Origin: an uncultured Desulfatiglans sp.
GTDB taxonomy: Bacteria; Desulfobacterota; DSM-4660; Desulfatiglandales; Desulfatiglandaceae
Reading direction: 5' to 3'
DNA: 64,000 nt
Assembly: GCA_900498135.1 (NCBI GenBank)
Contig: LR026961.1
Location: forward strand, 1,580,375-1,644,374
In this document: positions 1 through 64,000 of the stretch, in pieces
Position numbering within the stretch: the stretch's first letter is position 1
How the letters are laid out: each line of letters opens with the position of its first letter
Translations under genes and position numbers: made by a program
The notes under the pieces: generated by a model
Database searches by the model: none
What the model was told of the DNA's origin: nothing
The model's input: the letters and a program-made list of their open reading frames with translations, nothing else

Positions 1-60
1 TTCTTCCCTGTAACACCCCCGTCGACGTTCAACGTACTGCCATTTTTCTGGATTCCCTGA
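1..60 (+). other. Possible 3' end of an upstream CDS
   Basis: Frame 1 is open from the window edge to a TGA at 58-60, which shares its last base with the ATG of the TRAP small permease at 60. TRAP operons often start with the binding-protein gene dctP, so this could be its last 19 codons. The short peptide has no recognisable motif, so it may equally be non-coding. Confidence 0.2.
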
Positions 61-545
61 TGGAATGGATCGAAAGGGCTGGTAGAATGGCCGCTCGCGT
101 GCTTTTCTGGATCGCCGGAGCGGCCATTGTGTTTATGATGCTTTTGACTTGCGCAGACGTAATTCTGCGCTATTTTCGCATGCCCATTCCGGGGACCTAC
201 GAGCTGGTGTGCTATCTCGGGGCTTTGGGGGTGGGGTTCGCCATGGCTCACACCTCTGTGGAAAAAGGGCATGTGGCCGTGAGCGTTCTGGTCAGGCTTT
301 TGCCCAGGCGGGCGCAGGGGTTTATCGGGTCCGTAACCGTATTCTTCAGCCTGGTATTCTTTATGCTGATCAGTTGGCAATCCTGGTCCTATGCCGATCA
401 ATTGCGCCGCTCCGGCGAGGTTTCCCTGACGCTTCAGCTCCCTTTCCATCCCTTTGTCTATGGCATCGCCGTCGCCGCCGGGGCCGTCTTTTTCGTGCTC
501 CTGGGGGACCTGGCACGGCAGATCAAGAAGGTCTTCGCCGCATGA
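60..545 (+). CDS. TRAP transporter small permease (DctQ family)
   Basis: This 161-residue inner-membrane protein is the small membrane subunit of a TRAP transporter, which imports organic acids or similar solutes using an ion gradient and a periplasmic binding protein. About four hydrophobic segments are visible (residues 13-35, 48-66, 88-107, 129-150), and the stretch 'ADVILRYFRMPIPGTYELV' is typical of DctQ proteins. Length is normal for the family. The ATG at 60 overlaps a preceding TGA. The large permease start at 542 overlaps this gene's stop as ATGA, so the two are translationally coupled. The substrate cannot be told because the binding protein is not in the window. Confidence 0.9.
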   Translation: MEWIERAGRMAARVLFWIAGAAIVFMMLLTCADVILRYFRMPIPGTYELVCYLGALGVGFAMAHTSVEKGHVAVSVLVRLLPRRAQGFIGSVTVFFSLVFFMLISWQSWSYADQLRRSGEVSLTLQLPFHPFVYGIAVAAGAVFFVLLGDLARQIKKVFAA

Positions 546-1843
546 GCCTCACGACCATTGGAATCATAGGCCTTTGTCTTCTGGTCGTGCTGCTTTTTTC
601 CCGGATGCCCGTCGGATTCGTGATGGGGTTTCTCGGTTTTCTAGGGTTCAGCTATGTCGTGAATGTTCAGGCGGGTCTGACGCTGCTGGCGAGGGATGTC
701 TGGGATATATTTTCTTCTTACGGTCTGACGGTGATACCGCTGTTCGTGTTCATGGGGCAGATCGCCTTTCATGCCGGCATCAGCCGCAGGCTCTATGATT
801 CAGCCTATGTCGTCCTGGGGCATCGACCCGGGGGGTTGGCCATGGCCACGGTCGGCGCGTGTGCCGGGTTTTCGGCGATCTCGGGCTCGACCAATGCCAC
901 CGCGGCCACCATGGCCACCGTGACCTTGCCGGAGATGAAACGCTACCGTTACGATCTCGGCCTTGCCACCGGGACGGTGGCGGCAGCCGGAAGCCTGGGG
1001 ATTCTGATCCCCCCGAGCGTGATCTTCATCGTTTACGGGATCATGACCGAGCAGTCGATCGGGAAGCTTTTCGCGGCCGGTATATTGCCGGGGATCCTGC
1101 TCTCTTGCCTGTTCATGCTGGTCATCATACTCCGGGTGCGTTTGAATCCCGGGCTCGCACCCCCAGGGCCGAAAAGCACCTTCAAGGAAAAAATGCGCTC
1201 CTTTGCGGGGATTGGCGAGACACTGCTGATCTTTGCGCTGGTGATGGGAGGGATCTTCTGCGGGATCTTCACACCCACGGAGGCGGCGGCGATAGGGGCC
1301 TTCCTGACCATGGCGATCTCCATCCTGAGAGGGCAGCTGACCTGGGAAGGTTTCGTCCGCTCCTTGTCCGACACCACCCGCATCAGCTGCATGGTGATGG
1401 TGATTGTCATGGGGGCTGTCGTCTTCGGGCACTTCATGGCCATCACGAGGGTCCCCTATGACCTGGCCAATTGGGTTGGCGCATTGCCGCTGCCGCGTTA
1501 CGCCATCATGATGGTGATCATCCTGGTCTACCTCATGGGGGGCTGTTTCATGGATTCTCTGGCCATGGTGATGCTGACCATCCCCATCTTCTTTCCGGTG
1601 GCCCAGAACCTCGGGTTCGACCCCATTTGGTTCGGGGTGGTCATCGTCCTGGTGACCGAGATGGGTGTGATTACCCCTCCCGTGGGCGTGAATGTATATG
1701 TCGTCTATGGGGTTGCCAAAGACGTGCCCCTCGAAACGATTTTCAAAGGCGTCCTCCCGATGCTGGCCGCCCTCCTGATCTGCAATATCCTGCTGATCCT
1801 GTTTCCCGAAATCGCCCTTTTCCTGCCCGGTCTGATGCGTTGA
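542..1843 (+). CDS. TRAP transporter large permease (DctM family)
   Basis: This 433-residue protein is the large transport subunit of the TRAP system and works with the DctQ-type subunit encoded just upstream. It is hydrophobic throughout, with about a dozen predicted membrane segments. Family-typical stretches include 'GFSAISGSTNATAATMA', 'PPSVIFIVYG' and 'EMGVITPPVGVNVYV'. The ATG at 542 is chosen because it forms an ATGA overlap with the dctQ stop and gives the family's usual N-terminus; the frame stays open further upstream but that part only mirrors dctQ. Nothing in the sequence identifies the solute; sialic acid, C4-dicarboxylates and sulfonates are all transported by relatives. Confidence 0.92.
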   Translation: MSLTTIGIIGLCLLVVLLFSRMPVGFVMGFLGFLGFSYVVNVQAGLTLLARDVWDIFSSYGLTVIPLFVFMGQIAFHAGISRRLYDSAYVVLGHRPGGLAMATVGACAGFSAISGSTNATAATMATVTLPEMKRYRYDLGLATGTVAAAGSLGILIPPSVIFIVYGIMTEQSIGKLFAAGILPGILLSCLFMLVIILRVRLNPGLAPPGPKSTFKEKMRSFAGIGETLLIFALVMGGIFCGIFTPTEAAAIGAFLTMAISILRGQLTWEGFVRSLSDTTRISCMVMVIVMGAVVFGHFMAITRVPYDLANWVGALPLPRYAIMMVIILVYLMGGCFMDSLAMVMLTIPIFFPVAQNLGFDPIWFGVVIVLVTEMGVITPPVGVNVYVVYGVAKDVPLETIFKGVLPMLAALLICNILLILFPEIALFLPGLMR

Positions 1844-2021
1844 GGAAAGGAGCGCGCAGAGCTTCAGACCTTTCCGATTTTGATGCGGGCAGGATATTTC
1901 CCTTTCTGACGGATTTGCCTGTTCCCGTGCGGGACGAATTCACGATGGCACGGTCCACAGAGTCCTGTTCGTCCCCGCGGCAGGGTATTGTGAACAGGTT
2001 CAGGGACTGTTTCAGGGCGGC

Positions 2022-3629
2022 TTAGACATTCAGCAGATACCGCAGCTCTTCCTGGACATATTGCAGCCTGTCGAGATCCTCTTCGCCGATCTTTCCTTCC
2101 AGCTCTCTGGCCTTGATCCGCTTTTTCAGATCCTTGAGTTCATTTTCGAGATTGATCACCATATTCAAGGTCTGTGAAGCCACGTCCGGAACCGCTTCCT
2201 CCTCCGGGGCCTCTTCGTAGGTGACCTCCACCGCCTTGAGGATCAGACGCTCTTTCCATTTTGGAACGTGAACGGAAAAATGCAGCTCCTCGCTTATCTT
2301 TTGAGCCAGCGTTTGCGCGGCCTCAGCCTCTCCATGGACCACGAAGACACGGGGGGTGCTTTCGAAATGGCTGGCCCACTCGAGCAGATCGGCCTGGTCG
2401 GCATGGGCGGAAAACCCCCCGATGGTGAAGACGCGTGCCCGCACGGCAACGTTCTCCCTGAAGATCTTGACCTGCTTGGCACCATCCACGATCTTCCGCC
2501 CCGTGCTTCCCTTGGCCTGGTAACCGACGATCACCAGACTGGCGCCTTCCCGCCAGAGATTGTGCTTCAGGTGATGCTTGATCCTTCCAGCCGTGCACAT
2601 CCCGTTTGCGGCGATTACGATGGCGGAGCCGCGCCTTTCGTTGATGGCGATCGAATCCTTCGTTTCCTGGGTGAAATGCAGATTGGGCATATTGAAAGGA
2701 TCATACCCTTCAGAGACGATAGCGCGTGCCTCGGTGTCATAGCATTTCTTGTTTCTGCGAAAGATTTCCGTGGCTTTGATGGCCAGAGGGCTGTCGAGGT
2801 AGATGGGGATGTCGGGCAGTTTACCCTCACGTTGAAACTGGCCGAGGACATAGAGGATTTCCTGGGTACGTTCTACAGCGAAGGCGGGAATGATGATCTT
2901 TTCGTTGTAGCGGGTGCTGTAGCGGATGGCCTCGAGCAGCTCTTCTTCGCTTTCTTCGAAGGAGCGGTGGCGGCGGTTTCCGTAAGTCGATTCGAGGAAA
3001 AGATAGTCCGCGTCGAAGATTTCATGGGGGTCCTTGACGATCAGCTGATCCTTTTTGCCAAGGTCCCCGGAAAAGACGATCTTGACCGTCTTTCCGTTCT
3101 CCTCCACCCAGATCTCGAGGATCGAGGAGCCGAGAATATGCCCCGCATTCCTGAGCCGTGCGCGCACACCGGGTTCGATCTCCACCAGCCGGTCCCGTTC
3201 GAGCGGATCGAACAGCTTGAGGCTTGCCTCTGCATCGGCCGTCGTGTACAGCGGTTCGATGGGAGCCTGGGACTGCCGCTTGTTCTTGCGGGTCTGCCAT
3301 TCGGCATCCATCTCCTGGATGTGGGCGGAATCGAGGAGCATGATCTCACAGAGCTCGGCGGTGGGGGGAGAGGTGATGATCCTGCCCTGGAAACCGTCCT
3401 TGACCAGCTTGGGGATGCGGCCGCTGTGGTCGATGTGGGCATGCGTCAAGAAGAGCGTATCGATGCTTTTGGGGTCGAAGGGCCACGGTTGCCAGTTGCG
3501 GAGTTCGATCTGCCTTCCACCTTGAAAGAGCCCGCAGTCCACCAGGAATTTCTTTCCCTGGACGGTTTCGACAAGATAATTGCTACCAGTGACCGATCCT
3601 GCACCGCCTAAACACGTTACTCTGATCAT
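2022..3629 (-). CDS. MBL-fold beta-CASP RNA-processing metallo-hydrolase
   Basis: This 535-residue cytoplasmic protein has the metallo-beta-lactamase zinc motif HAHIDH near residue 65, a downstream 'SGDLGKKDQLI' stretch carrying the next metal ligand, and beta-CASP motifs: 'ESTYGNRRH', 'NGMCTAGRIKHHL' and 'FSAHADQADLL'. This set is typical of the YSH1/CPSF73-like group of bacterial nucleases. The C-terminus from about residue 450 is an acidic, charged, probably coiled-coil tail. The ATG at 3629 has a good AAGGAG six bases upstream. It stands alone on the minus strand; the next minus gene (KamA family) ends 44 bases upstream and could be cotranscribed. RNA cleavage is inferred from the family; the substrate is unknown. 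Confidence 0.88.
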   Translation of the reverse strand: MIRVTCLGGAGSVTGSNYLVETVQGKKFLVDCGLFQGGRQIELRNWQPWPFDPKSIDTLFLTHAHIDHSGRIPKLVKDGFQGRIITSPPTAELCEIMLLDSAHIQEMDAEWQTRKNKRQSQAPIEPLYTTADAEASLKLFDPLERDRLVEIEPGVRARLRNAGHILGSSILEIWVEENGKTVKIVFSGDLGKKDQLIVKDPHEIFDADYLFLESTYGNRRHRSFEESEEELLEAIRYSTRYNEKIIIPAFAVERTQEILYVLGQFQREGKLPDIPIYLDSPLAIKATEIFRRNKKCYDTEARAIVSEGYDPFNMPNLHFTQETKDSIAINERRGSAIVIAANGMCTAGRIKHHLKHNLWREGASLVIVGYQAKGSTGRKIVDGAKQVKIFRENVAVRARVFTIGGFSAHADQADLLEWASHFESTPRVFVVHGEAEAAQTLAQKISEELHFSVHVPKWKERLILKAVEVTYEEAPEEEAVPDVASQTLNMVINLENELKDLKKRIKARELEGKIGEEDLDRLQYVQEELRYLLNV

Positions 3630-3672
3630 GGATGCTCCTTTCTGTGAGGGCCGTGGGCCGGGACCCCTCGGC

Positions 3673-4767
3673 TTAAAATGGACTCAGGGGATAGCGGAAT
3701 GTCTGCCCACGGAAGTTTTTCACCTCGAGCGAATTGGATCCTCTGCTTTCGACATATTGAGGAAGAAAAGGGATTTTGCCGCCGCCCCCCGGCAGGTCTA
3801 TGGCGAAATGGGGCAGACACAGGCCGGAGGTGTGCCCCTGTAATTCTCGTATGATTTCGATTCCTTTTTCAAGGGGGGTCCAAAAATGAGCCGTTCCTCT
3901 GGCTAGATCGGCCTGGAACAGATAATAGGGCCGGACGCGCACCATCAGGAGTTTCTGCATCAGCTCGCGCATGGTGCCGGGGTCGTCGTTGACGCCTCTG
4001 AGTAGGACGGTTTGGCAGCCCAGCGGGATGCCCGCATCGGCAAGGCGCACACAGGCTGCCCCTGCTTCCGGGGTGAGTTCATCCGGGTGGTTGAAGTGGG
4101 TGTTCAGGTACAAGGGATGAAATTGCTTCAGAAGATCGGTCAGGCGTTGGGTGATCCTGTGGGGCAGAGTGCAAGGGACCCTGCTGCCGATGCGGATGAT
4201 TTCGACATGGCTGATGGCCCTCAGGGCTGAGAGGATTTCCCCCAGCCGTTCGTCTGAAAGGAGGAGGGGATCCCCTCCGGATAGAAGCACGTCGCGGATT
4301 TCTTCATGTCGGCGGATGTAGGCTAACCCGGCCTCGATGGTGGCGTCGTTCACCATTGAAGGGCGACCGACCTTTCTTTTGCGATTGCAAAACCGGCAAT
4401 ACATGGCGCAGGAGGCCGAGACCAGAAACAGCACCCGATCAGGGTATCGGTGCGTCAGGCCGGGTACGGGCGAAAACGCCTCTTCTGCCAGGGGATCGTC
4501 GAGGCCGTCATCGAGGCGGATCTCGCGGATATCCGGTATGCACTGCCGGTAGATAGGGTCGTGCTTTCGACGGATCAACCCGAGGTAATACGGATTGATC
4601 CGCATGGGGTAACGCTCGGTGACACTTTTGAGCTCATCGGCGTCGAGGCCGAAAAGTTCAGCGATCATGCCCGCGCCGGTGACGCTTTCGGCAAGGATCT
4701 CCTCCCAGGGCGAGTCTGCCGGCCCTGAATTCATCAATGCAAGGGGAATGGGTCTTCGGAGTTTCAT
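3673..4767 (-). CDS. KamA-family radical SAM aminomutase-like protein
   Basis: This 364-residue protein has the radical SAM cluster motif CAMYCRFC (Cys120, Cys124, Cys127), a GGDPLL motif and, near the C-terminus, PGGGGK, whose lysine binds pyridoxal phosphate in lysine 2,3-aminomutase. It is therefore likely to move an amino group on a lysine-like substrate by radical chemistry. It is shorter than classical lysine 2,3-aminomutases (about 415 residues) and closer to EpmB, which makes beta-lysine on elongation factor P; no efp or epmA gene is nearby. The ATG at 4767 has a weak ribosome site, and Met12 is an alternative start. Iron-sulfur radical chemistry fits an anaerobe. Confidence 0.85.
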   Translation of the reverse strand: MKLRRPIPLALMNSGPADSPWEEILAESVTGAGMIAELFGLDADELKSVTERYPMRINPYYLGLIRRKHDPIYRQCIPDIREIRLDDGLDDPLAEEAFSPVPGLTHRYPDRVLFLVSASCAMYCRFCNRKRKVGRPSMVNDATIEAGLAYIRRHEEIRDVLLSGGDPLLLSDERLGEILSALRAISHVEIIRIGSRVPCTLPHRITQRLTDLLKQFHPLYLNTHFNHPDELTPEAGAACVRLADAGIPLGCQTVLLRGVNDDPGTMRELMQKLLMVRVRPYYLFQADLARGTAHFWTPLEKGIEIIRELQGHTSGLCLPHFAIDLPGGGGKIPFLPQYVESRGSNSLEVKNFRGQTFRYPLSPF

Positions 4768-5466
4768 GTCAAGTCCGGACGCGGCTGCGGATAGCCTGGA
4801 AAAAACGCCAGGCGCATCGTTTTTTCAATGGATACCTTTCGGTTTGGGACGACTTCCGGGAAAGAGCGTGGCCGACACGATTCTTTCCCGTCGATGGATT
4901 TCCTATAGGCGATTTCTGCCTTCCAACTAAAACCGCCAAGCCTCTCCAGAGAGGAAGGGCTGGTGCGGGAAGCCTCGGCGCAGCACAAGGACCGGGGCTT
5001 GACCGGCCGCCACCCGGCGGGGCAGGAAGAGGTGTCTGCGTAGTCGGAGAAAGGCGGCCTTGTGATAACGGTCCTGCGCGATCGCTGCAGATCAACGGCT
5101 TGGATCTGCTACCCCTTCCTCTGCGGAATCGTCCCAAGGATCGGGGTTACCATAGAATACAGCCCGGTGTATTGCAAGTTCTGCTTTTTGGTTGATGAAA
5201 GACGCCGAAAAACATAGCATGAATAGGGTTCGAAGGTGGTCCGCTCATGGGTGTCCACCCGAAGATGGTTTACCGGCGCAACCCGTTTTCCAGGCGCCTA
5301 TCCAGATATCCAGAGGCTGACTCGCTTGACTTGATGGGCGCCGCTCCGCACCTGCGTTTTTTTCACTTGTTTTTTATTCGTCGGATGGGTTGTTTTGAGA
5401 TAGGGAATGCGGCGGCGCGCCGAGCAGGTGCGTGCGGAAGGAAGTCATTGGGGATGTGGAGGTGTC
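4768..5466. other. Intergenic region without a recognised gene
   Basis: About 700 bases lie between the divergent KamA-family gene and ftsH. Frames here are short or have no coding character, and no tRNA-like cloverleaf or strong terminator was seen. It should hold both promoters. GGAGGT at 5457-5462 is the ftsH ribosome site. Confidence 0.5.
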
Positions 5467-7275
5467 ATGGAAAAGCACCACAAATTTTCTATCTGGTATG
5501 TCCTCCTGGGCATCTGGGTGGTTCTCCTGCTGCAGCAGTACCTGGTCTCCGTTTTTGCCATCAAGGTCATCCCTTACAGCGAATTCTTGCACTTGTTGAA
5601 AGAGAACAAGGTGACCGAGGTGGCTGTAAAGGCCAACGAGATTCAGGGGCGGGCTCTGCTGAACGGAGATGTTCAGGGCAAGGGGGAGCTTTTCCGCACG
5701 ATTCGCGTGGACCAGGAGCTTTCGGAGCTGTTGGCGCAGTACCATGTCACGTTTAAAGGAGAGGTCGAATCGACCTTTCTGCGGGATTTGATGTCCTGGG
5801 TCTTCCCGATCCTGCTGTTCGTGGGCATCTGGTATTTCATGATGCGGCGCATGACGGGCCAGCAGGCAGGCTTTATGACGCTCGGGAAGAACAAAGCCAA
5901 GATCTACATGGAGGATGAGCTGAATGTCACGTTCGATGACGTGGCGGGTGTGGACGAGGCCAAACAGGAACTGGTGGAGGTGATAGAATTCCTCAAGGAT
6001 CCGCATAAGTATACGGAATTAGGTGGCAAACTGCCGAAAGGGGTGCTGCTGGTCGGCCCGCCCGGTACCGGCAAAACTCTGTTGGCCAAGGCCGTGGCCG
6101 GGGAAAGCAGGGTGCCCTTTTTCAGTCTGAGCGGGTCTGAGTTCGTTGAGATGTTTGTCGGGCTCGGGGCTGCCCGGGTGCGGGATTTGTTTGTTCAAGC
6201 GAAGGAGAAAGCCCCGTGCATCATCTTCATCGACGAGCTGGATGCCCTCGGAAAGGCCCGTGGGTTCGGGGCCATGGGCGGCCACGACGAACGGGAGCAG
6301 ACCCTCAACCAGCTTCTGGTCGAGATGGACGGCTTCGATCCGAAGGTGGGGGTTATCCTGATGGCGGCGACCAACCGGCCTGAGATTCTGGATCCCGCCC
6401 TGCTGCGTCCGGGGCGTTTCGATCGGCAGATCCTGGTGGACCGACCGGACAAGAAAGGGCGCGAGGATATCCTGAAGGTTCACCTCAAAGGGATCAAGGC
6501 CAGTGAAGATCTTGATGTCGAACGGCTGGCGGCCATGACGCCGGGAATGGTCGGGGCGGATCTGGCCAATCTTGTCAATGAGGCCGCGATCCTCGCTGTC
6601 AGGCGCAAAAAGAAGCAGGTCGACATGTCGGACTTCGAAGAAGCGGTGGAACGGGTCATGGCCGGTCTCGAAAAGAAAAACAGGCTGATCAACAAAAGTG
6701 AACGGGAGATTGTGGCCTATCACGAACTGGGCCATGCCACCGTTGCGCTATCCCTGCCGGGGACGGATCCTGTGCAAAAGATATCGATTATACCGAGGGG
6801 CATCGCGGCGCTTGGCTACACCATGCAGGTCCCGACCGAAGACCGTTTTTTGATGAAGCGGACCGAACTTCTGAACAAAATCGCCGTGCTCCTTGGGGGG
6901 CGGGCTGCCGAAGAGATCGTATTCGGTGACATTTCGACCGGCGCCCACAATGATCTTTCGAAGGCCTCCGATATCGCTCGAAGCATGGTCAAAGAATACG
7001 GCATGAGTGCCAAGGTTGGACAGGTGTACCTGGCGGGCGAAAAACGGCCCCTTTACCTGGAAACCGGCTTCCGGGGGCAGGAGGAATACAGCGAGGCGAC
7101 GGCGCAGTTGATCGACGCCGAGGTGCGGGAGATCGTGGAGCAGCAGTATCTGAAGGCCTTGGAGATCCTCAAGAAATGGCGACCTGTGCTGGATCGGGCC
7201 GCCAAGTTGCTGTTGGAAAAAGAGAAGATCGACGGAAAGACGCTTAAAGGTCTCATGGAGGAAGCGGGCGCGTGA
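5467..7275 (+). CDS. ftsH: ATP-dependent zinc metalloprotease FtsH
   Basis: This 602-residue inner-membrane AAA+ protease unfolds and degrades membrane and short-lived cytoplasmic proteins as a hexamer. In order: a first membrane segment at residues 8-26, a short periplasmic part, a second membrane segment near 115-130, the AAA module with Walker A GPPGTGKT (about 197), Walker [10 protein letters not shown] (about 252) and the second region of homology '[19 protein letters not shown]', then the zinc protease motif HELGH (about 419). The ATG at 5467 is chosen over an upstream in-frame start because GGAGGT sits five bases before it and the protein then begins directly before the first membrane segment. 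The C-terminal tail is short. Confidence 0.95.
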
Positions 7276-7350
7276 GGCGGCATCCGAGCGATGCCTCGGG
7301 CATCTCATGCGGTTTGGAAGCCGGGGGATCGAGGTTTCGATCTCCGATGG

Positions 7351-7938
7351 CTAACGGTTCAGTGCCCTAGCGAGGTCTTGGCCTGCCTCCCGCGCTGCCG
7401 AAAGGTATTCAGGGTGTTGAAGAACGTCGCCCTCGAAGTCCAATCCCCTGAACAAGACCGTCCGATAGAGCTCCATGTCCAGGACATCGAAAAAATATTT
7501 CACTGTCAGCAGGGGGCCGTCGAACAGCTTTTTACCCTGGGTTGCGCCTACGGAGATGAACAGGCCCTTGCGTTTGGCGGTCCACCGGCCCGGAGAGACC
7601 TTGTCGATCCAGTATTTTTTGACCCAGAGCGATTGGCAGCGGTCAATGAGGCATTTGGCGAGGGCACTCACGCTGTAGAAGAATATAGGCGAGGCAAGCA
7701 TGAGACCTTGGCTTTCCAGCATCTTGTCGTAGAGGGCTTGAAAATCGTCTTGAATGACGCAGCGCCCGTCTTTCTTGCAGCCGTAAATCTCAAGGCAGGG
7801 TGATATCTTGCAATCCCTGAGAATCACCTTTTCAACCTCGGCGCCGTTCGAGACCGCCCCTTCCACCGCTTGGTCGAGCAGGGTGGCGGTGTTTCCTTTT
7901 CTTCTGGGGCTTCCGTAAATGGCCAGAATTTTTGCCAT
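7351..7938 (-). CDS. Flavodoxin-fold NAD(P)H-dependent oxidoreductase
   Basis: This 195-residue cytoplasmic protein begins with the FMN phosphate-binding loop 'YGSPRRKGNTATLL', followed by a cysteine-rich stretch (C, four residues, C, five, C, five, C near residues 45-62), then 'LASPIFFYSVSALAKCLIDR', which forms the second flavin loop in this family. The layout resembles iron-sulfur flavoproteins, although the cysteine spacing is not the classical compact motif, so cluster binding is uncertain. The ATG at 7938 is preceded by GAGGTG; the frame is open further upstream but that part carries no family signal. It faces away from the Mla-type operon. The physiological substrate cannot be read from the sequence. 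Confidence 0.8.
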   Translation of the reverse strand: MAKILAIYGSPRRKGNTATLLDQAVEGAVSNGAEVEKVILRDCKISPCLEIYGCKKDGRCVIQDDFQALYDKMLESQGLMLASPIFFYSVSALAKCLIDRCQSLWVKKYWIDKVSPGRWTAKRKGLFISVGATQGKKLFDGPLLTVKYFFDVLDMELYRTVLFRGLDFEGDVLQHPEYLSAAREAGQDLARALNR

Positions 7939-8154
7939 GGCAGGCACCTCGTTTTTGTGGGGTGTTCCGGTCTGTCTGCTGCGGGAAACGGTGTGGAAAA
8001 AGGCTGACGACAGGCTGCGATTCGCAGCGGTCCAAGCCCTTCTTTTAATGGGGTGTCGAGAAAAGATCAAGGCAATTCATCTCTGTTGGTGGCGTGCGAT
8101 GCAGGATCGCGGATTGTAAGCGGGTACCGTTCTGTGTTCGACCGTGGAGACGGC

Positions 8155-9300
8155 ATGACGAGAAGTGAGGCTCAGGAGCTGGGTTATGAGGCGCGGGAGT
8201 CTGCCGGGGGGGGATGGACGTTTGCCCTGACGGGCAGGATCGATGCCGGCAATGCCGGCCGCCTCCTCTCCGAGATCAATCATTTGCTGAGGGAAAAGAA
8301 GCCTCTGCGTGTCACTTTGGATTTAAGCGGCGTTCAGTATATGGATGATTTCGGCGTGTTGTTGCTGCTCGAGCTGAAGCGCCATGGTCCGACAGGTGAG
8401 GGCGCTTTTCGCATCCTCAACCCTGGCCCGAAGATACAAGAAATCCTCGACATGATGGATTTCGAGGCCCTGGCGGATGAGCACGCCGCCTTGAAGAAGA
8501 AGCGCCCTCCTAATGCCTTGGTGCGTTTGGGGGAGGCGAGTATCCGGCAGTTTTCCGAAGGCCGTTTCGCGCTTTCCTTCCTTGGAGATGCGTGCCTGGC
8601 CTTGGGCTATGTCATCCTGCACCCGCGAAGCCTCAGAGGAGAGGACACGATCCAGGCCATGCAGCGGACGGGTGTGGATGCGGTCCCGATCGTCGGTTTG
8701 ATCAGCCTTCTATTGGGGCTGATCATGGCCTTCATGTCCGCCGTTCAGCTGGAGCAGTTCGGCGCCAATATCTACGTCGCCTCGCTGGTGAGTCTTGCCA
8801 TGGTGCGCGAACTCGGGCCCATCATGACCGCCATCCTCGTGGCCGGGCGTTCCGGTTCCTCTTACGCGGCAGAGATCGGCACCATGAAGATCTCCGAGGA
8901 GGTGGATGCGCTCTACAGCATGGGCTTCAACACGACGCGGTTCCTCGTGGTACCCAAGATCCTGGCTTCCGTTCTGGTGGTTCCCGTGTTGACACTGTTT
9001 TCAGACCTTTTTGCCATCTTCGGGGGGCTGGTCGTGGGGGTGTCCATGTTGAATCTGACGGCGGGGGCGTACATCGATCAGACCATCCAAACTCTGTCCC
9101 TCTTCGATGTCAGCTGGGGGTTTTTCAAGAGCGCGGTCTTCGGCCTCCTGATCGCCTATGTGGGTTGTCTGCGGGGTTTCCAGGTGCGCGGCGGAGCCGC
9201 GGCTGTCGGCCAGGCCACCACGTCTGCAGTTGTGAGCGGCATCTTCCTCATCATCTTGTTCGACTCTATCTTTGCTGTGATACTGACCTATTGGGGATAG
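8155..9300 (+). CDS. mlaE: Mla-type ABC transporter permease with N-terminal STAS domain
   Basis: This 381-residue inner-membrane permease belongs to the MlaE family, which moves phospholipids between the membranes of Gram-negative cells. Residues 10-115 form a STAS-like domain ('RVTLDLSGVQYMDDFGVLLL'), fused to the MlaE domain with signature stretches 'MVRELGPIMTAILVAGRSGS' and 'SEEVDALYSMGF'. In Escherichia coli the STAS protein MlaB is a separate cytoplasmic subunit, so here MlaB and MlaE appear to be one chain; STAS-MlaE fusions are known. The ATG at 8155 follows a GGAGA six bases upstream. The ATPase gene starts 6 bases after the stop, so this is the first gene of the operon. Confidence 0.9.
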   Translation: MTRSEAQELGYEARESAGGGWTFALTGRIDAGNAGRLLSEINHLLREKKPLRVTLDLSGVQYMDDFGVLLLLELKRHGPTGEGAFRILNPGPKIQEILDMMDFEALADEHAALKKKRPPNALVRLGEASIRQFSEGRFALSFLGDACLALGYVILHPRSLRGEDTIQAMQRTGVDAVPIVGLISLLLGLIMAFMSAVQLEQFGANIYVASLVSLAMVRELGPIMTAILVAGRSGSSYAAEIGTMKISEEVDALYSMGFNTTRFLVVPKILASVLVVPVLTLFSDLFAIFGGLVVGVSMLNLTAGAYIDQTIQTLSLFDVSWGFFKSAVFGLLIAYVGCLRGFQVRGGAAAVGQATTSAVVSGIFLIILFDSIFAVILTYWG

Positions 9301-9306
9301 ACATCC

Positions 9307-10065
9307 ATGGCGGCAATTGCGCCTGTCATCCAGGTAAAAAATCTGACGGCCCGTTACGGCGAAGTGACGATCCTGGAAAGCGTATCCTTTGAGATACATG
9401 AGGGGGAGATCTTCGTGATCCTTGGGGGCAGCGGGTGTGGAAAGAGCACCCTGCTCAAACATGTCATCGGGCTGATACCGCCCTATTCGGGAGAGGTCCT
9501 GATCGAGGGGGAGGACATCGTAAAGTGCAGCGAGGTGCGATTCCGGGAGATTCTCAAGAAATTCGGGGTGCTTTTTCAGAGCGGGGCCCTCTTTGGCTCC
9601 ATGACGCTGGCCGAGAACATCCTTTTGCCCGTCGAGGCCTATACGGATCTGCCGAAGGCGGCCATGGAGACCTTGGTCCGCATGAAGCTGCGGCTGGTCC
9701 ATTTGGGGGGCTATGAAAACCACCTGCCTTCCGAGTTGAGCGGCGGGATGAAAAAACGGGCCGGCCTGGCAAGGGCCATGGCCCTGAATCCAAGGATTCT
9801 TTTTTTCGATGAACCGTCTGCAGGTCTCGATCCAGTGAGTGCAGCGGAGCTGGACCAATTGATACTCAAAATCAATCGCAGTCTCGGAACGACCATGGTC
9901 ATCGTCACCCACGATTTGGCCAGTATTTTCAACGTAGCGCAGAGGGTGATCATGCTGGACAAGCGAGCGAAGGGCATTATCGCCGAGGGAGATCCTGTTT
10001 ATCTTCGGGACCATCATTCCGATCCATTTGTCAGACAGTTCTTCAACCGCGAAGCTGAGGAGTAA
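9307..10065 (+). CDS. mlaF: Mla-type ABC transporter ATP-binding protein
   Basis: This 252-residue cytoplasmic ATPase powers the MlaE-type permease encoded 6 bases upstream. It has Walker A GGSGCGKST near residue 40, signature LSGGMKKRAGLARA, Walker B 'ILFFDEPSAGLDP' and the switch histidine in 'MVIVTHDLASI'. The variant signature with MKKR is typical of the MlaF/Ttg2A group, not of importers for small solutes. Length is normal. It is followed after 8 bases by the MCE-domain protein, so permease, ATPase and MCE protein are made together. Confidence 0.93.
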   Translation: MAAIAPVIQVKNLTARYGEVTILESVSFEIHEGEIFVILGGSGCGKSTLLKHVIGLIPPYSGEVLIEGEDIVKCSEVRFREILKKFGVLFQSGALFGSMTLAENILLPVEAYTDLPKAAMETLVRMKLRLVHLGGYENHLPSELSGGMKKRAGLARAMALNPRILFFDEPSAGLDPVSAAELDQLILKINRSLGTTMVIVTHDLASIFNVAQRVIMLDKRAKGIIAEGDPVYLRDHHSDPFVRQFFNREAEE

Positions 10066-10073
10066 AACGGCTG

Positions 10074-11081
10074 ATGGCATCTCAAAAGACCAAATTTACG
10101 GTCGGGCTTTTTGTCGCCTCCGGGATCGCGATGGTCATCGTGGCGTTTATCTGGCTGGGCATGAGCCGCGTCTTGGAAAAGGGCCGCCAATATGTGACCT
10201 ATTTCGATGAATCGGTGCAGGGCCTGGGGCGTGATTCACCAGTCAAATACAGAGGGGTTTCCATCGGGAGGGTGGTCAGGATCGATGTGGCGCCGGATTC
10301 GCGGCTGATCGAGGTCCTCATGAACATCGAGACCGGTTTGAGCCTCGATCGGGACATGGTGGCCCAGCTGAACCCTGTGGGTATTACAGGGGCGATGTTT
10401 GTCCAGATGGACCGCAAAGATCCGGGGGAGCCGGACTTTTCGCCGCGCATCGATTTTTCTCCGGAATATCCTGTGGTGGCATCCAAACCTTCTGAGATCG
10501 GCAAGCTGTTCAGGAGCATTGACGAGATTCTCAGCCAGATGAAAAAATTGGATCTCGAAGCGGTGTCGAACCGCATCATCATGACCCTCGATCATGCCAA
10601 CAAACTGATGACCGATGCGCACATTCAAGAGATTGCCGGGGAGGTCGAAGCGTCGCTGAAAGAGGTGAACCGGATGCTCAAAGACGACCGGTTCACACGC
10701 ATCGGTGCTTCCCTCGAGCAGTCAGCCGCCTCATTCGCGACGCTGCTCGATAAGAGCCACACGACGGTTGAACAGATGGGGGCAACCTTTGCCCGCGTGG
10801 ACCGGATCGTCGAGCACAGTGAAAAGCCGCTCGAGGAGACCGTATTGGAGCTACGCACTGCGGTCGACCGGGCCAACGAGCTTTTTTCGAAAGGGGTCGT
10901 GTTGATGGATGGTGCAGGATCGGGATTCTCGTATTTGAAAGGGAGCCTGTTGACCATCGGCCAGAATCTGGAAAGTGCCAGCGAAAACCTGAATATCGTC
11001 CTTGAAAACCTGGCCAATGAGCCTGCTCGATTTCTGCTGGCCGAGCCCCCACCGCCGCGGGAATTGGAGCACCAGCCCTGA
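10074..11081 (+). CDS. mlaD: MCE-domain lipid-transport protein (MlaD family)
   Basis: This 335-residue protein has one N-terminal membrane segment (residues 12-32) and one MCE domain (about 38-115, with 'SPVKYRGVSIGRVV'), followed by a long helical, probably coiled-coil periplasmic region rich in Glu, Asn and Leu up to about residue 325. In the Mla system MlaD forms a hexameric ring on the inner membrane that passes lipids to or from the periplasm. It is longer than E. coli MlaD (183 residues); the extra helical part resembles the tunnel-forming tails of other MCE proteins. The gene sits 8 bases after the ATPase gene and before a lipoprotein gene. Confidence 0.9.
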   Translation: MASQKTKFTVGLFVASGIAMVIVAFIWLGMSRVLEKGRQYVTYFDESVQGLGRDSPVKYRGVSIGRVVRIDVAPDSRLIEVLMNIETGLSLDRDMVAQLNPVGITGAMFVQMDRKDPGEPDFSPRIDFSPEYPVVASKPSEIGKLFRSIDEILSQMKKLDLEAVSNRIIMTLDHANKLMTDAHIQEIAGEVEASLKEVNRMLKDDRFTRIGASLEQSAASFATLLDKSHTTVEQMGATFARVDRIVEHSEKPLEETVLELRTAVDRANELFSKGVVLMDGAGSGFSYLKGSLLTIGQNLESASENLNIVLENLANEPARFLLAEPPPPRELEHQP

Positions 11082-11242
11082 AAACGGTGCAGTGCTTGTC
11101 GGGATCTGGCATTTAAGGAAAGGGCAAGGGACTTCTTGCCGGCAGAGAGCCGTTGATCCTGCCGGTTGGGGATGGGCGAAGGAAGGGTGTGCAGGCGGCT
11201 CCGCCCGTTGATTTTTTTCCATCGCGAGAAAGGGACGTGCTG

Positions 11243-11863
11243 ATGGTGAGATTCGGTTATAGCGCTGTTGCTGTGCTGGTAGGGATCCTCCTCTCAGCTG
11301 GATGTCTGAAGCTCCAGCGGCCCGAGAAGCCGGTTCGATTCTACACGTTGGAGTATGCCGAGCCGGAGCTCAGGCTCGATAAGCCGCTCGGCTCCATCCT
11401 CCAGGTAAATCGCTTCGGGGTTGCGCCGACGTATAACACGCGGCGGATGATTTACCGGGAAGGCGATTTCCGTCGTGATGCCTATATTTATAGCCAGTGG
11501 CGGGATAATCCAGGGGAAATGGTGTCGTACTTCCTTGCCCGGGACCTGCGGGGGTCCGGATATTTCAACGCGGTGGTTCCTCACCGAACTCAGGCGGGTG
11601 TTACCCATGTGCTGGAAGGCTACGTGGAAGAGTTCTTCGAATGGGACTTCGAGGAGGGATGGGAGGCGGTGTTGACCGTCTCGATTACCCTGACGAAGGC
11701 CCTGGAACCGGATGTCAGCCGAAAGGTGATTCGCCAGAAGACCTACCGTGTGAGGGAGCCTTTTCAGGAAAAAACCCCCACGGGTTTAGCAGCCGCCATG
11801 AGCCGCGCCATGCGGGCACTCTCGCGGCAGGTGATCGAAGACGTCTACAACGCGCTTCGCTAG
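11243..11863 (+). CDS. ABC-type transport auxiliary lipoprotein (PqiC/YmbA-like)
   Basis: This 206-residue protein starts with a lipoprotein signal ending in LLSAGC, so it is probably anchored in the outer membrane through a lipidated cysteine at residue 18. The rest ('RFYTLEYAEPELRLD', then a mixed alpha/beta region ending in 'RQVIEDVYNAL') resembles the auxiliary lipoproteins that accompany MCE transport operons, such as PqiC. The ATG at 11243 is chosen because it begins the signal peptide and follows AGAAAGGGA. It ends the permease-ATPase-MCE-lipoprotein operon. It probably links the MCE tunnel to the outer membrane; this is inferred from family and position. Confidence 0.75.
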   Translation: MVRFGYSAVAVLVGILLSAGCLKLQRPEKPVRFYTLEYAEPELRLDKPLGSILQVNRFGVAPTYNTRRMIYREGDFRRDAYIYSQWRDNPGEMVSYFLARDLRGSGYFNAVVPHRTQAGVTHVLEGYVEEFFEWDFEEGWEAVLTVSITLTKALEPDVSRKVIRQKTYRVREPFQEKTPTGLAAAMSRAMRALSRQVIEDVYNALR

Positions 11864-12014
11864 CGGTCACTGTCGGGCAGAGTTTCTTGCCCCTCGATAA
11901 AAGCGATTCCCGGCCCGCAATCCATTGCGGATCTGCTGCGCAGCGTGCCGCCGCTTGGCCCAGGCCTTTGTGAGAGGCGAAGGCCTCATCCGGGTGGGCC
12001 GGGGTGTTGCTGCG

Positions 12015-13262
12015 CTAGAAGGTCAGATCGATCTTGAATGTGAAATGACTGCTGTCGGACGGGTCTCCATCGCCGGTTTCCATTGGCCTGAAGGCGTCAG
12101 GTTCGTGTGAGCCCAGGATGGAGAAATTGATCGAGCTGGAATAACGGTACCGCAGGCCGAAGGTGATGTCGAGGGTGTCCTCGTCCGAGGCCGACAGCCA
12201 CCCGGGGGCTGTTTCCTGATGGTCGGCCTTGGCGGACATGGCCAGGGCCCACCGTGAATCGGGCATCGTCACGAGGGTCTCCAAACCGAAAGACTGCCAA
12301 GACCCGTCATTTTCCGCAAGAAATGCGTGGCCGCTTACGCGGGTGAACGAGGGAGTGATGGTCAGCCATTCGAACGGGGTGAAATCGGCGAATAGTCGAA
12401 AACCTTGCCGGGGCTCGAAGGATGAAACTGCACTCGATCGTTCCGGATACCAGGAATCAAATCCTCTTCCGCCCGGGAAAAGACCTCTGTCCGGAGCCGT
12501 CACGTGCATGAAGGTGTCCAGACTGAGATTCGCGAAATCCAAAAGGGCCCTGCGATAGCCGAGTTCGAAGGAGGGGGGCGCATTTTCGAAAGGATCGAAC
12601 ATGGGCGCTGCCTCCGGCCAGGGCGACAACGAAAGGGCGGCGGTTTCCGGCGACAAGGTCGTTTCGACGTCCTTCAAACGTTTGGAAGTGATCAACCTGT
12701 TTTTCCAATAGGCCTTGTTCAGACTCGAGATGGTGACCCCTTGCGATCTGCATGAATGGAGGAACTTTCCGTCTGACAGATAGATACCGACATGGTTGAT
12801 CCTCTTTTTTTTCGGCCCGAAGAACAGCAGATCGCCCATCTGAAGTTCCTCCCTGGTTGGCCGGACTTCTTTGAGGCCATCGAGCCTGCTTTGCTGGCTC
12901 GAGTTATGAGGCAGCTCAATTCCGAAAATGCTTGCATAGACTTTTTTCGTAAGCCCGGAACAGTCCATTCCTCTAAGGCTTTCACCACCCCAACGATAGG
13001 GGATGCCCAGGAATTTCTTCATTTCACGCTTGATCTTTTCGACAGGCTGTTCAGGGGGTGAGAAGTCGAAGGCGGAGTTGAACTGTTCGATGAAAGAAGG
13101 CTTGCTGACGGAGAACGGCCACTCCGTCGCTGCACTTTCCGCCGCTCCGGCCATAAAAAAGACCGCTGCAATGAGCAGGAGAACCACTCTTGGAGAGGAG
13201 TGAACGCAGGATGACGTCGGATTCGAGGAATGCGATACCAAAGAAAGTCTCTCTGAAGGCAT
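12015..13262 (-). CDS. NlpC/P60 cell-wall peptidase with barrel-like C-terminus
   Basis: This 415-residue protein has a signal peptide (hydrophobic core near residues 25-40, likely cut before TEWPF), an NlpC/P60 domain at about 75-180, and a further 235 residues that do not belong to that family. The peptidase triad is visible: Cys101 in 'GMDCSGL', His157 in 'INHVGIYL' and a polar third residue (His169). The C-terminal part has alternating hydrophobic/polar strands, many aromatic residues and ends in 'FKIDLTF', with the terminal phenylalanine usual for outer-membrane barrels. It probably cleaves peptidoglycan stem peptides, perhaps tethered to the outer membrane. The ATG at 13262 has GGAAGA upstream; a TTG 16 codons earlier is less likely. 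Confidence 0.75.
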   Translation of the reverse strand: MPSERLSLVSHSSNPTSSCVHSSPRVVLLLIAAVFFMAGAAESAATEWPFSVSKPSFIEQFNSAFDFSPPEQPVEKIKREMKKFLGIPYRWGGESLRGMDCSGLTKKVYASIFGIELPHNSSQQSRLDGLKEVRPTREELQMGDLLFFGPKKKRINHVGIYLSDGKFLHSCRSQGVTISSLNKAYWKNRLITSKRLKDVETTLSPETAALSLSPWPEAAPMFDPFENAPPSFELGYRRALLDFANLSLDTFMHVTAPDRGLFPGGRGFDSWYPERSSAVSSFEPRQGFRLFADFTPFEWLTITPSFTRVSGHAFLAENDGSWQSFGLETLVTMPDSRWALAMSAKADHQETAPGWLSASDEDTLDITFGLRYRYSSSINFSILGSHEPDAFRPMETGDGDPSDSSHFTFKIDLTF

Positions 13263-13735
13263 AAGCTGTATTCTTCCAGGCTTTCTCAGAAATGTCTCCT
13301 CAATGCACAAAAATAACAGGATTTCCTTTTCAAATCAGGAAAATCGCTTGATGTGGCTCAATCAGGGAGAACCGCTCACATCGCTGAATGCCCGTATATC
13401 AGCAGACGGGCCCAGGCAGCTTCCAGAAAACTTTCCCTTGGATAGTCCAAAGACGGCGAACCTGTCAAGTCTTTTTGCGCCCCTGCGGCACACCCTGTGC
13501 GTGAGAGCATAACGCGGCCCCGAACCCGCAGATGGCTCTCAAAAAAGCGAGCCCATGCGGAAATGGGCTTAGGGCCGCCTGAAGGAAACGGTGGGACTGA
13601 GGCCTGTAAGGCCGCGATGAAGCTGTTCCTGTGGAAAAGCTTGATACACCTGGAAAATGTGGATATGCTTAAAATTGATATGAAAATTATATTTTTCGCG
13701 CCTGTAACTGTAGGACCGCTTGCGAGGACGCTGCC
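13263..13735. other. Intergenic region without a recognised gene
   Basis: About 470 bases separate the divergent NlpC/P60 and TSUP genes. The part from 13620 to 13710 is AT-richer and may hold the promoter of the plus-strand gene. No coding frame with family character, no RNA gene and no strong terminator was seen. Confidence 0.5.
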
Positions 13736-14695
13736 GTGATTTTTCCCGTTGCCGGAATCGAAGTCGCCCCCTGGATTCCACCCGTGGTGGCGTTTGTTGT
13801 GTCGTTTTTCACGTCGATGGGGGGTGTTTCGGGTGCATTCCTCCTCCTGCCGTTCCAAATGTCTTTCCTCGGCTACACGAACCCGTCGGTCAGCGCTACC
13901 AACCAACTGTTCAACATCGTAGCAATCCCGAGCGGGGTCTATCGTTACTGCCGAGAAGGCCGGATGGCTTGGCCTCTCACATGGGTGATTGTCATCGGGA
14001 CCCTGCCGGGGGTTCTTCTTGGGGCTCTGATCCGCGTGAACTACCTTCCAGATCCCCGGCATTTCAAGCTTTTTGTTGCGGGCGTTCTTTTGTACATCGG
14101 GGGCAAGATGGTCCGCGATTTGCTCAAAAGGAGGCCGGAGAGTGGCAACATCCCTGATAGTGAAAAGGCTTTTCGGGAAAGGGTGCGCCTCTCCCGTTCG
14201 ATGCCGGGTGCGAAGGAGACCAGTGAGAAGTGTGATTTCCCTCTGCTCGCTACGACCCGCTTCGACCTGAAATACATCGGCTACTGCTTCCATGGGGAAA
14301 ATTTTGAGGTCTCTTTCTGGAGCATCTTCTTCTTGAGCCTCCTGGTGGGGATTGTCGGGGGGGTATACGGGATCGGCGGCGGTGCGATTATCGCTCCCTT
14401 TCTCGTAAGTTTTTTCAGGCTGCCGGTCTATTCCGTAGCGGGTGCGGCTTTGATGGGTACCTTTGTCACATCGGTGGCGGGTGTCGCGTTTTATCAGGCC
14501 ATCGCTCCATTCTACCCGGAGAAGTCCATTGCGCCCGACTGGCTTCTGGGGTTTCTTTTTGGATTGGGGGGTATGGCAGGGATGTATCTAGGTGCCCGTT
14601 GCCAGAAATTTGTCCCCGCCAGACACATCAAGTGGATGCTCGCCGGGGTGATGATGTTCACTGCAGTGAAATACGTTATAGACTCATTGGGATAG
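13736..14695 (+). CDS. TSUP-family sulfite/sulfonate exporter-like permease (TauE/SafE)
   Basis: This 319-residue inner-membrane protein has two hydrophobic halves, each with the glycine-rich TSUP pattern ('FFTSMGGVSGAFLLLPFQ' and 'GGVYGIGGGAIIAPFLVSFF'), separated by a charged cytoplasmic loop at about residues 130-190. Family members export sulfite, sulfonates or related organosulfur anions. The start is a GTG at 13736 with GAGGACG upstream. It has no obvious partner; the minus-strand lipoprotein gene downstream points toward it. The long central loop is typical of one TSUP subgroup seen in sulfate reducers; that is recalled from family knowledge. The substrate is not known. Confidence 0.85.
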   Translation: MIFPVAGIEVAPWIPPVVAFVVSFFTSMGGVSGAFLLLPFQMSFLGYTNPSVSATNQLFNIVAIPSGVYRYCREGRMAWPLTWVIVIGTLPGVLLGALIRVNYLPDPRHFKLFVAGVLLYIGGKMVRDLLKRRPESGNIPDSEKAFRERVRLSRSMPGAKETSEKCDFPLLATTRFDLKYIGYCFHGENFEVSFWSIFFLSLLVGIVGGVYGIGGGAIIAPFLVSFFRLPVYSVAGAALMGTFVTSVAGVAFYQAIAPFYPEKSIAPDWLLGFLFGLGGMAGMYLGARCQKFVPARHIKWMLAGVMMFTAVKYVIDSLG

Positions 14696-14736
14696 TGATC
14701 AAAAGAGAGGAGTTAAATAAAGTAGATGCAAAGAGA

Positions 14737-15252
14737 TCAGATAGCGGCGATAAGAGCCAACACCAATGCTATGCAAAAACCAAATGTCAAGACGGTTGCA
14801 GTTCCAATTGCCGCGCCACCAGCAGCAGCTGTTGATTTGGCATAATCGGTCAGCACGAGGTTTACGACAGTCACTTCATTCTCCAATACTGATAATTTAT
14901 GAACCTGTGATTTCGACTTATCCATTTTTCCTGTGTCATCTACCCATCCAAATACTTTGAGGTAGTATTCTCCGGAAGGTAGATTGTCGACGCGCCATTC
15001 AGCCCCTGCCCCCTGCCGAATAAGCATGGAATGAGCGTTCTTGGGTTTTCCTTCATAAATGGCCATCTCCATTCGCTGATTGGTGAGTTTGCCGTCATTC
15101 ATCGCGCTCTTAGTATCATAAGTAGAAACGATCAGCGATCCTGTAGGAGAGGGGAATTGAGATGCAATGTGATGCTCAGATACGGTAGAGCAGGCTGAAA
15201 TAGTTGAAATTAAACAGCATACAATAGCAATAGCAGTGGAGCGATATTTCAT
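14737..15252 (-). CDS. Putative lipoprotein of unknown function
   Basis: This 171-residue protein begins with a lipoprotein-type signal ending in 'STISAC', so it is probably lipidated on Cys21. A central beta-rich region ('RVDNLPSGEYYLKVFGWVDD') could be a small carboxypeptidase-regulatory or Ig-like fold. The last 30 residues are glycine/alanine-rich and hydrophobic, like a glycine-zipper membrane segment. The ATG at 15252 is selected because AAGGAGAAGA lies just upstream; the frame extends 19 codons further without such a site. No family is recognised. It is more AT-rich than its neighbours, which hints at separate origin. Confidence 0.65.
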   Translation of the reverse strand: MKYRSTAIAIVCCLISTISACSTVSEHHIASQFPSPTGSLIVSTYDTKSAMNDGKLTNQRMEMAIYEGKPKNAHSMLIRQGAGAEWRVDNLPSGEYYLKVFGWVDDTGKMDKSKSQVHKLSVLENEVTVVNLVLTDYAKSTAAAGGAAIGTATVLTFGFCIALVLALIAAI

Positions 15253-15434
15253 AAAAGGTCTTCTCCTTTTAAATTTAAAACCATATCTCACCGATGAATT
15301 GTAATTCAATGCTGCAGCGGGTGGAAATTTGCCATGACTAGCAGCCCATGAAAAACTGCTGTAGTCATACCAAGGGATGAGGTGTAGCCAAGAAGCAACG
15401 GTCTGTCAATCGGATTTTAGACCGTGGCAGCCCG

Positions 15435-16221
15435 TCACGTCCTTACATGCTTCGTGCCCACCAGGCGTCCGAAATGCTGGACCACAAAATAGAAATGGGC
15501 GTATTCAGGGGTTTTGAGGTAGGCGGCCACATGCCACGGGAGCGTGATGAGGAAGAACACCAAGAGGCCGCGCCACCAATACATGCCTTTCAAGGCAGCC
15601 AGATCGCGCCGGAGCAATAGAAAGACGAAAACAATCAGGCCGGTCATGGCCATCGCTGCGATCTCCTTGGTCATGGTGGCCAGACCCAGGCATGCCCAGG
15701 CAACCAGAAACCAAGATCTCCTGCTTCGAGCGACGGCGCTTTGGTAGCCCACCCACCAGGCCGCCCAGGAAGCTGTCAAGAACAGGCCGAAGAGCCCGTC
15801 GACAATGGGAAGGCGTGCCATCGCCAGCGGCAGCAGTGAGGTGAGATGGATCCATCCAGCCCGCACCCCTGTCTTGAGGTCGAACATGTGCCTCCCGAGG
15901 GCGCCGACGAGCAGTATGGTCAGGCACCCGGCGGCGGCGGGTACGAATCGGACTGCCCGCTCCGGCTGATCGAAAAGGCAGAGCGATCCGGCAAGGCACC
16001 AGTAAAACAGAGGGGGGTTTTTCAAAATAGGCGACACCGTTCAACCGCGGGGTGACCATATCTCCGGTCTCCACCATCTCACGCGCGATTTCGGCATAAC
16101 GGGCCTCATCGGGGTCAAGCAGCGCATATCTCGTCTGAAAAGCGAAATAGATGGGATTCGCAAGCAGAAGCAGGGCAACGGCCGCTCCGAACCCGGATCA
16201 TGTTCCTCCCAGCCGCGCCAT
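15435..16221 (-). pseudogene. Broken ArnT-like membrane glycosyltransferase
   Basis: This is a decayed paralogue of the intact ArnT gene just upstream in the operon. The N-terminal motif '[14 protein letters not shown]' and the stretch '[11 protein letters not shown]' are in one frame, but the continuing part ('[10 protein letters not shown]' onward) is in another, so a one-base shift occurred in the run of six G at 16012-16017 (plus strand). An in-frame TGA at 16198-16200 cuts the first frame near its start, and the protein stops after about 265 residues where GT39/ArnT-type proteins have 500 or more. Three separate lesions make it very unlikely to be functional. Intact homologues transfer sugars from polyprenyl phosphate in the periplasm. 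Confidence 0.85.
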
Positions 16222-16255
16222 GGCGGGCATATCGGATTTCGAACTCTGTACGACC

Positions 16256-18004
16256 TCAATCAGAAGCCATACTTGGTTTCAGGGTCCTCGGAATATCGTT
16301 CCCGTAATGTGCCATCACGAAACGACCTTCCCGCCTGACGGCCTGCGGTTCCGTGAGTTGGGTTTCGTTCCGCTCATAGAAACGGGCATCGGCAATCAAG
16401 ACGACGGGGTTCTGCCGTTCTCGGGAAGCTGCCATGTCATTGAATTCATTCAGACCGAGGCGGTACCCGGCCGAATCGGCATAGCGCAATCCATAGTTCA
16501 GTTCGCCGCCGTTCATCAGGATGCGAACGTCATCACGCCCGTAATACCAGCAGACTCCAGCAACAAGCGCCTCGTCGGCCACGATGGTGGCACCGGGCGT
16601 AACCCAGCCTTGGCATTGCCAGAGAAAGGCGCCGGGTGCCTTTTTCATTTCCACCTTATCCGGCAGGAGAAAGTGGCCGCTCAAGAAAAGCGCCGCCGGT
16701 GCAAGTGTCAACAAGGCCATGCGCTGGAGCCTGCCGTCCCGCCCTGCTGCGTATATCGCCAGAAAAGCCAGAACGGCAAGACCCGCGCCGGAGAAGGCGG
16801 GTTTCCACATCTCGGAAGATGAGAAGAGATGGAGACCGGGAAACGGCAGTAAAGGGCTTGACACCATGCCCACTGCAAGCACGGCCGCGATGGCCCCCAT
16901 AAGCATCAGCGCCCCGGTAAAGAGCCGCGGGTTCCGTCCGGAGGCGAGGTGGGTCTCGATCCCCAGTGCCAGCAGCACGGCCAGCGGGGCAAAACAAGGG
17001 AGCACATATGTGGCGAGTTTCCCGCTGGAGGCGGAAAAGAAAAGCAGCGGCCCTGCCAGCCAGCAGATGGCAAACCGGATCAAGCTGGAGGACTGGATGT
17101 TTTTCCTGACGCCGGCCGCCGCGGACGGCACGAGAAACGTCCAGGGCAGCGCGCCGCCCAGCATGACAGGGAGGAAGTACCAGAAAGGGGCAGGATGCTG
17201 GGGGGTATCGGAAAAGAAACGTTGCACGTGCTCTATCCAGAAGAAATACCGCCAGAAATCCGGCTCAGCCCATGCGATCAGCAGCGCCCACGGCGCAATC
17301 ACCACCGAGGCGAAGAACAAGGGAAGCCAAGGCACACGCAGCAGTTGCAGCCAACGACGCTCCCACAGGAGAAACGGCAGCGCCGCCGCGGTGGGGACGG
17401 CAAAGGCGAGAAAACCTTTGGTCAGGAACGCAAGGCCGCAAAAAGCGCCGCAAACTGCCAACCAGCTCAGCCGTCTGCGCCTGGGCCCGGTCGACCGCCA
17501 AAAGGCGAAGAACGCGGCGCACGACCCGGTGAGAAAGAAGGCGAGGAGGCTGTCGAGGACATTGAACGTGCCCAGGCCGAAGACCATGGCCATCGTCAAA
17601 TAGATGCCGCCTCCGAACAAGCCCGTGCGCGACCCGGGGCCGAAACAGGCCAGTAGAAAAAAAACGGCAAGTGCAGTCGCGCCGGCCGCAAGGGCCGAAG
17701 GCAAACGCGCGGCAAAGGCATTTTCACCCAGTACGGCCTGCGAAACGGCCCCCGCCCAATAACCCAGAACCGGCTTCTCGAAGTACCTGATCCCGTCCAG
17801 GCGGGGAGCCACCCAATCTCCACCGGCCAGCATTTCACGCGCGATTTCGGCGTAGCGGATCTCGTCCGGAAGGATGAGGGGCCTCACACCCAGGGGGAAG
17901 ACGTAAATCAGGAGGTAGAGAGCAAGGGCCGCAGCCGCAGCCCAGCGAGTGGATCCCAACCGGGAAGGCACCACCCGGCTGGTCGAATCGGAAGAAACCA
18001 GCAT
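16256..18004 (-). CDS. arnT: Lipid A 4-amino-4-deoxy-L-arabinose transferase-like (ArnT)
   Basis: This 582-residue polytopic inner-membrane protein (about 12 membrane segments, then a periplasmic C-terminal domain) is placed last in an arn operon. The N-terminal periplasmic loop carries '[12 protein letters not shown]' and 'RLDGIRYFEKP', which contain the acidic and aromatic residues conserved in ArnT. ArnT moves aminoarabinose from undecaprenyl phosphate to lipid A, lowering surface negative charge and giving resistance to polymyxin-like peptides. It starts 3 bases after the arnD stop. The call rests mainly on operon context; related GT39/PMT-fold enzymes look similar. A broken second copy follows. 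Confidence 0.85.
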   Translation of the reverse strand: MLVSSDSTSRVVPSRLGSTRWAAAAALALYLLIYVFPLGVRPLILPDEIRYAEIAREMLAGGDWVAPRLDGIRYFEKPVLGYWAGAVSQAVLGENAFAARLPSALAAGATALAVFFLLACFGPGSRTGLFGGGIYLTMAMVFGLGTFNVLDSLLAFFLTGSCAAFFAFWRSTGPRRRRLSWLAVCGAFCGLAFLTKGFLAFAVPTAAALPFLLWERRWLQLLRVPWLPLFFASVVIAPWALLIAWAEPDFWRYFFWIEHVQRFFSDTPQHPAPFWYFLPVMLGGALPWTFLVPSAAAGVRKNIQSSSLIRFAICWLAGPLLFFSASSGKLATYVLPCFAPLAVLLALGIETHLASGRNPRLFTGALMLMGAIAAVLAVGMVSSPLLPFPGLHLFSSSEMWKPAFSGAGLAVLAFLAIYAAGRDGRLQRMALLTLAPAALFLSGHFLLPDKVEMKKAPGAFLWQCQGWVTPGATIVADEALVAGVCWYYGRDDVRILMNGGELNYGLRYADSAGYRLGLNEFNDMAASRERQNPVVLIADARFYERNETQLTEPQAVRREGRFVMAHYGNDIPRTLKPSMASD

Positions 18005-18006
18005 GG

Positions 18007-18924
18007 CTACCCCAACGCTGGCCTTCGGCCGCCTGGTATGTTCTGAGCTTGATAGGAAATCCAGCCCTCGCGGCCTGCGACGAACCCCCGTACAATGCTT
18101 CCGGTGCTGATCGGAGTTTCCCCATCAAGGAGGGCGCCCAGAGGCACGAAACGCCAGCCGGTCGACATCGCTTCTTTCAAGAACCGGTCGAACAGGCTGG
18201 TGCAAGCCACCCCTTCCACCTCCGCATGAACGGTGAGTACGTTGAGAGATGCCGGGTTCAGGCGATTGAGGAGATACGTGTTCCAATCCTCATGACGAAT
18301 CCCGTTTCGTCCGACCGCTTCGTCATAGGTTGGCAAAGTTACGGGAATCTGAGGCTGTCTGAGGGCGCGACCGTTCACCACTGGATAGAAAAGGCTCGTT
18401 CCGCGACAATCACTTCCGTAAACGAACGGATACATTTCCTTTTCGAGAAGGACGTCATCCGTTACACGCCAGGCGGGTGCAGCAGAACAGCACGGCCTCT
18501 CTCCGACAATTTCTCTAAGGGTCTCATAGCCCCGGCGCAGGGCCGACACTCTTTCCTGAACATCCATGCGCTCTATGCGCACCTGCCACGCATGGTGATC
18601 CCATGCATGCAGGCCCACCTCGTGACCCTGCTCCTTCACCGAACGGATTACCTCGCCCGCCCGTTCGCCGATACAGGGCCCGGGCCAAAGGGTGCCCTTG
18701 AGGAGAATGTCCCAGCCGTAAAGACTCGCCGCACGCGTGCGCAGCATCTTGACGAGGAAGGCCGGGCGAAAAAGGCGCCAGATGTGCCGCCCCATGTTGT
18801 CCGGCCCCACGGAAAAGAAGAAGCTCCCCCGAACCCCTGCTCGCGCCATGGAGCCGAGCAGCCGGGGAACGCCCGTAAGCGTGCCCCGCAACGTGTCCAC
18901 GTCGATACGCAAGCCTATTCTCAT
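18007..18924 (-). CDS. arnD: 4-deoxy-4-formamido-Ara-P-undecaprenol deformylase (ArnD)
   Basis: This 305-residue protein belongs to the polysaccharide deacetylase (NodB-type) fold. It opens with '[20 protein letters not shown]', containing the catalytic Asp/metal Asp pair, and has '[14 protein letters not shown]', which carries the metal-binding histidines. ArnD removes the formyl group from undecaprenyl-phospho-4-formamidoarabinose at the inner face of the membrane before transfer. Length matches E. coli ArnD (about 300). The ATG at 18924 overlaps the arnA stop as ATGA. It sits between arnA and arnT exactly as in enterobacterial operons. Confidence 0.92.
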
Positions 18925-21011
18925 CTCTTCACAGCCGCGGCCCTGCCCAGCCGGAGGAGATCATCCGACTCCGGATAAACCTCCAGCCGGAAATCGGCTT
19001 TTCCGCCTGGGGCGGGCAAGAGCGTCGATCTGACGGCATCGGCGGCCTGCCGGAGAAAAAAATCGAGCGTTCTTTCAACGGAATCCTCGAGCGAGATGGC
19101 CGGTTCCCAATCCACGAGCCGTCGCGCATTGCGGATGCTGGGTTTACGGTGCTGCACATCCTGATAGCCGTTGCCGTAGTAGGAACGGCTCTCCACCTCC
19201 TTGAATCCTGCGAAGGGCGGAAACAGGGGGCGTAGAGGGTGCCTTCCGAACTTTTCGAGAAGGATCTCCGCCAGTTCGCGGATGGATGCTTCATTCTCGG
19301 GGTTGCCGATGTTAATGATGCGGTTGTTGCAGCGGTTGTCGGCATTCTCGATGATCCGGTACAGGCACTCGACCCCATCCAGTAGATCTGTGAAACAGCG
19401 CCTCTGCCGCCCCCCGTCGACCAAGAGGATCGGAGTACCCTCCACCAGGTTCAATATAAGCTGCGTGATCACGCGGGAACTGCCGATGCGCGCTGAGTCC
19501 AGGCTGTCCAGCTTGGGACCGATCCAGTTGAAAGGCCGGAAGAGGGTGAACTGCAGACCCTCTTTCTGACCATACGCCCATATCACCCGGTCCAGCAGCT
19601 GCTTGCTGCAGGAATATATCCATCGCTGCATGCGAATGGGACCCAAGACCAAACGGGATTGATCCTCGTCAAATTCTTCGTCCTCGCACATGCCATAGAC
19701 CTCGGAGGTGGAGGGGAAGACGACCCGCTTCCCGTAACGGACGCAGTATCGGACGATCCTCAGGTTCTCCTCGAAATCCAGCTCGAAGACCCTGAGCGGG
19801 TTGCGGGTGTATTCCAGGGGCGTGGCGATGGCCACCAGAGGGATGACCACATCGCACTTGCGAACATGGTACTCGATCCATTCCCGGTGGATGGCGATGT
19901 CTCCTTCGTGAAAGTGAAAACCTGACTGCCCCAGAAGGTTTTCCAAATAGGTCGACTGCAGGTCCATGCCATGGACTTCATATCTGCCGCTTCGGAGAAG
20001 CCTCTCGCTGAGCGCGTTGCCGATGAATCCATCGGCGCCCAGGATCAGTACATGCCGTTTCTTACTTCCCCGCAGACGGGTGCTGGCCGGAGGGCCGAAA
20101 ATCATGCCTTTCACAACACCGAGTTCCCTTGCCAGCTGCACGCCGCTCAAATAGAGGCCGTGGTCACACTGTCCGAAATCCACGCGCACCGAACCTTCTC
20201 CGCAGGCCACCTCGAAAGGATCCACACAGAGCACCGTTCCCGGTTTGACCCCCGACGGGGCCCCCGGCTGCTCCGTCACCTGCCAGAAAAAGCACTTCCG
20301 GTCACCGAGATGACTGAACGCACCCGGGTACGGGCGGGTCACTGCTCTGACGAGATTCCTGACATCGCGCGCACTACGTTCCCAGCGGATTTCACCATCT
20401 TCCGGACCTCTCCCTCCGTAAACCGTGGCGAGGGAATGTTCCTGGGGGAAACGTGCGGCCTTCCCCTCCCTGAGGAGCGGAAGAGCACGATCCAGAAGGC
20501 GCTCCGAGGCCTGAGCAAGCTTGTCGAATAAGCTCCTCGCCGTATCCTCTTCACCGATGGCGGCCCTTTCCTGGTCCACCACATCGCCGTCGTCAGGCCG
20601 TGGCGTCATGTAGTGGAGCGTCATTCCCGTCTCCGACTCGCCGTTGATCAAGACCCAGTTCACCGGGCAGCGGCCCCTGTATCGCGGCAGCAGGGAACCG
20701 TGGAGATTCAGACAGCCGGCCGGAGGTATGGACAGAATCGGCTCGTGGACCATCTTTCTGTAATAGAAGGAAAAAAGGATGTCAGGCTCCAGGTCACGTA
20801 TGCGTTCCACCCAAAGTGGATGATTGATGTCGTCGGGGGCGAAGACCGGTATCCCTCTGGCAGAAGCCTGTTCTGCGACGGACCCGAACCAGATGTTCTC
20901 CCCCGGTTCGTCGCGATGGGTGAAGACCGCCGCGATGTCGATGCCGTTTCGAAGCAGCGCGTCGACCCCTGCACAGCCGATGTCGTGATAACCAAGAACG
21001 ATCGCTTTCAT
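18921..21011 (-). CDS. arnA: Bifunctional UDP-Ara4N formyltransferase/UDP-GlcA decarboxylase (ArnA)
   Basis: This 696-residue cytoplasmic enzyme has both expected domains. The N-terminal formyltransferase part (about 1-310) has '[18 protein letters not shown]', the formyl-folate enzyme motif with its catalytic His. The C-terminal SDR-type part (about 330-660) has the NAD motif GADGFIG and the active-site 'YSCSK' pair following 'PSTSEVYG'. It oxidatively decarboxylates UDP-glucuronate and later formylates UDP-aminoarabinose. Length is close to the usual 660, with a short extra C-terminal tail. The ATG at 21011 is preceded by AGGGTGA; a GTG three codons upstream is less likely. Confidence 0.95.
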
Positions 21012-21050
21012 AGATGTCACCCTGCTGAGACAACCCCCCCGGGAACACCC

Positions 21051-22055
21051 CTAGGTGCATCCCTGGAGGTCTGATGATTCCCTGAGGCCAGGTTCCAACC
21101 CCACAATGCGCTCCACAAAATACCTCGGGCGGGCCCTGACATCCTCGTATATGCGCCCGATGTATTCGCCCATGAGCCCCATGGCTACGAACTGGGCTCC
21201 CACGAAGAAGAAGAGCGCCGCGAACAACGTGAAGACGCCCTGCACCGCCCATTCGGGCCCGTGAAGAAGCCGCAGACCCATGAGAAGGAACCCCAGCGCC
21301 AGCCCCGCCCCTGAAAGACAGACGCCTATGGCGCTCAGAAACCTCAAGGGCGCCGTCGTCATAGAGGTGAGCAGGTCAAACTGCAGGTTGACGAGGCGCC
21401 ACAGGCTGTATTTGGAGTCTCCTCCCGGGCGGTTGTTGTGCCGCACCTCGATCTCGGTGGTCCGTTTAGCGAAGGTGTTCGCCAGGACGGGGATGAAGGT
21501 GCTGCGCTCCCGGCAACGGAGCATGGCATCCACTACCGCGCGCGAATAGCCGCGCAGCATGCACCCGTAATCATGCATATCGACGCCCGTGGACCTCCGG
21601 GCTGCCGCATTGACGGTTCTGGAAGCCAACCTTCTGAAAAGGGTATCCCGTCTGGGGACCCTCACCGTACCCACCACGTCAAACCCGGCATCCATCTTGG
21701 CCACCAGCCTCGGTATTTCTTCAGGCGGGTTCTGGAGGTCGGCATCCAGTGTGACCACCAGCCTTCCGCGACTCACATCGAAACCCGCCATCACAGCCGC
21801 GTGCTGACCGTAATTGCGATTCAAGATGACGCCGACCACACCTCCCCGATGGGCTTCCGCGGCGGCAAGAATCTTTTCCGAAGACCCGTCCGTGCTGCCG
21901 TCGTCCACAAGGATGAGTTCGTGGCTGCGGCCGGTATCCTTGCAGGCTCGAAGGGACCTTCTGATGAGTTCGTCCAGGCTGGCGATCTCATTCAGCACGG
22001 GCACAACCACCGAAAGGCCCAGACATGTGTCCATTCCTCTTCCTCTATCGTTCAT
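21051..22055 (-). CDS. arnC: Undecaprenyl-phosphate Ara4FN transferase (ArnC)
   Basis: This 334-residue protein has a GT2 glycosyltransferase domain ('[18 protein letters not shown]', '[14 protein letters not shown]', '[14 protein letters not shown]') followed by two C-terminal membrane segments near 240-260 and 275-300. ArnC joins formamidoarabinose to undecaprenyl phosphate at the inner membrane. DLQNPPEE is the hallmark of the DPM/ArnC/GtrB group. The ATG at 22055 overlaps the arnB stop as ATGA; a second ATG seven codons later (22034) has a stronger purine-rich ribosome site and could be the true start. It is followed by arnA after 39 bases. Confidence 0.92.
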
Positions 22056-23203
22056 CGTTTCAATGTCTCTTTGATGGCTGCAACCACATCCCCCACGTCT
22101 TCCTCCGTCATATCAGGGAAGAGCGGCAGGGAGCAGATCCGCTCGGAATTCCACTCCGTGTTCGGAAGGCTGCCGGGAGGGATCGGCAAGTGCTCGCGGT
22201 AGTACCGATGCAAATGTACCGCTTTGAAATGCAGGCCGGTTCCGATGTTGAGGGCCCTCAGCCGCTCCATGAACACGTCGCGGCTCAAGCCGGCCTTTTC
22301 GATGTCGAGACGCACGACGAAAAGATGCCAGGCGTGTTCGGCGTTCGAATCGGGCGGTGAGAGCGGCAGGATCTCCTCGATGTCCGCGAGCCGTTCCAGG
22401 TACAGGAGAGCCAGTTCCCGCCGCCGCGCGCTGAATTCCGCCAGCCGGCGGAGCTGCGAAAGGCCCAGTGCGGCGGCGATATCCGTCATGTTGTACTTGA
22501 AACCGGGTTCGAGGACCTCTGCCAGCGGCGCCCTTCCCTGACTTTGCCGATCGTAGGCGTCCTTTCCAAGGCCGTGGAACTTGAGACGCCGGACACGTTC
22601 CAGGAGCTTTTCGTCATCTGTGCAAAGCATGCCGCCTTCGCCGGTGGTGATGTTCTTGCTGGGATGAAACGAAAAGACCGCCGACCCGCGGCTTCCGACG
22701 GGGACGCCGCGCCGGCGAGCTCCCAGTGCGTGGGCTGCATCCTCCACAATCGGGATGCCGCGGCGTGAGCCGAGTGATCGCATGGCGTCCATATCCAGCG
22801 GGGCGCCCGCAAAGTGCACCGGAACGATGGCTTTAGTCCTGTCGGAAAGACATCCTTCGAGGGTCTCGGCGCTCACCATGAGGCTGTCGCGTTCGACATC
22901 GGCGAAGACAGGCCTCGCCCCCGCCAGCACGATTAGATTGACTGCGGAAACCCACGTCATGGAGGGGGTGACGACGTCGTCCCCCGGCCCCACATCGAGA
23001 GCCTTCAAGGCAAGATGCAATCCGGCCGTTCCAGAGGCCAGCGCAACGGCGCCTCCGGCCCCCACTGCCTCCCGGAAGCGATCCTCGAACAAAGCGGCTT
23101 TGGGCCCCGTGGTTACCCAGCCCGAGGCCAGGACTTCGCGGACAGAGTCGGCATCCTCGGCACTCAAGCACGGGCGGGAAAAGGGCAGGAACTCGTTTCG
23201 CAT
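22052..23203 (-). CDS. arnB: UDP-Ara4O aminotransferase (ArnB)
   Basis: This 383-residue cytoplasmic protein belongs to the DegT/DnrJ/EryC1 PLP aminotransferases. The PLP-lysine motif '[16 protein letters not shown]' is present near residue 185, along with '[10 protein letters not shown]' that holds the PLP-contacting Asp. It puts the amino group from glutamate onto UDP-4-ketoarabinose. It is the first gene of the arn operon, as in enterobacteria. The ATG at 23203 is chosen because AGGA precedes it and '[19 protein letters not shown]' is the family N-terminus; the open frame upstream has no family signal. A 418-base gap to the sensor kinase gene allows its own promoter. Confidence 0.93.
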
Positions 23204-23621
23204 CAGACCATCCTGTTCGTGTGGTTCACCGGGACCGCGCACCGAGTAGCCACGCAAGATTTTGGAGGAACGCCGGCTGTGCAGCGTCATCCAGGCTGCG
23301 GGAATCGAAAAGGCCTTCCTCCGTCAAGAAACCGGCTTTCTGCGCGCTTCATGACCGTTTTGAGGCAGTACGACGTCGAGGCCGGCGCTCCAGCGACACC
23401 CTCCACCTCTGCCGCTTTCCAGGCAAACGTGCCGCCTTGCATTAATCCTCTGCGAAAAACCGGTATCGCATCGGGCTCGATGTGCGCCGTCTACGGAGGC
23501 TGGACGGGAAGCATCACCGAAAGCGTGATGCCACTATACAGCTGGAAGATAACCGGATGATGATCGTTACATTACATTTTGATCATCAGGGAAGAATGTG
23601 GAACGGCGTGGGGATGTGTTT
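23204..23621 (-). promoter_or_regulatory. arnB upstream region with two inverted repeats
   Basis: This 418-base stretch between the kinase gene and arnB has no convincing gene. It holds a hairpin GCATCAC/GTGATGC (23511-23517 and 23525-23531) and an 8-base inverted repeat TGATGATC/GATCATCA (23558-23565 and 23581-23588) around an AT-rich 15-base centre. Either could be an operator for the neighbouring response regulator or a weak terminator of the kinase gene. No classical PmrA box was seen. Confidence 0.35.
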
Positions 23622-25016
23622 TCAGCGGGACTCTGGGCGGGGCAGGATGACGGTGAAGGTGCTTCCCTTACCGGGCGTGCTCTCCACAAGGATCTCGCCC
23701 CCGTGTGCAAAGGCCACGGCCTGTGCGAGGCTCAAACCAAGTCCATGCCCGGGGGTCGTTCTGCTCCGGTCGCCACGATAAAGACGCTCGAAGATATGGT
23801 GCAGGTCTTCAGCTGCGATCCCCGCTCCCGTGTCGGCCACCGTAATGGAAATGCGGTCCTCCGCATCCTCGAGGACCACTCGTATGCGGCCGCCTTCGGG
23901 GGTATATTTGACGGCATTGTCCAGAATATTCGCGATCATCCTCTGCAGCCTGCGCTTGTCCCCGTAAAAAGAGACATATTCCGGAGCCTCTGTTTCCAGG
24001 GAGATCGCCTTGTTCTCGGCTGATGCCTGGTAAAGCGTACATGCACTCCGGATCATGTAGCTCATATCCAGGAACTCCGAATCGATTTTCATGGCCCCCG
24101 ATTCGGCCTCTGAAATCTGCAACAAGGCGTTGATCATTTCCAGAAGGCGGTCACACTCCTCGATGGTGTTGCCTGCCATCTCTTCACAGTCTCTTTGGCT
24201 GTAGCCTGTTTCTATGTTCATTTCGGCTGTACCTCGAATTCTGCTGATGGGACTCTTGAGATCGTGGGCGATGCCCTCCGTCACCTGTCGCATGCCGGCA
24301 ACCAAGGACTCGATACGCTCCAGCATGGCATTGAACGTTTCGGCAAGCTTCTCGATTTCGTCCCCCCCGCTCCTGACTTCGACACGTCTGTGGAAGTGGC
24401 CTCTGGAAATCTCTTCAGCGGTCCTGGTCAATGCCTGAATGCCGCTCAGGGTGCGCCTGGCCACAAACCAACCGAGCAGGCCGGCCACCAGGATGAACAC
24501 GGGCACAGCCGTGGAAAAAATCTCGACTGACTTTTGGAGCAGAAGCCTTTCCTCTCCCAGCGATTGCCCAATCTGGACATAATATCCTTTTCCTATGGTC
24601 CCATGAAGCACGTCAATCTCTTCACCATTTTCTCTACGGAGCCTATCCACTGTAGCCCCGTCCGAATCATCCACAGGGCGAAATTTCTCTTGTTCCAAGG
24701 GAATGTAACCCCACGAATCCATGTCCGACTGCGAAATTATATCCATCTCGTAATTCAATATTCTCACAAACACCTTGTCGACGCCTTCAGATTCAGCCTC
24801 AGCAATGGCGAGTGAACAGACGGCATCGATGCCATCCGATTCCAAGAGTTTTTGCATTTCATATCGCTCAGAATAGAGATCATTTATAATCCTCTGTAGT
24901 GTTGACTCATGCAAAAAATAATATAAAATAGTAAATGAAAACAAAAGCGTTAATACCATTGTGATAGTATACCACAAGAAAAGCTTTAGTTTTATATTCA
25001 CTTTAAATCTAAACAT
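23622..25016 (-). CDS. Sensor histidine kinase of the arn-linked two-component system
   Basis: This 464-residue inner-membrane kinase has a first membrane segment (residues 12-33), a periplasmic domain of about 130 residues, a second segment (165-185), a HAMP domain (about 187-240), a HisKA domain with phospho-acceptor His in 'EGIAHDLKSPISRIRG', and an HATPase_c domain with N box 'ILDNAVKYTP', DTGAG and GLGLS boxes. It overlaps the response regulator gene by 8 bases. Position directly upstream of arnB suggests a role like PmrB, sensing metals, acidity or cationic peptides; the periplasmic domain is not recognisably PmrB. The upstream coding end is markedly AT-rich compared with the arn genes. 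Confidence 0.88.
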   Translation of the reverse strand: MFRFKVNIKLKLFLWYTITMVLTLLFSFTILYYFLHESTLQRIINDLYSERYEMQKLLESDGIDAVCSLAIAEAESEGVDKVFVRILNYEMDIISQSDMDSWGYIPLEQEKFRPVDDSDGATVDRLRRENGEEIDVLHGTIGKGYYVQIGQSLGEERLLLQKSVEIFSTAVPVFILVAGLLGWFVARRTLSGIQALTRTAEEISRGHFHRRVEVRSGGDEIEKLAETFNAMLERIESLVAGMRQVTEGIAHDLKSPISRIRGTAEMNIETGYSQRDCEEMAGNTIEECDRLLEMINALLQISEAESGAMKIDSEFLDMSYMIRSACTLYQASAENKAISLETEAPEYVSFYGDKRRLQRMIANILDNAVKYTPEGGRIRVVLEDAEDRISITVADTGAGIAAEDLHHIFERLYRGDRSRTTPGHGLGLSLAQAVAFAHGGEILVESTPGKGSTFTVILPRPESR

Positions 25017-25686
25017 TTTCTTTTATAACGTATCCAACACCACGAATCGTATGGATTAGCTTAGGATTATAATCTTTATCAATTTTCTCTCTCAATTTAT
25101 AAATCCTTGTTTCAACAACATTGCTGAATGGATCAAAGTTGTAGTCCCATACATGCTCCATGATCATTGTTTTTGAAACAACTCTCCCTTTGTTCCGCAT
25201 AAGATACTCCAGCAGCGAGAATTCCAGTGGCTGAAGGATGACGTGATCGCCTCCACGCATTACCTCATGTTTGTAAATATCAAGAGTAAGATCACCCACC
25301 GTTAGTCGGGCGGGTTCGGCAAAACCGCCAGCCCTCCGTATCAGCGCTTGCAAGCGCGAAAGAAGTTCCGCAAAGGCAAAAGGCTTGGTAAGGTAATCAT
25401 CGCCTCCGAGCTGAAGTCCCTCCACCTTGTCATCGACCGAATCTTTCGCACTCAGAATCAGAACCGGAGTATTGATCTTTTCCTGCCGCAATGTTTGGAT
25501 CAAACTGAGGCCGTTTCTTTTCGGCAACATGATGTCAACGACCAAGGCGTCGTACACGCCTGTCGATGCCATGTCCAGGCCATCCTCTCCATTTCCGGCA
25601 TGATCCACCGCAAAACCGGCGTGCTCGAGGCCTTTCTTGACAAATGCCGATATTTTCAAATCATCTTCCACGATCAGTATCCGCAT
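25009..25686 (-). CDS. OmpR/PhoB-type response regulator of the arn-linked system
   Basis: This 225-residue protein has a receiver domain with 'ILIVEDDLKI', the phospho-acceptor Asp in 'ALVVDIMLPKRNG' and the conserved Lys in 'SAKDS', then a winged-helix DNA-binding domain ('LEFSLLEYLMRNKGRVVSK', 'VWDYNFDPFSNVVETRIYKL'). It most resembles the CusR/PmrA group. The ATG at 25686 is taken because the receiver starts immediately; an in-frame GTG eight codons earlier lacks support. It is the first gene of a run regulator-kinase-arnBCADT, so it likely activates aminoarabinose addition to lipid A. That link is inferred from position only. Confidence 0.9.
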   Translation of the reverse strand: MRILIVEDDLKISAFVKKGLEHAGFAVDHAGNGEDGLDMASTGVYDALVVDIMLPKRNGLSLIQTLRQEKINTPVLILSAKDSVDDKVEGLQLGGDDYLTKPFAFAELLSRLQALIRRAGGFAEPARLTVGDLTLDIYKHEVMRGGDHVILQPLEFSLLEYLMRNKGRVVSKTMIMEHVWDYNFDPFSNVVETRIYKLREKIDKDYNPKLIHTIRGVGYVIKENV

Positions 25687-26835
25687 GGTCCTACACTCCC
25701 TGTCAGACACCTCTTCCGTTCACACGCAAGGTGCGCACCCCGACCACCCCGCAAATCTAAACACTAGTGAGAACTGCATGAGCAGGGCGGAAAAGGGGCA
25801 ATGTCGTGCCCAGGCACTCCGCCCCCGGTCACGCGGCCTTGAGAGACCAGGCGAAATAGAAAGGCGGAATTCTTCTGGGAAAAGCAGCGGCACACTCTTG
25901 ACGGGATCTGTCCTAGGAGCAATCGATTCAAAGCTCAGGATGAAATGCGTGACCAGCTTTCCGGCAGAGCTGATAGGGGCTGGAGCGGCTGGCGCATGCC
26001 CGGAGGGACCGACCCGATGTTCAACGCCCCGCAGCCTGGCCGGAGCCGGCTTTGAGCCAGTTTCTGGCGGAAAGTCTAAGAGCCGATGTGCCAACGTCAA
26101 ATGGCTTGGATGGCGGGCTTTTCGCTCCCGGGAACGAGCACAAGACATCCGCTGACTATGATTCATTCTCAACCATGCTGATTAACTGCCTATTTTCTAT
26201 TTTTTGCAAAATATCTATTTTACCATATAACATCGGGCATGAGACCGTGTCAAAATCTAATTGAAAATTTGAGATGAAACGCTAAGTCTCCACAAAAACG
26301 CTGGCAAAAAAATAATTGTGATAGTAAGGGTCACGATTTTACTAGATTTAATCCTATGCAACTTCTGCATCTGAAAGTGGAACTGGCGCCCTGGAAAAGG
26401 TCTTACTGGATTGAACATGGGCATGATCGAGGAAGCGTTCGGCACTTACGGCGCAATAGCATCAGCGCTGCGGCGTTGCGAATTGGAACCAAGATATTAA
26501 CGCAAGTTTGCTTTTTTCACCAAGGACTGATATTATAGTGTGTTAGCTGATTTTAAAGTCGTTACTCATTTTGGTGGCTTGTTTCGGTTGGGATTCAGCA
26601 ACCTAAAAGGTAGGGTGCCGCGATCGGTTCATCGGCTGGCAACCCCTTATCTGTGAAACGAATCTCTGTAAGATTGTGAATAACATCCGGTTCCTTCTCT
26701 TTCCCTCATCCTGCTGGTCAATGCTCTCGGCGCATACTTTCAGGACCAGTAACATGACCTTGCCTGGACCAAACAGCGTGTTGAGAGATCCAGACGCTGT
26801 GGTTGTTAACAAAATATCTTAAACACGAAGTACGC
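25687..26835. other. Long non-coding stretch, partly AT-rich
   Basis: More than 1.1 kb lies between the response regulator and the AhpD-like gene. Short frames here have no coding character. From about 26150 to 26600 the base composition becomes clearly more AT-rich than the surroundings. No tRNA, repeat or terminator was identified with confidence. Confidence 0.5.
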
Positions 26836-27159
26836 TTACTTCTTTCGACGCTGCAGCTCGTCCAACAGATACAGGGCGCAATAGGCGGCCGTCGGCCCCC
26901 CACCCATGAGGATCGCCACTCCGGCGGCTTCGAGGATTTCTTCCCGGGTGGCCCCCAATTCGAGCGCGCCCTTCACGTGCAATCGCAGGCAGGGCTCGCA
27001 CCGGGTGGCGGCGGATACTGCGATCATCATCAGCTTTTTCGTTTTGGCGCTCAGCACGCCGTCTTCGACAGCGGCTTGGTGAAGCAGGCCGAAAGGCTCC
27101 ATAAGAGACGGGCATTCACGTTGAAGTTCCTGCATGGCTGCTTCGAGTTTTTCGGGCAT
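26836..27159 (-). CDS. Carboxymuconolactone decarboxylase/AhpD-like protein
   Basis: This 107-residue all-helical protein belongs to the CMD/AhpD family. It has the redox motif CEPC followed by LRLH near residues 55-62 (the CxxC-x3-H arrangement of AhpD-type disulfide reductases) and the typical 'KGALELGATREEILEAAGVA' stretch. It probably acts in peroxide or thiol redox chemistry in the cytoplasm. The ATG at 27159 has AAGGAG eight bases upstream; the open frame continues 23 codons further without a ribosome site. It stands alone between two long non-coding regions. Exact partner unknown. Confidence 0.85.
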   Translation of the reverse strand: MPEKLEAAMQELQRECPSLMEPFGLLHQAAVEDGVLSAKTKKLMMIAVSAATRCEPCLRLHVKGALELGATREEILEAAGVAILMGGGPTAAYCALYLLDELQRRKK

Positions 27160-27660
27160 GACGCGCTCCTTTTCAAAAGGTTCAGTCTCTTGCCGGTGAA
27201 TGAACCGGCGGGGAAAATCCGCCTTCAATATAGATTGCAGGCGCTATTCCGTCAATCCGGGGCCTCCCTTTTCGATGATGGATGGCTTCCGCCAGGGAGT
27301 CATCGCCCGATTCTCTGACGAAACGAGGCTCTCTTGGCCTGGATTGGTGCCAGGGCTGTACAAGGGGCAGTCGCCAGGGCGCGGAAGACGATCGGCCGTT
27401 ATATCTCGAGAGATGTCTTGGCTGCGCGGTTGTGCGAATTTCAAGGTTCGAGCGTTTGCAGGTCATGGATCGGCTTGGCCCTGGCGGTCAAGCGGGTTTT
27501 TCCGCCCGAGGCTGCGCTCGCGGCAAATGCTCCTGGTCGAGGGCCGAATTCCGCTTGACAGGAGACAGGCCTTTTGCTACACAGCACAGGCGTAGAACGG
27601 CAATAAGAAATTGCTGGCCCCATCTGGGCGACCGGAATCTAAGAGCGAAAACCATTAGAA
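27160..27660. other. Intergenic region without a recognised gene
   Basis: About 500 bases upstream of the terminator-like hairpin at 27661. No frame has family character. Since the hairpin has the orientation of a plus-strand terminator and no plus-strand gene precedes it, a small untranslated RNA ending there is possible but not shown. Confidence 0.4.
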
Positions 27661-27717
27661 GCCACGAAGGCTGTTTTGGATTGGAATCCAAGGCGCTTTC
27701 GTGGCTTTTCTTTTTTT
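27661..27717 (+). terminator. Rho-independent terminator-like hairpin
   Basis: GCCACGAA (27661-27668) pairs with TTCGTGGC (27698-27705) and is followed by a T-rich run (TTTTCTTTTTTT). It ends a plus-strand transcript, yet the nearest plus-strand gene upstream is far away. The same stem sequence recurs in the terminator at 49.7 kb. Confidence 0.65.
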
Positions 27718-27784
27718 GCAGACGAATGGGGATCTGAAAGGGGTGATGCATCGACCGGAACACGATAGATAATCCAACAATGCA

Positions 27785-27941
27785 GGAAGGCAGCCCCTGT
27801 CCGCCAAGAACCGGGTGGCTGCCTTCCATCGGGTGAAGCCCCGCACTGTGCGAGAGCCTCGGCCATAGTTCTAAACAGAAATCGTTCGGCCGTCAAGAGC
27901 GTCTTTCCGCCTGGAAGGGCCTGTCTGTCCTGCGGGGCTTC
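27785..27941 (+). promoter_or_regulatory. Structured 5' leader upstream of the receptor operon
   Basis: Two perfect 11-bp helices can form in the leader of the TonB-receptor gene: GGAAGGCAGCC (27785-27795) with GGCTGCCTTCC (27817-27827), and GAAGCCCCGCA (27835-27845) with TGCGGGGCTTC (27931-27941), the latter enclosing about 85 bases that contain smaller hairpins. The end lies 47 bases before the GTG start. This looks like a cis-regulatory RNA, but the conserved core of the cobalamin, FMN, TPP, SAM or Moco riboswitch was not found. Confidence 0.45.
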
Positions 27942-27988
27942 TCCCTGATCTCAGTCCATATCACTCATTTTACAGGGAGGATGATGCT

Positions 27989-30061
27989 GTGAGGGCAGGA
28001 AGAGGAAGATGGGCCCGTTTGGCGGCCCTCGGGTTGATCCTGTGCTGGCCGCATGTTTCGGAAGCGGCCGACGTGAAGGAGGAGGAAACAGAGACCCACC
28101 ACATCGGCGAGATTACGGTCATGGCGCCGCAGCCGGGCGTGGAGATCACCACGGAAAAGACGATCATCCGCATGGATGAATTCAAAAAGCCCGGTGAGGT
28201 GCGGAGTCTGACCGATGTCCTGAACGAGATCGGCGGCATCGATGTGCAGCGCATCAACCCGCTCCTGGCGAGCCCGGGAGACGAGGTGTCCATCCGGGGG
28301 CTGAACGAAGGCCGGATGGTCATAGAGATCGATGGGCGCCGGATCAACCAGACCGGCCACAACGGCCGTTACATCGTCGATTGGTCCACGATCAACATGG
28401 ACGATGTCGAACGGATCGAGGTCATTCGCGGCGGCCACTCCGTGCTGCATCCCTTCGCCATCGGCGGGGTGATCAACGTCATCACGAAAAAAGGGAAAAA
28501 GACCACCAACCTCAAGCCTGATGCGACTGTCGGAGCAGGGATCGGCCGCTACGATACCTCGAACCTGTCGGCGTCGGTCAACGGGGGGGCGGCCGATTGG
28601 ATCGGCTACAATGTTTCGGCCAGCCGCCAGCAGACCGACGGATATCTGAGAAACAATTTCCAGGACAACCACAGCTACAACGGGCATCTCAGCTTTTACC
28701 TGCCGAAGGATGCGACGATCGAACTGGGTGCGAAGTACACGGATGTGAACTACGGGTTTCCTGTGATCAACGATCCATCCCGGCCGGATTACGATCCGGA
28801 TTACCCCATTTTTATTCCGGCGGATGCAGACAATCTGAGGCATCTCCCCTCCTCGGTCCAATACCCGGGAGACAAAGTCCCCCAATGGACCAAGCACACC
28901 ACCTACCTGGATGCCATCTTCCGTATGCCGGTGGGTCCGGGGGAATTCAAGTTCCATGCTTTCAGCCAGGAAGGCCGGCGCTGGGTGAGCAGCTATTCGG
29001 GGACGAGCTTCACGAACGATGTCCAGGTGAACGATCGCACCGAGGGGTATATCCTCCAGTACGGGGATGTAAAACTGGGCGATCATCACCTGGTGACCGC
29101 AGGGCTTGAATACCAGGAACTGGGAAGCCCCCCGGCCAACCCGAGCATCTACAAGGTCCAGTCGGCCTATGCGCAGGATGTGATCAGCTTGGGTGAAAAG
29201 TGGCGCCTGACCCCCGGGGTTCGCTACTACAAGGTGGACATGGACACCTATTACTCCTGGATGGAACAGGGCGTCGATAAGCCCGTCATGCCGACAGGCG
29301 GCAAGCAGCAGACGGAGAGCGGTTTCTATCCCAGCTTGAAGGCGGATTTCCAGGCTGCGCCGGATACGGCCCTTTATGCCGCTGTCAGCCGGTCATACCG
29401 CCTCCCGTGCCCGTGAGACTACTACTGGTGGGCGCGGTGCGCCTCACAGGACAACCCGGAGTTGAAACCGGAGTCGGCGTGGGAGTATGAACTGGGTCTC
29501 ATTCAGGATTTCAAGGCGACGACGCTCAGAGCGGCCGTCTGGTATTACGACATCCAAGATTTCATCAACGACAACGGCATCACGGCTCCGGGAACGGGGC
29601 TTGGGAGCGGCTGCCTTTACAACATCGATCACTTCAAGCTCTATGGCGGCGAACTGGAGGCGGCCGTTCGACTCGGTCCCAGACTGAGGGCGACGCTGGC
29701 CTATGTCTACCAGGAATATGACGTGGAGGAAAACCCGGTCTTCGAGAAGGAATGGACCTATTATTTGCCGGGGCTCCTGCCGAAGCACAAAGTCAAACTC
29801 CTAGCGCGGTACAATGTGTGGGAAGACGGCTGGTTCCAGCTGAGCTCACGCTACGTCTATAAACGCGAGGCCCAGAAAGGCACCGTCCTGGATGACTACA
29901 TCACCCTGGATCTGGGGTTCGAGCAGACCTTCCGCTTCCAGGGCATGGAGTACACCGCCAGCGTTTTCATGGGCAACGTGACCGGCACGGACTATCAGGA
30001 GCAGTCGGGCTATTTCATGCCCAAATATGTCTGGGGCTTTCAGATCGGGGCGCGGTTCTGA
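27989..30061 (+). CDS. TonB-dependent receptor with in-frame UGA (probable selenocysteine)
   Basis: Read through one TGA at 29414-29416, this frame gives a 690-residue outer-membrane receptor, a normal length. It has a signal peptide (cut near SEAADV), a plug domain (about 50-165, with 'VSIRGLNEGRMVIEIDGRR' and 'IEVIRGGHSVLHPFAIGG') and a barrel of about 500 residues. The UGA is codon 476 in 'RLPCP-U-DYYWWARC', so Cys474 and the possible selenocysteine form a C-x-U pair. The frame is the same on both sides and the following text ('NPELKPESAWEYELG') is a classic receptor signature. A SECIS-like hairpin starts 11 bases after the UGA. A nonsense mutation is the alternative. The start is GTG with AGGGAGG upstream. 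Confidence 0.75.
29428..29447 (+). promoter_or_regulatory. Candidate bacterial SECIS hairpin in the receptor gene
   Basis: Eleven bases after the UGA, GTGGGCGC pairs with GCGCC-(bulged T)-CAC around a GGT loop (29436-29438). Spacing, a stem of eight pairs and a G-rich three-base loop match the general bacterial SECIS pattern; a GGU loop and a bulged U also occur in E. coli fdhF, though there the bulge is on the other strand of the stem. Confidence 0.6.
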
Positions 30062-30987
30062 TGCCCCCGTCCTTTGATAGCTCGGGCGTAACCGGGGAGT
30101 GGATAGATGTCTCGACGGACGCCTCACCCGGGGAACGGGGGTCCGGACGGCTCTTCGTGATCAGCACGGGGCCGGCCGGCCCTCGGACCTGCACCCTGCA
30201 GGCGCTGGAAGCGCTCGAGCGGGTGCAGGTGCTGGCGGCCCCGGAGCAGCAGGTTCAGCTCTTCGCCGATTACATGGCCGGGAAGCCCGTGCTTTTCGAC
30301 CCTTGGAAGGGGCTGTTCGACTTCAAAGGGAAGCGGATCTGGGATCTGGGCGAGGCAGAGCGGGAGCGTTTCCAGGAGGAGCGTTTCCGACTGCGGGATG
30401 AGCGGGTCGGACTGATCCGCGAGGTCCTTGCCGCAGGGCAGGATTTCGGCCTCCTGGAAACCGGGAACCCCTGCCTCTTCGGTCCGGGCCACTGGTACAA
30501 GGAGCCGTTCGACCCCGATGAGGTGGTCATCATCCCGGGTATGGGCTGCGACGCAGCGGCGATGGCCGCCCTCGGGCAAAGCACGATCCCCGCGCACGAC
30601 GTCCGTTACCTGGTCCAGACCTCCCCCTATAGCCTGAGGCCCGACGGTCGGCTGGACCGCGCTGCGCTGGCGGATGTCACACGGCACGCCTGCACCCTGG
30701 TCCTTTACATGGCCCTGCGCGACGCCGGACACGTGTTTGAGGTTCTGCGGGGAGTTCTGCAGGGAGACACGCCCTGCGCCGTGGTCTACTGGGCCGGCTA
30801 CCCGGAGCGCCAGCGCGTGCTACGCGGCCGTCTCGACCGCATGTCCGCCGACCTCTCTGAAGAGGAAGAGGACTTCATGGGCCTGCTGTTCGTCGGCCGG
30901 TTCCTGGAGGGCAAACCTTACGAAGCGAGCCTCAATCGACGCGGCCGCACCCGGCGGGAGGTTTGCAGGGGCAGGGCCGGCCGATGA
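30061..30987 (+). CDS. Tetrapyrrole-methylase-superfamily protein in an uptake operon
   Basis: This 308-residue protein shows the pattern of SAM-dependent tetrapyrrole (uroporphyrin/corrin) methylases: 'STGPAGPRTCTLQALEAL' at the N-terminus, 'LLETGNPCLFGPG', 'IIPGMGCDAAAMAALG', 'CTLVLYMAL' and 'AVVYWAGYPERQRVLRG'. The core glycine-rich first loop is altered from the usual GPGDP, so activity is not assured. Its ATG shares one base with the receptor stop (TGATG) and its own stop overlaps the permease start, so it is translationally coupled to both. A methylase made together with an uptake system suggests it acts on an imported tetrapyrrole such as a corrinoid or haem-like molecule; this is inference. 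Confidence 0.7.
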   Translation: MPPSFDSSGVTGEWIDVSTDASPGERGSGRLFVISTGPAGPRTCTLQALEALERVQVLAAPEQQVQLFADYMAGKPVLFDPWKGLFDFKGKRIWDLGEAERERFQEERFRLRDERVGLIREVLAAGQDFGLLETGNPCLFGPGHWYKEPFDPDEVVIIPGMGCDAAAMAALGQSTIPAHDVRYLVQTSPYSLRPDGRLDRAALADVTRHACTLVLYMALRDAGHVFEVLRGVLQGDTPCAVVYWAGYPERQRVLRGRLDRMSADLSEEEEDFMGLLFVGRFLEGKPYEASLNRRGRTRREVCRGRAGR

Positions 30988-32039
30988 ATAGGGGCGGGGA
31001 CGGTCCCGTTGCAGCAGGCGCCTCGGAGCGCAACAGGTATCTCGTCCTGGCGGTTCTGCTGGTGCTGCTGGGAGGGTCGGCGGTGCTGGGCATGACTGTC
31101 GGGGCCTATGACATCGGACCCGCCGAGGTATTCAGGGTCTTGTTCGGCCGGTTCTTCCCGGAGCTGGACGACGGCGGCATCAGTCCGCTGCATTGCACGG
31201 TCATTTGGAATCTCCGGCTGCCGCGGCTCTTGCTGAATATCGGAGTCGGGGTGGCCCTGGCCTCGGCCGGGGCGGTCTTTCAGGGGTGTTTCCGGAATCC
31301 CCTGGTCGAGCCCTACATCCTGGGGGTCTCCTCCGGGGCCGCCTTCGGCGCGGCGCTGGGGATCCTGTTCCCGCGCTTCGCCCTTTCCATTCAGGGCCTG
31401 GCCTTCGTCTTCAGCGCCCTGGCGGTCTGCGGCGCCTATGGCCTGGGACGTGTCCGCAACGAGACCTCCGTGGTCGGTCTGGTCCTGGCCGGGGTGATCA
31501 TCGGTTCGGTGTTTTCATCCCTGGTGGGGGTGCTCAAGTATATGGCCCATGATGCGGCCCTGCGGGAGATCGTTTTCTGGCTCATGGGAGGCTTCTACTA
31601 TGCCGGGTGGCGGGATGTGCAGATCGTCGCGCCGGTGGTGCTGGTCAGTTTTGCCGGGATGTGGCTGCATGCCTGGAAGCTGAACGTCCTCTCCATGGGC
31701 GACGAGGAGGCCCGCGCCATGGGCGTGCATCCGGAGCGTTGGAAAGGTCTGTTCATTGCCCTGGCCACGCTCGCGACGGCGGTGTCCGTCGCATCGGTGG
31801 GGGTCATCGCCTGGGTCGGCCTCATGATGCCGCATGCCACCCGCCTCATGGTGGGGCCGGACCACCGCTATCTTCTTCCCGCGGCGGCCCTGCTGGGAGG
31901 CATTTATCTGGTGGTGTGCGACACCCTGGCGCGGACGCTGACCTCGGCCGAGATCCCGATCGGGATCCTGACGTCCCTGCTGGGGGCGCCTTACCTCTTC
32001 TACCTGCTGCGAAGCAGGGGGAAGATGGTCTTTGGTTAG
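30984..32039 (+). CDS. FecCD-family ABC transporter permease
   Basis: This 351-residue inner-membrane permease belongs to the BtuC/FecCD/FhuB family that imports siderophores, haem or cobalamin. About ten membrane segments are visible, with family stretches 'WNLRLPRLLLNIGVGVALAS', 'GCFRNPLVEPYILGVSSGA' and 'IAWVGLMMPHATRLMVGPDH', the last being the ATPase-contact region. The ATG at 30984 overlaps the methylase stop as ATGA and is preferred over an upstream TTG. A repeat element separates it from the ATPase gene 245 bases downstream. Confidence 0.92.
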   Translation: MNRGGDGPVAAGASERNRYLVLAVLLVLLGGSAVLGMTVGAYDIGPAEVFRVLFGRFFPELDDGGISPLHCTVIWNLRLPRLLLNIGVGVALASAGAVFQGCFRNPLVEPYILGVSSGAAFGAALGILFPRFALSIQGLAFVFSALAVCGAYGLGRVRNETSVVGLVLAGVIIGSVFSSLVGVLKYMAHDAALREIVFWLMGGFYYAGWRDVQIVAPVVLVSFAGMWLHAWKLNVLSMGDEEARAMGVHPERWKGLFIALATLATAVSVASVGVIAWVGLMMPHATRLMVGPDHRYLLPAAALLGGIYLVVCDTLARTLTSAEIPIGILTSLLGAPYLFYLLRSRGKMVFG

Positions 32040-32172
32040 CCTTTCCATCCGGAAATGGTCTTTTTGGCCAATCTCGGCATCCATCTGCACGTTTGCTTGT
32101 GCGGCGACCTAAAAGTCGCCTCCGCAACGCTTGACTGCCTTGATATCGGCCAAAGCGGGACCCGCCGCGAAG
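32040..32172 (+). repeat. Dispersed intergenic repeat, copy A
   Basis: This is one of three related 120-145 bp elements in the window (others at 47095-47237 and 52158-52278). Shared blocks here include TTTCCATCCGGAAATGGTC at the left, GGCCAATCTCGGC, the internal hairpin GGCGACC/AGTCGCC, and GATATCGGCCAAA near the right end. It lies inside the uptake operon, between the permease and ATPase genes. No coding capacity. Confidence 0.75.
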
Positions 32173-32284
32173 CTGCTGAATAACGGAGTCTTGGGGCTGG
32201 AGCCCTGCCGGGTTGCGGGACATGAGCCACGAGGGCCGATCGTCGAGAACGGGCGGCATTGCCCAGGCCCTAGAGAGAGGTGGA

Positions 32285-33232
32285 ATGATGCTGAAAGTGG
32301 AACAGGTGCATTTTCGCTATCATCGCGTGCCGGTCCTGAAGGGGGTCACGCTTCAGGTCGGTCATGGCGAGCTTTGCGGGCTCTTCGGCCCGAACGGCTG
32401 CGGCAAGACGACGCTCTTCAAATGCTGCCTCGGTTTTCTGCGGCCCCAGGGCGGGCGGATATGCCTGGCCGGGAGCGATATCAAGGGGCTCAAGGTGCGT
32501 GAGATGGCGAAGCTCGCGGCCTACGTGCCTCAGGACCACAAACCCCCGTTCCCCTATCGTGTCCTGGAGGTGGTCCTGATGGGGCGCACCCCGCACCTCG
32601 GGGGGATGTTCGGCATCGACCGAGGCAATTATCAGAAGGCCGAGGAGGCCATGGAACTCCTCGAGATCAGCGAATGGGCCGACCAGCCCTACAATGCCCT
32701 TTCCGGGGGGCAGAGGCAGCTGGTCCTCATCGCCCGGGCCATTGCGCAGGAGGCCAGGGTGATTTTCCTCGATGAGCCGACCTCCGCCCTCGATTTCCAC
32801 AACCAGGTGAAGATCTGGGGGGTCCTGCGCAGTGTAACGGCCCGCGGCATCACGATCCTGGCCTGCTGCCATGATCCCAACCATGTGTCCTGGTTCTGTG
32901 ACCGGGTGGTGGTGATGAACCACAGCGGCGTCATCGCCGATGGGTCACCCGACAGGGCGATGAGCCAAGAGATCCTGGACCGGATTTACGAGGGCACCTG
33001 TGCGGTCCACCGTGTCGGGGGGGTACGCATGGTGCTGCCGAGCGGCCTCGCGGGAAGGGAAGGCATGGATCGGGAAGGCCTTTATGACCTGGATGCCGCT
33101 TCCCAGGGGATTGATCGGAGGCGGTTGACGCGACGCTCGATCGAGGGGCCCTCCGCGGCCGATCGAAAACATGTTCAGGGGAGTTTGTATCCGGAAATAG
33201 TGGCAAGGCGGGGGCGGGTTTCCAATCTATAA
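32285..33232 (+). CDS. FecE/BtuD-type ABC transporter ATP-binding protein
   Basis: This 315-residue cytoplasmic ATPase pairs with the FecCD-type permease upstream. It has Walker A GPNGCGKTT near residue 37, the Q-loop 'YVPQDHKPPFPY', signature LSGGQRQLVLIARA, Walker B 'VIFLDEPTSALDF' and a switch histidine in 'CCHDPNHV'. The ATG at 32285 follows GAGAGGTGG. The conserved ATPase ends near residue 250; a further 60 or so residues are charged and atypical, and the last codons run over a relic of the dispersed repeat, so the tail may be accidental. The start codon is separated from the permease gene by repeat copy A. Confidence 0.9.
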   Translation: MMLKVEQVHFRYHRVPVLKGVTLQVGHGELCGLFGPNGCGKTTLFKCCLGFLRPQGGRICLAGSDIKGLKVREMAKLAAYVPQDHKPPFPYRVLEVVLMGRTPHLGGMFGIDRGNYQKAEEAMELLEISEWADQPYNALSGGQRQLVLIARAIAQEARVIFLDEPTSALDFHNQVKIWGVLRSVTARGITILACCHDPNHVSWFCDRVVVMNHSGVIADGSPDRAMSQEILDRIYEGTCAVHRVGGVRMVLPSGLAGREGMDREGLYDLDAASQGIDRRRLTRRSIEGPSAADRKHVQGSLYPEIVARRGRVSNL

Positions 33233-33237
33233 TGGGG
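33184..33237 (+). repeat. Relic of the dispersed repeat at the ATPase 3' end
   Basis: AGTTTGTATCCGGAAATAG (33184-33202) and GGTTTCCAATCTATAATGG (33219-33237) resemble the two alternative ends of the dispersed repeat seen at 32.0, 47.1 and 52.2 kb. The ATPase reading frame passes through it and stops inside. Confidence 0.45.
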
Positions 33238-33437
33238 GATCTTCTTCGCAGGCTGTGCCTGCAAAGCCTTCTCGCTGCAGGTGCGGACCTGGCTCCGCCG
33301 AGGTTCTTGAAGGTGAGGCTGATCGTGAAAGTGAGCGTCGATGCGGAGGAGGGCCGCAGATCGCCGCATAAACGGGGGTGCAGATCCGTGACCGGATGAA
33401 GCGGGGAGCTATTCAGAATGAAGAGGAAGGAGAAGGC

Positions 33438-34706
33438 ATGAAGGCATCGAGGCTCCAAGTTCTCATAAAATCCGTTCTTGGAAGAGGCGGCCGCCGATTC
33501 CCGCGACTCTGGCGGCGGATCGCCAGCGGGGTGCTCTTTGCGGCAGCCGTCTGCGCCATGATGCCGCTGGCAGGCAGCGTTCCGGCGCATGCGGGGCAGG
33601 GTGAGCATGTGGTGCCGGATCATCGGGGTGTGGCGGTTCATCTCCCGGAGAGGATCGAGCGGGTGGTCACCATCGACGACGGCCTCATCGCCGGTGTCAT
33701 GACGGTGCTCGGCGTGGCGGACAGGATTGTGGGATTGGGGTCGAGTTGCATCCCGAGGCACTGGGAATTCGATTATCCTGCAGCCGACGGGGGCTCCTTT
33801 CATTTCCGCGGCGGAATGAACCTTCTGACCTGTTTGAACCCCGGCTTTCTGACTCTTCCGCTGGTGGCCCAGAGCGGCACCGGCATCAACTACGAAGCGC
33901 TGGCCGCCCTCCGGCCTGATCTCGTCCTGCTGCGGGTGGGAGATTGCACGATTGGAGCGCGCGACGAAAAGGCCGAGAAAACGATCCGCGTGATCGAGTC
34001 CCTGGGCATCCCCCTGATCGTCCTCTTTGCGCCGAACACCTTCGAGCAGCCGGATCTGCGCACGCTTTCGGAAGAGATCCGCATCATAGCCCGGGCATTC
34101 GGTAAAGAGCCCGAAGGTGAGCGCCTGGCCGCCGTCCTCGAGCACGAGGTCGAAGCAGTGCGCCGCCGGACGGAAGGGATTCCGGAGACCGGGCGTCCCG
34201 GTGTGCTGCTTTTCGGCCTCTCGCCCAAGGCGCGGGATGCCGGCGGGGCCGGAAATGTCCGCGGCCTTGGGACCATCGATTCGCACCTTCTCGAGGTCTA
34301 CGCAGGGGCGAAGAATGCCTTCCGGGAGAAGGGGGCCTGGTATGTCCTCAGCACCGAGCAGGTGCTGGCGCTCGACCCTGAGGTGATCGTGCTCATCACC
34401 GCCTACGGCTATCATCCGCCGCAGGAACTCTATGATGCCCCGTATTACCGGCATCTGAAGGACTTGAAAGCGGTCCGGAACCGCCGGGTCCTGGCCCTGC
34501 CCTGGACCCCGTGCAACTGCGACAAGCGGCTCGAATATCCGATCGATGTCATGGTCATGGCCAAGGCGGCTTATCCCGAGCGGTTCGAGGATGTGGACCT
34601 TGCCGAGTGGATTTTGGATTTTTACCAGAGCGTATACGGGGTGGACCGGGAGACGGCCAGGGCCCTGCGCGCCTGCCAGTGGATGGAGTGGACGGAGGAA
34701 AGATGA
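33438..34706 (+). CDS. Periplasmic substrate-binding protein of the FecCD-type importer
   Basis: This 422-residue secreted protein has a long signal peptide (positively charged start, hydrophobic core at about residues 28-45, likely cut after AHA) and a BtuF/FhuD-type class III binding fold ('IERVVTIDDGLIAGVMTVLG', 'ALRPDLVLLRVGD', 'EQVLALDPEVIVLITAYG'). It should capture the ligand in the periplasm and hand it to the permease. The mature protein has several cysteines, including a CNC pair in 'TPCNCDKRLEYP' near residue 357, unusual for this fold and possibly ligand- or metal-binding. AAGGAGAAGG precedes the ATG at 33438. The stop overlaps the methyltransferase start (ATGA). Confidence 0.85.
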   Translation: MKASRLQVLIKSVLGRGGRRFPRLWRRIASGVLFAAAVCAMMPLAGSVPAHAGQGEHVVPDHRGVAVHLPERIERVVTIDDGLIAGVMTVLGVADRIVGLGSSCIPRHWEFDYPAADGGSFHFRGGMNLLTCLNPGFLTLPLVAQSGTGINYEALAALRPDLVLLRVGDCTIGARDEKAEKTIRVIESLGIPLIVLFAPNTFEQPDLRTLSEEIRIIARAFGKEPEGERLAAVLEHEVEAVRRRTEGIPETGRPGVLLFGLSPKARDAGGAGNVRGLGTIDSHLLEVYAGAKNAFREKGAWYVLSTEQVLALDPEVIVLITAYGYHPPQELYDAPYYRHLKDLKAVRNRRVLALPWTPCNCDKRLEYPIDVMVMAKAAYPERFEDVDLAEWILDFYQSVYGVDRETARALRACQWMEWTEER

Positions 34707-35362
34707 ATTCGAAGAAGCAGGACACAGCCTATGAGGAACGCCGCGCCTTTTTCGATGAGAGGGCCCCCAGGTGGATGGACACCTTTTACCGGGATCCTGC
34801 GACCGGCAGAATGGACCGGCATCGCGATCAATTCGCGCGGCTTTTTCAGGAAATCCCGGTCCGGCGCGGGGATCGCGTATTGGATGTCGGGTGCGGTCCC
34901 GGAGTACTGGTCCCGCATCTGCTCGAGCGGGTGGAATCCGACGGTCTGGTCTTCGAACTCGACTACGCCCCCCGCATGATCGCGGTCAACCGGGAGCTTC
35001 ACCCGGACCCGCGGGTGCGGTTCATCGTGGCCGACGTGAAGGACATCCCGCTCGAGGACGCTGCCTGCGATGTCGTTATCTGCTATGCCTGTTTCCCGCA
35101 TTTCGATGACAAGCCGCTGGCCTTGGCGACCCTCTCCCGGGTTCTCAAGGAAGGGGGAAGCTTGTCGGTGGCGCACTTTCATTCATCCCGCGAGATCAAC
35201 GACCACCACCGCAAGGCGGGGACGCCGGTCATGCATGATCAGCTGCCCGAGGCCGGCGCTATGCGAGGCCTCTTCGAGGAGGCCGGGTTCGCGGTCCGCC
35301 GCCTGATCGACGAGCCCGGGTTTTACCTGCTCGAGGCCCTCAAGCCCCCCGTTTCCTCTTGA
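34703..35362 (+). CDS. Class I SAM-dependent methyltransferase
   Basis: This 219-residue cytoplasmic protein has the Rossmann methyltransferase motifs: motif I 'VLDVGCGPGVLVPHL' near residue 57, an acidic residue at the end of strand 2 ('FELDYAPRMI'), and motif III 'DIPLEDAACDVVICY'. The fold is that of UbiE/Methyltransf_11 proteins. Its ATG overlaps the binding-protein stop, so it is the last gene of the receptor-methylase-permease-ATPase-binding protein unit. It may modify the imported ligand or a derived metabolite; the substrate cannot be read from the sequence. Confidence 0.85.
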   Translation: MNSKKQDTAYEERRAFFDERAPRWMDTFYRDPATGRMDRHRDQFARLFQEIPVRRGDRVLDVGCGPGVLVPHLLERVESDGLVFELDYAPRMIAVNRELHPDPRVRFIVADVKDIPLEDAACDVVICYACFPHFDDKPLALATLSRVLKEGGSLSVAHFHSSREINDHHRKAGTPVMHDQLPEAGAMRGLFEEAGFAVRRLIDEPGFYLLEALKPPVSS

Positions 35363-35840
35363 TGGATCGATTCCTCCGGCTTTCAGGATCGCAGGGTCGC
35401 GCCCCTGCCTTCTTGAACGGAATCGGCTTCGGTGCACTCCCTATCTCCTTTCTTGATAAATTCGCTTCAGGCCGATAGAATTTTGCGAGTGTTCAGCTGA
35501 TGGGCCCAGTGGAACCCTGGCCAGGGGCATGTCGGAGCGCCGCCCGATCGAACCTCGCTCCGGCCCCGATCGCTGTCCTTCCGAAAAGGGTTTTTTCGGC
35601 CGATCGAGCGGGTTATCTGAATCTCCGGCTTCGCGACAGCTCCAAAATCACCTCGGCGCAAGTGCCCGGTCTTCCCGGTTTTGCCCAACCGGGCCGCCCT
35701 GGACGGCGGGACCGAACCAATGCAGCCTTTAAAGAAGAGGTCTTATTCCTGGACCGGAACCCTGATTGCACCGCTCATCCGTTTCCGGATGACATCCATC
35801 AGCGGGGGAAGCCGCCGAGGCGATGAAACGGAGGAATGCC
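35363..35840. other. Intergenic region without a recognised gene
   Basis: About 480 bases between the methyltransferase and the AI-2E-family gene. No frame shows family character and no strong hairpin with a T tract was found. It should contain the promoter of the next plus-strand gene, but no clear consensus was seen. Confidence 0.45.
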
Positions 35841-36980
35841 ATGCAGCGCCGCACCGTCGATATTCTAGTCCTGCTGTTCTTCGTCCTGCTGATCTCGGCT
35901 CTTTTCCTGGCCATGATCAGCCAATTCCTGATGGCTATTCTGCTGGCAGGCATCTTTTCAGCGATGGCGCAACCGGTGTTTCGCCGGCTTACCCGCCTGC
36001 TCGGCGAGCGTCCCAGGGCCGCTTCTGCGTTGACCCTGCTCCTTTTCGGGTTCGTTATCCTGGTGCCTTTGTCCGGACTGGCCGGGATTATCACAGCCCA
36101 GGCCCTGAAGGTGGGCCAGACCGTCACGCCCTGGGTCCAGCGGCAGATCGCGGAGCCGGCCGGATTGACGGCCTATCTCCAGAAGATCCCTTTTTACGAA
36201 GAGATCCTGCCCTATCATGATCAGATCCTGCGCAAGGCCGGTGAACTCGCCGGCAAGGCCAGTTCGCTGCTTGTCAACAATCTGTCTGCCGGGGCGATTG
36301 GGACCGTCAACTTCATTTTCATGTTTTTCGTGTTTCTCTACGTCAGCTATTTTTTCCTGATCGACGGCCGGCGGCTCCTCGATCGCATCCTCTTTTACCT
36401 GCCGCTCGAAGAGCGGGACGAAAGACGGCTGCTGGCCCGATTCACCTCGGTGACCCGGGCGACGTTGAAAGGTACGGCGGTGATCGGCGCGCTGCAGGGA
36501 ATTCTGGCCGGTTTGGCCTTCGCAGTCGTGGGCATCGATGCCGCGGTGTTCTGGGGCACCGTGATGACGGTGCTGTCGATTATCCCTGCCATCGGTTCGG
36601 CCCTGGTGTGGGTGCCGGCGGCCATCATCCTGGCACTCGGCGGCAGCTACCTCAAGGCGATAGGGCTGGTGGTCTTCTGCGGGGTTGTGGTCGGCAGCCT
36701 GGACAACTTGCTGCGGCCCCGGCTCGTCGGTAAAGATACGCAGATGCACGATCTCATGATCTTCTTCGCCACCCTGGGCGGGATCGCCCTGTTCGGCGTG
36801 ATCGGGTTCATCCTCGGGCCGATCGTCGCCGCCCTGTTCGTGACCATCTGGGATATCTACGGAGAGGCCTTCCGGGACGTGCTTCCGGGGTTGAACAGGG
36901 ATGATTCACCGGAGAGCGGCTGCGAAAAGCGGCTTTTGGAGGGGTGTGAGACGAAGGCAGGAAGGCCGGAGACGCAGTGA
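35841..36980 (+). CDS. AI-2E family transporter (PerM/YdiK-like permease)
   Basis: This 379-residue inner-membrane protein has about eight hydrophobic segments in the AI-2E-family arrangement, with the family stretches 'FLYVSYFFLIDGRRLL', 'FWGTVMTVLSIIPAIGSALV' and 'SLDNLLRPRLVGKDTQMHDL'. Members include TqsA-type quorum-signal exporters and sodium/proton antiporters, so the name does not fix the substrate. The ATG at 35841 has GGAGG seven bases upstream and is preferred to another ATG six codons earlier that would overlap that site. Its stop overlaps a GTG in the esterase frame, so the two may be coupled. Confidence 0.85.
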   Translation: MQRRTVDILVLLFFVLLISALFLAMISQFLMAILLAGIFSAMAQPVFRRLTRLLGERPRAASALTLLLFGFVILVPLSGLAGIITAQALKVGQTVTPWVQRQIAEPAGLTAYLQKIPFYEEILPYHDQILRKAGELAGKASSLLVNNLSAGAIGTVNFIFMFFVFLYVSYFFLIDGRRLLDRILFYLPLEERDERRLLARFTSVTRATLKGTAVIGALQGILAGLAFAVVGIDAAVFWGTVMTVLSIIPAIGSALVWVPAAIILALGGSYLKAIGLVVFCGVVVGSLDNLLRPRLVGKDTQMHDLMIFFATLGGIALFGVIGFILGPIVAALFVTIWDIYGEAFRDVLPGLNRDDSPESGCEKRLLEGCETKAGRPETQ

Positions 36981-37036
36981 AAAGGGTGCTGACGCTGGTT
37001 CCCTTGATTTTACAGGCCGTGGCAGGAGGGTGTACT

Positions 37037-38029
37037 GTGAGAAGAGGCATGTTTTGGGCTCAGGGGGCTGCATACGCCTCAGCTTTGCTGGTTTTTGCGC
37101 TGGGAGTGTCCGTTTCGGCTGAACCAAACGAATTGCTGGGGAAAGAACTCAGGGTCAATGGTGTGAACCGGCATTACTGGGTTTACGTCCCGCAGGGGAA
37201 AAAGGTGGGCGCACCCATGCCGGCGGTCTTCGTTCTCCACGGCGGCGGCGGCACCGATGCCGAAACCCTGTCTGACTGGTTCGGATTCAACGAAATCGCT
37301 GATCGCGAAGGCTTCATCGTCGTGTATCCGAAAGGGCTTCATGGAGAGTGGAATGACGGTAAAGAAAAATCCATAAGGCCTTTTAAGGATACCACAGCCG
37401 TTGACGACGTGGGTTTTATTTCGGCGGTCATCGACGAGTGTGTGCGGGAATTCGGGGTCGATGAAGACAGGGTGTATGTCACGGGACTTTCGAATGGTGG
37501 TATGATGGCCCATCGACTTGGAATTGAGATCGGTAAGAGGCTGGCCGCCATTGCACCGCTCATATCGAACATCGCTTTGCCCATCGCCGGAGAGGAGCCC
37601 GCAGCTCCGCTGTCTGTGCTGATTATGAACGGGACCGAGGATCCCATTTTCTTGTTGGAGGGAGGGGAGTTGAGCGTACTGGGCTATGAATTCGGCAAGG
37701 TCCTGTCCACTGAAGAGAGCCTTGCCTACTGGCTCAAAGCCAATGACATAACCTCTGAGCCGGAAAGGGTCATGCTTCCCGATACTGCACCGGATGATGA
37801 ATGCCGCATCGAACGTTTGACCTATCGACAGGAGGGTGGATCCCTGGAGGTGCTGCTTTATGTCGTCGAAGGTGGCGGTCATAGTGTTCCGGGGATCGAT
37901 GCCCCAGACAGGCCGAGGCTGATCGGCAGGAAATGCATGGACATCCATGCGGCTGAGGTTGTATGGCAGTTCTTCAAGCGCCACAAGCGCTCGACTGCCG
38001 GGCGAGCGGCGGCGGCTCCGCCCGGATAG
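37037..38029 (+). CDS. Secreted alpha/beta-hydrolase esterase (LpqC/PHB-depolymerase-like)
   Basis: This protein of about 330 residues has a signal peptide ending near VSVSA, the oxyanion-hole region 'FVLHGGGGTDAETL', the nucleophile elbow GLSNGGMM (catalytic Ser) and a late 'VEGGGHSVPG' with the likely catalytic His. It matches the polyhydroxybutyrate-depolymerase/feruloyl-esterase family that acts on esters in the periplasm or outside the cell. The GTG at 37037 is preferred because AGGAGGG lies six bases upstream; the frame is open from a GTG at 36977 that overlaps the previous stop, which would add 20 residues. Natural substrate unknown. Confidence 0.8.
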   Translation: MRRGMFWAQGAAYASALLVFALGVSVSAEPNELLGKELRVNGVNRHYWVYVPQGKKVGAPMPAVFVLHGGGGTDAETLSDWFGFNEIADREGFIVVYPKGLHGEWNDGKEKSIRPFKDTTAVDDVGFISAVIDECVREFGVDEDRVYVTGLSNGGMMAHRLGIEIGKRLAAIAPLISNIALPIAGEEPAAPLSVLIMNGTEDPIFLLEGGELSVLGYEFGKVLSTEESLAYWLKANDITSEPERVMLPDTAPDDECRIERLTYRQEGGSLEVLLYVVEGGGHSVPGIDAPDRPRLIGRKCMDIHAAEVVWQFFKRHKRSTAGRAAAAPPG

Positions 38030-38113
38030 CGGCTTTGCTTCCACTCTTGCGGGGCCGCCCTCACCCTGGCTTCGGGCGATGGCCGCGTGCGATGACGCGG
38101 TCTGCGCCGCCGC

Positions 38114-38851
38114 TCAGACGATCCATTTGCGCTGGATGTTCCACAGGCTCACCCCGAAGAGCAGGATGCAGGCCAGCCCCAGGATGAGCCAGTCGAGGGC
38201 GAAGGGAAGCATGTGCCCGCCGTGTACGGCCCCGTGAAGGATGTCCGCCCCGTAGGTCAAGGGCAGGATGAAGCTCAGGGGCTTCAGGAATACGGGGAGC
38301 CTGTCGATAGGGAAGAAAAGCCCGCACAGGAAGACCATGGGGAAGCGGAAGAAATTGGAGAAGGTCTGCGCCTCGAAGACCTCGCTTACGGCCACTGCAA
38401 TGAATAGACCGAGAAAGGTCGAGACAACGGCGATCAGGACGACCGCGCAGGTGAACATGCCCCAGGCTATGCCCGACAGATCGGTGAAAAATGCCGCCAT
38501 TGCCACGGGTACGAAGGCGTTGGCGATCCCGAAGAGGATGGCGCCGCTGGTCTTGGCGAGCATCAGAAACTCGAAAGGGATCGGCGCGAGCAGCAGCCGT
38601 TCGAAGGAGCGGTTTTTCTTCTCGAAGGTCACCGTGACGGCGAGCAGGGAAGTCGTTCCGAAGAGGATGGAGAGCCCCACCACACCCGGCAGCAGGCGCA
38701 GGATGCTCTCCAGGCCGCTTCCGGATTTGATGAAGAACATCCCGGTCCAGGCGAGGGGGAAGACGAGTCCCCAGCTGACGTTCGGCGGCTTCAGGTAGTA
38801 GGTCCGCATGTCTTTTACCAGGATATTCCAGAAGGCGATCCAGAGCTTCAT
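38114..38851 (-). CDS. ABC-2 type exporter permease
   Basis: This 245-residue inner-membrane protein has six hydrophobic segments and the ABC-2 family pattern ('FEKKNRSFERLLLAPIPFEF', 'FRFPMVFLCGLFFPIDRLP', 'LPLTYGADILHGAVHG'). It resembles NodJ/DrrB-type permeases. It forms the membrane part of an exporter with the ATPase encoded just upstream, whose stop overlaps this ATG as ATGA. The substrate could be a drug, polysaccharide or lipid. It is the last gene of a two-gene operon. Confidence 0.9.
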   Translation of the reverse strand: MKLWIAFWNILVKDMRTYYLKPPNVSWGLVFPLAWTGMFFIKSGSGLESILRLLPGVVGLSILFGTTSLLAVTVTFEKKNRSFERLLLAPIPFEFLMLAKTSGAILFGIANAFVPVAMAAFFTDLSGIAWGMFTCAVVLIAVVSTFLGLFIAVAVSEVFEAQTFSNFFRFPMVFLCGLFFPIDRLPVFLKPLSFILPLTYGADILHGAVHGGHMLPFALDWLILGLACILLFGVSLWNIQRKWIV

Positions 38852-39834
38852 CGGCCGCCGTCTCCCGCCTTGGTCTTTTCTTTTCGCATAGCATCCGCTT
38901 CGATCCCGGTAACCTTCACGAAGATATCCTCGAGCGTCGGCCGCATCCTTCGCGCCTCTATAACCTCGCCCCCCTGATCCTCGAGAAAACGGACCAACGG
39001 TCCGACCCGAATGGGTTCATCGGCCTCCACGCGGACCAGCCCCCGCCCGGGCCTGGCAAAGGTATGTCCCGGAAAGGATTTGTCCAGCCGCACCAGGAGA
39101 TCGGACGGATCATTCACACAGACAACCTCCAGGACGTGTTTTTCCCGGATGGGCTGAACCAGGTTCTCCACCGTATCGACCCGGACGATGCGCCCCGAGA
39201 CGATAAAGGCGATCCGGTGGCAGAGGCGTTCCGCTTCCTCGATGTAATGGGTGGTCAGAAAGACGGTCGTGCCGGCCCGGTTCAATTCGGCGACGAGCTG
39301 CCGCAGCTGCCTCGCGCTCGCCACGTCGATCCCGGTCGTCGGTTCATCCAGGAAAAGGATCCGGGGCCGGTGAATGATTCCAGCGGCAATGGTGAGTTTA
39401 CGCTTCATCCCCTTGGAATAGCCGCTGAACTTGCGGTCGGCGGCTGCAGTCAGTCCGAAGAGGTCCAGCAGCTTGCGGGCCCGGCCGTGCCTCTCGTGTT
39501 TGGGCATTCCGTACAGGGCCCCGCAGAAGGCGAGGTTCTGAAAACCGCTGAGTTCGGGGTAGAGGTTGCTTTCGTCGGGGACCACCCCGATCAGGTGCTG
39601 GGCCGCCCGCGGCCGGGCGGTGCAATCGATGCCGCCGATCCGGATCGTCCCTGAATCCGGGCGGGCCAAGCCGGTGAGCATATTGATGGTCGTGGTCTTG
39701 CCCGCGCCGTTGGGGCCCAGGAAACCGAACAATTCACCCTGCTGGATGTCAAAAGTCACGGATTCGGCGGCCGCGACATCGCCGAAATGCTTGGCGAGGC
39801 CGGCGACTTCAATGATCGGCGATGATTCCTTCAT
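38848..39834 (-). CDS. ABC-2 type exporter ATP-binding protein (DrrA-like)
   Basis: This 328-residue cytoplasmic ATPase has Walker A GPNGAGKTT near residue 43, signature 'GYSKGMKRKLTIAAGI', Walker B 'ILFLDEPTTGID' and a switch histidine in 'FLTTHYIEEAERL', plus the extra C-terminal domain of about 90 residues usual in daunorubicin-type exporters ('EVIEARRMRPTLEDIFVKVT'). The ATG at 39834 is chosen because the family N-terminus begins here; the frame is open 47 codons further without a ribosome site. It pairs with the ABC-2 permease that follows with an ATGA overlap. Confidence 0.9.
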   Translation of the reverse strand: MKESSPIIEVAGLAKHFGDVAAAESVTFDIQQGELFGFLGPNGAGKTTTINMLTGLARPDSGTIRIGGIDCTARPRAAQHLIGVVPDESNLYPELSGFQNLAFCGALYGMPKHERHGRARKLLDLFGLTAAADRKFSGYSKGMKRKLTIAAGIIHRPRILFLDEPTTGIDVASARQLRQLVAELNRAGTTVFLTTHYIEEAERLCHRIAFIVSGRIVRVDTVENLVQPIREKHVLEVVCVNDPSDLLVRLDKSFPGHTFARPGRGLVRVEADEPIRVGPLVRFLEDQGGEVIEARRMRPTLEDIFVKVTGIEADAMRKEKTKAGDGGR

Positions 39835-40308
39835 CTGCCCTACCAGTGCACTGCCCGTTAGCGGGTGTCGGCACAGGTTCCGGCCCGCCGAGTAGTTGTG
39901 CCCGGCTGGCCCGGACGGGTGCCGAAGACCCATCTCAAATCCCAAACACCATACCATGAAAACCTTTTCCGGCAATCCTGATTTTGACGCCGTGCGTCAA
40001 ACGATCTCCCACACGACCGAATTTTAAGGGGCAGGTTCGATAGGGTGAAAGGCCTGCCGTGCAAGAAGCCCCTTGTCGTCTGGAGGGTGTAAAGACAAAT
40101 GCCGCCGACCAGGTCTCAAAGGTCTCAACAGGTTTGAATTCGCGCCATTTTTGACCTCGCCGTAGAGAGTTTCGTTTCCCGCGAGGCTCCTCTGTCCGAG
40201 GTCCGGGAGGTGTCCGGTATGAGCCGATCTCCTACAAGGGTTTCGAGGTGTCGGCCGGTGTAGGCGAAACCATTGTATGCCCCGATGGAGATGGGTTTTT
40301 ATATCAAT

Positions 40309-40329
40309 ATTTCCTGTTTGACAAATCGG
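40309..40329 (-). repeat. Left copy of a 21-bp inverted repeat
   Basis: Read on the minus strand, CCGATTTGTCAAACAGGAAA begins a 21-base element that recurs on the plus strand at 43640-43660 with one mismatch. The pair brackets the double-cubane genes and the RelE-like gene. Confidence 0.6.
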
Positions 40330-40344
40330 TAAACTATATATTAT
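40318..40344 (+). promoter_or_regulatory. Candidate sigma-70-type promoter for the double-cubane operon
   Basis: A perfect TTGACA (40318-40323) and TATTAT (40339-40344) are separated by 15 bases, slightly short of optimal. It overlaps the 21-bp repeat, so the repeat could affect expression. The start codon is about 280 bases downstream. Confidence 0.35.
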
Positions 40345-40626
40345 CAAGTGCTCTTGTTTATGCATTCCGGCGGTCTTTTGAAGGCTCGATACTCTGAGCA
40401 AAGGGTCCATCGTTCCGAGCTGGTTCGCGCCGGGAAGCCGAGCGCCGCGAGTCTGCCCGCCAGTCCGGCACGCTGCCGCCCGCCGGAGGCTTCGTTTCTG
40501 GGTTGCATCGCGGAACGCTGCCGGTAGGAAAACATGCCGGGGAACCTATAGGGGTCGCACCATCTGGTCGACCGCTGCAAAAAGCGCAAGTTCAACCGAA
40601 GAGAGAATCGAAAGGAGCATAATACC

Positions 40627-41904
40627 ATGGCAGAGGATTACCGATCCATGTGGGCGGACCTGGGACTCGACCTGGCGGCCCACGATGCGTTGCTGGCAGT
40701 GTTGGGACAGGCGTATCAGGACATCTACATGTCGCAGAAAGACCGTCCGGAGGGAATGGGCTACTTCGACTTCGTCATGAGCGAAGTCCATGGCCTCAGG
40801 ATCAAGGAATTGCTGGATGAGAAGGCAGCCGGGCGGAAGATCATCGGCTCCTACTGCGTTTTCGTGCCGGAGGAGATCGTCCTGGCCGCCAATGCCACCC
40901 TGGTGGGACTTTGCTCGGGGGCGGACTTCGCCATGGAGGATGTGGAAAAAATCCTGCCTCGCAATACCTGCGCCCTGATCAAATCCTCCTTCGGCTTCAA
41001 GATCGGCAAGGTCTGCCCCTATCTCGAGAGCGCGGACATGATCGTTGGGGAGAACACCTGCGACGGCAAGAAGAAGGCCTACGAGTCCTTGAAGGATCTC
41101 GTCAAAAACCTTTATGTCATGGATCTCCCGCAGGTCAAATCCCAAAACGGGAAGGCCCTTCTGAAGGCGGAGTATCTGCGTTTCAAGGAAGCCGTCGAGG
41201 ATCTCACCGGGATTCCGGTGACCGCCGAATCGCTGAAGCAGGCGATACGTACGGTCAATGCCAAGCGCGCCGCTGTTCATCGGCTGTCGCTGCTCCGGAA
41301 TGCCGATCCGGCGCCTGTATCGGGACTGGATGCCCTGTTGGTCAATCAGGTCTTTTTCTATGACAACCCGGCGCGGTTCACTGAATCCGTGAACAAGATC
41401 TGTGATGAACTGGAGCGGCGGATCGAGCTGAAGAAAGGCGTCTTCCCCGAAAAGACCCCGCGTATCCTGGTATCGGGCTGTCCGCAGGCGGTCCCGAATT
41501 GGAAACTGCCCATGATCGTCGAAGGCGCCGGGGCGGTGATCGTGGGTGAGGAGTCCTGCGTGGGCGAACGCGGCACGCGCAATCTTACCGATGAAACCGG
41601 TGAGACCGTGGATGAAATGCTGGATGCGATCGTCGATCGTTATTTCGAGGTCGATTGCGCCATCTTTACGCCCAATCCCGATCGGCTCGAGCACATCCGG
41701 GAGATGGTCGCCGCCTACAATGCGGATGGTGTGATCCATTATGGACTCCAGTTCTGCCAGCCGTATTTGATGGAGTCCATGCCGGTCGAAAAGGCCCTGG
41801 AGGATATGGCGATTCCCTGTCTGCGCATCGAGACCGACTACAGTATGGAGGACGTCGGCCAGCTTAGGACTCGGGTGGAGGCGTTCGTCGAACAGCTTCG
41901 GTAA
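40627..41904 (+). CDS. 2-hydroxyacyl-CoA dehydratase-family / double-cubane cluster protein
   Basis: This 425-residue cytoplasmic protein belongs to the HgdB/FldC/BcrC superfamily. Cysteines that could hold an iron-sulfur cluster occur in 'GSYCVFVPEE', 'LPRNTCALIKS', 'ILVSGCPQAVPNW' and 'YGLQFCQPYLMES'. It is encoded alone with an activator ATPase rather than as an alpha/beta pair with a CoA-transferase, which points to the YjiM/DCCP branch, whose studied member carries a double-cubane [8Fe-9S] cluster and reduces small molecules. AAGGAG lies nine bases before the ATG. Physiological role unknown. Confidence 0.8.
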   Translation: MAEDYRSMWADLGLDLAAHDALLAVLGQAYQDIYMSQKDRPEGMGYFDFVMSEVHGLRIKELLDEKAAGRKIIGSYCVFVPEEIVLAANATLVGLCSGADFAMEDVEKILPRNTCALIKSSFGFKIGKVCPYLESADMIVGENTCDGKKKAYESLKDLVKNLYVMDLPQVKSQNGKALLKAEYLRFKEAVEDLTGIPVTAESLKQAIRTVNAKRAAVHRLSLLRNADPAPVSGLDALLVNQVFFYDNPARFTESVNKICDELERRIELKKGVFPEKTPRILVSGCPQAVPNWKLPMIVEGAGAVIVGEESCVGERGTRNLTDETGETVDEMLDAIVDRYFEVDCAIFTPNPDRLEHIREMVAAYNADGVIHYGLQFCQPYLMESMPVEKALEDMAIPCLRIETDYSMEDVGQLRTRVEAFVEQLR

Positions 41905-42129
41905 GTCAGGCTGCCGAAAACGTCCCTTCAGACGGGTTTTTTCGCTGATCTCGAGAGGTGCCTCCAGCTGCTTCCGGTTCAGGCGGTCCCAAGTTTCCTG
42001 TTGGATCAAGACCGCCGTACGGCGGTGGGTATTCTCCGCAGGGCTATGTCTTCCGGAAAGGAAGGCCGTTGTTTTTCACAGGCATGTTCAGGGTGTACGC
42101 ATCCTGGGCGAAGAGGGGTTTGGATACAT

Positions 42130-42876
42130 ATGCGTTTTGCAGGAATCGACATTGGTTCTCGCACCATTGAACTGGTGGTTGTGGGTGAAGCAGGCGAGAT
42201 CGTTTCCAGCGTGCAGGCCGACACCGGGTTCGACCCGATGGCCGAGGCGAAGCGGCTGACCGAGGAGGTGACGTTCGACCGGATCATGGCAACTGGCTAT
42301 GGCCGGAATCTTTTCGAGATCTCCTTCGATGCACCGACGGTGACGGAAATCAAGGCCCACGCCAGAGGTGCACGGGCAATCTTCCCCGAGGCCCAAACCG
42401 TGCTCGACATCGGCGGGCAGGACAGCAAGGCCATTGCGCTGTTCGAAAACGGGAAGGTGAAAAAGTTCGAGATGAACGACCGCTGTGCCGCCGGTACCGG
42501 AAAATTTTTGGAGATTATGGCAAGAACACTGGGGTTCGCCATCGAAGCCTTCGGCCAAGAGGCCCTTAAAGCGAACAGAGAACTCAGCATATCGAGTATG
42601 TGCACCGTATTCGCTGAATCGGAGGTCACCTCCCTGATCGCGAAGGGCAACGACCGGCTGGAGATCGCCCTCGGCCTGCACGCCAGCGTCATCCGCCGGG
42701 CTGCGAGCATGATCAGCCGGGTTGCGTCCGGGGGGGACATCGTGTTCACCGGCGGTGTTGCCAAGAATCCGTGCATGCGCCGGCTGCTGGAGGAAAGGCT
42801 CGGCCGAAGGGTGCTCGTGCCGGAGGATCCGCAGTCCGTGGGCGCCTTCGGCGCAGCGCTGCTGGCCGGGGAATAG
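42130..42876 (+). CDS. ATP-dependent activator/reductase of the HgdC/YjiL family
   Basis: This 248-residue protein is an ASKHA-fold ATPase of the 2-hydroxyglutaryl-CoA dehydratase activator type. It has the nucleotide loops 'GIDIGSRTIELVVV' and 'VLDIGGQDSKAI', the cluster-binding cysteines in 'NDRCAAGTGKFLE' and 'SSMCTVFAESEV', which bridge two subunits through one [4Fe-4S] cluster, and a late 'FTGGVAKNPCMRRLL'. It drives low-potential electrons into the partner protein encoded 225 bases upstream using ATP. The ATG at 42130 begins the family domain; the frame is open further upstream without homology. Confidence 0.88.
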   Translation: MRFAGIDIGSRTIELVVVGEAGEIVSSVQADTGFDPMAEAKRLTEEVTFDRIMATGYGRNLFEISFDAPTVTEIKAHARGARAIFPEAQTVLDIGGQDSKAIALFENGKVKKFEMNDRCAAGTGKFLEIMARTLGFAIEAFGQEALKANRELSISSMCTVFAESEVTSLIAKGNDRLEIALGLHASVIRRAASMISRVASGGDIVFTGGVAKNPCMRRLLEERLGRRVLVPEDPQSVGAFGAALLAGE

Positions 42877-42951
42877 ATTTATGATCCCAGAGAGCTATGG
42901 CTATTTCGAGCTGCTTTCCGATTTGATTTAAAAGCTCTTGCAGCTTTTCAT

Positions 42952-43491
42952 CTAGTCGGTGTCTTTACTGCACAGACCGCAGAAAATCTTCCTGAGAACA
43001 TTCTGATCGATCTTCTTCATAAGGATTTCGTCATAGTCCGTTTCTTCATCGCGACTTAAATCCAGAGGCTTATTGTCTCTCTGCGTGTAATCCTCAGGGT
43101 TTTTTTCATCTATCGCATCCGTTAAGTCCGGTTCAAAGCGCCTATTGTTTTCGATCCAGCGATCGCAATCGTCATGGGTACCCACATAAGTGATGAAAAT
43201 ATCGCCGCCATATTCTATGCATATCAGCCGGTATCCACTCCCCAAGTCGTATTTTATGCATTTATCAATTCGCAATTCCCCGTGTTTGGTTTTATTGTAT
43301 ATATCATCAAAAAGCGAGAAATCCTCCCCGATAAGATTCTTAATTATTTCGTCTGCTTTGCTTGCAGCGATCGTGGACTTTTTATCGCCTCGCCTCAGGA
43401 CTTCGAGACGCCTTTTGAACCTTGATTTACGATGAAAGAAAACCGCCATATCATCAGACTCGAAATCAACCAGAAACGGACCTGCTCTCAT
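42952..43491 (-). CDS. RelE-like toxin-domain protein, no antitoxin seen
   Basis: This 179-residue protein contains a stretch similar to RelE/HigB-type mRNA interferases ('YDLGSGYRLICIEYGGDIFI' then 'YVGTHDDCDRWIENN') at about residues 80-118. It has an N-terminal 'HRKSRFKRRLEVLRRGDKK' basic region and a charged acidic C-terminus of about 60 residues. No small antitoxin gene is adjacent on either side, so it may be an orphan, or its acidic tail may do that job. It is clearly more AT-rich than neighbouring genes, suggesting acquisition. It lies inside the 21-bp inverted repeat that also encloses the double-cubane pair. The family link is tentative. Confidence 0.55.
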   Translation of the reverse strand: MRAGPFLVDFESDDMAVFFHRKSRFKRRLEVLRRGDKKSTIAASKADEIIKNLIGEDFSLFDDIYNKTKHGELRIDKCIKYDLGSGYRLICIEYGGDIFITYVGTHDDCDRWIENNRRFEPDLTDAIDEKNPEDYTQRDNKPLDLSRDEETDYDEILMKKIDQNVLRKIFCGLCSKDTD

Positions 43492-43890
43492 TCGTAAACC
43501 TGTCGATCAGAGGCTAAAAGATCATTCCCCGAGTGAGACGTTGAGACGTTCACAGATTCGACCGATAGGTAAAGCCTCGAAGCCGGTCCACGCAGGAACT
43601 CCTTTTGCGATCATTGATGGCGACAATATGTGATTTAATCCGATATGTCAAACAGGAAATTACGATGTGAAAAGGTCAAACCTTCGGAATCTTTATAAAG
43701 GGAAGGGAAAGAAACCGTTCGATTCCGGGGCGAGAGCGGATGCACTGCTCCAGGATTTGGCCCCTATAAGGAATTTCACCCGCCCTTGATGCTGTTGTGC
43801 AGGCCGAGGTGCTGTCATGATTGCGCGCCGGTCGAAAAAACTGCTTCCGGGCCGCAGCCGGACCTATTTGCCTGCTTCTGTGGCTAAAGG
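43492..43890. other. Intergenic region with the right end of the 21-bp inverted repeat
   Basis: About 400 bases between two minus-strand genes. Apart from the 21-bp repeat at 43640-43660 no feature was recognised. No terminator with a T tract was found. Confidence 0.5.
43640..43660 (+). repeat. Right copy of a 21-bp inverted repeat
   Basis: CCGATATGTCAAACAGGAAA begins the plus-strand copy of the element at 40309-40329; 20 of 21 positions match, and weaker similarity (GAT followed by an A-rich run) continues beyond it. Confidence 0.6.
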
Positions 43891-46242
43891 CTAACCGAAA
43901 GGCGGCCACAGGACCGGCAGCAGCGCGACGGAGACAAGCAGCGAGATGATCGTGATGGGGGCGCCGACCTTCACGTAATCCATGAAACGGTAGCCGCCCG
44001 GTCCCATGACCAGCAGATGGGCGGGGTGCGAGAGTGGGCTCGCGAAGCTCGACGAGGCCGAAATGGCCACGGTCATCATCAGGAGATGGGGCGAAATCCC
44101 GAGCGATGCGGCGGCGCTGAGTGCCACCGGTGCCATGAGGACCACCAAAGCCGCCGTGGGGATGATCTGGGTGCCGAGCACTGTGATGACGAAGAGGGCG
44201 GCGACGACCCATCGCGGGCCAAGATCGCCGACGGCGGCGACCAATGCGCCGGCCCCCATCTGGGCAGCACCCGTGTTTTCGATGGCGGCTCCGAGCGGCA
44301 GCATCGCTGCAATCAGAAATACGACTTTCCACTCGATGGCCCGGTAGGCCTCCTCCATGCTCAGGCAGCCGAAGAGCACCATCAGCGCGGCACCGGTAAG
44401 GGCGGCAATGGCGATCGGTACCAGGCCGAGGATAGCGCTTGCGAGGACCGCGAGCATAATGGCCACTGCAACCCGCGCTTTTTCGAGGCGGGGCGCCCGG
44501 GCGGCCGCTTCGTCGAGTACGAGAAAATCGGGGTCGCGGGCCAGATTTTCCAGGCTTTGACGCTGTCCATATACCAGGAGGGCGTCTCCGAATTGGAGCG
44601 GCATGTCTTGAAGGCCGGTCCGATAGGCGCGGCCCCTTCTCCAGATGGCGAGGACACTGATGCCGTAGCGCTCGCGGAAAAGGAGATCGGCGAGGGTCCG
44701 GCTGGCCAGGCTGGTTCTGGGCGAGAGCAAAACCTCGGTTGCGCCGATCTGCTGGGATTCCAGTTCGGCGGCCAGGCTGGTGGACCGTTCCGAGATTTCC
44801 AGATCCTGAAGCCCTTCCAGCACCTCGAGGTCTCGGGTCGAACCCTGCAGCACCAGAAGGTCTCCAGGCTGTATCTTTTCGTCCGGTGATGGCATGCACA
44901 GCACTTCCTCTCCGCGCGCGAGGCCGATCACCGTCAGACCGAACCCGTTTCCCAGACGACTCTCGATCAGGTTGTGCTCCGCGAGCACCGATCCCACAGG
45001 AACGCGCACAGGCAGAAGTTCGGTGCGCCTGGCGGCAAGGATGCCTGCCTCGTGCTCCGGCACGATATGCAGATCCGAGATAAGTCCGAGGGCCGCCAGC
45101 TTTTCGAGGGCCTCAGACTCGCCCTGCAGGATCAGTTTTTCGCCTTCGGCCAGACGATGGCGCCGCAGATCTTTGACCTCGGTTTCATCCGAAGCGTGGA
45201 GTGCGAGCACCTGGGCGCGATGTTCGCGCCGCAGGCCGCTTTCCGCCAGTGTAGAGCCAAGCAGCGGCGAGCCTTCGGGAATGCGCGCCTTAGCGATTTG
45301 CAGGCATCGCGGGAAGAGGTGTTTGGCGAGTTCGACCGGCTCTACCTGGAGGTGCTCGCTGGCACGGAAGCCCTCCAAAAGTTCAGGGGTGCCATGCACA
45401 ACCAGGGTGTCGCCTGCCTGCAGGATGTCGTTCGGGCGGGGAGCGAGCATCAGCACCCCTTTTCGCTGAAGCGCCAGGACGGTGAGATAAAGGGCCGATC
45501 CGAGCCTGCTCTCGGCGAGGGTACGGCCGTCGAGTGGAGAGCCTTTCGGGATGCGTGTCGTAAAAATGTGGGCAGCGAGCTGATAAGACGTGCCGATGGA
45601 GGGGCGGTCAACGCCTTCCTGCGGGGTGGTGCGGCTCGGGAGCAGACGCCTTCCGATCACGACCATGAACAAGATCCCGGCCGCAACGATGGCACCGGTG
45701 ATCGGTGTAAAGTCGAAAAGGCCGAAGGGCTGCAGGCCGGCGCTGCGAATGGCGTCGGTCACCAGGATGTTGGGAGGGGTGGAAATGCCCGTGAACGGGC
45801 CCCCAAGTAGACACCCGAGCGCCAGGGGCAGGAGCAGCCTTGAAGGGGGGCGTCCGCTGCGCCGGGCCAGGTCCATCGTCGCCGGCAGGAGGATGGCGGC
45901 GACGGTGACCGTGTTGATGAGCGCCGAGAGCAGGCTGGCCGCAACCATCAGGGCCGTTATGAGCAGCGCTTCGCTGCCCTTGGCGAAGCGCTGCAGCGGC
46001 CGCCCGAGCTGGTGGGCGATGCCGGTGCGCGTCAGTCCGGCGGACAGGATGAACAGGGCCCACACCGTGACCACCGCCGGGCTGCTGAACCCCGCCAGCG
46101 CCTCCTGGGCGTTGACCAGGCCTGTCAAGGCAAGGGCGGAGAGCACCAGCAGGCCGACGACATCCACCCTCAGCCATCCCCCGACAAAAAGGACGAAGGC
46201 TGCAGCGACGATGGCCAGGAGTATGAGGACTTCGATGGTCAA
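43891..46242 (-). CDS. SLC13-family anion permease with four RCK_C-like modules
   Basis: This 783-residue inner-membrane protein has about five membrane segments (residues 1-205), a large cytoplasmic insert (about 210-580) and a second membrane half. The insert has four copies of the TrkA-C/RCK_C pattern, each ending in a line such as 'GDTLVVHGTPELLEG', 'GEKLILQGESEALEK', 'GDLLVLQGSTRDLEVL' and 'GDALLVYGQRQSLENL'. Relatives such as YfbS have two or four and transport sulfate, dicarboxylates or similar anions with sodium. 'ISTPPNILV' and 'LSHPAHLLVMGPG' are transporter hairpin motifs. The start is a TTG with GGGGGAG six bases upstream. The substrate is unknown; sulfate is plausible in a sulfate reducer. 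Confidence 0.88.
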   Translation of the reverse strand: MTIEVLILLAIVAAAFVLFVGGWLRVDVVGLLVLSALALTGLVNAQEALAGFSSPAVVTVWALFILSAGLTRTGIAHQLGRPLQRFAKGSEALLITALMVAASLLSALINTVTVAAILLPATMDLARRSGRPPSRLLLPLALGCLLGGPFTGISTPPNILVTDAIRSAGLQPFGLFDFTPITGAIVAAGILFMVVIGRRLLPSRTTPQEGVDRPSIGTSYQLAAHIFTTRIPKGSPLDGRTLAESRLGSALYLTVLALQRKGVLMLAPRPNDILQAGDTLVVHGTPELLEGFRASEHLQVEPVELAKHLFPRCLQIAKARIPEGSPLLGSTLAESGLRREHRAQVLALHASDETEVKDLRRHRLAEGEKLILQGESEALEKLAALGLISDLHIVPEHEAGILAARRTELLPVRVPVGSVLAEHNLIESRLGNGFGLTVIGLARGEEVLCMPSPDEKIQPGDLLVLQGSTRDLEVLEGLQDLEISERSTSLAAELESQQIGATEVLLSPRTSLASRTLADLLFRERYGISVLAIWRRGRAYRTGLQDMPLQFGDALLVYGQRQSLENLARDPDFLVLDEAAARAPRLEKARVAVAIMLAVLASAILGLVPIAIAALTGAALMVLFGCLSMEEAYRAIEWKVVFLIAAMLPLGAAIENTGAAQMGAGALVAAVGDLGPRWVVAALFVITVLGTQIIPTAALVVLMAPVALSAAASLGISPHLLMMTVAISASSSFASPLSHPAHLLVMGPGGYRFMDYVKVGAPITIISLLVSVALLPVLWPPFG

Positions 46243-46323
46243 GTTGCGCTCCCCCGTAGTCGCGAGCTCATCATTTCACCCTTACTCGACAAGCGTCTTT
46301 CCCTTTTATGATGACCCCGCACG

Positions 46324-46339
46324 TGTTTCACGTGAAACC
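46324..46339 (+). other. parS centromere-like site
   Basis: TGTTTCACGTGAAACC matches the conserved 16-bp ParB-binding palindrome (TGTTTCACGTGAAACA) at 15 of 16 positions. It lies in an intergenic gap between minus-strand genes. ParB bound at parS guides chromosome segregation; such sites cluster near the replication origin. Confidence 0.85.
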
Positions 46340-46355
46340 GTTGTCGAGATGTTCT

Positions 46356-46667
46356 TCATCCGGCCGGAGGGGTTGGGGATTTCCGGCGGGAGGCGACGAA
46401 GGCCGCGACCCCGAACAGGCCGAAGATATACCCGATGCCCCCGAAGATGTCTTTCACGCCGGGCCTGGCAAGATCCGCCCGCAGGGCTGCAATTTCACGC
46501 TGAATGCGCCGGAGATCCGTTGACAGCGCGCTGTTCTGCTCTTTAAGAAGGGCCATCATGGCCTGAGTCTGTCCCTCGGGAAGATCCTGCGCATGGACGG
46601 GGGCAGGCGGGCCGAAAAACAGAACCCACAGAAGACCTGTCAATAAGGCTTTTTGCAGGCGGATCAC
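46356..46667 (-). CDS. NikL C-terminal-like membrane protein
   Basis: This 103-residue protein has its own signal peptide (cut near VHAQD), a short coiled coil ('LSTDLRRIQREIAALRADLA') and a C-terminal membrane segment 'IFGGIGYIFGLFGVAAFVA' followed by basic residues. This coiled coil plus 'GGIGYI.GL.G' segment is the usual C-terminus of NikL, a nickel/cobalt transport accessory protein, but here it is a separate gene. Its GTG start overlaps the stop of the upstream NikL N-terminal-like gene (GTGA), so both are made together, probably assembling on the outer face of the inner membrane. Confidence 0.65.
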   Translation of the reverse strand: MIRLQKALLTGLLWVLFFGPPAPVHAQDLPEGQTQAMMALLKEQNSALSTDLRRIQREIAALRADLARPGVKDIFGGIGYIFGLFGVAAFVASRRKSPTPPAG

Positions 46668-46996
46668 TTGCCGGTCTCCACGTCAGATCTTTTCAGGTCG
46701 AAGCTGTTTCGGTGCCCCATGCCCGCGTCGATGACGATCTTCAAGTCATCCATTTTGGGAATGTCAAAGCTGAACAATCCTTTATCGTCTGTCACTCCCT
46801 CCAGAAGCAATCGGTCCGAGCTGTCGTACACCTGCACTTTGCCGCCGATAATGGCCTTGCCGTCCGGGAAATAGCTTTCCGTATAGATCTTTCCGGCTTC
46901 GGCGTAGGCAAAGACGTTCACCTTGTGCGCCAGCGCGGTCCCAGAGAAAAGGAAAATTGCAACAAAGGCCAGAATTCCGCAACGCCTGATTTTCAT
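46664..46996 (-). CDS. NikL N-terminal-like periplasmic metal-transport protein
   Basis: This 110-residue secreted protein has a signal peptide cut between Ala and His in 'SGTALAHKVNVFAYAEAG', so the mature protein should begin HKVNVFA, as in NikL/CbiL-type accessory proteins of nickel and cobalt ECF transporters. The rest is a small carboxypeptidase-regulatory-like beta sandwich ('IIGGKVQVYDSSDRLLLEGV'). The ATG at 46996 follows GGAGG. It lacks the coiled coil and membrane anchor usually fused to it, which are encoded by the overlapping next gene. No NikM/N/Q/O genes are in the window. Confidence 0.75.
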   Translation of the reverse strand: MKIRRCGILAFVAIFLFSGTALAHKVNVFAYAEAGKIYTESYFPDGKAIIGGKVQVYDSSDRLLLEGVTDDKGLFSFDIPKMDDLKIVIDAGMGHRNSFDLKRSDVETGK

Positions 46997-47094
46997 GTAA
47001 ACCTCCGTTAATTTCGAATCCATTCCGGTGATAAGGCCGTTTCCTGATGCAAGCCCGTTCGTGTCCATCCGGTAATGGTCCCCCGGTACTACCC

Positions 47095-47237
47095 AGTTTC
47101 CAATCCAGGAATGAGGATTTTTAGCCAATGTCTAGAAATCCAAGCGCTTGCGCGGAGGCGACCTGGTGGTCGCCGCACAAGCAAACGTGCAGATTGACGC
47201 CGAGATTGGCTAAAAAGACCATTCCCGGATGGAAACT
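47095..47237 (-). repeat. Dispersed intergenic repeat, copy B, with inverted ends
   Basis: This copy is the most complete. Its ends are inverted repeats (AGTTTCCAATCCAGGAATG at 47095 against AGTTTCCATCCGGGAATGG read from 47237 on the other strand), followed inward by GGCTAAAAA/TTTTTAGCC blocks. The middle has the GGCGACC/GGTCGCC hairpin. It lies between the NikK- and NikL-like genes and its edge overlaps the NikK-like stop codon. A further partial end lies at 47066-47082. Confidence 0.8.
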
Positions 47238-48042
47238 ATTTCATATCGCGGGTGCGCACCCAGTAGACGGCCCCGATCTCCACTTCCTTTTCCTGCCCGT
47301 CCTGGTTCAGCTTCCAGTCGGCCTTGCTAAGGGCGGAGAAGCCCCACCAGCCGGCCCTCGGCATGGCGTAGGTGAAAACGCCGCCGGCATCCGCCTTGAC
47401 CACCTGCGTCACGTAGGGATCGGCCGGCGGCGTGACGACATGGACATTCCCGGGCGATTCATTCAGATATTCAATTTCCACTTCGGCGAACGGAACCGGC
47501 TTGCCCTTGAGCAGAACCTGGCCTGTAAAGACATTGCAGGTCCACAACCCGTAAGGGCGGGTCAACGGCACGATCTCCGTTTCCAAACCGACCGGCTGAT
47601 CCCAGCCTGCTTCCAGACCCAGGGCGTTGACGCAAACCTTGGTGTAATGGACGATGAAACAGTCCTCGGCGGGTTCCCAGTAAGGTGCAGGTTCTGTGTA
47701 GAAGGTATAGTCCCCCGGTCTGCGGATTTCAAAATCGGCGGTCCAGAAGGTGAATGCTTCCGTCTGATCGGGGCTTTTTCCCTTGGACGCCCGAAGGCCG
47801 CCGAGCAAGTCGGTTTTCTCGCCGTTATGGACCACGGCGAATTGCTTCGGCTTTGCCATGTCCATGTAATGCATCTCCATGGGATGGATGAACTTGATCT
47901 GAAGAGTCAGGTTCTTTGGGTCGTCCTTGGTCACGATGTCATCGGACGGTATGATCGCACCGAAGTGGCCCCAGGCGGGATCGAAAGACGCCACCAGGAG
48001 GGTTAGAACCGCAGCGGTTAAGCATGAAAAGACTTTGCGCAT
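47236..48042 (-). CDS. DUF4198/NikK-like periplasmic metal-binding protein
   Basis: This 268-residue secreted protein has a signal peptide ending in 'DPAWG' and a mature start [10 protein letters not shown], with beta-sandwich text typical of DUF4198 ('[20 protein letters not shown]', '[19 protein letters not shown]', 'GYLN-like' repeats). An N-terminal His after cleavage plus internal His/Met residues could bind nickel, cobalt or copper. Members called NikK accompany NikL in nickel uptake. The ATG at 48042 follows AAGAGG. The porin gene lies just upstream in the same direction, and a repeat element separates it from the NikL-like genes downstream. Confidence 0.75.
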
Positions 48043-48309
48043 AATGGAACCTCTTGTCGGATGAAGTTGTTGGTTCTGAGAAAGCGTGGTTACGCTTGAA
48101 ACGGCTGCAATCGGGAAAAATGGAAAGACGGGCGATAGATGCCCACCCGGCGCCTTGACAGGCAGACGAAGGCGTTGAAGAAACCGACGTCCACCAGAGA
48201 CCGTCGGGCCTGATCAGGCGGGGCGTGACATAAAATTCCTTCTCCCGGACGAAAAAACAAGCCAAGCCGACTTCGCGTTCGGAGTGAAAAGGATGGATCG
48301 GATCGGGTG

Positions 48310-49521
48310 TTAGAATTCCGCGGTCACCCGCACACCCGTGATCCATCCGTCGACATCCTCACCGGCACCCGCCTTATATCGGTCGTCCAAATACTGGACA
48401 TCCAGGGTGACGGCGAAGATCTCGTTCAGCCCGCATCGCAGATAGGCCTCCGCCGCCTGGACCCGGTCGATGTCCTGGTTGCCGCCGTCCAGTCGGCCAT
48501 AGCCGATGCCGATGTTGTCAAGCTCCCGGCCCCAGAGGTTGCCGCTGATGTCGAATCCTCCGGAGTAAAGGTTTTTGTGATCGACAGCCGCCTCATCGTC
48601 ACACCATCGGAAGCGGACCCAGGCTCCCAGGTTCTCTCCAAGCGGCTGAGCGAACGAAAGGCCGACTCCTTTCAGGGCTTCTTTGCCGGCCCCCCCTGCT
48701 CCGCTGAAATCACGGCTGGTCGCACACAGGAGGATGGCGTAGCTGCCCTCCCCAAGGAGAGTGTCCAGCGTGTAGTTCAGCTCGACGCCGTAAAAATCAT
48801 AGGCATCGCCCTCGTCGTTTTCATCGATCTGCATGACCACCCCCTTCAGGGCAATGTCGCTCCACTCCCATTCCAGGGCTCCTCCGAGGTCGTAGGAGGG
48901 CAGGAATGCATTGGGGGCGTTGACCAGGGCCTCGTTCATGAACTGGGAGTATTCATCGTTGGCATATGGATTCTCGTCGAGATAATCGGTCGCATCGATG
49001 ATGCCCCCCGTGAGCCCCAGCGTGTGCCCCTCATCGAAAGTGAACAGGTGTTTGTACCAGGCTGTCAAGAGGTAATCCCGGTTGCGTCCGTTGATATCCT
49101 TGACGTCGTCTTCCAGATCAGCGGCCCAGGGGGCGAGGGCGAACGGGTGCTTTTCGATGTTCAGGCCGTTTCCTGCGCCAAAGCCGAGCTTGAAGAAGAT
49201 CTCGTCGGCCGGGGTCGGGCTGATGCTGACTTCCGGTTGAATCGCCAGGGCGCCGCGCCCGAAGTCGTCGTCTTCACCGACGCTCGGGTTTTCATACTGG
49301 TAGGCTCCGGCGATGATACAGCTGAAAGTGATCATATCACCGATTTTCTCGAACAGCGCGGGGGATTCCGGTTCAGGGGCTGCAGAGACTTCCGGCCGCT
49401 TCTCTACGTAATGCTCCGATGGCCCTCGGCCCATTTGAGCGGATGCTTCTCCGCTCCAGGTGTTTCCGGTTAATATCACACCGGCCGCGATGGCCATCGC
49501 TATCATAACATGTTTTTTCAT
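48310..49521 (-). CDS. Outer-membrane porin (OprB-like carbohydrate porin family)
   Basis: This 403-residue protein has a signal peptide (cut near SGEASAQ), then regular amphipathic beta strands with many Gly/Asp/aromatic residues and ends in 'GVRVTAEF' with terminal Phe, the outer-membrane insertion signal. The spacing of strands ('YDLGGALEWEWSDIALKGVV', 'DFYGVELNYTLDTLLG', 'WVRFRWCDDEAAVDHKN') resembles OprB-type carbohydrate-selective porins. The ATG at 49521 has AAGAGG upstream. It precedes the NikK- and NikL-like genes on the same strand, so it may be the outer-membrane pore for the metal or its chelate; that is inference from position. Confidence 0.78.
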   Translation of the reverse strand: MKKHVMIAMAIAAGVILTGNTWSGEASAQMGRGPSEHYVEKRPEVSAAPEPESPALFEKIGDMITFSCIIAGAYQYENPSVGEDDDFGRGALAIQPEVSISPTPADEIFFKLGFGAGNGLNIEKHPFALAPWAADLEDDVKDINGRNRDYLLTAWYKHLFTFDEGHTLGLTGGIIDATDYLDENPYANDEYSQFMNEALVNAPNAFLPSYDLGGALEWEWSDIALKGVVMQIDENDEGDAYDFYGVELNYTLDTLLGEGSYAILLCATSRDFSGAGGAGKEALKGVGLSFAQPLGENLGAWVRFRWCDDEAAVDHKNLYSGGFDISGNLWGRELDNIGIGYGRLDGGNQDIDRVQAAEAYLRCGLNEIFAVTLDVQYLDDRYKAGAGEDVDGWITGVRVTAEF

Positions 49522-50017
49522 AACCTCTTTCCCTGTCAACGCGTTGTATGCCATGCTCATGACCGATCGGAGAAGATTCCGCGAAGGAACCCGGGGGTTG
49601 CCGCATAATCACCGTATCCGAGCAGGCGTTTCCTGTGATTTGTCCTTCCCCCGGAAGACCCCTGAACGAAAAAAGCCACGAAGGCGCTCCCGCAATCGGG
49701 GGCTCAGACCTTCGTGGCCTTGCTTTTTAGCATGTACTTCCGCCCTTTTAACGAAGGGCTGTGATATTCTGGACCGTAATGGCCCGAAGCTCAGACCGGA
49801 ACGGCTTCAGCCGTTCATTATATTCTTTCCCCCTCTACCATGCTATCTCCGAGACGTCAATTTTTTTGTTTGGATAGCGGTCGCAGCGCATCGGTTGCCC
49901 ACCCGATGGAGGGGCTCGACCGTACGATGAAGAGAAGCCGGCAGGCTTCTGGAACCAGCTCATGGGGCACCTTGAACCGCTCGGGATCACGAAGTTCCGC
50001 CGGTACCGGTGTCTACC
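49522..50017. other. Intergenic region with a terminator
   Basis: About 500 bases between the antiporter and the porin genes. Apart from the terminator at 49669-49718 no feature was recognised. Confidence 0.5.
49669..49718 (-). terminator. Rho-independent terminator of the antiporter gene
   Basis: On the minus strand GCCACGAAGG (49718-49709) pairs with CCTTCGTGGC (49684-49675), with a GC-rich inner part, followed by six T. It lies about 300 bases after the antiporter stop. Its stem is the same as that of the hairpin at 27661. Confidence 0.75.
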
Positions 50018-51964
50018 CTATGGTTCCGTCTGGGCGCACGAAGGCGTGGGTTTACCCTGTTTGAGGTGGCAGGTCGAGGTCGTGAAGGCGTTTTGGTCCT
50101 CGAGGTCGAGGCGCCGCCACCCCGCAGCCTTCAAAAATTCTCGGGCTGTGTCTATTTCGGGCTTGAACACGAAAAAATAGACCTTGTCCCCTGCCTTGAA
50201 GCGTGTGCCGTCACCGACGGGTGACAGTCTTTTCTCTCTGCGCATGGCGGCGGCAATCAGACCGCTTCCCGGATAACCCGTCATCAGATGACAGCCTTCA
50301 GCGTATCGCGGAGGGTTGGATCGGCATCGCCACTGCTGGAGGTACACCTGATTCGATCTGAAGCGGCGATCCCAGATCTCGACGTCGATCGGCGCGCCGA
50401 AAATGAGGTGGATCCCGGATCTATGCAGCATCTTCCTGGTCAGGGTCTCCGAATCCATTTTCAAGGCAGTCCAAAGGGCAATCCCTCTGGTTTGTTCCTT
50501 CACCTTCTGGACGAACAGATAATTCACCTCGTCATTGCCTGTCATGGCGAGGGCGCCGCGCCGCGTGTCGATTTCAGCCCGCAGCAGGTTTCTGGACTGC
50601 AGGCCGTTGCCGTAGATAATCCGGGTGCAGTCGTTTTGCGCGGCCATGCAGTGATCCGCATTGGAGTCGATCAGGATGGTCTCCTGGCTGTCTTCTCTGA
50701 ACAATCTTGCCAAGCCCCTTGCAAGGGCGTTGGCCCCCAAAATGACCCACCCTGCCTGACTCGGCCGCCGCAGACCCAGTGCGCCGGCAACGAAGCCACC
50801 GGTCAGACCCGCGACGACGACCGTCGAGGCGATGACCAGGAAAACCATCGCACGGAGTTCGTAGCCCCCAGTTAGTCCCCTTTCGCCGAAGGCGTTGGCG
50901 AAAAAGGATGCCACGGCAGCAGCCACGATTCCCCGGGGGCCGATCCAGGCGATAAAGAGGCGTTCTTTCCATTGCAGATCCGAAAAAACGGTTCCGGCGA
51001 AAACGGCCGCAGGCCGGATCAGGAACATCAGGACCAGAACGAGTCCCAGGGCCGGCCACCCGAGGTTCATGACGTGCGACAGGCGGACATCGGCGGCGAG
51101 CAGGACGAAGAGCATGCCGATCAGGAGGACGGTCAACTCCTCTTTGAATTCCGCCAGATCGCGCAGGGCATGAGTGCTGAAATTGCCGACGATGATACCC
51201 GCGGTCGTTACCGCGGCCAGACCGCTTTCCGGAAGCAGCTGGTTACTGCCCTGAAAAAGGGCCAGAATTGCGGCCAGGGTGAATACGTTTTCCGTGCCTT
51301 CCGGGATGCATCGTTTGAGACGGTAGAGGAAGATGAGGACCATACCCAGGGCGCAGCCGCAAAGGGTGCCGAATCCCAGGCGGGATACGACGTGCAAGCC
51401 CCACACAAGAGGGGTGCCGTGGGCGGGGCTCAAGGCGGCCTCCAGGGCCACCGTAGCGACGACCGCACCGAAGGCGTCGATCAACACGCCTTCAGCCTCG
51501 AGCACAGTGGCCACCGTGCGTTTGACCTTCAGTCGTTTCAGCAGGGGATTGATCACCGTTGGGCCGGTGACCATCACCAGGGTGCCGAAGAGGAGGGCGG
51601 TCTGCCACGGCCAGTCCATGATCCAATGCGCGGCCGTCGCGGCGCCCGCCAGGGTCACGGGGCCGCCCAGAAGGATCAGTCGGCGGATTGAGTGCTGAGT
51701 TCGCCTCAAGCGCCTGAATTTCAGGTTGATCCCGCCTTCGAAGAGGATGACGGCCACAGCGAAACCCGTCAGAATATTCAAACCCGAGCCGAGCGCCTCC
51801 GGGTGAATGAGGCCGGCACCGTCCGGTCCCAGAGCGACACCCGCAGCCAGAAGTAGGACGATCCCCGGCAGGCGCAGGTGGTGCGCCAGCGCTTGAGAAA
51901 TCATTCCCGCTGCCAGCGCAAGAGCGATGATCAGACCCGGGTGATTGAAGGGTGCGGTCTCCAT
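50018..51964 (-). CDS. Cation:proton antiporter with TrkA-N domain
   Basis: This 648-residue protein has a CPA-type antiporter domain of about 12 membrane segments (residues 8-400; 'VAVILFEGGINLKFRRLRR', 'LVMVTGPTVINPLLKRLKVK', 'EAEGVLIDAFGAVVATVALE') and a cytoplasmic NAD-binding RCK_N/TrkA-N domain (about 410-520, 'VILGANALARGLARLF', 'DSNADHCMAAQND'), followed by a small C-terminal module. It exchanges Na+ or K+ for protons and probably senses nucleotide or redox state. It is a single-gene unit ended by the terminator at 49.7 kb, with a long palindrome about 160 bases upstream of its start. Confidence 0.88.
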   Translation of the reverse strand: METAPFNHPGLIIALALAAGMISQALAHHLRLPGIVLLLAAGVALGPDGAGLIHPEALGSGLNILTGFAVAVILFEGGINLKFRRLRRTQHSIRRLILLGGPVTLAGAATAAHWIMDWPWQTALLFGTLVMVTGPTVINPLLKRLKVKRTVATVLEAEGVLIDAFGAVVATVALEAALSPAHGTPLVWGLHVVSRLGFGTLCGCALGMVLIFLYRLKRCIPEGTENVFTLAAILALFQGSNQLLPESGLAAVTTAGIIVGNFSTHALRDLAEFKEELTVLLIGMLFVLLAADVRLSHVMNLGWPALGLVLVLMFLIRPAAVFAGTVFSDLQWKERLFIAWIGPRGIVAAAVASFFANAFGERGLTGGYELRAMVFLVIASTVVVAGLTGGFVAGALGLRRPSQAGWVILGANALARGLARLFREDSQETILIDSNADHCMAAQNDCTRIIYGNGLQSRNLLRAEIDTRRGALAMTGNDEVNYLFVQKVKEQTRGIALWTALKMDSETLTRKMLHRSGIHLIFGAPIDVEIWDRRFRSNQVYLQQWRCRSNPPRYAEGCHLMTGYPGSGLIAAAMRREKRLSPVGDGTRFKAGDKVYFFVFKPEIDTAREFLKAAGWRRLDLEDQNAFTTSTCHLKQGKPTPSCAQTEP

Positions 51965-52124
51965 GGATGTGGTCCCGTTCGCAGACTCAGGGGTTTGAAA
52001 CTCCCGAGTGGGTTATTTTTGGTCTGTTTTGATTCCGATTTCCCTGCATTCGTTGCCCAGTCATGGGCTCGCTTTCGCTGCGGCTGAGGACCCTCGGGTT
52101 CACAAAGGCTTGTCCTTTCCTGGG

Positions 52125-52155
52125 GTTCTACCTGGAAATGATTTCCAGGTAGAAC
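52125..52155. repeat. Perfect 14-bp inverted repeat
   Basis: GTTCTACCTGGAAA (52125-52138) and TTTCCAGGTAGAAC (52142-52155) are perfectly complementary around three bases. There is no T tract, so it is more likely an operator or element end than a terminator. Repeat copy C starts three bases later. Confidence 0.6.
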
Positions 52156-52157
52156 TC

Positions 52158-52278
52158 AGTTTCCAATCCGGAAATGGTCTTTTCGGCCAATCTCGGCGCC
52201 AGGGGCGGCCTCCGGATTGCCCCTAAGCAAGCGCTCGATTTCCTGGATATCGGTCAAACCGGGACCGGCCGCGATGCA
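52158..52278 (+). repeat. Dispersed intergenic repeat, copy C
   Basis: AGTTTCCAATCCGGAAATGG at the left and GCAAGCGCTCGATTTCCTGG plus ATATCGGTCAAACCGGGACC at the right match copies A and B; the middle has diverged. It sits between the GT2 gene and the antiporter gene, next to the 14-bp palindrome. Confidence 0.7.
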
Positions 52279-52362
52279 GTCGGACTGAACACGCGTAGCG
52301 TGCGAGGATAGACTTTTCATTTCCGTGTGGTCCCGATGCAGTCGGCTGACGCCTTCAGGACT

Positions 52363-53886
52363 TCAAGGTCTCGTCTCCCTGCTGCAAGATTGCCGACCGT
52401 GCACCCTCCTCTCCTCCGTTTCCCCGCTCGGAACCGCCGCCGACGGTTTTCCAAGGCTACTGATGAAGGCGACGATGACCGCGCAGCAGTAGGGCAGCGA
52501 CTGGACCAGCAGAACCACGATCCACAGATTGAGATCCGGGTCGCGAATCGGCTTGGAAAGATGGACGCCGACCGCCGACCCCCAGAGCACCAAAGCCAGG
52601 CCGGCCTCCTGCCAGGCCGAGGCCAGGGTCTGGAAAAAGGCGTTCTTGCGGGACCACTTGGGCGTGCGGAAAAACGGCAGACCGCTGGTGAAGAACCCCG
52701 TGATGACGGCTTTTGCGATGGTGTGGGAGAGCGCCAGGCCCGCCAGGGCCGCTGCGGCGGTCTGGCGGAGCGTGGCGTTCACCCGCGTGCGGTAGAGGTA
52801 GAGCATCTTGGCGGCCTTGAAGGCGAAGAAGGCGAGCGGCAGCAGGGAGAGCTCCATCAGCGGCGAGTCGATCTTCCGCGGGTTGATGATCATGGCGGCG
52901 GACCAGGCGATCGCCCCCAGATTGAAGACCAGGTTGAGCCCGTCGGTGATCCATGGCAGCCAGCCGGCCAGAAAGTGATACCGCTGCCCCCAGGTCAGCC
53001 TGCTCTTGCGCAGGCCGCAGATAAGGCCGCAATGGCGCCGGAGGATCTGGATGGCGCCATAGGCCCAGCGAAACCGCTGTTTCCTGTAATCCTGGAAGGA
53101 GTCGGGCATGACGCCTTTTCCGAAGCTTTGAGGGATGTATGTGCCCTGATATCCCTCCTCGAAGATCCGCAGCCCCAGTTCGGCGTCCTCCGTGATACAC
53201 CATTCGCTCCATCCTCCGACCTCCTCCAGCACATTCTTGAGCACGAGGGTCATGGTGCCGTGCTGGATGATGGCATTGCGCTCGTTTCGCGTGATCATGC
53301 CGATGTAGAAAAAGCCCCGGTATTCCGCATAGCACATGAACTTGAACAGGCTTTCGTGCTCATCGCGGTAATCCTGAGGGGCCTGGACCAACGCGTAGGC
53401 ATCCCCGCGGAAGTGCGGCGCCAGGGCGCGCAGCCACTGCGGGTCGACCCAATAGTCGCTGTCGATGACGCCGATGACCCGGGCCTCCGGAGCGGTCTGC
53501 CGGAGGGCGAAATTCAGCGCCCCTGCCTTGAACCCGGCCAGGGGGTCCACGTGGAAAAAACGGAACCGCGGGCCCAGTTCCCTGCAATGCGCTTCAACCG
53601 GCCTCCAGATATCGGGGTCTTTGGTGTTGTTGTCGATGACGATGACCTCGAAGCGGGGATAATCCAGGGTGGCCAGGGCATCGAGGGTCTGTTTCAACAT
53701 CTCGGGAGGCTCGTTGTAGGCCGGGACGTGGATGGAGACGAACGGCAGGTCGGCATCGGGGCAGTCCACAATCGGCTCGATGGCCCGCCGTCTTCCGGTG
53801 ATCCAGATCGCTTCCGCCCACTCGTGGGACTCGGTCAGCAGGACCAGAATGACCCCCACCATTCCGCAGAACAGGAGGATCCCCAC
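52363..53886 (-). CDS. GT2 membrane glycosyltransferase (C-terminal half of a GH17-GT2 protein)
   Basis: This frame encodes at least 507 residues: a cellulose-synthase-like GT2 domain with 'IHVPAYNEPPEMLKQTLDAL', DSD in 'GVIDSDYWVDPQWL', TED in 'WCITEDAELGLRIF' and QRFRW, then about five C-terminal membrane segments. Only a GTG within the first membrane region (53886) can serve as start, while coding character continues upstream to a stop at about 53982, so the natural N-terminus is missing. In many proteobacteria this domain follows a GH17 domain in one chain; the GH17 gene lies immediately upstream, apart by a short inverted segment. It probably makes a beta-1,3/1,6-glucan. It is likely impaired if not translated. 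Confidence 0.75.
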   Translation of the reverse strand: MGILLFCGMVGVILVLLTESHEWAEAIWITGRRRAIEPIVDCPDADLPFVSIHVPAYNEPPEMLKQTLDALATLDYPRFEVIVIDNNTKDPDIWRPVEAHCRELGPRFRFFHVDPLAGFKAGALNFALRQTAPEARVIGVIDSDYWVDPQWLRALAPHFRGDAYALVQAPQDYRDEHESLFKFMCYAEYRGFFYIGMITRNERNAIIQHGTMTLVLKNVLEEVGGWSEWCITEDAELGLRIFEEGYQGTYIPQSFGKGVMPDSFQDYRKQRFRWAYGAIQILRRHCGLICGLRKSRLTWGQRYHFLAGWLPWITDGLNLVFNLGAIAWSAAMIINPRKIDSPLMELSLLPLAFFAFKAAKMLYLYRTRVNATLRQTAAAALAGLALSHTIAKAVITGFFTSGLPFFRTPKWSRKNAFFQTLASAWQEAGLALVLWGSAVGVHLSKPIRDPDLNLWIVVLLVQSLPYCCAVIVAFISSLGKPSAAVPSGETEERRVHGRQSCSRETRP

Positions 53887-53962
53887 GATGATCGTGGTCA
53901 GCGTCAGGTACTGATGGAGATAATCGTAGACGATCCAGACGCCGGCCGTGGCCGAGGCGTAG

Positions 53963-54044
53963 GCGGTCGGGGCCTACTGGGGGGTCTATGACGTCGAGCG
54001 GAAGGTTAAATTCCCCTTTGTCGAACCGATCGTGCCGATTCCGC
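53963..54044. other. Short inverted segment separating GH17 and GT2 domains
   Basis: Read on the plus strand, 53966 onward encodes 'VGAYWGVYDVERKVKFPFVE', the conserved linker found on the coding strand between GH17 and GT2 domains in fused relatives. Here it is backwards relative to both flanking domains. Short imperfect inverted repeats (GCGGTCGG at 53963-53970 and CCGATTCCGC at 54035-54044) flank it. Confidence 0.7.
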
Positions 54045-54878
54045 GGTGGTCCGCTTCCAGGGCTGATCGAAGGCCTCCATGACATAGTAGATGTAACCCT
54101 CTTTCCCGGCCCGATCCAGAAAGCGCCTCAGGAACGTCGCCTCGTTGGACATCGAGGCCACGGCCGACACCCGGGTCCGCCCGTTGCTGGGCCAGCCGAC
54201 CTCCGCAATCACGATGGGTTTGCCGGGAAACAGCGTCTTCAGTTCGTCGATCCGCTCGACGACGTAGTCCACTGCCCTGTCGACATGGATGCCTTCCCAA
54301 TAGGGGAGCATGTGGACGGCGAGGTAGTCGACGTGCTCCGCAAGCTCAGGGTTCTTGACCCAGACGTGCCAGGGCTCCGCCGTGCTGACGGGGATGTCGG
54401 TGGCCCTGCGCACGCGGTCGAGATAGGTGAACAGCTGTTCGAGCGGGACGTCGTTCCGGAGGACGGCCTCGTTTCCCACGATGACGCGCACGATGTTGTG
54501 TGGGTTGGCGAGGATTTTCAGGAGTCGCTGGATCTCCTCTTCATTCCGGTCGAGCCGGGCGTCGATCCAGGCCCCCAGCGCCACATTGATGTCGTGTCTT
54601 TCAGCGAGTTCCGATATCCGGCCCTGGACGCCGTCCACGGTGTAAGTGCGGATGGCGTGGGTCGTGCCGGAGAGGAGGGCCAGGTCGGCATCGATTTCCT
54701 CTTCGCTCGGGTAGATCGATTGCACCGGGTCGTCTCCCGCCCGCATGGGGGAAAACGAAAAGCCCTGGATCCGCGGAGGCCAGCGCGGCTCCTGCTCGGG
54801 GCGGTTCAGGAACGCCCACAGAGAGATGGTGAGGATCGCCACCGAAATGCCGATCAGGATGTTTGAACGATTCAGCAT
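54006..54878 (-). CDS. GH17 glucanase/transglycosylase domain protein (N-terminal half of GH17-GT2)
   Basis: This 290-residue protein has an N-terminal membrane segment (residues 7-23) and a GH17 TIM barrel with 'VRVIVGNEAVLRNDVP' (catalytic acid/base Glu) and 'PIVIAEVGWPSNGRTR' (nucleophile Glu), then 'MEAFDQPWKRTTAES'. After that the frame turns into unrelated residues and stops, because the following linker DNA is inverted. The ATG at 54878 has AGGA upstream; the open frame beyond lacks family signal. In fused relatives the domain acts in the periplasm on glucan made by the GT2 part. The catalytic domain is complete. Confidence 0.8.
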   Translation of the reverse strand: MLNRSNILIGISVAILTISLWAFLNRPEQEPRWPPRIQGFSFSPMRAGDDPVQSIYPSEEEIDADLALLSGTTHAIRTYTVDGVQGRISELAERHDINVALGAWIDARLDRNEEEIQRLLKILANPHNIVRVIVGNEAVLRNDVPLEQLFTYLDRVRRATDIPVSTAEPWHVWVKNPELAEHVDYLAVHMLPYWEGIHVDRAVDYVVERIDELKTLFPGKPIVIAEVGWPSNGRTRVSAVASMSNEATFLRRFLDRAGKEGYIYYVMEAFDQPWKRTTAESARSVRQRGI

Positions 54879-55242
54879 GTGTTTTCCTGTGCGAAGGATG
54901 GATTCTTCGGGATGCCCGGGCCGGAGGCGGCCGGGGATCGGATTCTGCGCAAAATGCAGAACACTTCCACTGGATGCCTTGTCTGCCGAAACCGGTGTGG
55001 TCGGCAACCTTGTGTATCTAACTCTCCTAAACTATCATACGCCCGTAGTGGCTGAGCGCAAACCGCTTTTCGCAGGAACAGCCTTCTGACGGTTCTGCCC
55101 TTCGCCTCAGCGGATCCGGAAAGCGACGAGGAATGCAAGGCGGTTTTTCGAATTTTGAAAAGAAATGGCTGCCGCTCGATGGTGCGACGGATAGGCAAAA
55201 GATGGACGAATTCTTATCAAAAAACCTTAACGGAGGTCGACC
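54879..55242. other. Intergenic region without a recognised gene
   Basis: About 360 bases between the divergent GH17 and DsrE-like genes. Promoters for both should lie here. ACGGAGG at about 55230 is the ribosome site of the DsrE-like gene. Nothing else was recognised. Confidence 0.45.
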
Positions 55243-55554
55243 ATGAAGGTGTTGTTCATCATTACCACGGAGGACGGGGAGACCATTTACAACGCCATGA
55301 GGCTGGCCAATGTCGGCGTGAAGAAGGGGGACGAGGTCAGCGTCTTCATGCTGGGCAAAGGAGTCCTTTTCGAACAGGCCGGCAGTGATCAGTTCGACGT
55401 CATGGGGCAGATGAACCAGTTCGAGGGTGATTTCTATGTCTGAGGCGTCTGCATGAAATCCCACGGTCTCGTGGGATCAGCCTCCTGCCCTATCGGATGG
55501 ATGGATGACCTCTATGAACTTTCCATGGACGCCGATAAGGTCTTGACCTTTTGA
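55243..55554 (+). CDS. DsrE-like protein with in-frame UGA (probable selenoprotein)
   Basis: Read through a TGA at 55441-55443, this frame gives a 103-residue DsrE/DsrF-fold protein ending at the second TGA (55552-55554). The first 66 residues ('MKVLFIITTEDGETIYNAM', 'EVSVFMLGKGVLFEQ') and the part after the UGA ('GVCMKSHGLVGSASC', 'DDLYELSMDADKVLTF') together make one normal-length family member. The UGA is codon 67 in 'GDFYV-U-GVCMKS', where relatives have Cys, giving a U-x-x-C redox pair. A hairpin with a GGTCTC loop follows. DsrE-like selenoproteins are known from deltaproteobacteria. It probably carries or transfers sulfur (persulfide) groups. Confidence 0.88.
55458..55477 (+). promoter_or_regulatory. 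Bacterial SECIS hairpin in the dsrE-like gene
   Basis: ATCCCAC (55458-55464) pairs with GTGGGAT (55471-55477) around the loop GGTCTC. The stem begins 14 bases after the UGA. Spacing, stem length and the GGU-type loop fit SelB-dependent selenocysteine insertion elements. Confidence 0.8.
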
Positions 55555-55632
55555 CCCAATGACGGGTTTGTTCCGGGCAGGTCCGGCATCGGACTCGCCC
55601 CGCCTGGGAGGTCCAAGGGCGCGGCGAGTCCG

Positions 55633-55821
55633 ATGGTCCATTGCGGGCAGCAGAGGGGGACCGAACAGTGGCCCCTGATTCTCACGGGTACCCTCGCCGC
55701 CTTTCTCGGTGTCATGGCCGGCAGGCGCTTCCTTCACAAGATCACCATGTCGACGATCCAGGCCCTGACCGGCGGGCTCCTGGTGGTGATTGCCCTGGCG
55801 TTGGCGATCGGTGTGATTTGA
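55633..55821 (+). pseudogene. C-terminal remnant of a TSUP permease
   Basis: The 62-codon frame ends in 'LTGTLAAFLGVMAGRRFLHK' and 'ALTGGLLVVIALALAIGVI', the typical last two membrane segments of TauE/SafE-family sulfite exporters. The upstream DNA does not encode the rest in any frame, so this is a 5'-deleted relic. It lies between the DsrE-like gene and the siroheme/ferredoxin gene, in keeping with a former sulfur-related cluster. Confidence 0.5.
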
Positions 55822-55890
55822 ACCCACCTGTAAGGAGGTCGAAGGCGAACGCTCGATAGCGTAAGAGAGGCGAGGAATAGGTGGATACAA

Positions 55891-56718
55891 ATGATGAAGT
55901 GGCAGGCAGATGCCGAGGCAGAGGTGAAAAAGGCGCCGTTCTTTGTTCGGAAGCGGGTGCGCCAGCGCGTGGAGGCGCAGGTTTCGGCGGAAGGACGTCA
56001 GGTGGTGACGCTGGACGACGTGCAGGCGGCGAAGAAGCGCTTTCTGAGCCGCATGAGCGAAGAGGTGCAGGGTTTTCAGGTGGAGGCCTGCTTCGGATCA
56101 CAAGGGTGCCCCAATCGGATCATCGAAGACAGCGGCCTGGTGCGGTCGATTGAAAAGGTATTCCTGGAGCAGGATCTGCGGGGTTTTCTGGAGCGGACGG
56201 TGCCCGGTCCTTTGAAGCTTCATCATGAGTTCCGCGTTGCCCTGGCGGACTGTCCGAATGCGTGCTCCCAGCCGCAAATCAAGGATATTGGACTGATCGG
56301 TGCGGCCGCGCCGTCGCGAACGGATGCCCCTTGCAATGAATGCGGCGCCTGCCAGGATGTGTGCCGGGAGGGGGCCGTGGCGGTCGACCCGGTCGGCCAC
56401 GGCCCAGTGTTCGAGTGGGACCGATGCGTCCGGTGCGGACAGTGCATCGGAGCCTGCCCCACCGGCACCATAGGCTGCGGGGAGCGGGGGTATCGGCTGC
56501 TGATCGGGGGCAAGCTCGGGCGTCACCCGAGACTGGCGGAAGAACTCCCCGGCCTCTACGATGCGGATACAATCCTGCATCTGCTGAAATTTTGTGTTCG
56601 GTACTATAAAGAGCACAGCAAGGGTGGAGAAAGGTTCGCGGCCCTGGTGGAAAGGGCCGGGCCGGCATTTTTCGACCTCCTGTCGGCGGAAGCCCGTCAT
56701 TGCCGGAAAGACGCCTGA
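55891..56718 (+). CDS. Siroheme sulfite/nitrite reductase-like protein with ferredoxin domain
   Basis: This 275-residue cytoplasmic protein has an N-terminal helical part of the type seen in protochlorophyllide-reductase-related proteins (1-60), a sulfite/nitrite reductase half with cysteines in ACFGSQGC (C-x5-C) and DCPNAC (C-x3-C), the classic siroheme-[4Fe-4S] ligand set, and a two-cluster ferredoxin domain with CNECGACQDVC and CVRCGQCIGACP. It is much shorter than DsrA or full sulfite reductases. It could reduce a sulfur or nitrogen oxyanion or serve in electron transfer or siroheme handling. The neighbouring DsrE-like gene suggests sulfur metabolism. Confidence 0.8.
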   Translation: MMKWQADAEAEVKKAPFFVRKRVRQRVEAQVSAEGRQVVTLDDVQAAKKRFLSRMSEEVQGFQVEACFGSQGCPNRIIEDSGLVRSIEKVFLEQDLRGFLERTVPGPLKLHHEFRVALADCPNACSQPQIKDIGLIGAAAPSRTDAPCNECGACQDVCREGAVAVDPVGHGPVFEWDRCVRCGQCIGACPTGTIGCGERGYRLLIGGKLGRHPRLAEELPGLYDADTILHLLKFCVRYYKEHSKGGERFAALVERAGPAFFDLLSAEARHCRKDA

Positions 56719-56958
56719 GAGGACCCGTTCGATCATCCATAAATTATTGTCAACGCGGCTGGCCTCCTATTCGGAAAGCGTTGTCTTGTCGGTGCGCCGG
56801 GTCGTGCGGAATTCGGCGTGCGGGGGGGGGACAGGTTACCTCCAGGATTATGGCCGCTGAGTCGACTCGGTAGGCCTTGGTGAAGATAAGGACCAGGCCG
56901 CTGAAAAACTCAAGGCTTTCCTGGTGCAGGCCAGCCGACGCTTACGCGGGGATGCCGA

Positions 56959-58089
56959 TCAGGCCAACGTTTTTTGAAATCTTCTGGATGCCAGCCATAA
57001 AACCGCCAATCCCATGACTGCCAGGGCGGCCATCTGGGGCCAGAGGACAGACGGGCCCACCCCTTTGAGGAAAACGCCTCGGATGATGACGAGGAAATAC
57101 CTCAAAGGATTGAGATAGGTCAGCCACTGGATCGGGACCGGCATGTTGGCGATGGGGAACATGAAACCGGACAGCAGAACGGCCGGGAAGTAAAAGAAAA
57201 AGGTGCTCATCATCGCCTGCTGCTGCGTCCGGCTCACAGTGGAGATCAGGAGACCCACGCCGAGGGTCGTCATCAAATAGAGCGCTGTTGCCGCAAAGAG
57301 CATCAAGAGGCTGCCCCGGATCGGCACCTCGAACCAGAAGACCCCGAGAACGGTAATGAGGATGACGTCCGCGAATCCGATCAGGGCGAAAGGGATCGTC
57401 TTGCCGATGATGAATTCGGCGGGGGTGATGGGGGTCACCATGATCTGCTCCATGGTACCGATCTCCTTCTCCCGCACAACGGCCATGCTGGTGAGCATCA
57501 GGGTGATGAGCATGACGATGATGGCGATGACGCCGGGGATATAGAAATTACGGCTTTCCAGGTTTTCATTGAACCACGCCCTCGTCAGGAGAATGACTTC
57601 AGCAGGCTTGGTTGCCGCGCCTTTGATGCGGCGGAAACGTTCGAGCACAAGATCCTGCGAAAACCCTCCGGTGATCTTGGTGCTGTAATCGAGCACGATT
57701 CCCGCTGTGTTGGAGTCCGTTCCATCCACGATGACTTGTAGTGCTGCAGCCCGTCCGGCCCGCAGATCGCCCTCGAAGCCTCTGTTGATTTGCAGGACCG
57801 CGCGGACGCGGCCCCGGTCGATCAGGTCGCGGACGTGCGCCGGATTTTCGGCCCTTTCCATGATGTCGAAGTAGTCCGTCGCTGCGAACCGTGCGATGAG
57901 TTCACGGCTGGCCGGGCTGTTGTCCAGATCGTAGACCGCGGTGGCCACATCTTTGACGTCCGTCGTGACTGCATACCCGAAGACGAGCAACTGGATCACC
58001 GGCATCAGGAAGATGACGCCTTTCATCCGCGGGTCCCGAAAGATCTGGATGAATTCTTTGGTCAACATGTGCCGGATACGTTCGATCAT
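56959..58089 (-). CDS. ABC-2 exporter permease (YbhR-like)
   Basis: This 376-residue inner-membrane permease has one N-terminal membrane segment (23-43), a large periplasmic domain (about 45-175) and five more segments toward the C-terminus ('MLITLMLTSMAVVREKEIGT', 'MEQIMVTPITPAEFIIGKTI'). This matches YbhR/YhhJ-type ABC-2 subunits. It is the last gene of a six-gene minus-strand operon and starts 3 bases after the previous permease gene stops. The two permeases likely form a heterodimer. Confidence 0.9.
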   Translation of the reverse strand: MIERIRHMLTKEFIQIFRDPRMKGVIFLMPVIQLLVFGYAVTTDVKDVATAVYDLDNSPASRELIARFAATDYFDIMERAENPAHVRDLIDRGRVRAVLQINRGFEGDLRAGRAAALQVIVDGTDSNTAGIVLDYSTKITGGFSQDLVLERFRRIKGAATKPAEVILLTRAWFNENLESRNFYIPGVIAIIVMLITLMLTSMAVVREKEIGTMEQIMVTPITPAEFIIGKTIPFALIGFADVILITVLGVFWFEVPIRGSLLMLFAATALYLMTTLGVGLLISTVSRTQQQAMMSTFFFYFPAVLLSGFMFPIANMPVPIQWLTYLNPLRYFLVIIRGVFLKGVGPSVLWPQMAALAVMGLAVLWLASRRFQKTLA

Positions 58090-58092
58090 GGT

Positions 58093-59226
58093 TCACACCA
58101 GCTTCTTCCTGAACTTTACATTGGCCATCGCGATCATCATGATCCCGAATAACGTGAGAAGCGCGGCTTCGAGGTAAAGGATCTGCAGGCCGATGCCTTT
58201 TAGATAAATGCCCTTGAGTAGGGCCACGAAGTACCGGGCCGGAATCAGGTAGGTGACCATCTGGATGAATTGGGGCATGTTGCTGACCGTGTACATGAAA
58301 CCGGAGAGGAGGAACGCCGGCAGGAATGTCATCACCATGGCGAGCTGGCTCGCCAGCAGCTGACTCTTGGTGGAGACGCTGATCAGCAGGCCAAGCGAGA
58401 GTGCGCCTACCAGAAAGACGGCTGCCATTGCGAAAAGAAGCGCTGCATTGCCGCGCAGGGGGACATCGAAAAGGAACTCGCCCATCAGCACCGCCAGCAG
58501 GACGTCGAACATCCCGATCGCGAAATAGGGAAGCAGTTTGCCGAGAATCAGCTCCGGTCCTTTGACGGGGGTTGAAATCAACTGTTCCATGGTGCCTCTT
58601 TCCCACTCGCGCGCGATGGTGAGGGATGTCAACAGGGCGGCGATGACCATCATGATGACCGCGATCAGCCCCGGAATGATGTAGTTCTTCGACTCGAGAT
58701 CCGCGTTGAACCACACCCTGGGCCTTACATCGAGCGGCTGAGTCCATTCGGTTCCCCCTAGACGCCGGGTGATGTCGAGCGCCACATCCTGTGAATAGAC
58801 CATCGCAACGACATCGGCGTATCCGATGGCGATAGTGGCGGTGTTGGAGTCGCTTCCATCGACGATCAGCTGTACCGGGGCTTCCCGGCCCGATGCGATC
58901 TTTCCGCCGAAGCCCGTGGGGATCACCAGTGCCGCCAGTGCTTTACCCGAATCCACGGCGTTTTCGAGCTCCGAGTAATTGCGCGCATCCAGGGAACGCG
59001 AGAAATATGGCGAGCCTGTAAAGCGGCTGAGCAACTCTCGGCTAGCCTGCGAGTGGTCCTGATCCCAGACCGCCAGGGGGACGTCGTCGACATCGAGCGT
59101 CAACGCAAAACCAAAAAGGAGGAGGAGCAGCATCGGGATGGCAATCGACATGCCGAGGCTACGCGGGTCCCGGATGATATGAAGGAATTCCTTGCGGGAT
59201 ACCGCCCGGATTCGGAGCGTATTCAT
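58093..59226 (-). CDS. ABC-2 exporter permease (YbhS-like)
   Basis: This 377-residue inner-membrane protein is a close relative of the next gene: one N-terminal membrane segment, a periplasmic domain, then five segments, with 'LTSLTIAREWERGTMEQLIS' and 'TPVKGPELILGKLLPYFAIG'. It matches YbhS. Its ATG overlaps the stop of the ATPase gene (ATGA). Together with YbhR-like it forms the membrane channel of a tripartite exporter whose adaptor is encoded upstream. Substrates of E. coli relatives include some antibiotics and sodium or lithium ions. Confidence 0.9.
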   Translation of the reverse strand: MNTLRIRAVSRKEFLHIIRDPRSLGMSIAIPMLLLLLFGFALTLDVDDVPLAVWDQDHSQASRELLSRFTGSPYFSRSLDARNYSELENAVDSGKALAALVIPTGFGGKIASGREAPVQLIVDGSDSNTATIAIGYADVVAMVYSQDVALDITRRLGGTEWTQPLDVRPRVWFNADLESKNYIIPGLIAVIMMVIAALLTSLTIAREWERGTMEQLISTPVKGPELILGKLLPYFAIGMFDVLLAVLMGEFLFDVPLRGNAALLFAMAAVFLVGALSLGLLISVSTKSQLLASQLAMVMTFLPAFLLSGFMYTVSNMPQFIQMVTYLIPARYFVALLKGIYLKGIGLQILYLEAALLTLFGIMMIAMANVKFRKKLV

Positions 59227-60197
59227 CGCCTTACCTCCTGTTGGGGTTGTTCTGCCCGGTCCCTGTTCTCGATGAGGGAGACAAAGACGTCTTCCATGGA
59301 AGGGACGATACGCTCGACCTTCTCTACCAGATACCCTTTTTCGGAAAGGACGGTGTGAATCGCTTCCAGGGCCTTCTCACGCGATTCCGTCACCGCATGA
59401 ATCCGGTTTCCGAACAGGGCCGCTTCTTTGACCCCAGGTAGATCGGCGACCAGATCCATCGCCTCCTGCGGCCGCGGACACTGGATTTCCAGCACATCCT
59501 CCTGCATTTTCTCTGTCTTCAGGGTCTCCGGCGATCCGAGGGCGATCAGTTCGCCGCGGTAGATCAAACCGAGCCGGTCGCAATATTCCGCTTCTTCCAT
59601 GTAATGGGTTGTGACAAAAACCGTCACCGCCTTGCCGGAGAGTTCGTAGATCAAGTTCCAGAATTGCCGGCGGCTGACGGGGTCGACCCCTGAGGTGGGT
59701 TCATCGAGGAATATGACCTGCGGTTCGTGGAGTACCGCGCAGCCGAGCGCGAGACGCTGCTTCCAACCGCCCGAGAGGATGGATGTGCGCGAGCGCCGGT
59801 GCTCTTTAAGTCCGGCCATTTCGATGACCCATTCCTTACGGTCCCTTTTCTTTTCCCTCGGAATCCGGTAGATGCCGCTGTAGAAATCGATGTTCTCCTC
59901 GACGGTCAGGTCATCGTAGAGAGAAAATTTCTGGCTCATGTAGCCGATGTGCGCCTTGATCTTTTCGGACTCGGAAAGGATGTCGAAGCCCGCCACAGTT
60001 CCCGATCCGCCCGTGGGGGCGAGGAGACCGCACAGCATCCGAATCGTGGTCGATTTCCCTGCACCGTTGGGGCCGAGGAACCCGAATATCTCGCCCCTGG
60101 CCACCTCGAAGCTCACTCGATTGACCGCGATGAAGTTCCCGTATCTCCGTTCGAGATCGGTGACGGCCACCGCGATGCGGTTTTCTTCCTTAGCCAT
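59223..60197 (-). CDS. ABC exporter ATP-binding protein (second YbhF-like half)
   Basis: This 324-residue ATPase has Walker A GPNGAGKST, signature ILSGGWKQRLALGCA, Walker B 'VIFLDEPTSGVDP' and a switch histidine in 'FVTTHYMEEAEYC', plus the C-terminal domain common to drug-exporter ATPases. It corresponds to one half of E. coli YbhF, in which two ATPase domains are fused. The ATG at 60197 has GGAG nine bases upstream and overlaps the end of the first ATPase gene by 8 bases. Confidence 0.9.
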   Translation of the reverse strand: MAKEENRIAVAVTDLERRYGNFIAVNRVSFEVARGEIFGFLGPNGAGKSTTIRMLCGLLAPTGGSGTVAGFDILSESEKIKAHIGYMSQKFSLYDDLTVEENIDFYSGIYRIPREKKRDRKEWVIEMAGLKEHRRSRTSILSGGWKQRLALGCAVLHEPQVIFLDEPTSGVDPVSRRQFWNLIYELSGKAVTVFVTTHYMEEAEYCDRLGLIYRGELIALGSPETLKTEKMQEDVLEIQCPRPQEAMDLVADLPGVKEAALFGNRIHAVTESREKALEAIHTVLSEKGYLVEKVERIVPSMEDVFVSLIENRDRAEQPQQEVRR

Positions 60198-61131
60198 GGG
60201 CGTCATTCTCCTTCTCTGCCCCGAGCACGGAGACGAAGACATCTTCGAGGGTGGGCTCGATCGGCCGGATGCCCGAGTATTCGCAGCGCCCATCCCGCAG
60301 GATGGCGGCTACGTTACGAGCGGCGGCTTCGGGGGAGGAGGTCACCACATGGACCTTGTCGCCGAAGAGGCTGACCGAATCCGGGCCGAGCGCCCTCCGT
60401 AAGAGCGCGGCGGCGTGGCGGGCAACGGCGGCACGCACCTCCAGAATCGTCCCGCGCATCAACCGTTTGACCTCATCTGGGGTCCCCAAGGCGAGCAGGT
60501 GGCCTTTGTCGAGCAGGCCAAGACGGTTGCAGCGTTCGGCCTCGTCCAGGTAGGCGGTGGAAACGAAGATGGTGACCTTTTCCCTCAAAAGTTGATAAAG
60601 GATCCGCCAGAAATCGCGTCGGGAGACAGGATCGACGCCGTTGGTAGGTTCGTCGAGGAACAGGACCCTGGGGGTGTGGATCAGGGCGCAGGCCAGTCCC
60701 AGTTTTTGCTTCATCCCGCCTGAAAGATTCCCGGCGTGGCGCTTTTTGAAGGGCGTCAGATTACTGAAAGACAACAGGCGGTCGATTTTCGCGGCACGAC
60801 CTTTTCGCGGCACACCGTAGATGTCCGCGTAAAAATCAATGTTTTCCATTACCGTCAGATCCGGATACAGCCCGAAGCGCTGGCTCATGTAGCCGATATC
60901 CTCCTTGACGGCCTCCGCTTCACGGAAGGTATGCCGGCCGGACACCCACGCGTCGCCCGCAGTCGGGTCCATGATGCCGGTCAAGAGGCGCATGGTCGTC
61001 GTTTTTCCGGCGCCGTCTGGGCCGACAAGGCCGAAGATCTCGCCTTCGCCGACAGACAGTGTCAAACGGTCCACCGCCGGAACATGGTCGAAGACCTTGG
61101 TCAGATTCTCTGTTCGGATGGCGGCCATCAT
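60190..61131 (-). CDS. ABC exporter ATP-binding protein (first YbhF-like half)
   Basis: This 313-residue ATPase has Walker A GPDGAGKTT, signature NLSGGMKQKLGLACA, Walker B 'VLFLDEPTNGVDP' and 'FVSTAYLDEAERC', where the usual switch His is replaced by Ala-Tyr, so this nucleotide site may be degenerate, as in many two-ATPase exporters. It corresponds to the other half of YbhF. Its ATG overlaps the adaptor gene's stop (ATGA); two ATG codons in a row are present at the start. Confidence 0.9.
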   Translation of the reverse strand: MMAAIRTENLTKVFDHVPAVDRLTLSVGEGEIFGLVGPDGAGKTTTMRLLTGIMDPTAGDAWVSGRHTFREAEAVKEDIGYMSQRFGLYPDLTVMENIDFYADIYGVPRKGRAAKIDRLLSFSNLTPFKKRHAGNLSGGMKQKLGLACALIHTPRVLFLDEPTNGVDPVSRRDFWRILYQLLREKVTIFVSTAYLDEAERCNRLGLLDKGHLLALGTPDEVKRLMRGTILEVRAAVARHAAALLRRALGPDSVSLFGDKVHVVTSSPEAAARNVAAILRDGRCEYSGIRPIEPTLEDVFVSVLGAEKENDAHG

Positions 61132-62294
61132 TCGCCTTCCTGATTCAGCAGAATACGTCCGTCAGCCGGCATGCCCGGCTTCAGCTCCATGTTCGGGTTC
61201 GGGATGTCGATTTTGATGCGATAGACCAGCTTCACCCGTTCTCTTTCTGTCTGGACATGCTTGGGTGTAAATTCGGCATCCGATGCAATGAACGAAACAC
61301 GTCCCTCGTGGGACTTCCCTGGATAGGTGTCCGTGGTTATCTGAACCTTCTGGCCCAATCGGACCCGTCCAAGATCGGTTTCGTTGACATAGGCGCGAAG
61401 CCACACGTTTTGGATGTCGCCTAGTGTCACGACGGGTGTGCCCGGGGAGACGTACTCGCCGGCCTCCACGTTTTCGGAAAGAACGACGCCAGAAAAAGGG
61501 GCGGAGATGGTTGCATAGCCCAGACGGATCTCTGCGGCTGCGAGGGCGGCCTTCACCTGCTCAACGCGCGCACGGGCCTGTTCAATCGTCTCCGTCCGAG
61601 GTCCCTTCTTGAGCATTTCGTAGCGTTCTCTCGCCTCGCTCAGGGCGGCCCGGGCCTGATCGATCTGCTCCCTGCGGGGTCCCTCCTTTACCAGCTTCAG
61701 GTGCTCCTGCGATTCACGCAAATTCGCCAGGGCTCGCTCGTATTCCGACGCGGCCCGGTCGAATTCGCGCTGAGAAATCGTATTCCGATTGAGAAGCTTC
61801 GATTGCCGATCGAACTCGGTCTTCAGATGATCCGCGTTGACGCGCGCATTCTGCACGGCGGCCTCGGCAGCGGCGATCTCCTGCGGGCGCGATCCCGACA
61901 GAAATTCGTCCAGGTGGGCCTGGGCCTTTTGCATGACGGCCTGCCCCTGCGCGATTTCCTCCGGGCGGTAGCCCGCCTCGAGTTCGGCCAGAGAGGCCTG
62001 CGCCGCCCTCAGTTCGGCCCTGCGAAGAGCGACGTCCTGGATGAGATCGGAGCTCTCCATGCGGGCGATGATCTGGCCTGCCTCGGCTGCCTCCCCTTCA
62101 GAGACCGGACGCTCGATGACGAGGCCGGCGATTTTGAAGCTGATCTCCGCATCTCGCACCTCGATGTTTCCAGAGACATCGATTCGGCTCGAATCGCCCT
62201 TTGACCAGTGCCGGCGGTATTGCACGGTCAAAATGGCTGTGGTGATGACTATCAGGGAGGAGAGGATGAGGAGGATTCTTTTCTTTTTGGTCAT
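61128..62294 (-). CDS. HlyD-family membrane fusion protein (YbhG-like)
   Basis: This 388-residue periplasmic adaptor has an N-terminal membrane segment (residues 5-25), a lipoyl half ('GNIEVRDAEISFKIAGLVIE'), a long coiled-coil hairpin with repeated 'RRPQEI/RREQI' turns (about 85-245), the second lipoyl half ('ATISAPFSGVVLSENVEAGE') and a beta-barrel domain. It bridges the ABC permeases and an outer-membrane channel such as TolC. The hairpin contains several near-identical heptad blocks, suggesting internal duplication. It is the first structural gene after the regulator. Confidence 0.9.
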   Translation of the reverse strand: MTKKKRILLILSSLIVITTAILTVQYRRHWSKGDSSRIDVSGNIEVRDAEISFKIAGLVIERPVSEGEAAEAGQIIARMESSDLIQDVALRRAELRAAQASLAELEAGYRPEEIAQGQAVMQKAQAHLDEFLSGSRPQEIAAAEAAVQNARVNADHLKTEFDRQSKLLNRNTISQREFDRAASEYERALANLRESQEHLKLVKEGPRREQIDQARAALSEARERYEMLKKGPRTETIEQARARVEQVKAALAAAEIRLGYATISAPFSGVVLSENVEAGEYVSPGTPVVTLGDIQNVWLRAYVNETDLGRVRLGQKVQITTDTYPGKSHEGRVSFIASDAEFTPKHVQTERERVKLVYRIKIDIPNPNMELKPGMPADGRILLNQEGE

Positions 62295-62346
62295 GGCCGA
62301 TCTCCTTAGAAGCGGAATGCGTTGACAGACCGGGGCCTAAAATTCC

Positions 62347-62949
62347 TCAAACCTCTGCGGCGATGCATCTGCGGAAAGCAGGCCAGGCGTTTTCCACATG
62401 GGAGATCACATCGAAGGCACCCCCCGACACATTCCAGAGGATTGCGGCAGGCAGGATGACGCCCAGAAACAGGATCGATGCGGTGGCAGGGGCGACATCT
62501 GCGCGGATCGAGCCTTCTTGTTTTCCCTCTTCAATGATCTCCTGGATATGGTGCAGATAATTTGTAATAATCGCAGCAACTTTTGCCTTTCTGCCGGGAT
62601 GGCCGGTATAGATGCCGTCCGAAAACACCACGTGCGGGATGGCCCGGTGTTCGTTCAACATGCCGGCATGACGGAGCAACAGCGCCTCGAGGCGCGCAAG
62701 CGTTCCTGGCGTTTCCTTCCGGACCGCTGCGATGTTATGCATCAGGCGGGTCCTGAGCATCTCCAGCACCGCATCCAGGACGTCGTCCTTGCTCTTGAAA
62801 TGACGGTAAAGGGCCGATGGCACAATGCCGACACGCTCGGCGATGCCGGCGATACTGAGGGCGTAGACCCCTTCGGATCCGATCAGTTCGAGGGCTGCCT
62901 CTACGATCTGCTCCTGCCGCGCTTCCGTCTCTGTCTTTGACGCTCTCAT
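62347..62949 (-). CDS. TetR-family transcriptional regulator (CecR-like)
   Basis: This 200-residue protein has an N-terminal helix-turn-helix ('YALSIAGIAERVGIVPSALY' then 'RHFKSKDDVL') and a helical ligand-binding domain. It heads the exporter operon in the order regulator, adaptor, two ATPases, two permeases, the same as cecR-ybhGFSR of E. coli. It probably represses the operon until a toxic ligand binds. GGAGCAAGAA precedes the ATG at 62949, and a perfect palindrome 19-35 bases upstream is a likely autoregulatory operator. Confidence 0.9.
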   Translation of the reverse strand: MRASKTETEARQEQIVEAALELIGSEGVYALSIAGIAERVGIVPSALYRHFKSKDDVLDAVLEMLRTRLMHNIAAVRKETPGTLARLEALLLRHAGMLNEHRAIPHVVFSDGIYTGHPGRKAKVAAIITNYLHHIQEIIEEGKQEGSIRADVAPATASILFLGVILPAAILWNVSGGAFDVISHVENAWPAFRRCIAAEV

Positions 62950-62967
62950 TTCTTGCTCCAGTAAAAG

Positions 62968-62984
62968 AATTGTGATTCACAATT
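62968..62984. promoter_or_regulatory. Candidate TetR-type operator
   Basis: AATTGTGATTCACAATT is a perfect palindrome around one central T, with a further half-like TCACATTGTG on one side. It sits 19 bases upstream of the regulator start, where binding would block transcription. Confidence 0.6.
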
Positions 62985-63151
62985 CACATTGTGCGGAGAA
63001 ATTTCCCTTCCGTCAAGAAAAAAACCGTCGCTCGAGGGAAGGGGCCGAAGAACGAAAGTTCTCAGCAGACCAATGCGGCCGCCTGGGTTTTCGTCTTCCC
63101 CGTCGGCGGCCGCGATTGGCAGTCCGAGGTCTTGATGGGCCCCATGATCGG

Positions 63152-64000
63152 TCAGGCCGGGCGAGGCCCCGCATCGATGACGCTTTTTGCAGCCTGATCT
63201 TCGAACTGAGCGAAGTTCTCCCGGAAAAGCCGGGCCAGCTTGCCTGCCTGTGCATCGTAGTCCGACGGATTCGGCCAGGTGGCGCGAGGATTGAGGATCT
63301 CCGAGGGGACCCCCGGGCATTCGGTCGGCACCTGGAATCCGAAGACCGGTTCGGGCCGCATGCGGGCCTTTTCGAGCGAGCCGTCGAGTGCAGCCTTCAA
63401 AAGAGCCCGGGTGAATTCGATCTTCATGCGCGATCCCACCCCGTAAGGGCCTCCCGTCCAGCCGGTGTTGACCAGCCAGCAGTTTGCCTTGTGTTCCTTG
63501 ATCTTCTTCGCCAGCAGCTCGGCGTAGACGAAGGGATGGCGCACCATGAAGGGGGCGCCGAAGCAGGCGCTGAAAGTGGCGCTCGGCTCCTTCACGCCCT
63601 TCTCCGTCCCGGCCACCTTGGCGGTGTATCCGCTGACGAAGTGGTACATGGCCTGGTCCTCCGTGAGGCGGGCGATCGGGGGAAGGACGCCGAAGGCGTC
63701 GGCCGTCAGGAAGATGACGTTGCGCGGGTGGCCGGCCATGCCGGAGCGCACGATGTTGGGCAGGTGGCTGAGCGGGTAGGAGGCGCGGGTGTTTTCGGTC
63801 AGGCTCGCGTCATCCAGGTCGAGGCGGCGCAGGGTCGTGTTCATGGCCACGTTTTCGAGGATCGTGCCGAAGCGGCGGGTGCATTCGTAGATCTCGGGCT
63901 CCGATTCGCTCGACAGCTTGATGACCTTCGCATAACAGCCGCCCTCGAAGTTGAAGATCCCCTGGTCCGACCACCCGTGTTCGTCGTCGCCGATGAGCAG
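63152..64000 (-). CDS. pckA: ATP-dependent phosphoenolpyruvate carboxykinase (3' part)
   Basis: The last 282 codons of pckA are present; the 5' part lies beyond the window. The frame runs from the window edge with '[19 protein letters not shown]' and '[19 protein letters not shown]', '[14 protein letters not shown]', 'FSACFGAPF' and '[15 protein letters not shown]', all typical of the ATP-type enzyme, which interconverts oxaloacetate and phosphoenolpyruvate in gluconeogenesis. It transcribes toward the TetR gene region. Ends at a TGA at 63152-63154 after a normal C-terminus. Confidence 0.95.

Follow-up and report, generated by a model that had tools for sequence, protein, structure and literature searches.

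The locus raises the question of whether an in-frame UGA ends a short reading frame or encodes selenocysteine (Sec) within a longer DsrE-like protein. The window that we analyzed is a stretch of 64,000 nucleotides from an uncultured Desulfatiglans sp., and its features are collected in Table 1. In the ORF table built with standard stops, the ATG-initiated frame at 55243-55443 comprises 66 residues and ends at TGA. Translation through this codon continues to the next TGA at 55552-55554 and yields 103 residues, with a C-terminal part reading ...FEGDFYVUGVCMKSHGLVGSASCPIGWMDDLYELSMDADKVLTF. Taken whole, the sequence evidence is best explained by a genuine, probably functional DsrE/DsrF-fold selenoprotein, a reading to which we assign a probability of about 0.95.

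Table 1. Coordinates of the features in the window, with the evidence for each.
Feature	Position	Strand	Evidence
dsrE-like selenoprotein CDS, 103 aa + stop	55243..55554	+	Read-through translation, PF02635, relatives, AlphaFold2 model
UGA codon, predicted selenocysteine 67	55441..55443	+	TGA conserved among relatives; Sec/Cys-only column
Shine-Dalgarno-like GGAGG, 6 nt 5' of ATG	55232..55236	+	Direct reading
bSECIS-type hairpin AUCCCAC-GGUCUC-GUGGGAU, loop 55465-55470	55458..55477	+	Energy, synonymous constraint, covariation, published limits
tsoX 3' remnant (HSGNPxU selenoprotein gene), 30 codons	55154..55246	+	83% identical over 30 aa to same-genus intact tsoX
TauE/SafE-type permease gene 3' remnant, 62 codons	55633..55821	+	PF01925 C-terminal positions 189-237, below cut-off; synteny break
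Strong inverted repeat after dsrE stop, no T run	55587..55635	+	-37.5 kcal/mol, z -6.2
TonB-dependent receptor selenoprotein gene, PCPU motif-type	27989..30061	+	NF049947, UGA 29414-29416

The read-through UGA and its hairpin

The 103-residue protein matched PF02635 (DsrE/DsrF) with 40.1 bits (cut-off 22.7, E 4.7e-10) and covered the whole profile, positions 1-116 of 116. Its motif is U67-G-V-C70, and a third conserved cysteine lies at residue 82. A scan of genome contigs resulted in 80 loci with relatives 68-89% identical to the window protein, nearly all carrying the taxon label Thermodesulfobacteriota or 'Deltaproteobacteria'. The codon for residue 67 is TGA in 79 of them, and the eightieth (L078) has TGG at this codon. 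We did not accept the TGG as a true Trp codon or other non-Sec state, since L078 also has an in-frame TAG and therefore appears to be a decaying or erroneous copy. The gene also occurs in Desulfosarcina widdelii (L007), a culturable relative. When 150 family members were aligned, the column of residue 67 contained only Sec (137) or Cys (13). Comparative evidence thus places the predicted Sec67 where the family has its active cysteine. The original prediction had described a 66-residue truncated frame, a full-length DsrE-like protein obtained by read-through, and U-x-x-C where relatives have C-x-x-C; all three were recovered, the last by the alignment (CGTC and similar motifs).

When 395 genomes of the phylum were searched, the Sec-form gene appeared in many families, together with stop-free distant relatives with 37-50% identity and a further set with 30-38% identity, again with one TGA. 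The tree, built from a short alignment and with weak deep branches, needs about five changes between the Sec and Cys states, four of them forced by starred branches; therefore, Sec and Cys have been exchanged several times.

The 7-bp hairpin with a GGTCTC loop, noticed beforehand 14 bases downstream of the UGA, was confirmed, its loop starting 21 nt after the UGA. The RNAfold energy was -12.2 kcal/mol (z -3.69), and none of 200 shuffles was as good; RNAfold adds one closing G-C to the stem, giving 8 bp and the loop GUCU. Folding of the 50 nt from the UGA gave -19.7 kcal/mol (z -3.0). The published bSECIS limits are a stem of 4-16 bp, a loop of 3-9 nt with G in loop positions 1-2, a spacing of 16-37 nt, and an MFE of at most -7.5 (PMC13188914), and the hairpin lies within them in stem length (7-8 bp), loop (GGUCUC), spacing (21 nt), and energy.

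Synonymous constraint was measured on 84 distinct ungapped relatives. The mean excess codon identity was 0.45 in codons 72-78 versus 0.04 elsewhere (p ~1e-6), with Ser73 encoded by TCC in 74 of 75, Gly75 by GGT in 75 of 84, and Gly78 by GGA in 72 of 75; the GTC codon directly 5' of the UGA is also constrained. The seven-pair stem was kept in 88.9% of the cells of the relatives' alignment. The SECIS check also covered covariation: 18 cells were doubly changed, versus 3.4 for shuffled data (0/500), and the agreement fell clearly when the pairing partner was slid. Many relatives, those with GAG for Glu77, have an A-A mismatch at one inner pair of the stem, where the window has A-U. Compared with their own synonymous recodings, Sec members fold more strongly (mean z -1.67) and Cys members hardly so (-0.43, p 0.002). 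The SECIS elements of other Sec DsrE-like subfamilies were checked by folding only, and the Rfam search of the window at gathering scores gave no match. The UGA and the hairpin do not coincide by chance, because the UGA codon is kept in 79 of 80 relatives, the hairpin codons are under synonymous constraint, and the stem covaries.

The host genome (4.8 Mb, one contig) encodes full-length SelB and SelA, a tRNA-Sec with anticodon UCA, and, at G000:C1:3059355-3060272, a selD with an in-frame TGA (Sec-containing SelD). The genes that DsrE-like selenoproteins require, selA, selB, selC, and selD, are all present, and the absence of the machinery, named beforehand as the observation that would speak against the prediction, was not found. 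The proposed selenocysteine use at 29.4 kb is likewise borne out, as read-through of the TonB-dependent receptor gene gave a full-length NF049947 match of 1266 bits (cut-off 800). By this match, it is a predicted second, separate selenoprotein gene of an already modelled family. Its predicted hairpin GGGCGCGGUGCGCC, 3' of the UGA at 29414, was not stronger than shuffles.

These data bear on the simplest alternative, in which the 66-aa frame is a pseudogene fragment and the UGA either terminates translation or stems from a sequencing error. The neighboring tsoX and tauE genes are cut short at the same spot, as would be expected of a decaying region. However, dozens of independent genomes have the UGA at this codon, the protein downstream of it is 68-89% conserved, the SECIS is under constraint, and the genome has the Sec machinery. 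This alternative is already contradicted by the comparative data, and we consider it extremely improbable.

DsrE-like selenoproteins with UxxC were, as first assumed, already known: they were reported from the Sargasso Sea in 2005 and from Desulfovibrio vulgaris in 2006 (PMC1088965, PMC1794560), and a 2026 review includes them as a family in its Table 1 (PMC13188914). The window protein adds a member to them, with the same PF02635 domain, UxxC motif, Sec at the family cysteine, bSECIS just 3', and bacterial group. The comparison was by tally and motif only; the window copy differs in sitting on a Tso-type remnant.

Fold and proposed chemistry

The AlphaFold2 model, computed from an alignment of the locus proteins, had a pLDDT of 95.2. 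Its top PDB matches (Foldseek, VIA-align) were DsrE-family structures with Z of 11.8-15.7, versus about 6 for unrelated folds, and comprised a Sulfolobus DsrE/F-like protein, YchN, Swol_2425 DsrE, TusBCD, DsrEFH, and MTH1491. The YchN, DsrE/F, and TusC structures match the model at Z 13-16. With phmmer, the single protein gave no match in the PDB; a profile was needed, and it aligned C-K-T-C of YchN on U-G-V-C. The fold is common to the window protein, E. coli YchN (1JX7), DsrE/DsrF, and TusBCD (Z 13-15), whereas these proteins have Cys in place of Sec, CKTC standing at UGVC in YchN, and share about 20% identity with it. No DsrEFH/TusBCD partner subunits were found beside the gene in the ORF tables or in the whole-genome DsrE search.

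In the model, residue 67 ends the strand 63-67, just before helix 68-73. The predicted structure thereby places Sec67 where DsrE and TusD have the cysteine that carries persulfide sulfur. Selenocysteine would be inserted at residue 67 by SelB and the Sec-tRNA (UCA) together with the hairpin that begins 14 nt 3' of the UGA. The Sec67 selenolate would then attack the sulfane sulfur of a persulfide or polysulfide, or else a disulfide, and Cys70, perhaps also Cys82, would resolve the adduct, after which sulfide or the transferred sulfur would leave. Cys70 and Cys82 could thus be the resolving thiols. From the fold and the Cys homologues, we infer a likely sulfur chemistry for Sec-DsrE. The host genome contains dsrA and is therefore, by gene content, that of a dissimilatory sulfite/sulfate reducer; the likeliest use of Sec67 in such an organism, at roughly even odds, would be as the nucleophile of a cytoplasmic step that relays sulfur or reduces sulfane sulfur.

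The protein might instead, like YedF, carry selenium or take part in its metabolism, rather than be an enzyme of sulfur relay or redox. The sole NCBIfam match is to the DsrE part of YedF (TIGR03527), weak at 15.1 bits and below the cut-off of 110; YedF, a selenium-metabolism protein whose C-terminal DsrE domain has CGxC, shares C/U-G-x-C with the window protein and has been linked to selD (PMC5322559). However, the window protein lacks the SirA-like N-terminal domain of YedF, the gene is not beside selD, and the relatives have no conserved sel-gene neighbor. A separate DsrE-domain gene at 3058455-3058727, about 0.6 kb from selD, is probably the host's own yedF, which also speaks against a YedF-like role for the window protein. 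We regard such a role as improbable.

A second Sec subfamily, 30-38% identical to the window protein, has UGKC, UGKL, or UGKS (L009:2208-2525, L151-L173). Since some of its members have no resolving Cys, UxxC is no general rule for DsrE-like selenoproteins. Among the further Sec subfamilies of the DsrE fold, some lack the second Cys (UGKL, UGKS, UKKA) and some occur as tandem DsrE pairs. The tandem pairs (L140:3405-4154, L150:3040-3766, L137:3162-3832, L156:2576-3345) have a Cys copy adjoining a Sec copy with UKKA or UGVC; L156 has two nearby Sec copies. By analogy with DsrEF/TusCD, the pairs suggest hetero-oligomers.

The Tso-type neighborhood and its decay

The Tso proteins were reportedly named by Haft and Tolstoy in 2025 (mSystems). 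In several genomes, the genes for TsoA (NF045695), TsoX (NF045809), and TsoY (NF047643), selenoproteins of families unrelated to DsrE, directly adjoin that for Sec-DsrE. G184, a genome of the same genus (L105, L176), has an ArsR-type regulator followed by TsoA, TsoX, DsrE, and a TauE/SafE-type permease. TsoA, TsoX, and DsrE are all selenoproteins there, TsoA being of the LULAxC type and TsoX having HSGNPGUVSC (NF045809, 138 bits), and the stop codon of tsoX and the start codon of dsrE overlap (ATGA).

Of 73 loci with enough sequence, 15 had TsoA or TsoX on the same strand and at most 1.2 kb upstream, and in most loci having both genes, tsoX lies 0-23 nt 5' of the Sec-DsrE gene. Ten genomes were tested for TsoA; in all five positive ones it lies upstream of Sec-DsrE at a distance below 1 kb, and TsoB was over its cut-off in none of the ten. 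TsoY adjoins the gene in L055, L009, and L111. Plain ORF-based neighbor clustering gave no common neighbor of dsrE and was blind to tsoA and tsoX because both are split by UGA; UGA read-through revealed them. In relatives, Sec-DsrE is thus often the last gene of a Tso-type cluster (ArsR, TsoA, TsoX), with a TauE/SafE-type permease 3' of it in one. In the remaining 58 of the 73 loci, no TsoA or TsoX was found just upstream; therefore, the gene has no constant partner in a pathway. Nor is TsoX an obligate partner, as four genomes of the class are positive for TsoX but lack a dsrE within 1.5 kb.

The three adjacent, partly overlapping selenoprotein genes, with the ArsR-type regulator 5' and the TauE/SafE-type permease, are the basis for a tentative and rather doubtful proposal. 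TsoA, TsoX, and Sec-DsrE could be successive parts of one Se-dependent sulfur-handling pathway, whose DsrE step would have outlived the rest here. The same neighborhood can be read as heavy-metal or oxidant defence, with the window protein acting, together with TsoX and TsoA, as a thiol-disulfide oxidoreductase (thioredoxin-like UxxC) and not in sulfur transfer. UxxC is a redox motif, the recurrent neighbor TsoX is itself HSGNPxU/UxxC, TsoA adjoins an ArsR-type regulator, and most such selenoproteins are presumed to be redox proteins (PMC13188914). Nevertheless, the fold is that of DsrE/TusCD and not thioredoxin, the TauE/SafE and dsr context points to sulfur, and one Sec subfamily of the same fold is often without the second Cys (UGKL, UGKS). 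A redox role in defence is conceivable, although we lean against it.

Intact tsoA and tsoX beside dsrE, as in G184, do not occur in this genome; a search of it did not find TsoA and gave no TsoX match above threshold. The tsoX piece 5' of dsrE is a fragment because it scores 19.6 bits with NF045809 against a cut-off of 52; its Sec-encoding 5' part is gone, and its TGA stop overlaps the dsrE start (ATGA). The tauE remnant is 79% identical to L105, and in the same-genus relative the intact gene (270 aa) lies 3' of dsrE. Relative to L176, the window is missing about 2 kb that carries the regulator, tsoA, and the 5' portion of tsoX; some 0.6 kb of tauE sequence is also lost, as is a further stretch of about 1.7 kb beyond it. 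The surroundings of dsrE are 92-98% identical to the same-genus relative, deleted in places. The gene itself differs from the same-genus copy in three codons, two of them silently, and is therefore probably still under selection on its own. As the partners have decayed and dsrE is intact, its function is probably independent of them. The dsrE gene is the surviving piece of a multi-selenoprotein neighborhood that has otherwise decayed in this genome. Neither this context, with its tsoX and tauE remnants, nor the other Sec subfamilies figured in the original prediction.

The inverted repeat after the dsrE stop, between dsrE and the tauE remnant, is a possible terminator-like or processing hairpin and also occurs in the sibling genome (L176 7330-7378). 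Three other stretches of the window (47061-47240, 32042-32154, and 52127-52201) are 85-89% identical to L176 6518-6697, just 5' of tsoX, and seem to belong to an intergenic repeat that is dispersed in these genomes. Downstream, 55891-56718 encodes a 275-aa protein with PCP_red, sulfite/nitrite reductase 4Fe-4S, and ferredoxin domains. This sulfite-reductase-like ferredoxin gene was rejected as a general partner, since the type is beside dsrE in only three loci: the window, L001 (NaphS2, on the other side), and L074 (on the opposite strand).

A standard gene finder would report a 66-aa fragment instead of the 103-aa DsrE-like protein, and the NCBIfam release searched had no model naming a Sec-DsrE family, only the weak YedF match. 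As a result, the gene may well be mis-annotated across Thermodesulfobacteriota. The tight linkage of Sec-DsrE with TsoA/TsoX may be a new point, as may the further Sec subfamilies of the DsrE fold. The recurrent place of Sec-DsrE behind tsoA/tsoX gives the uncharacterized Tso selenoproteins a partner of known fold, whose likely sulfur chemistry makes their role testable.
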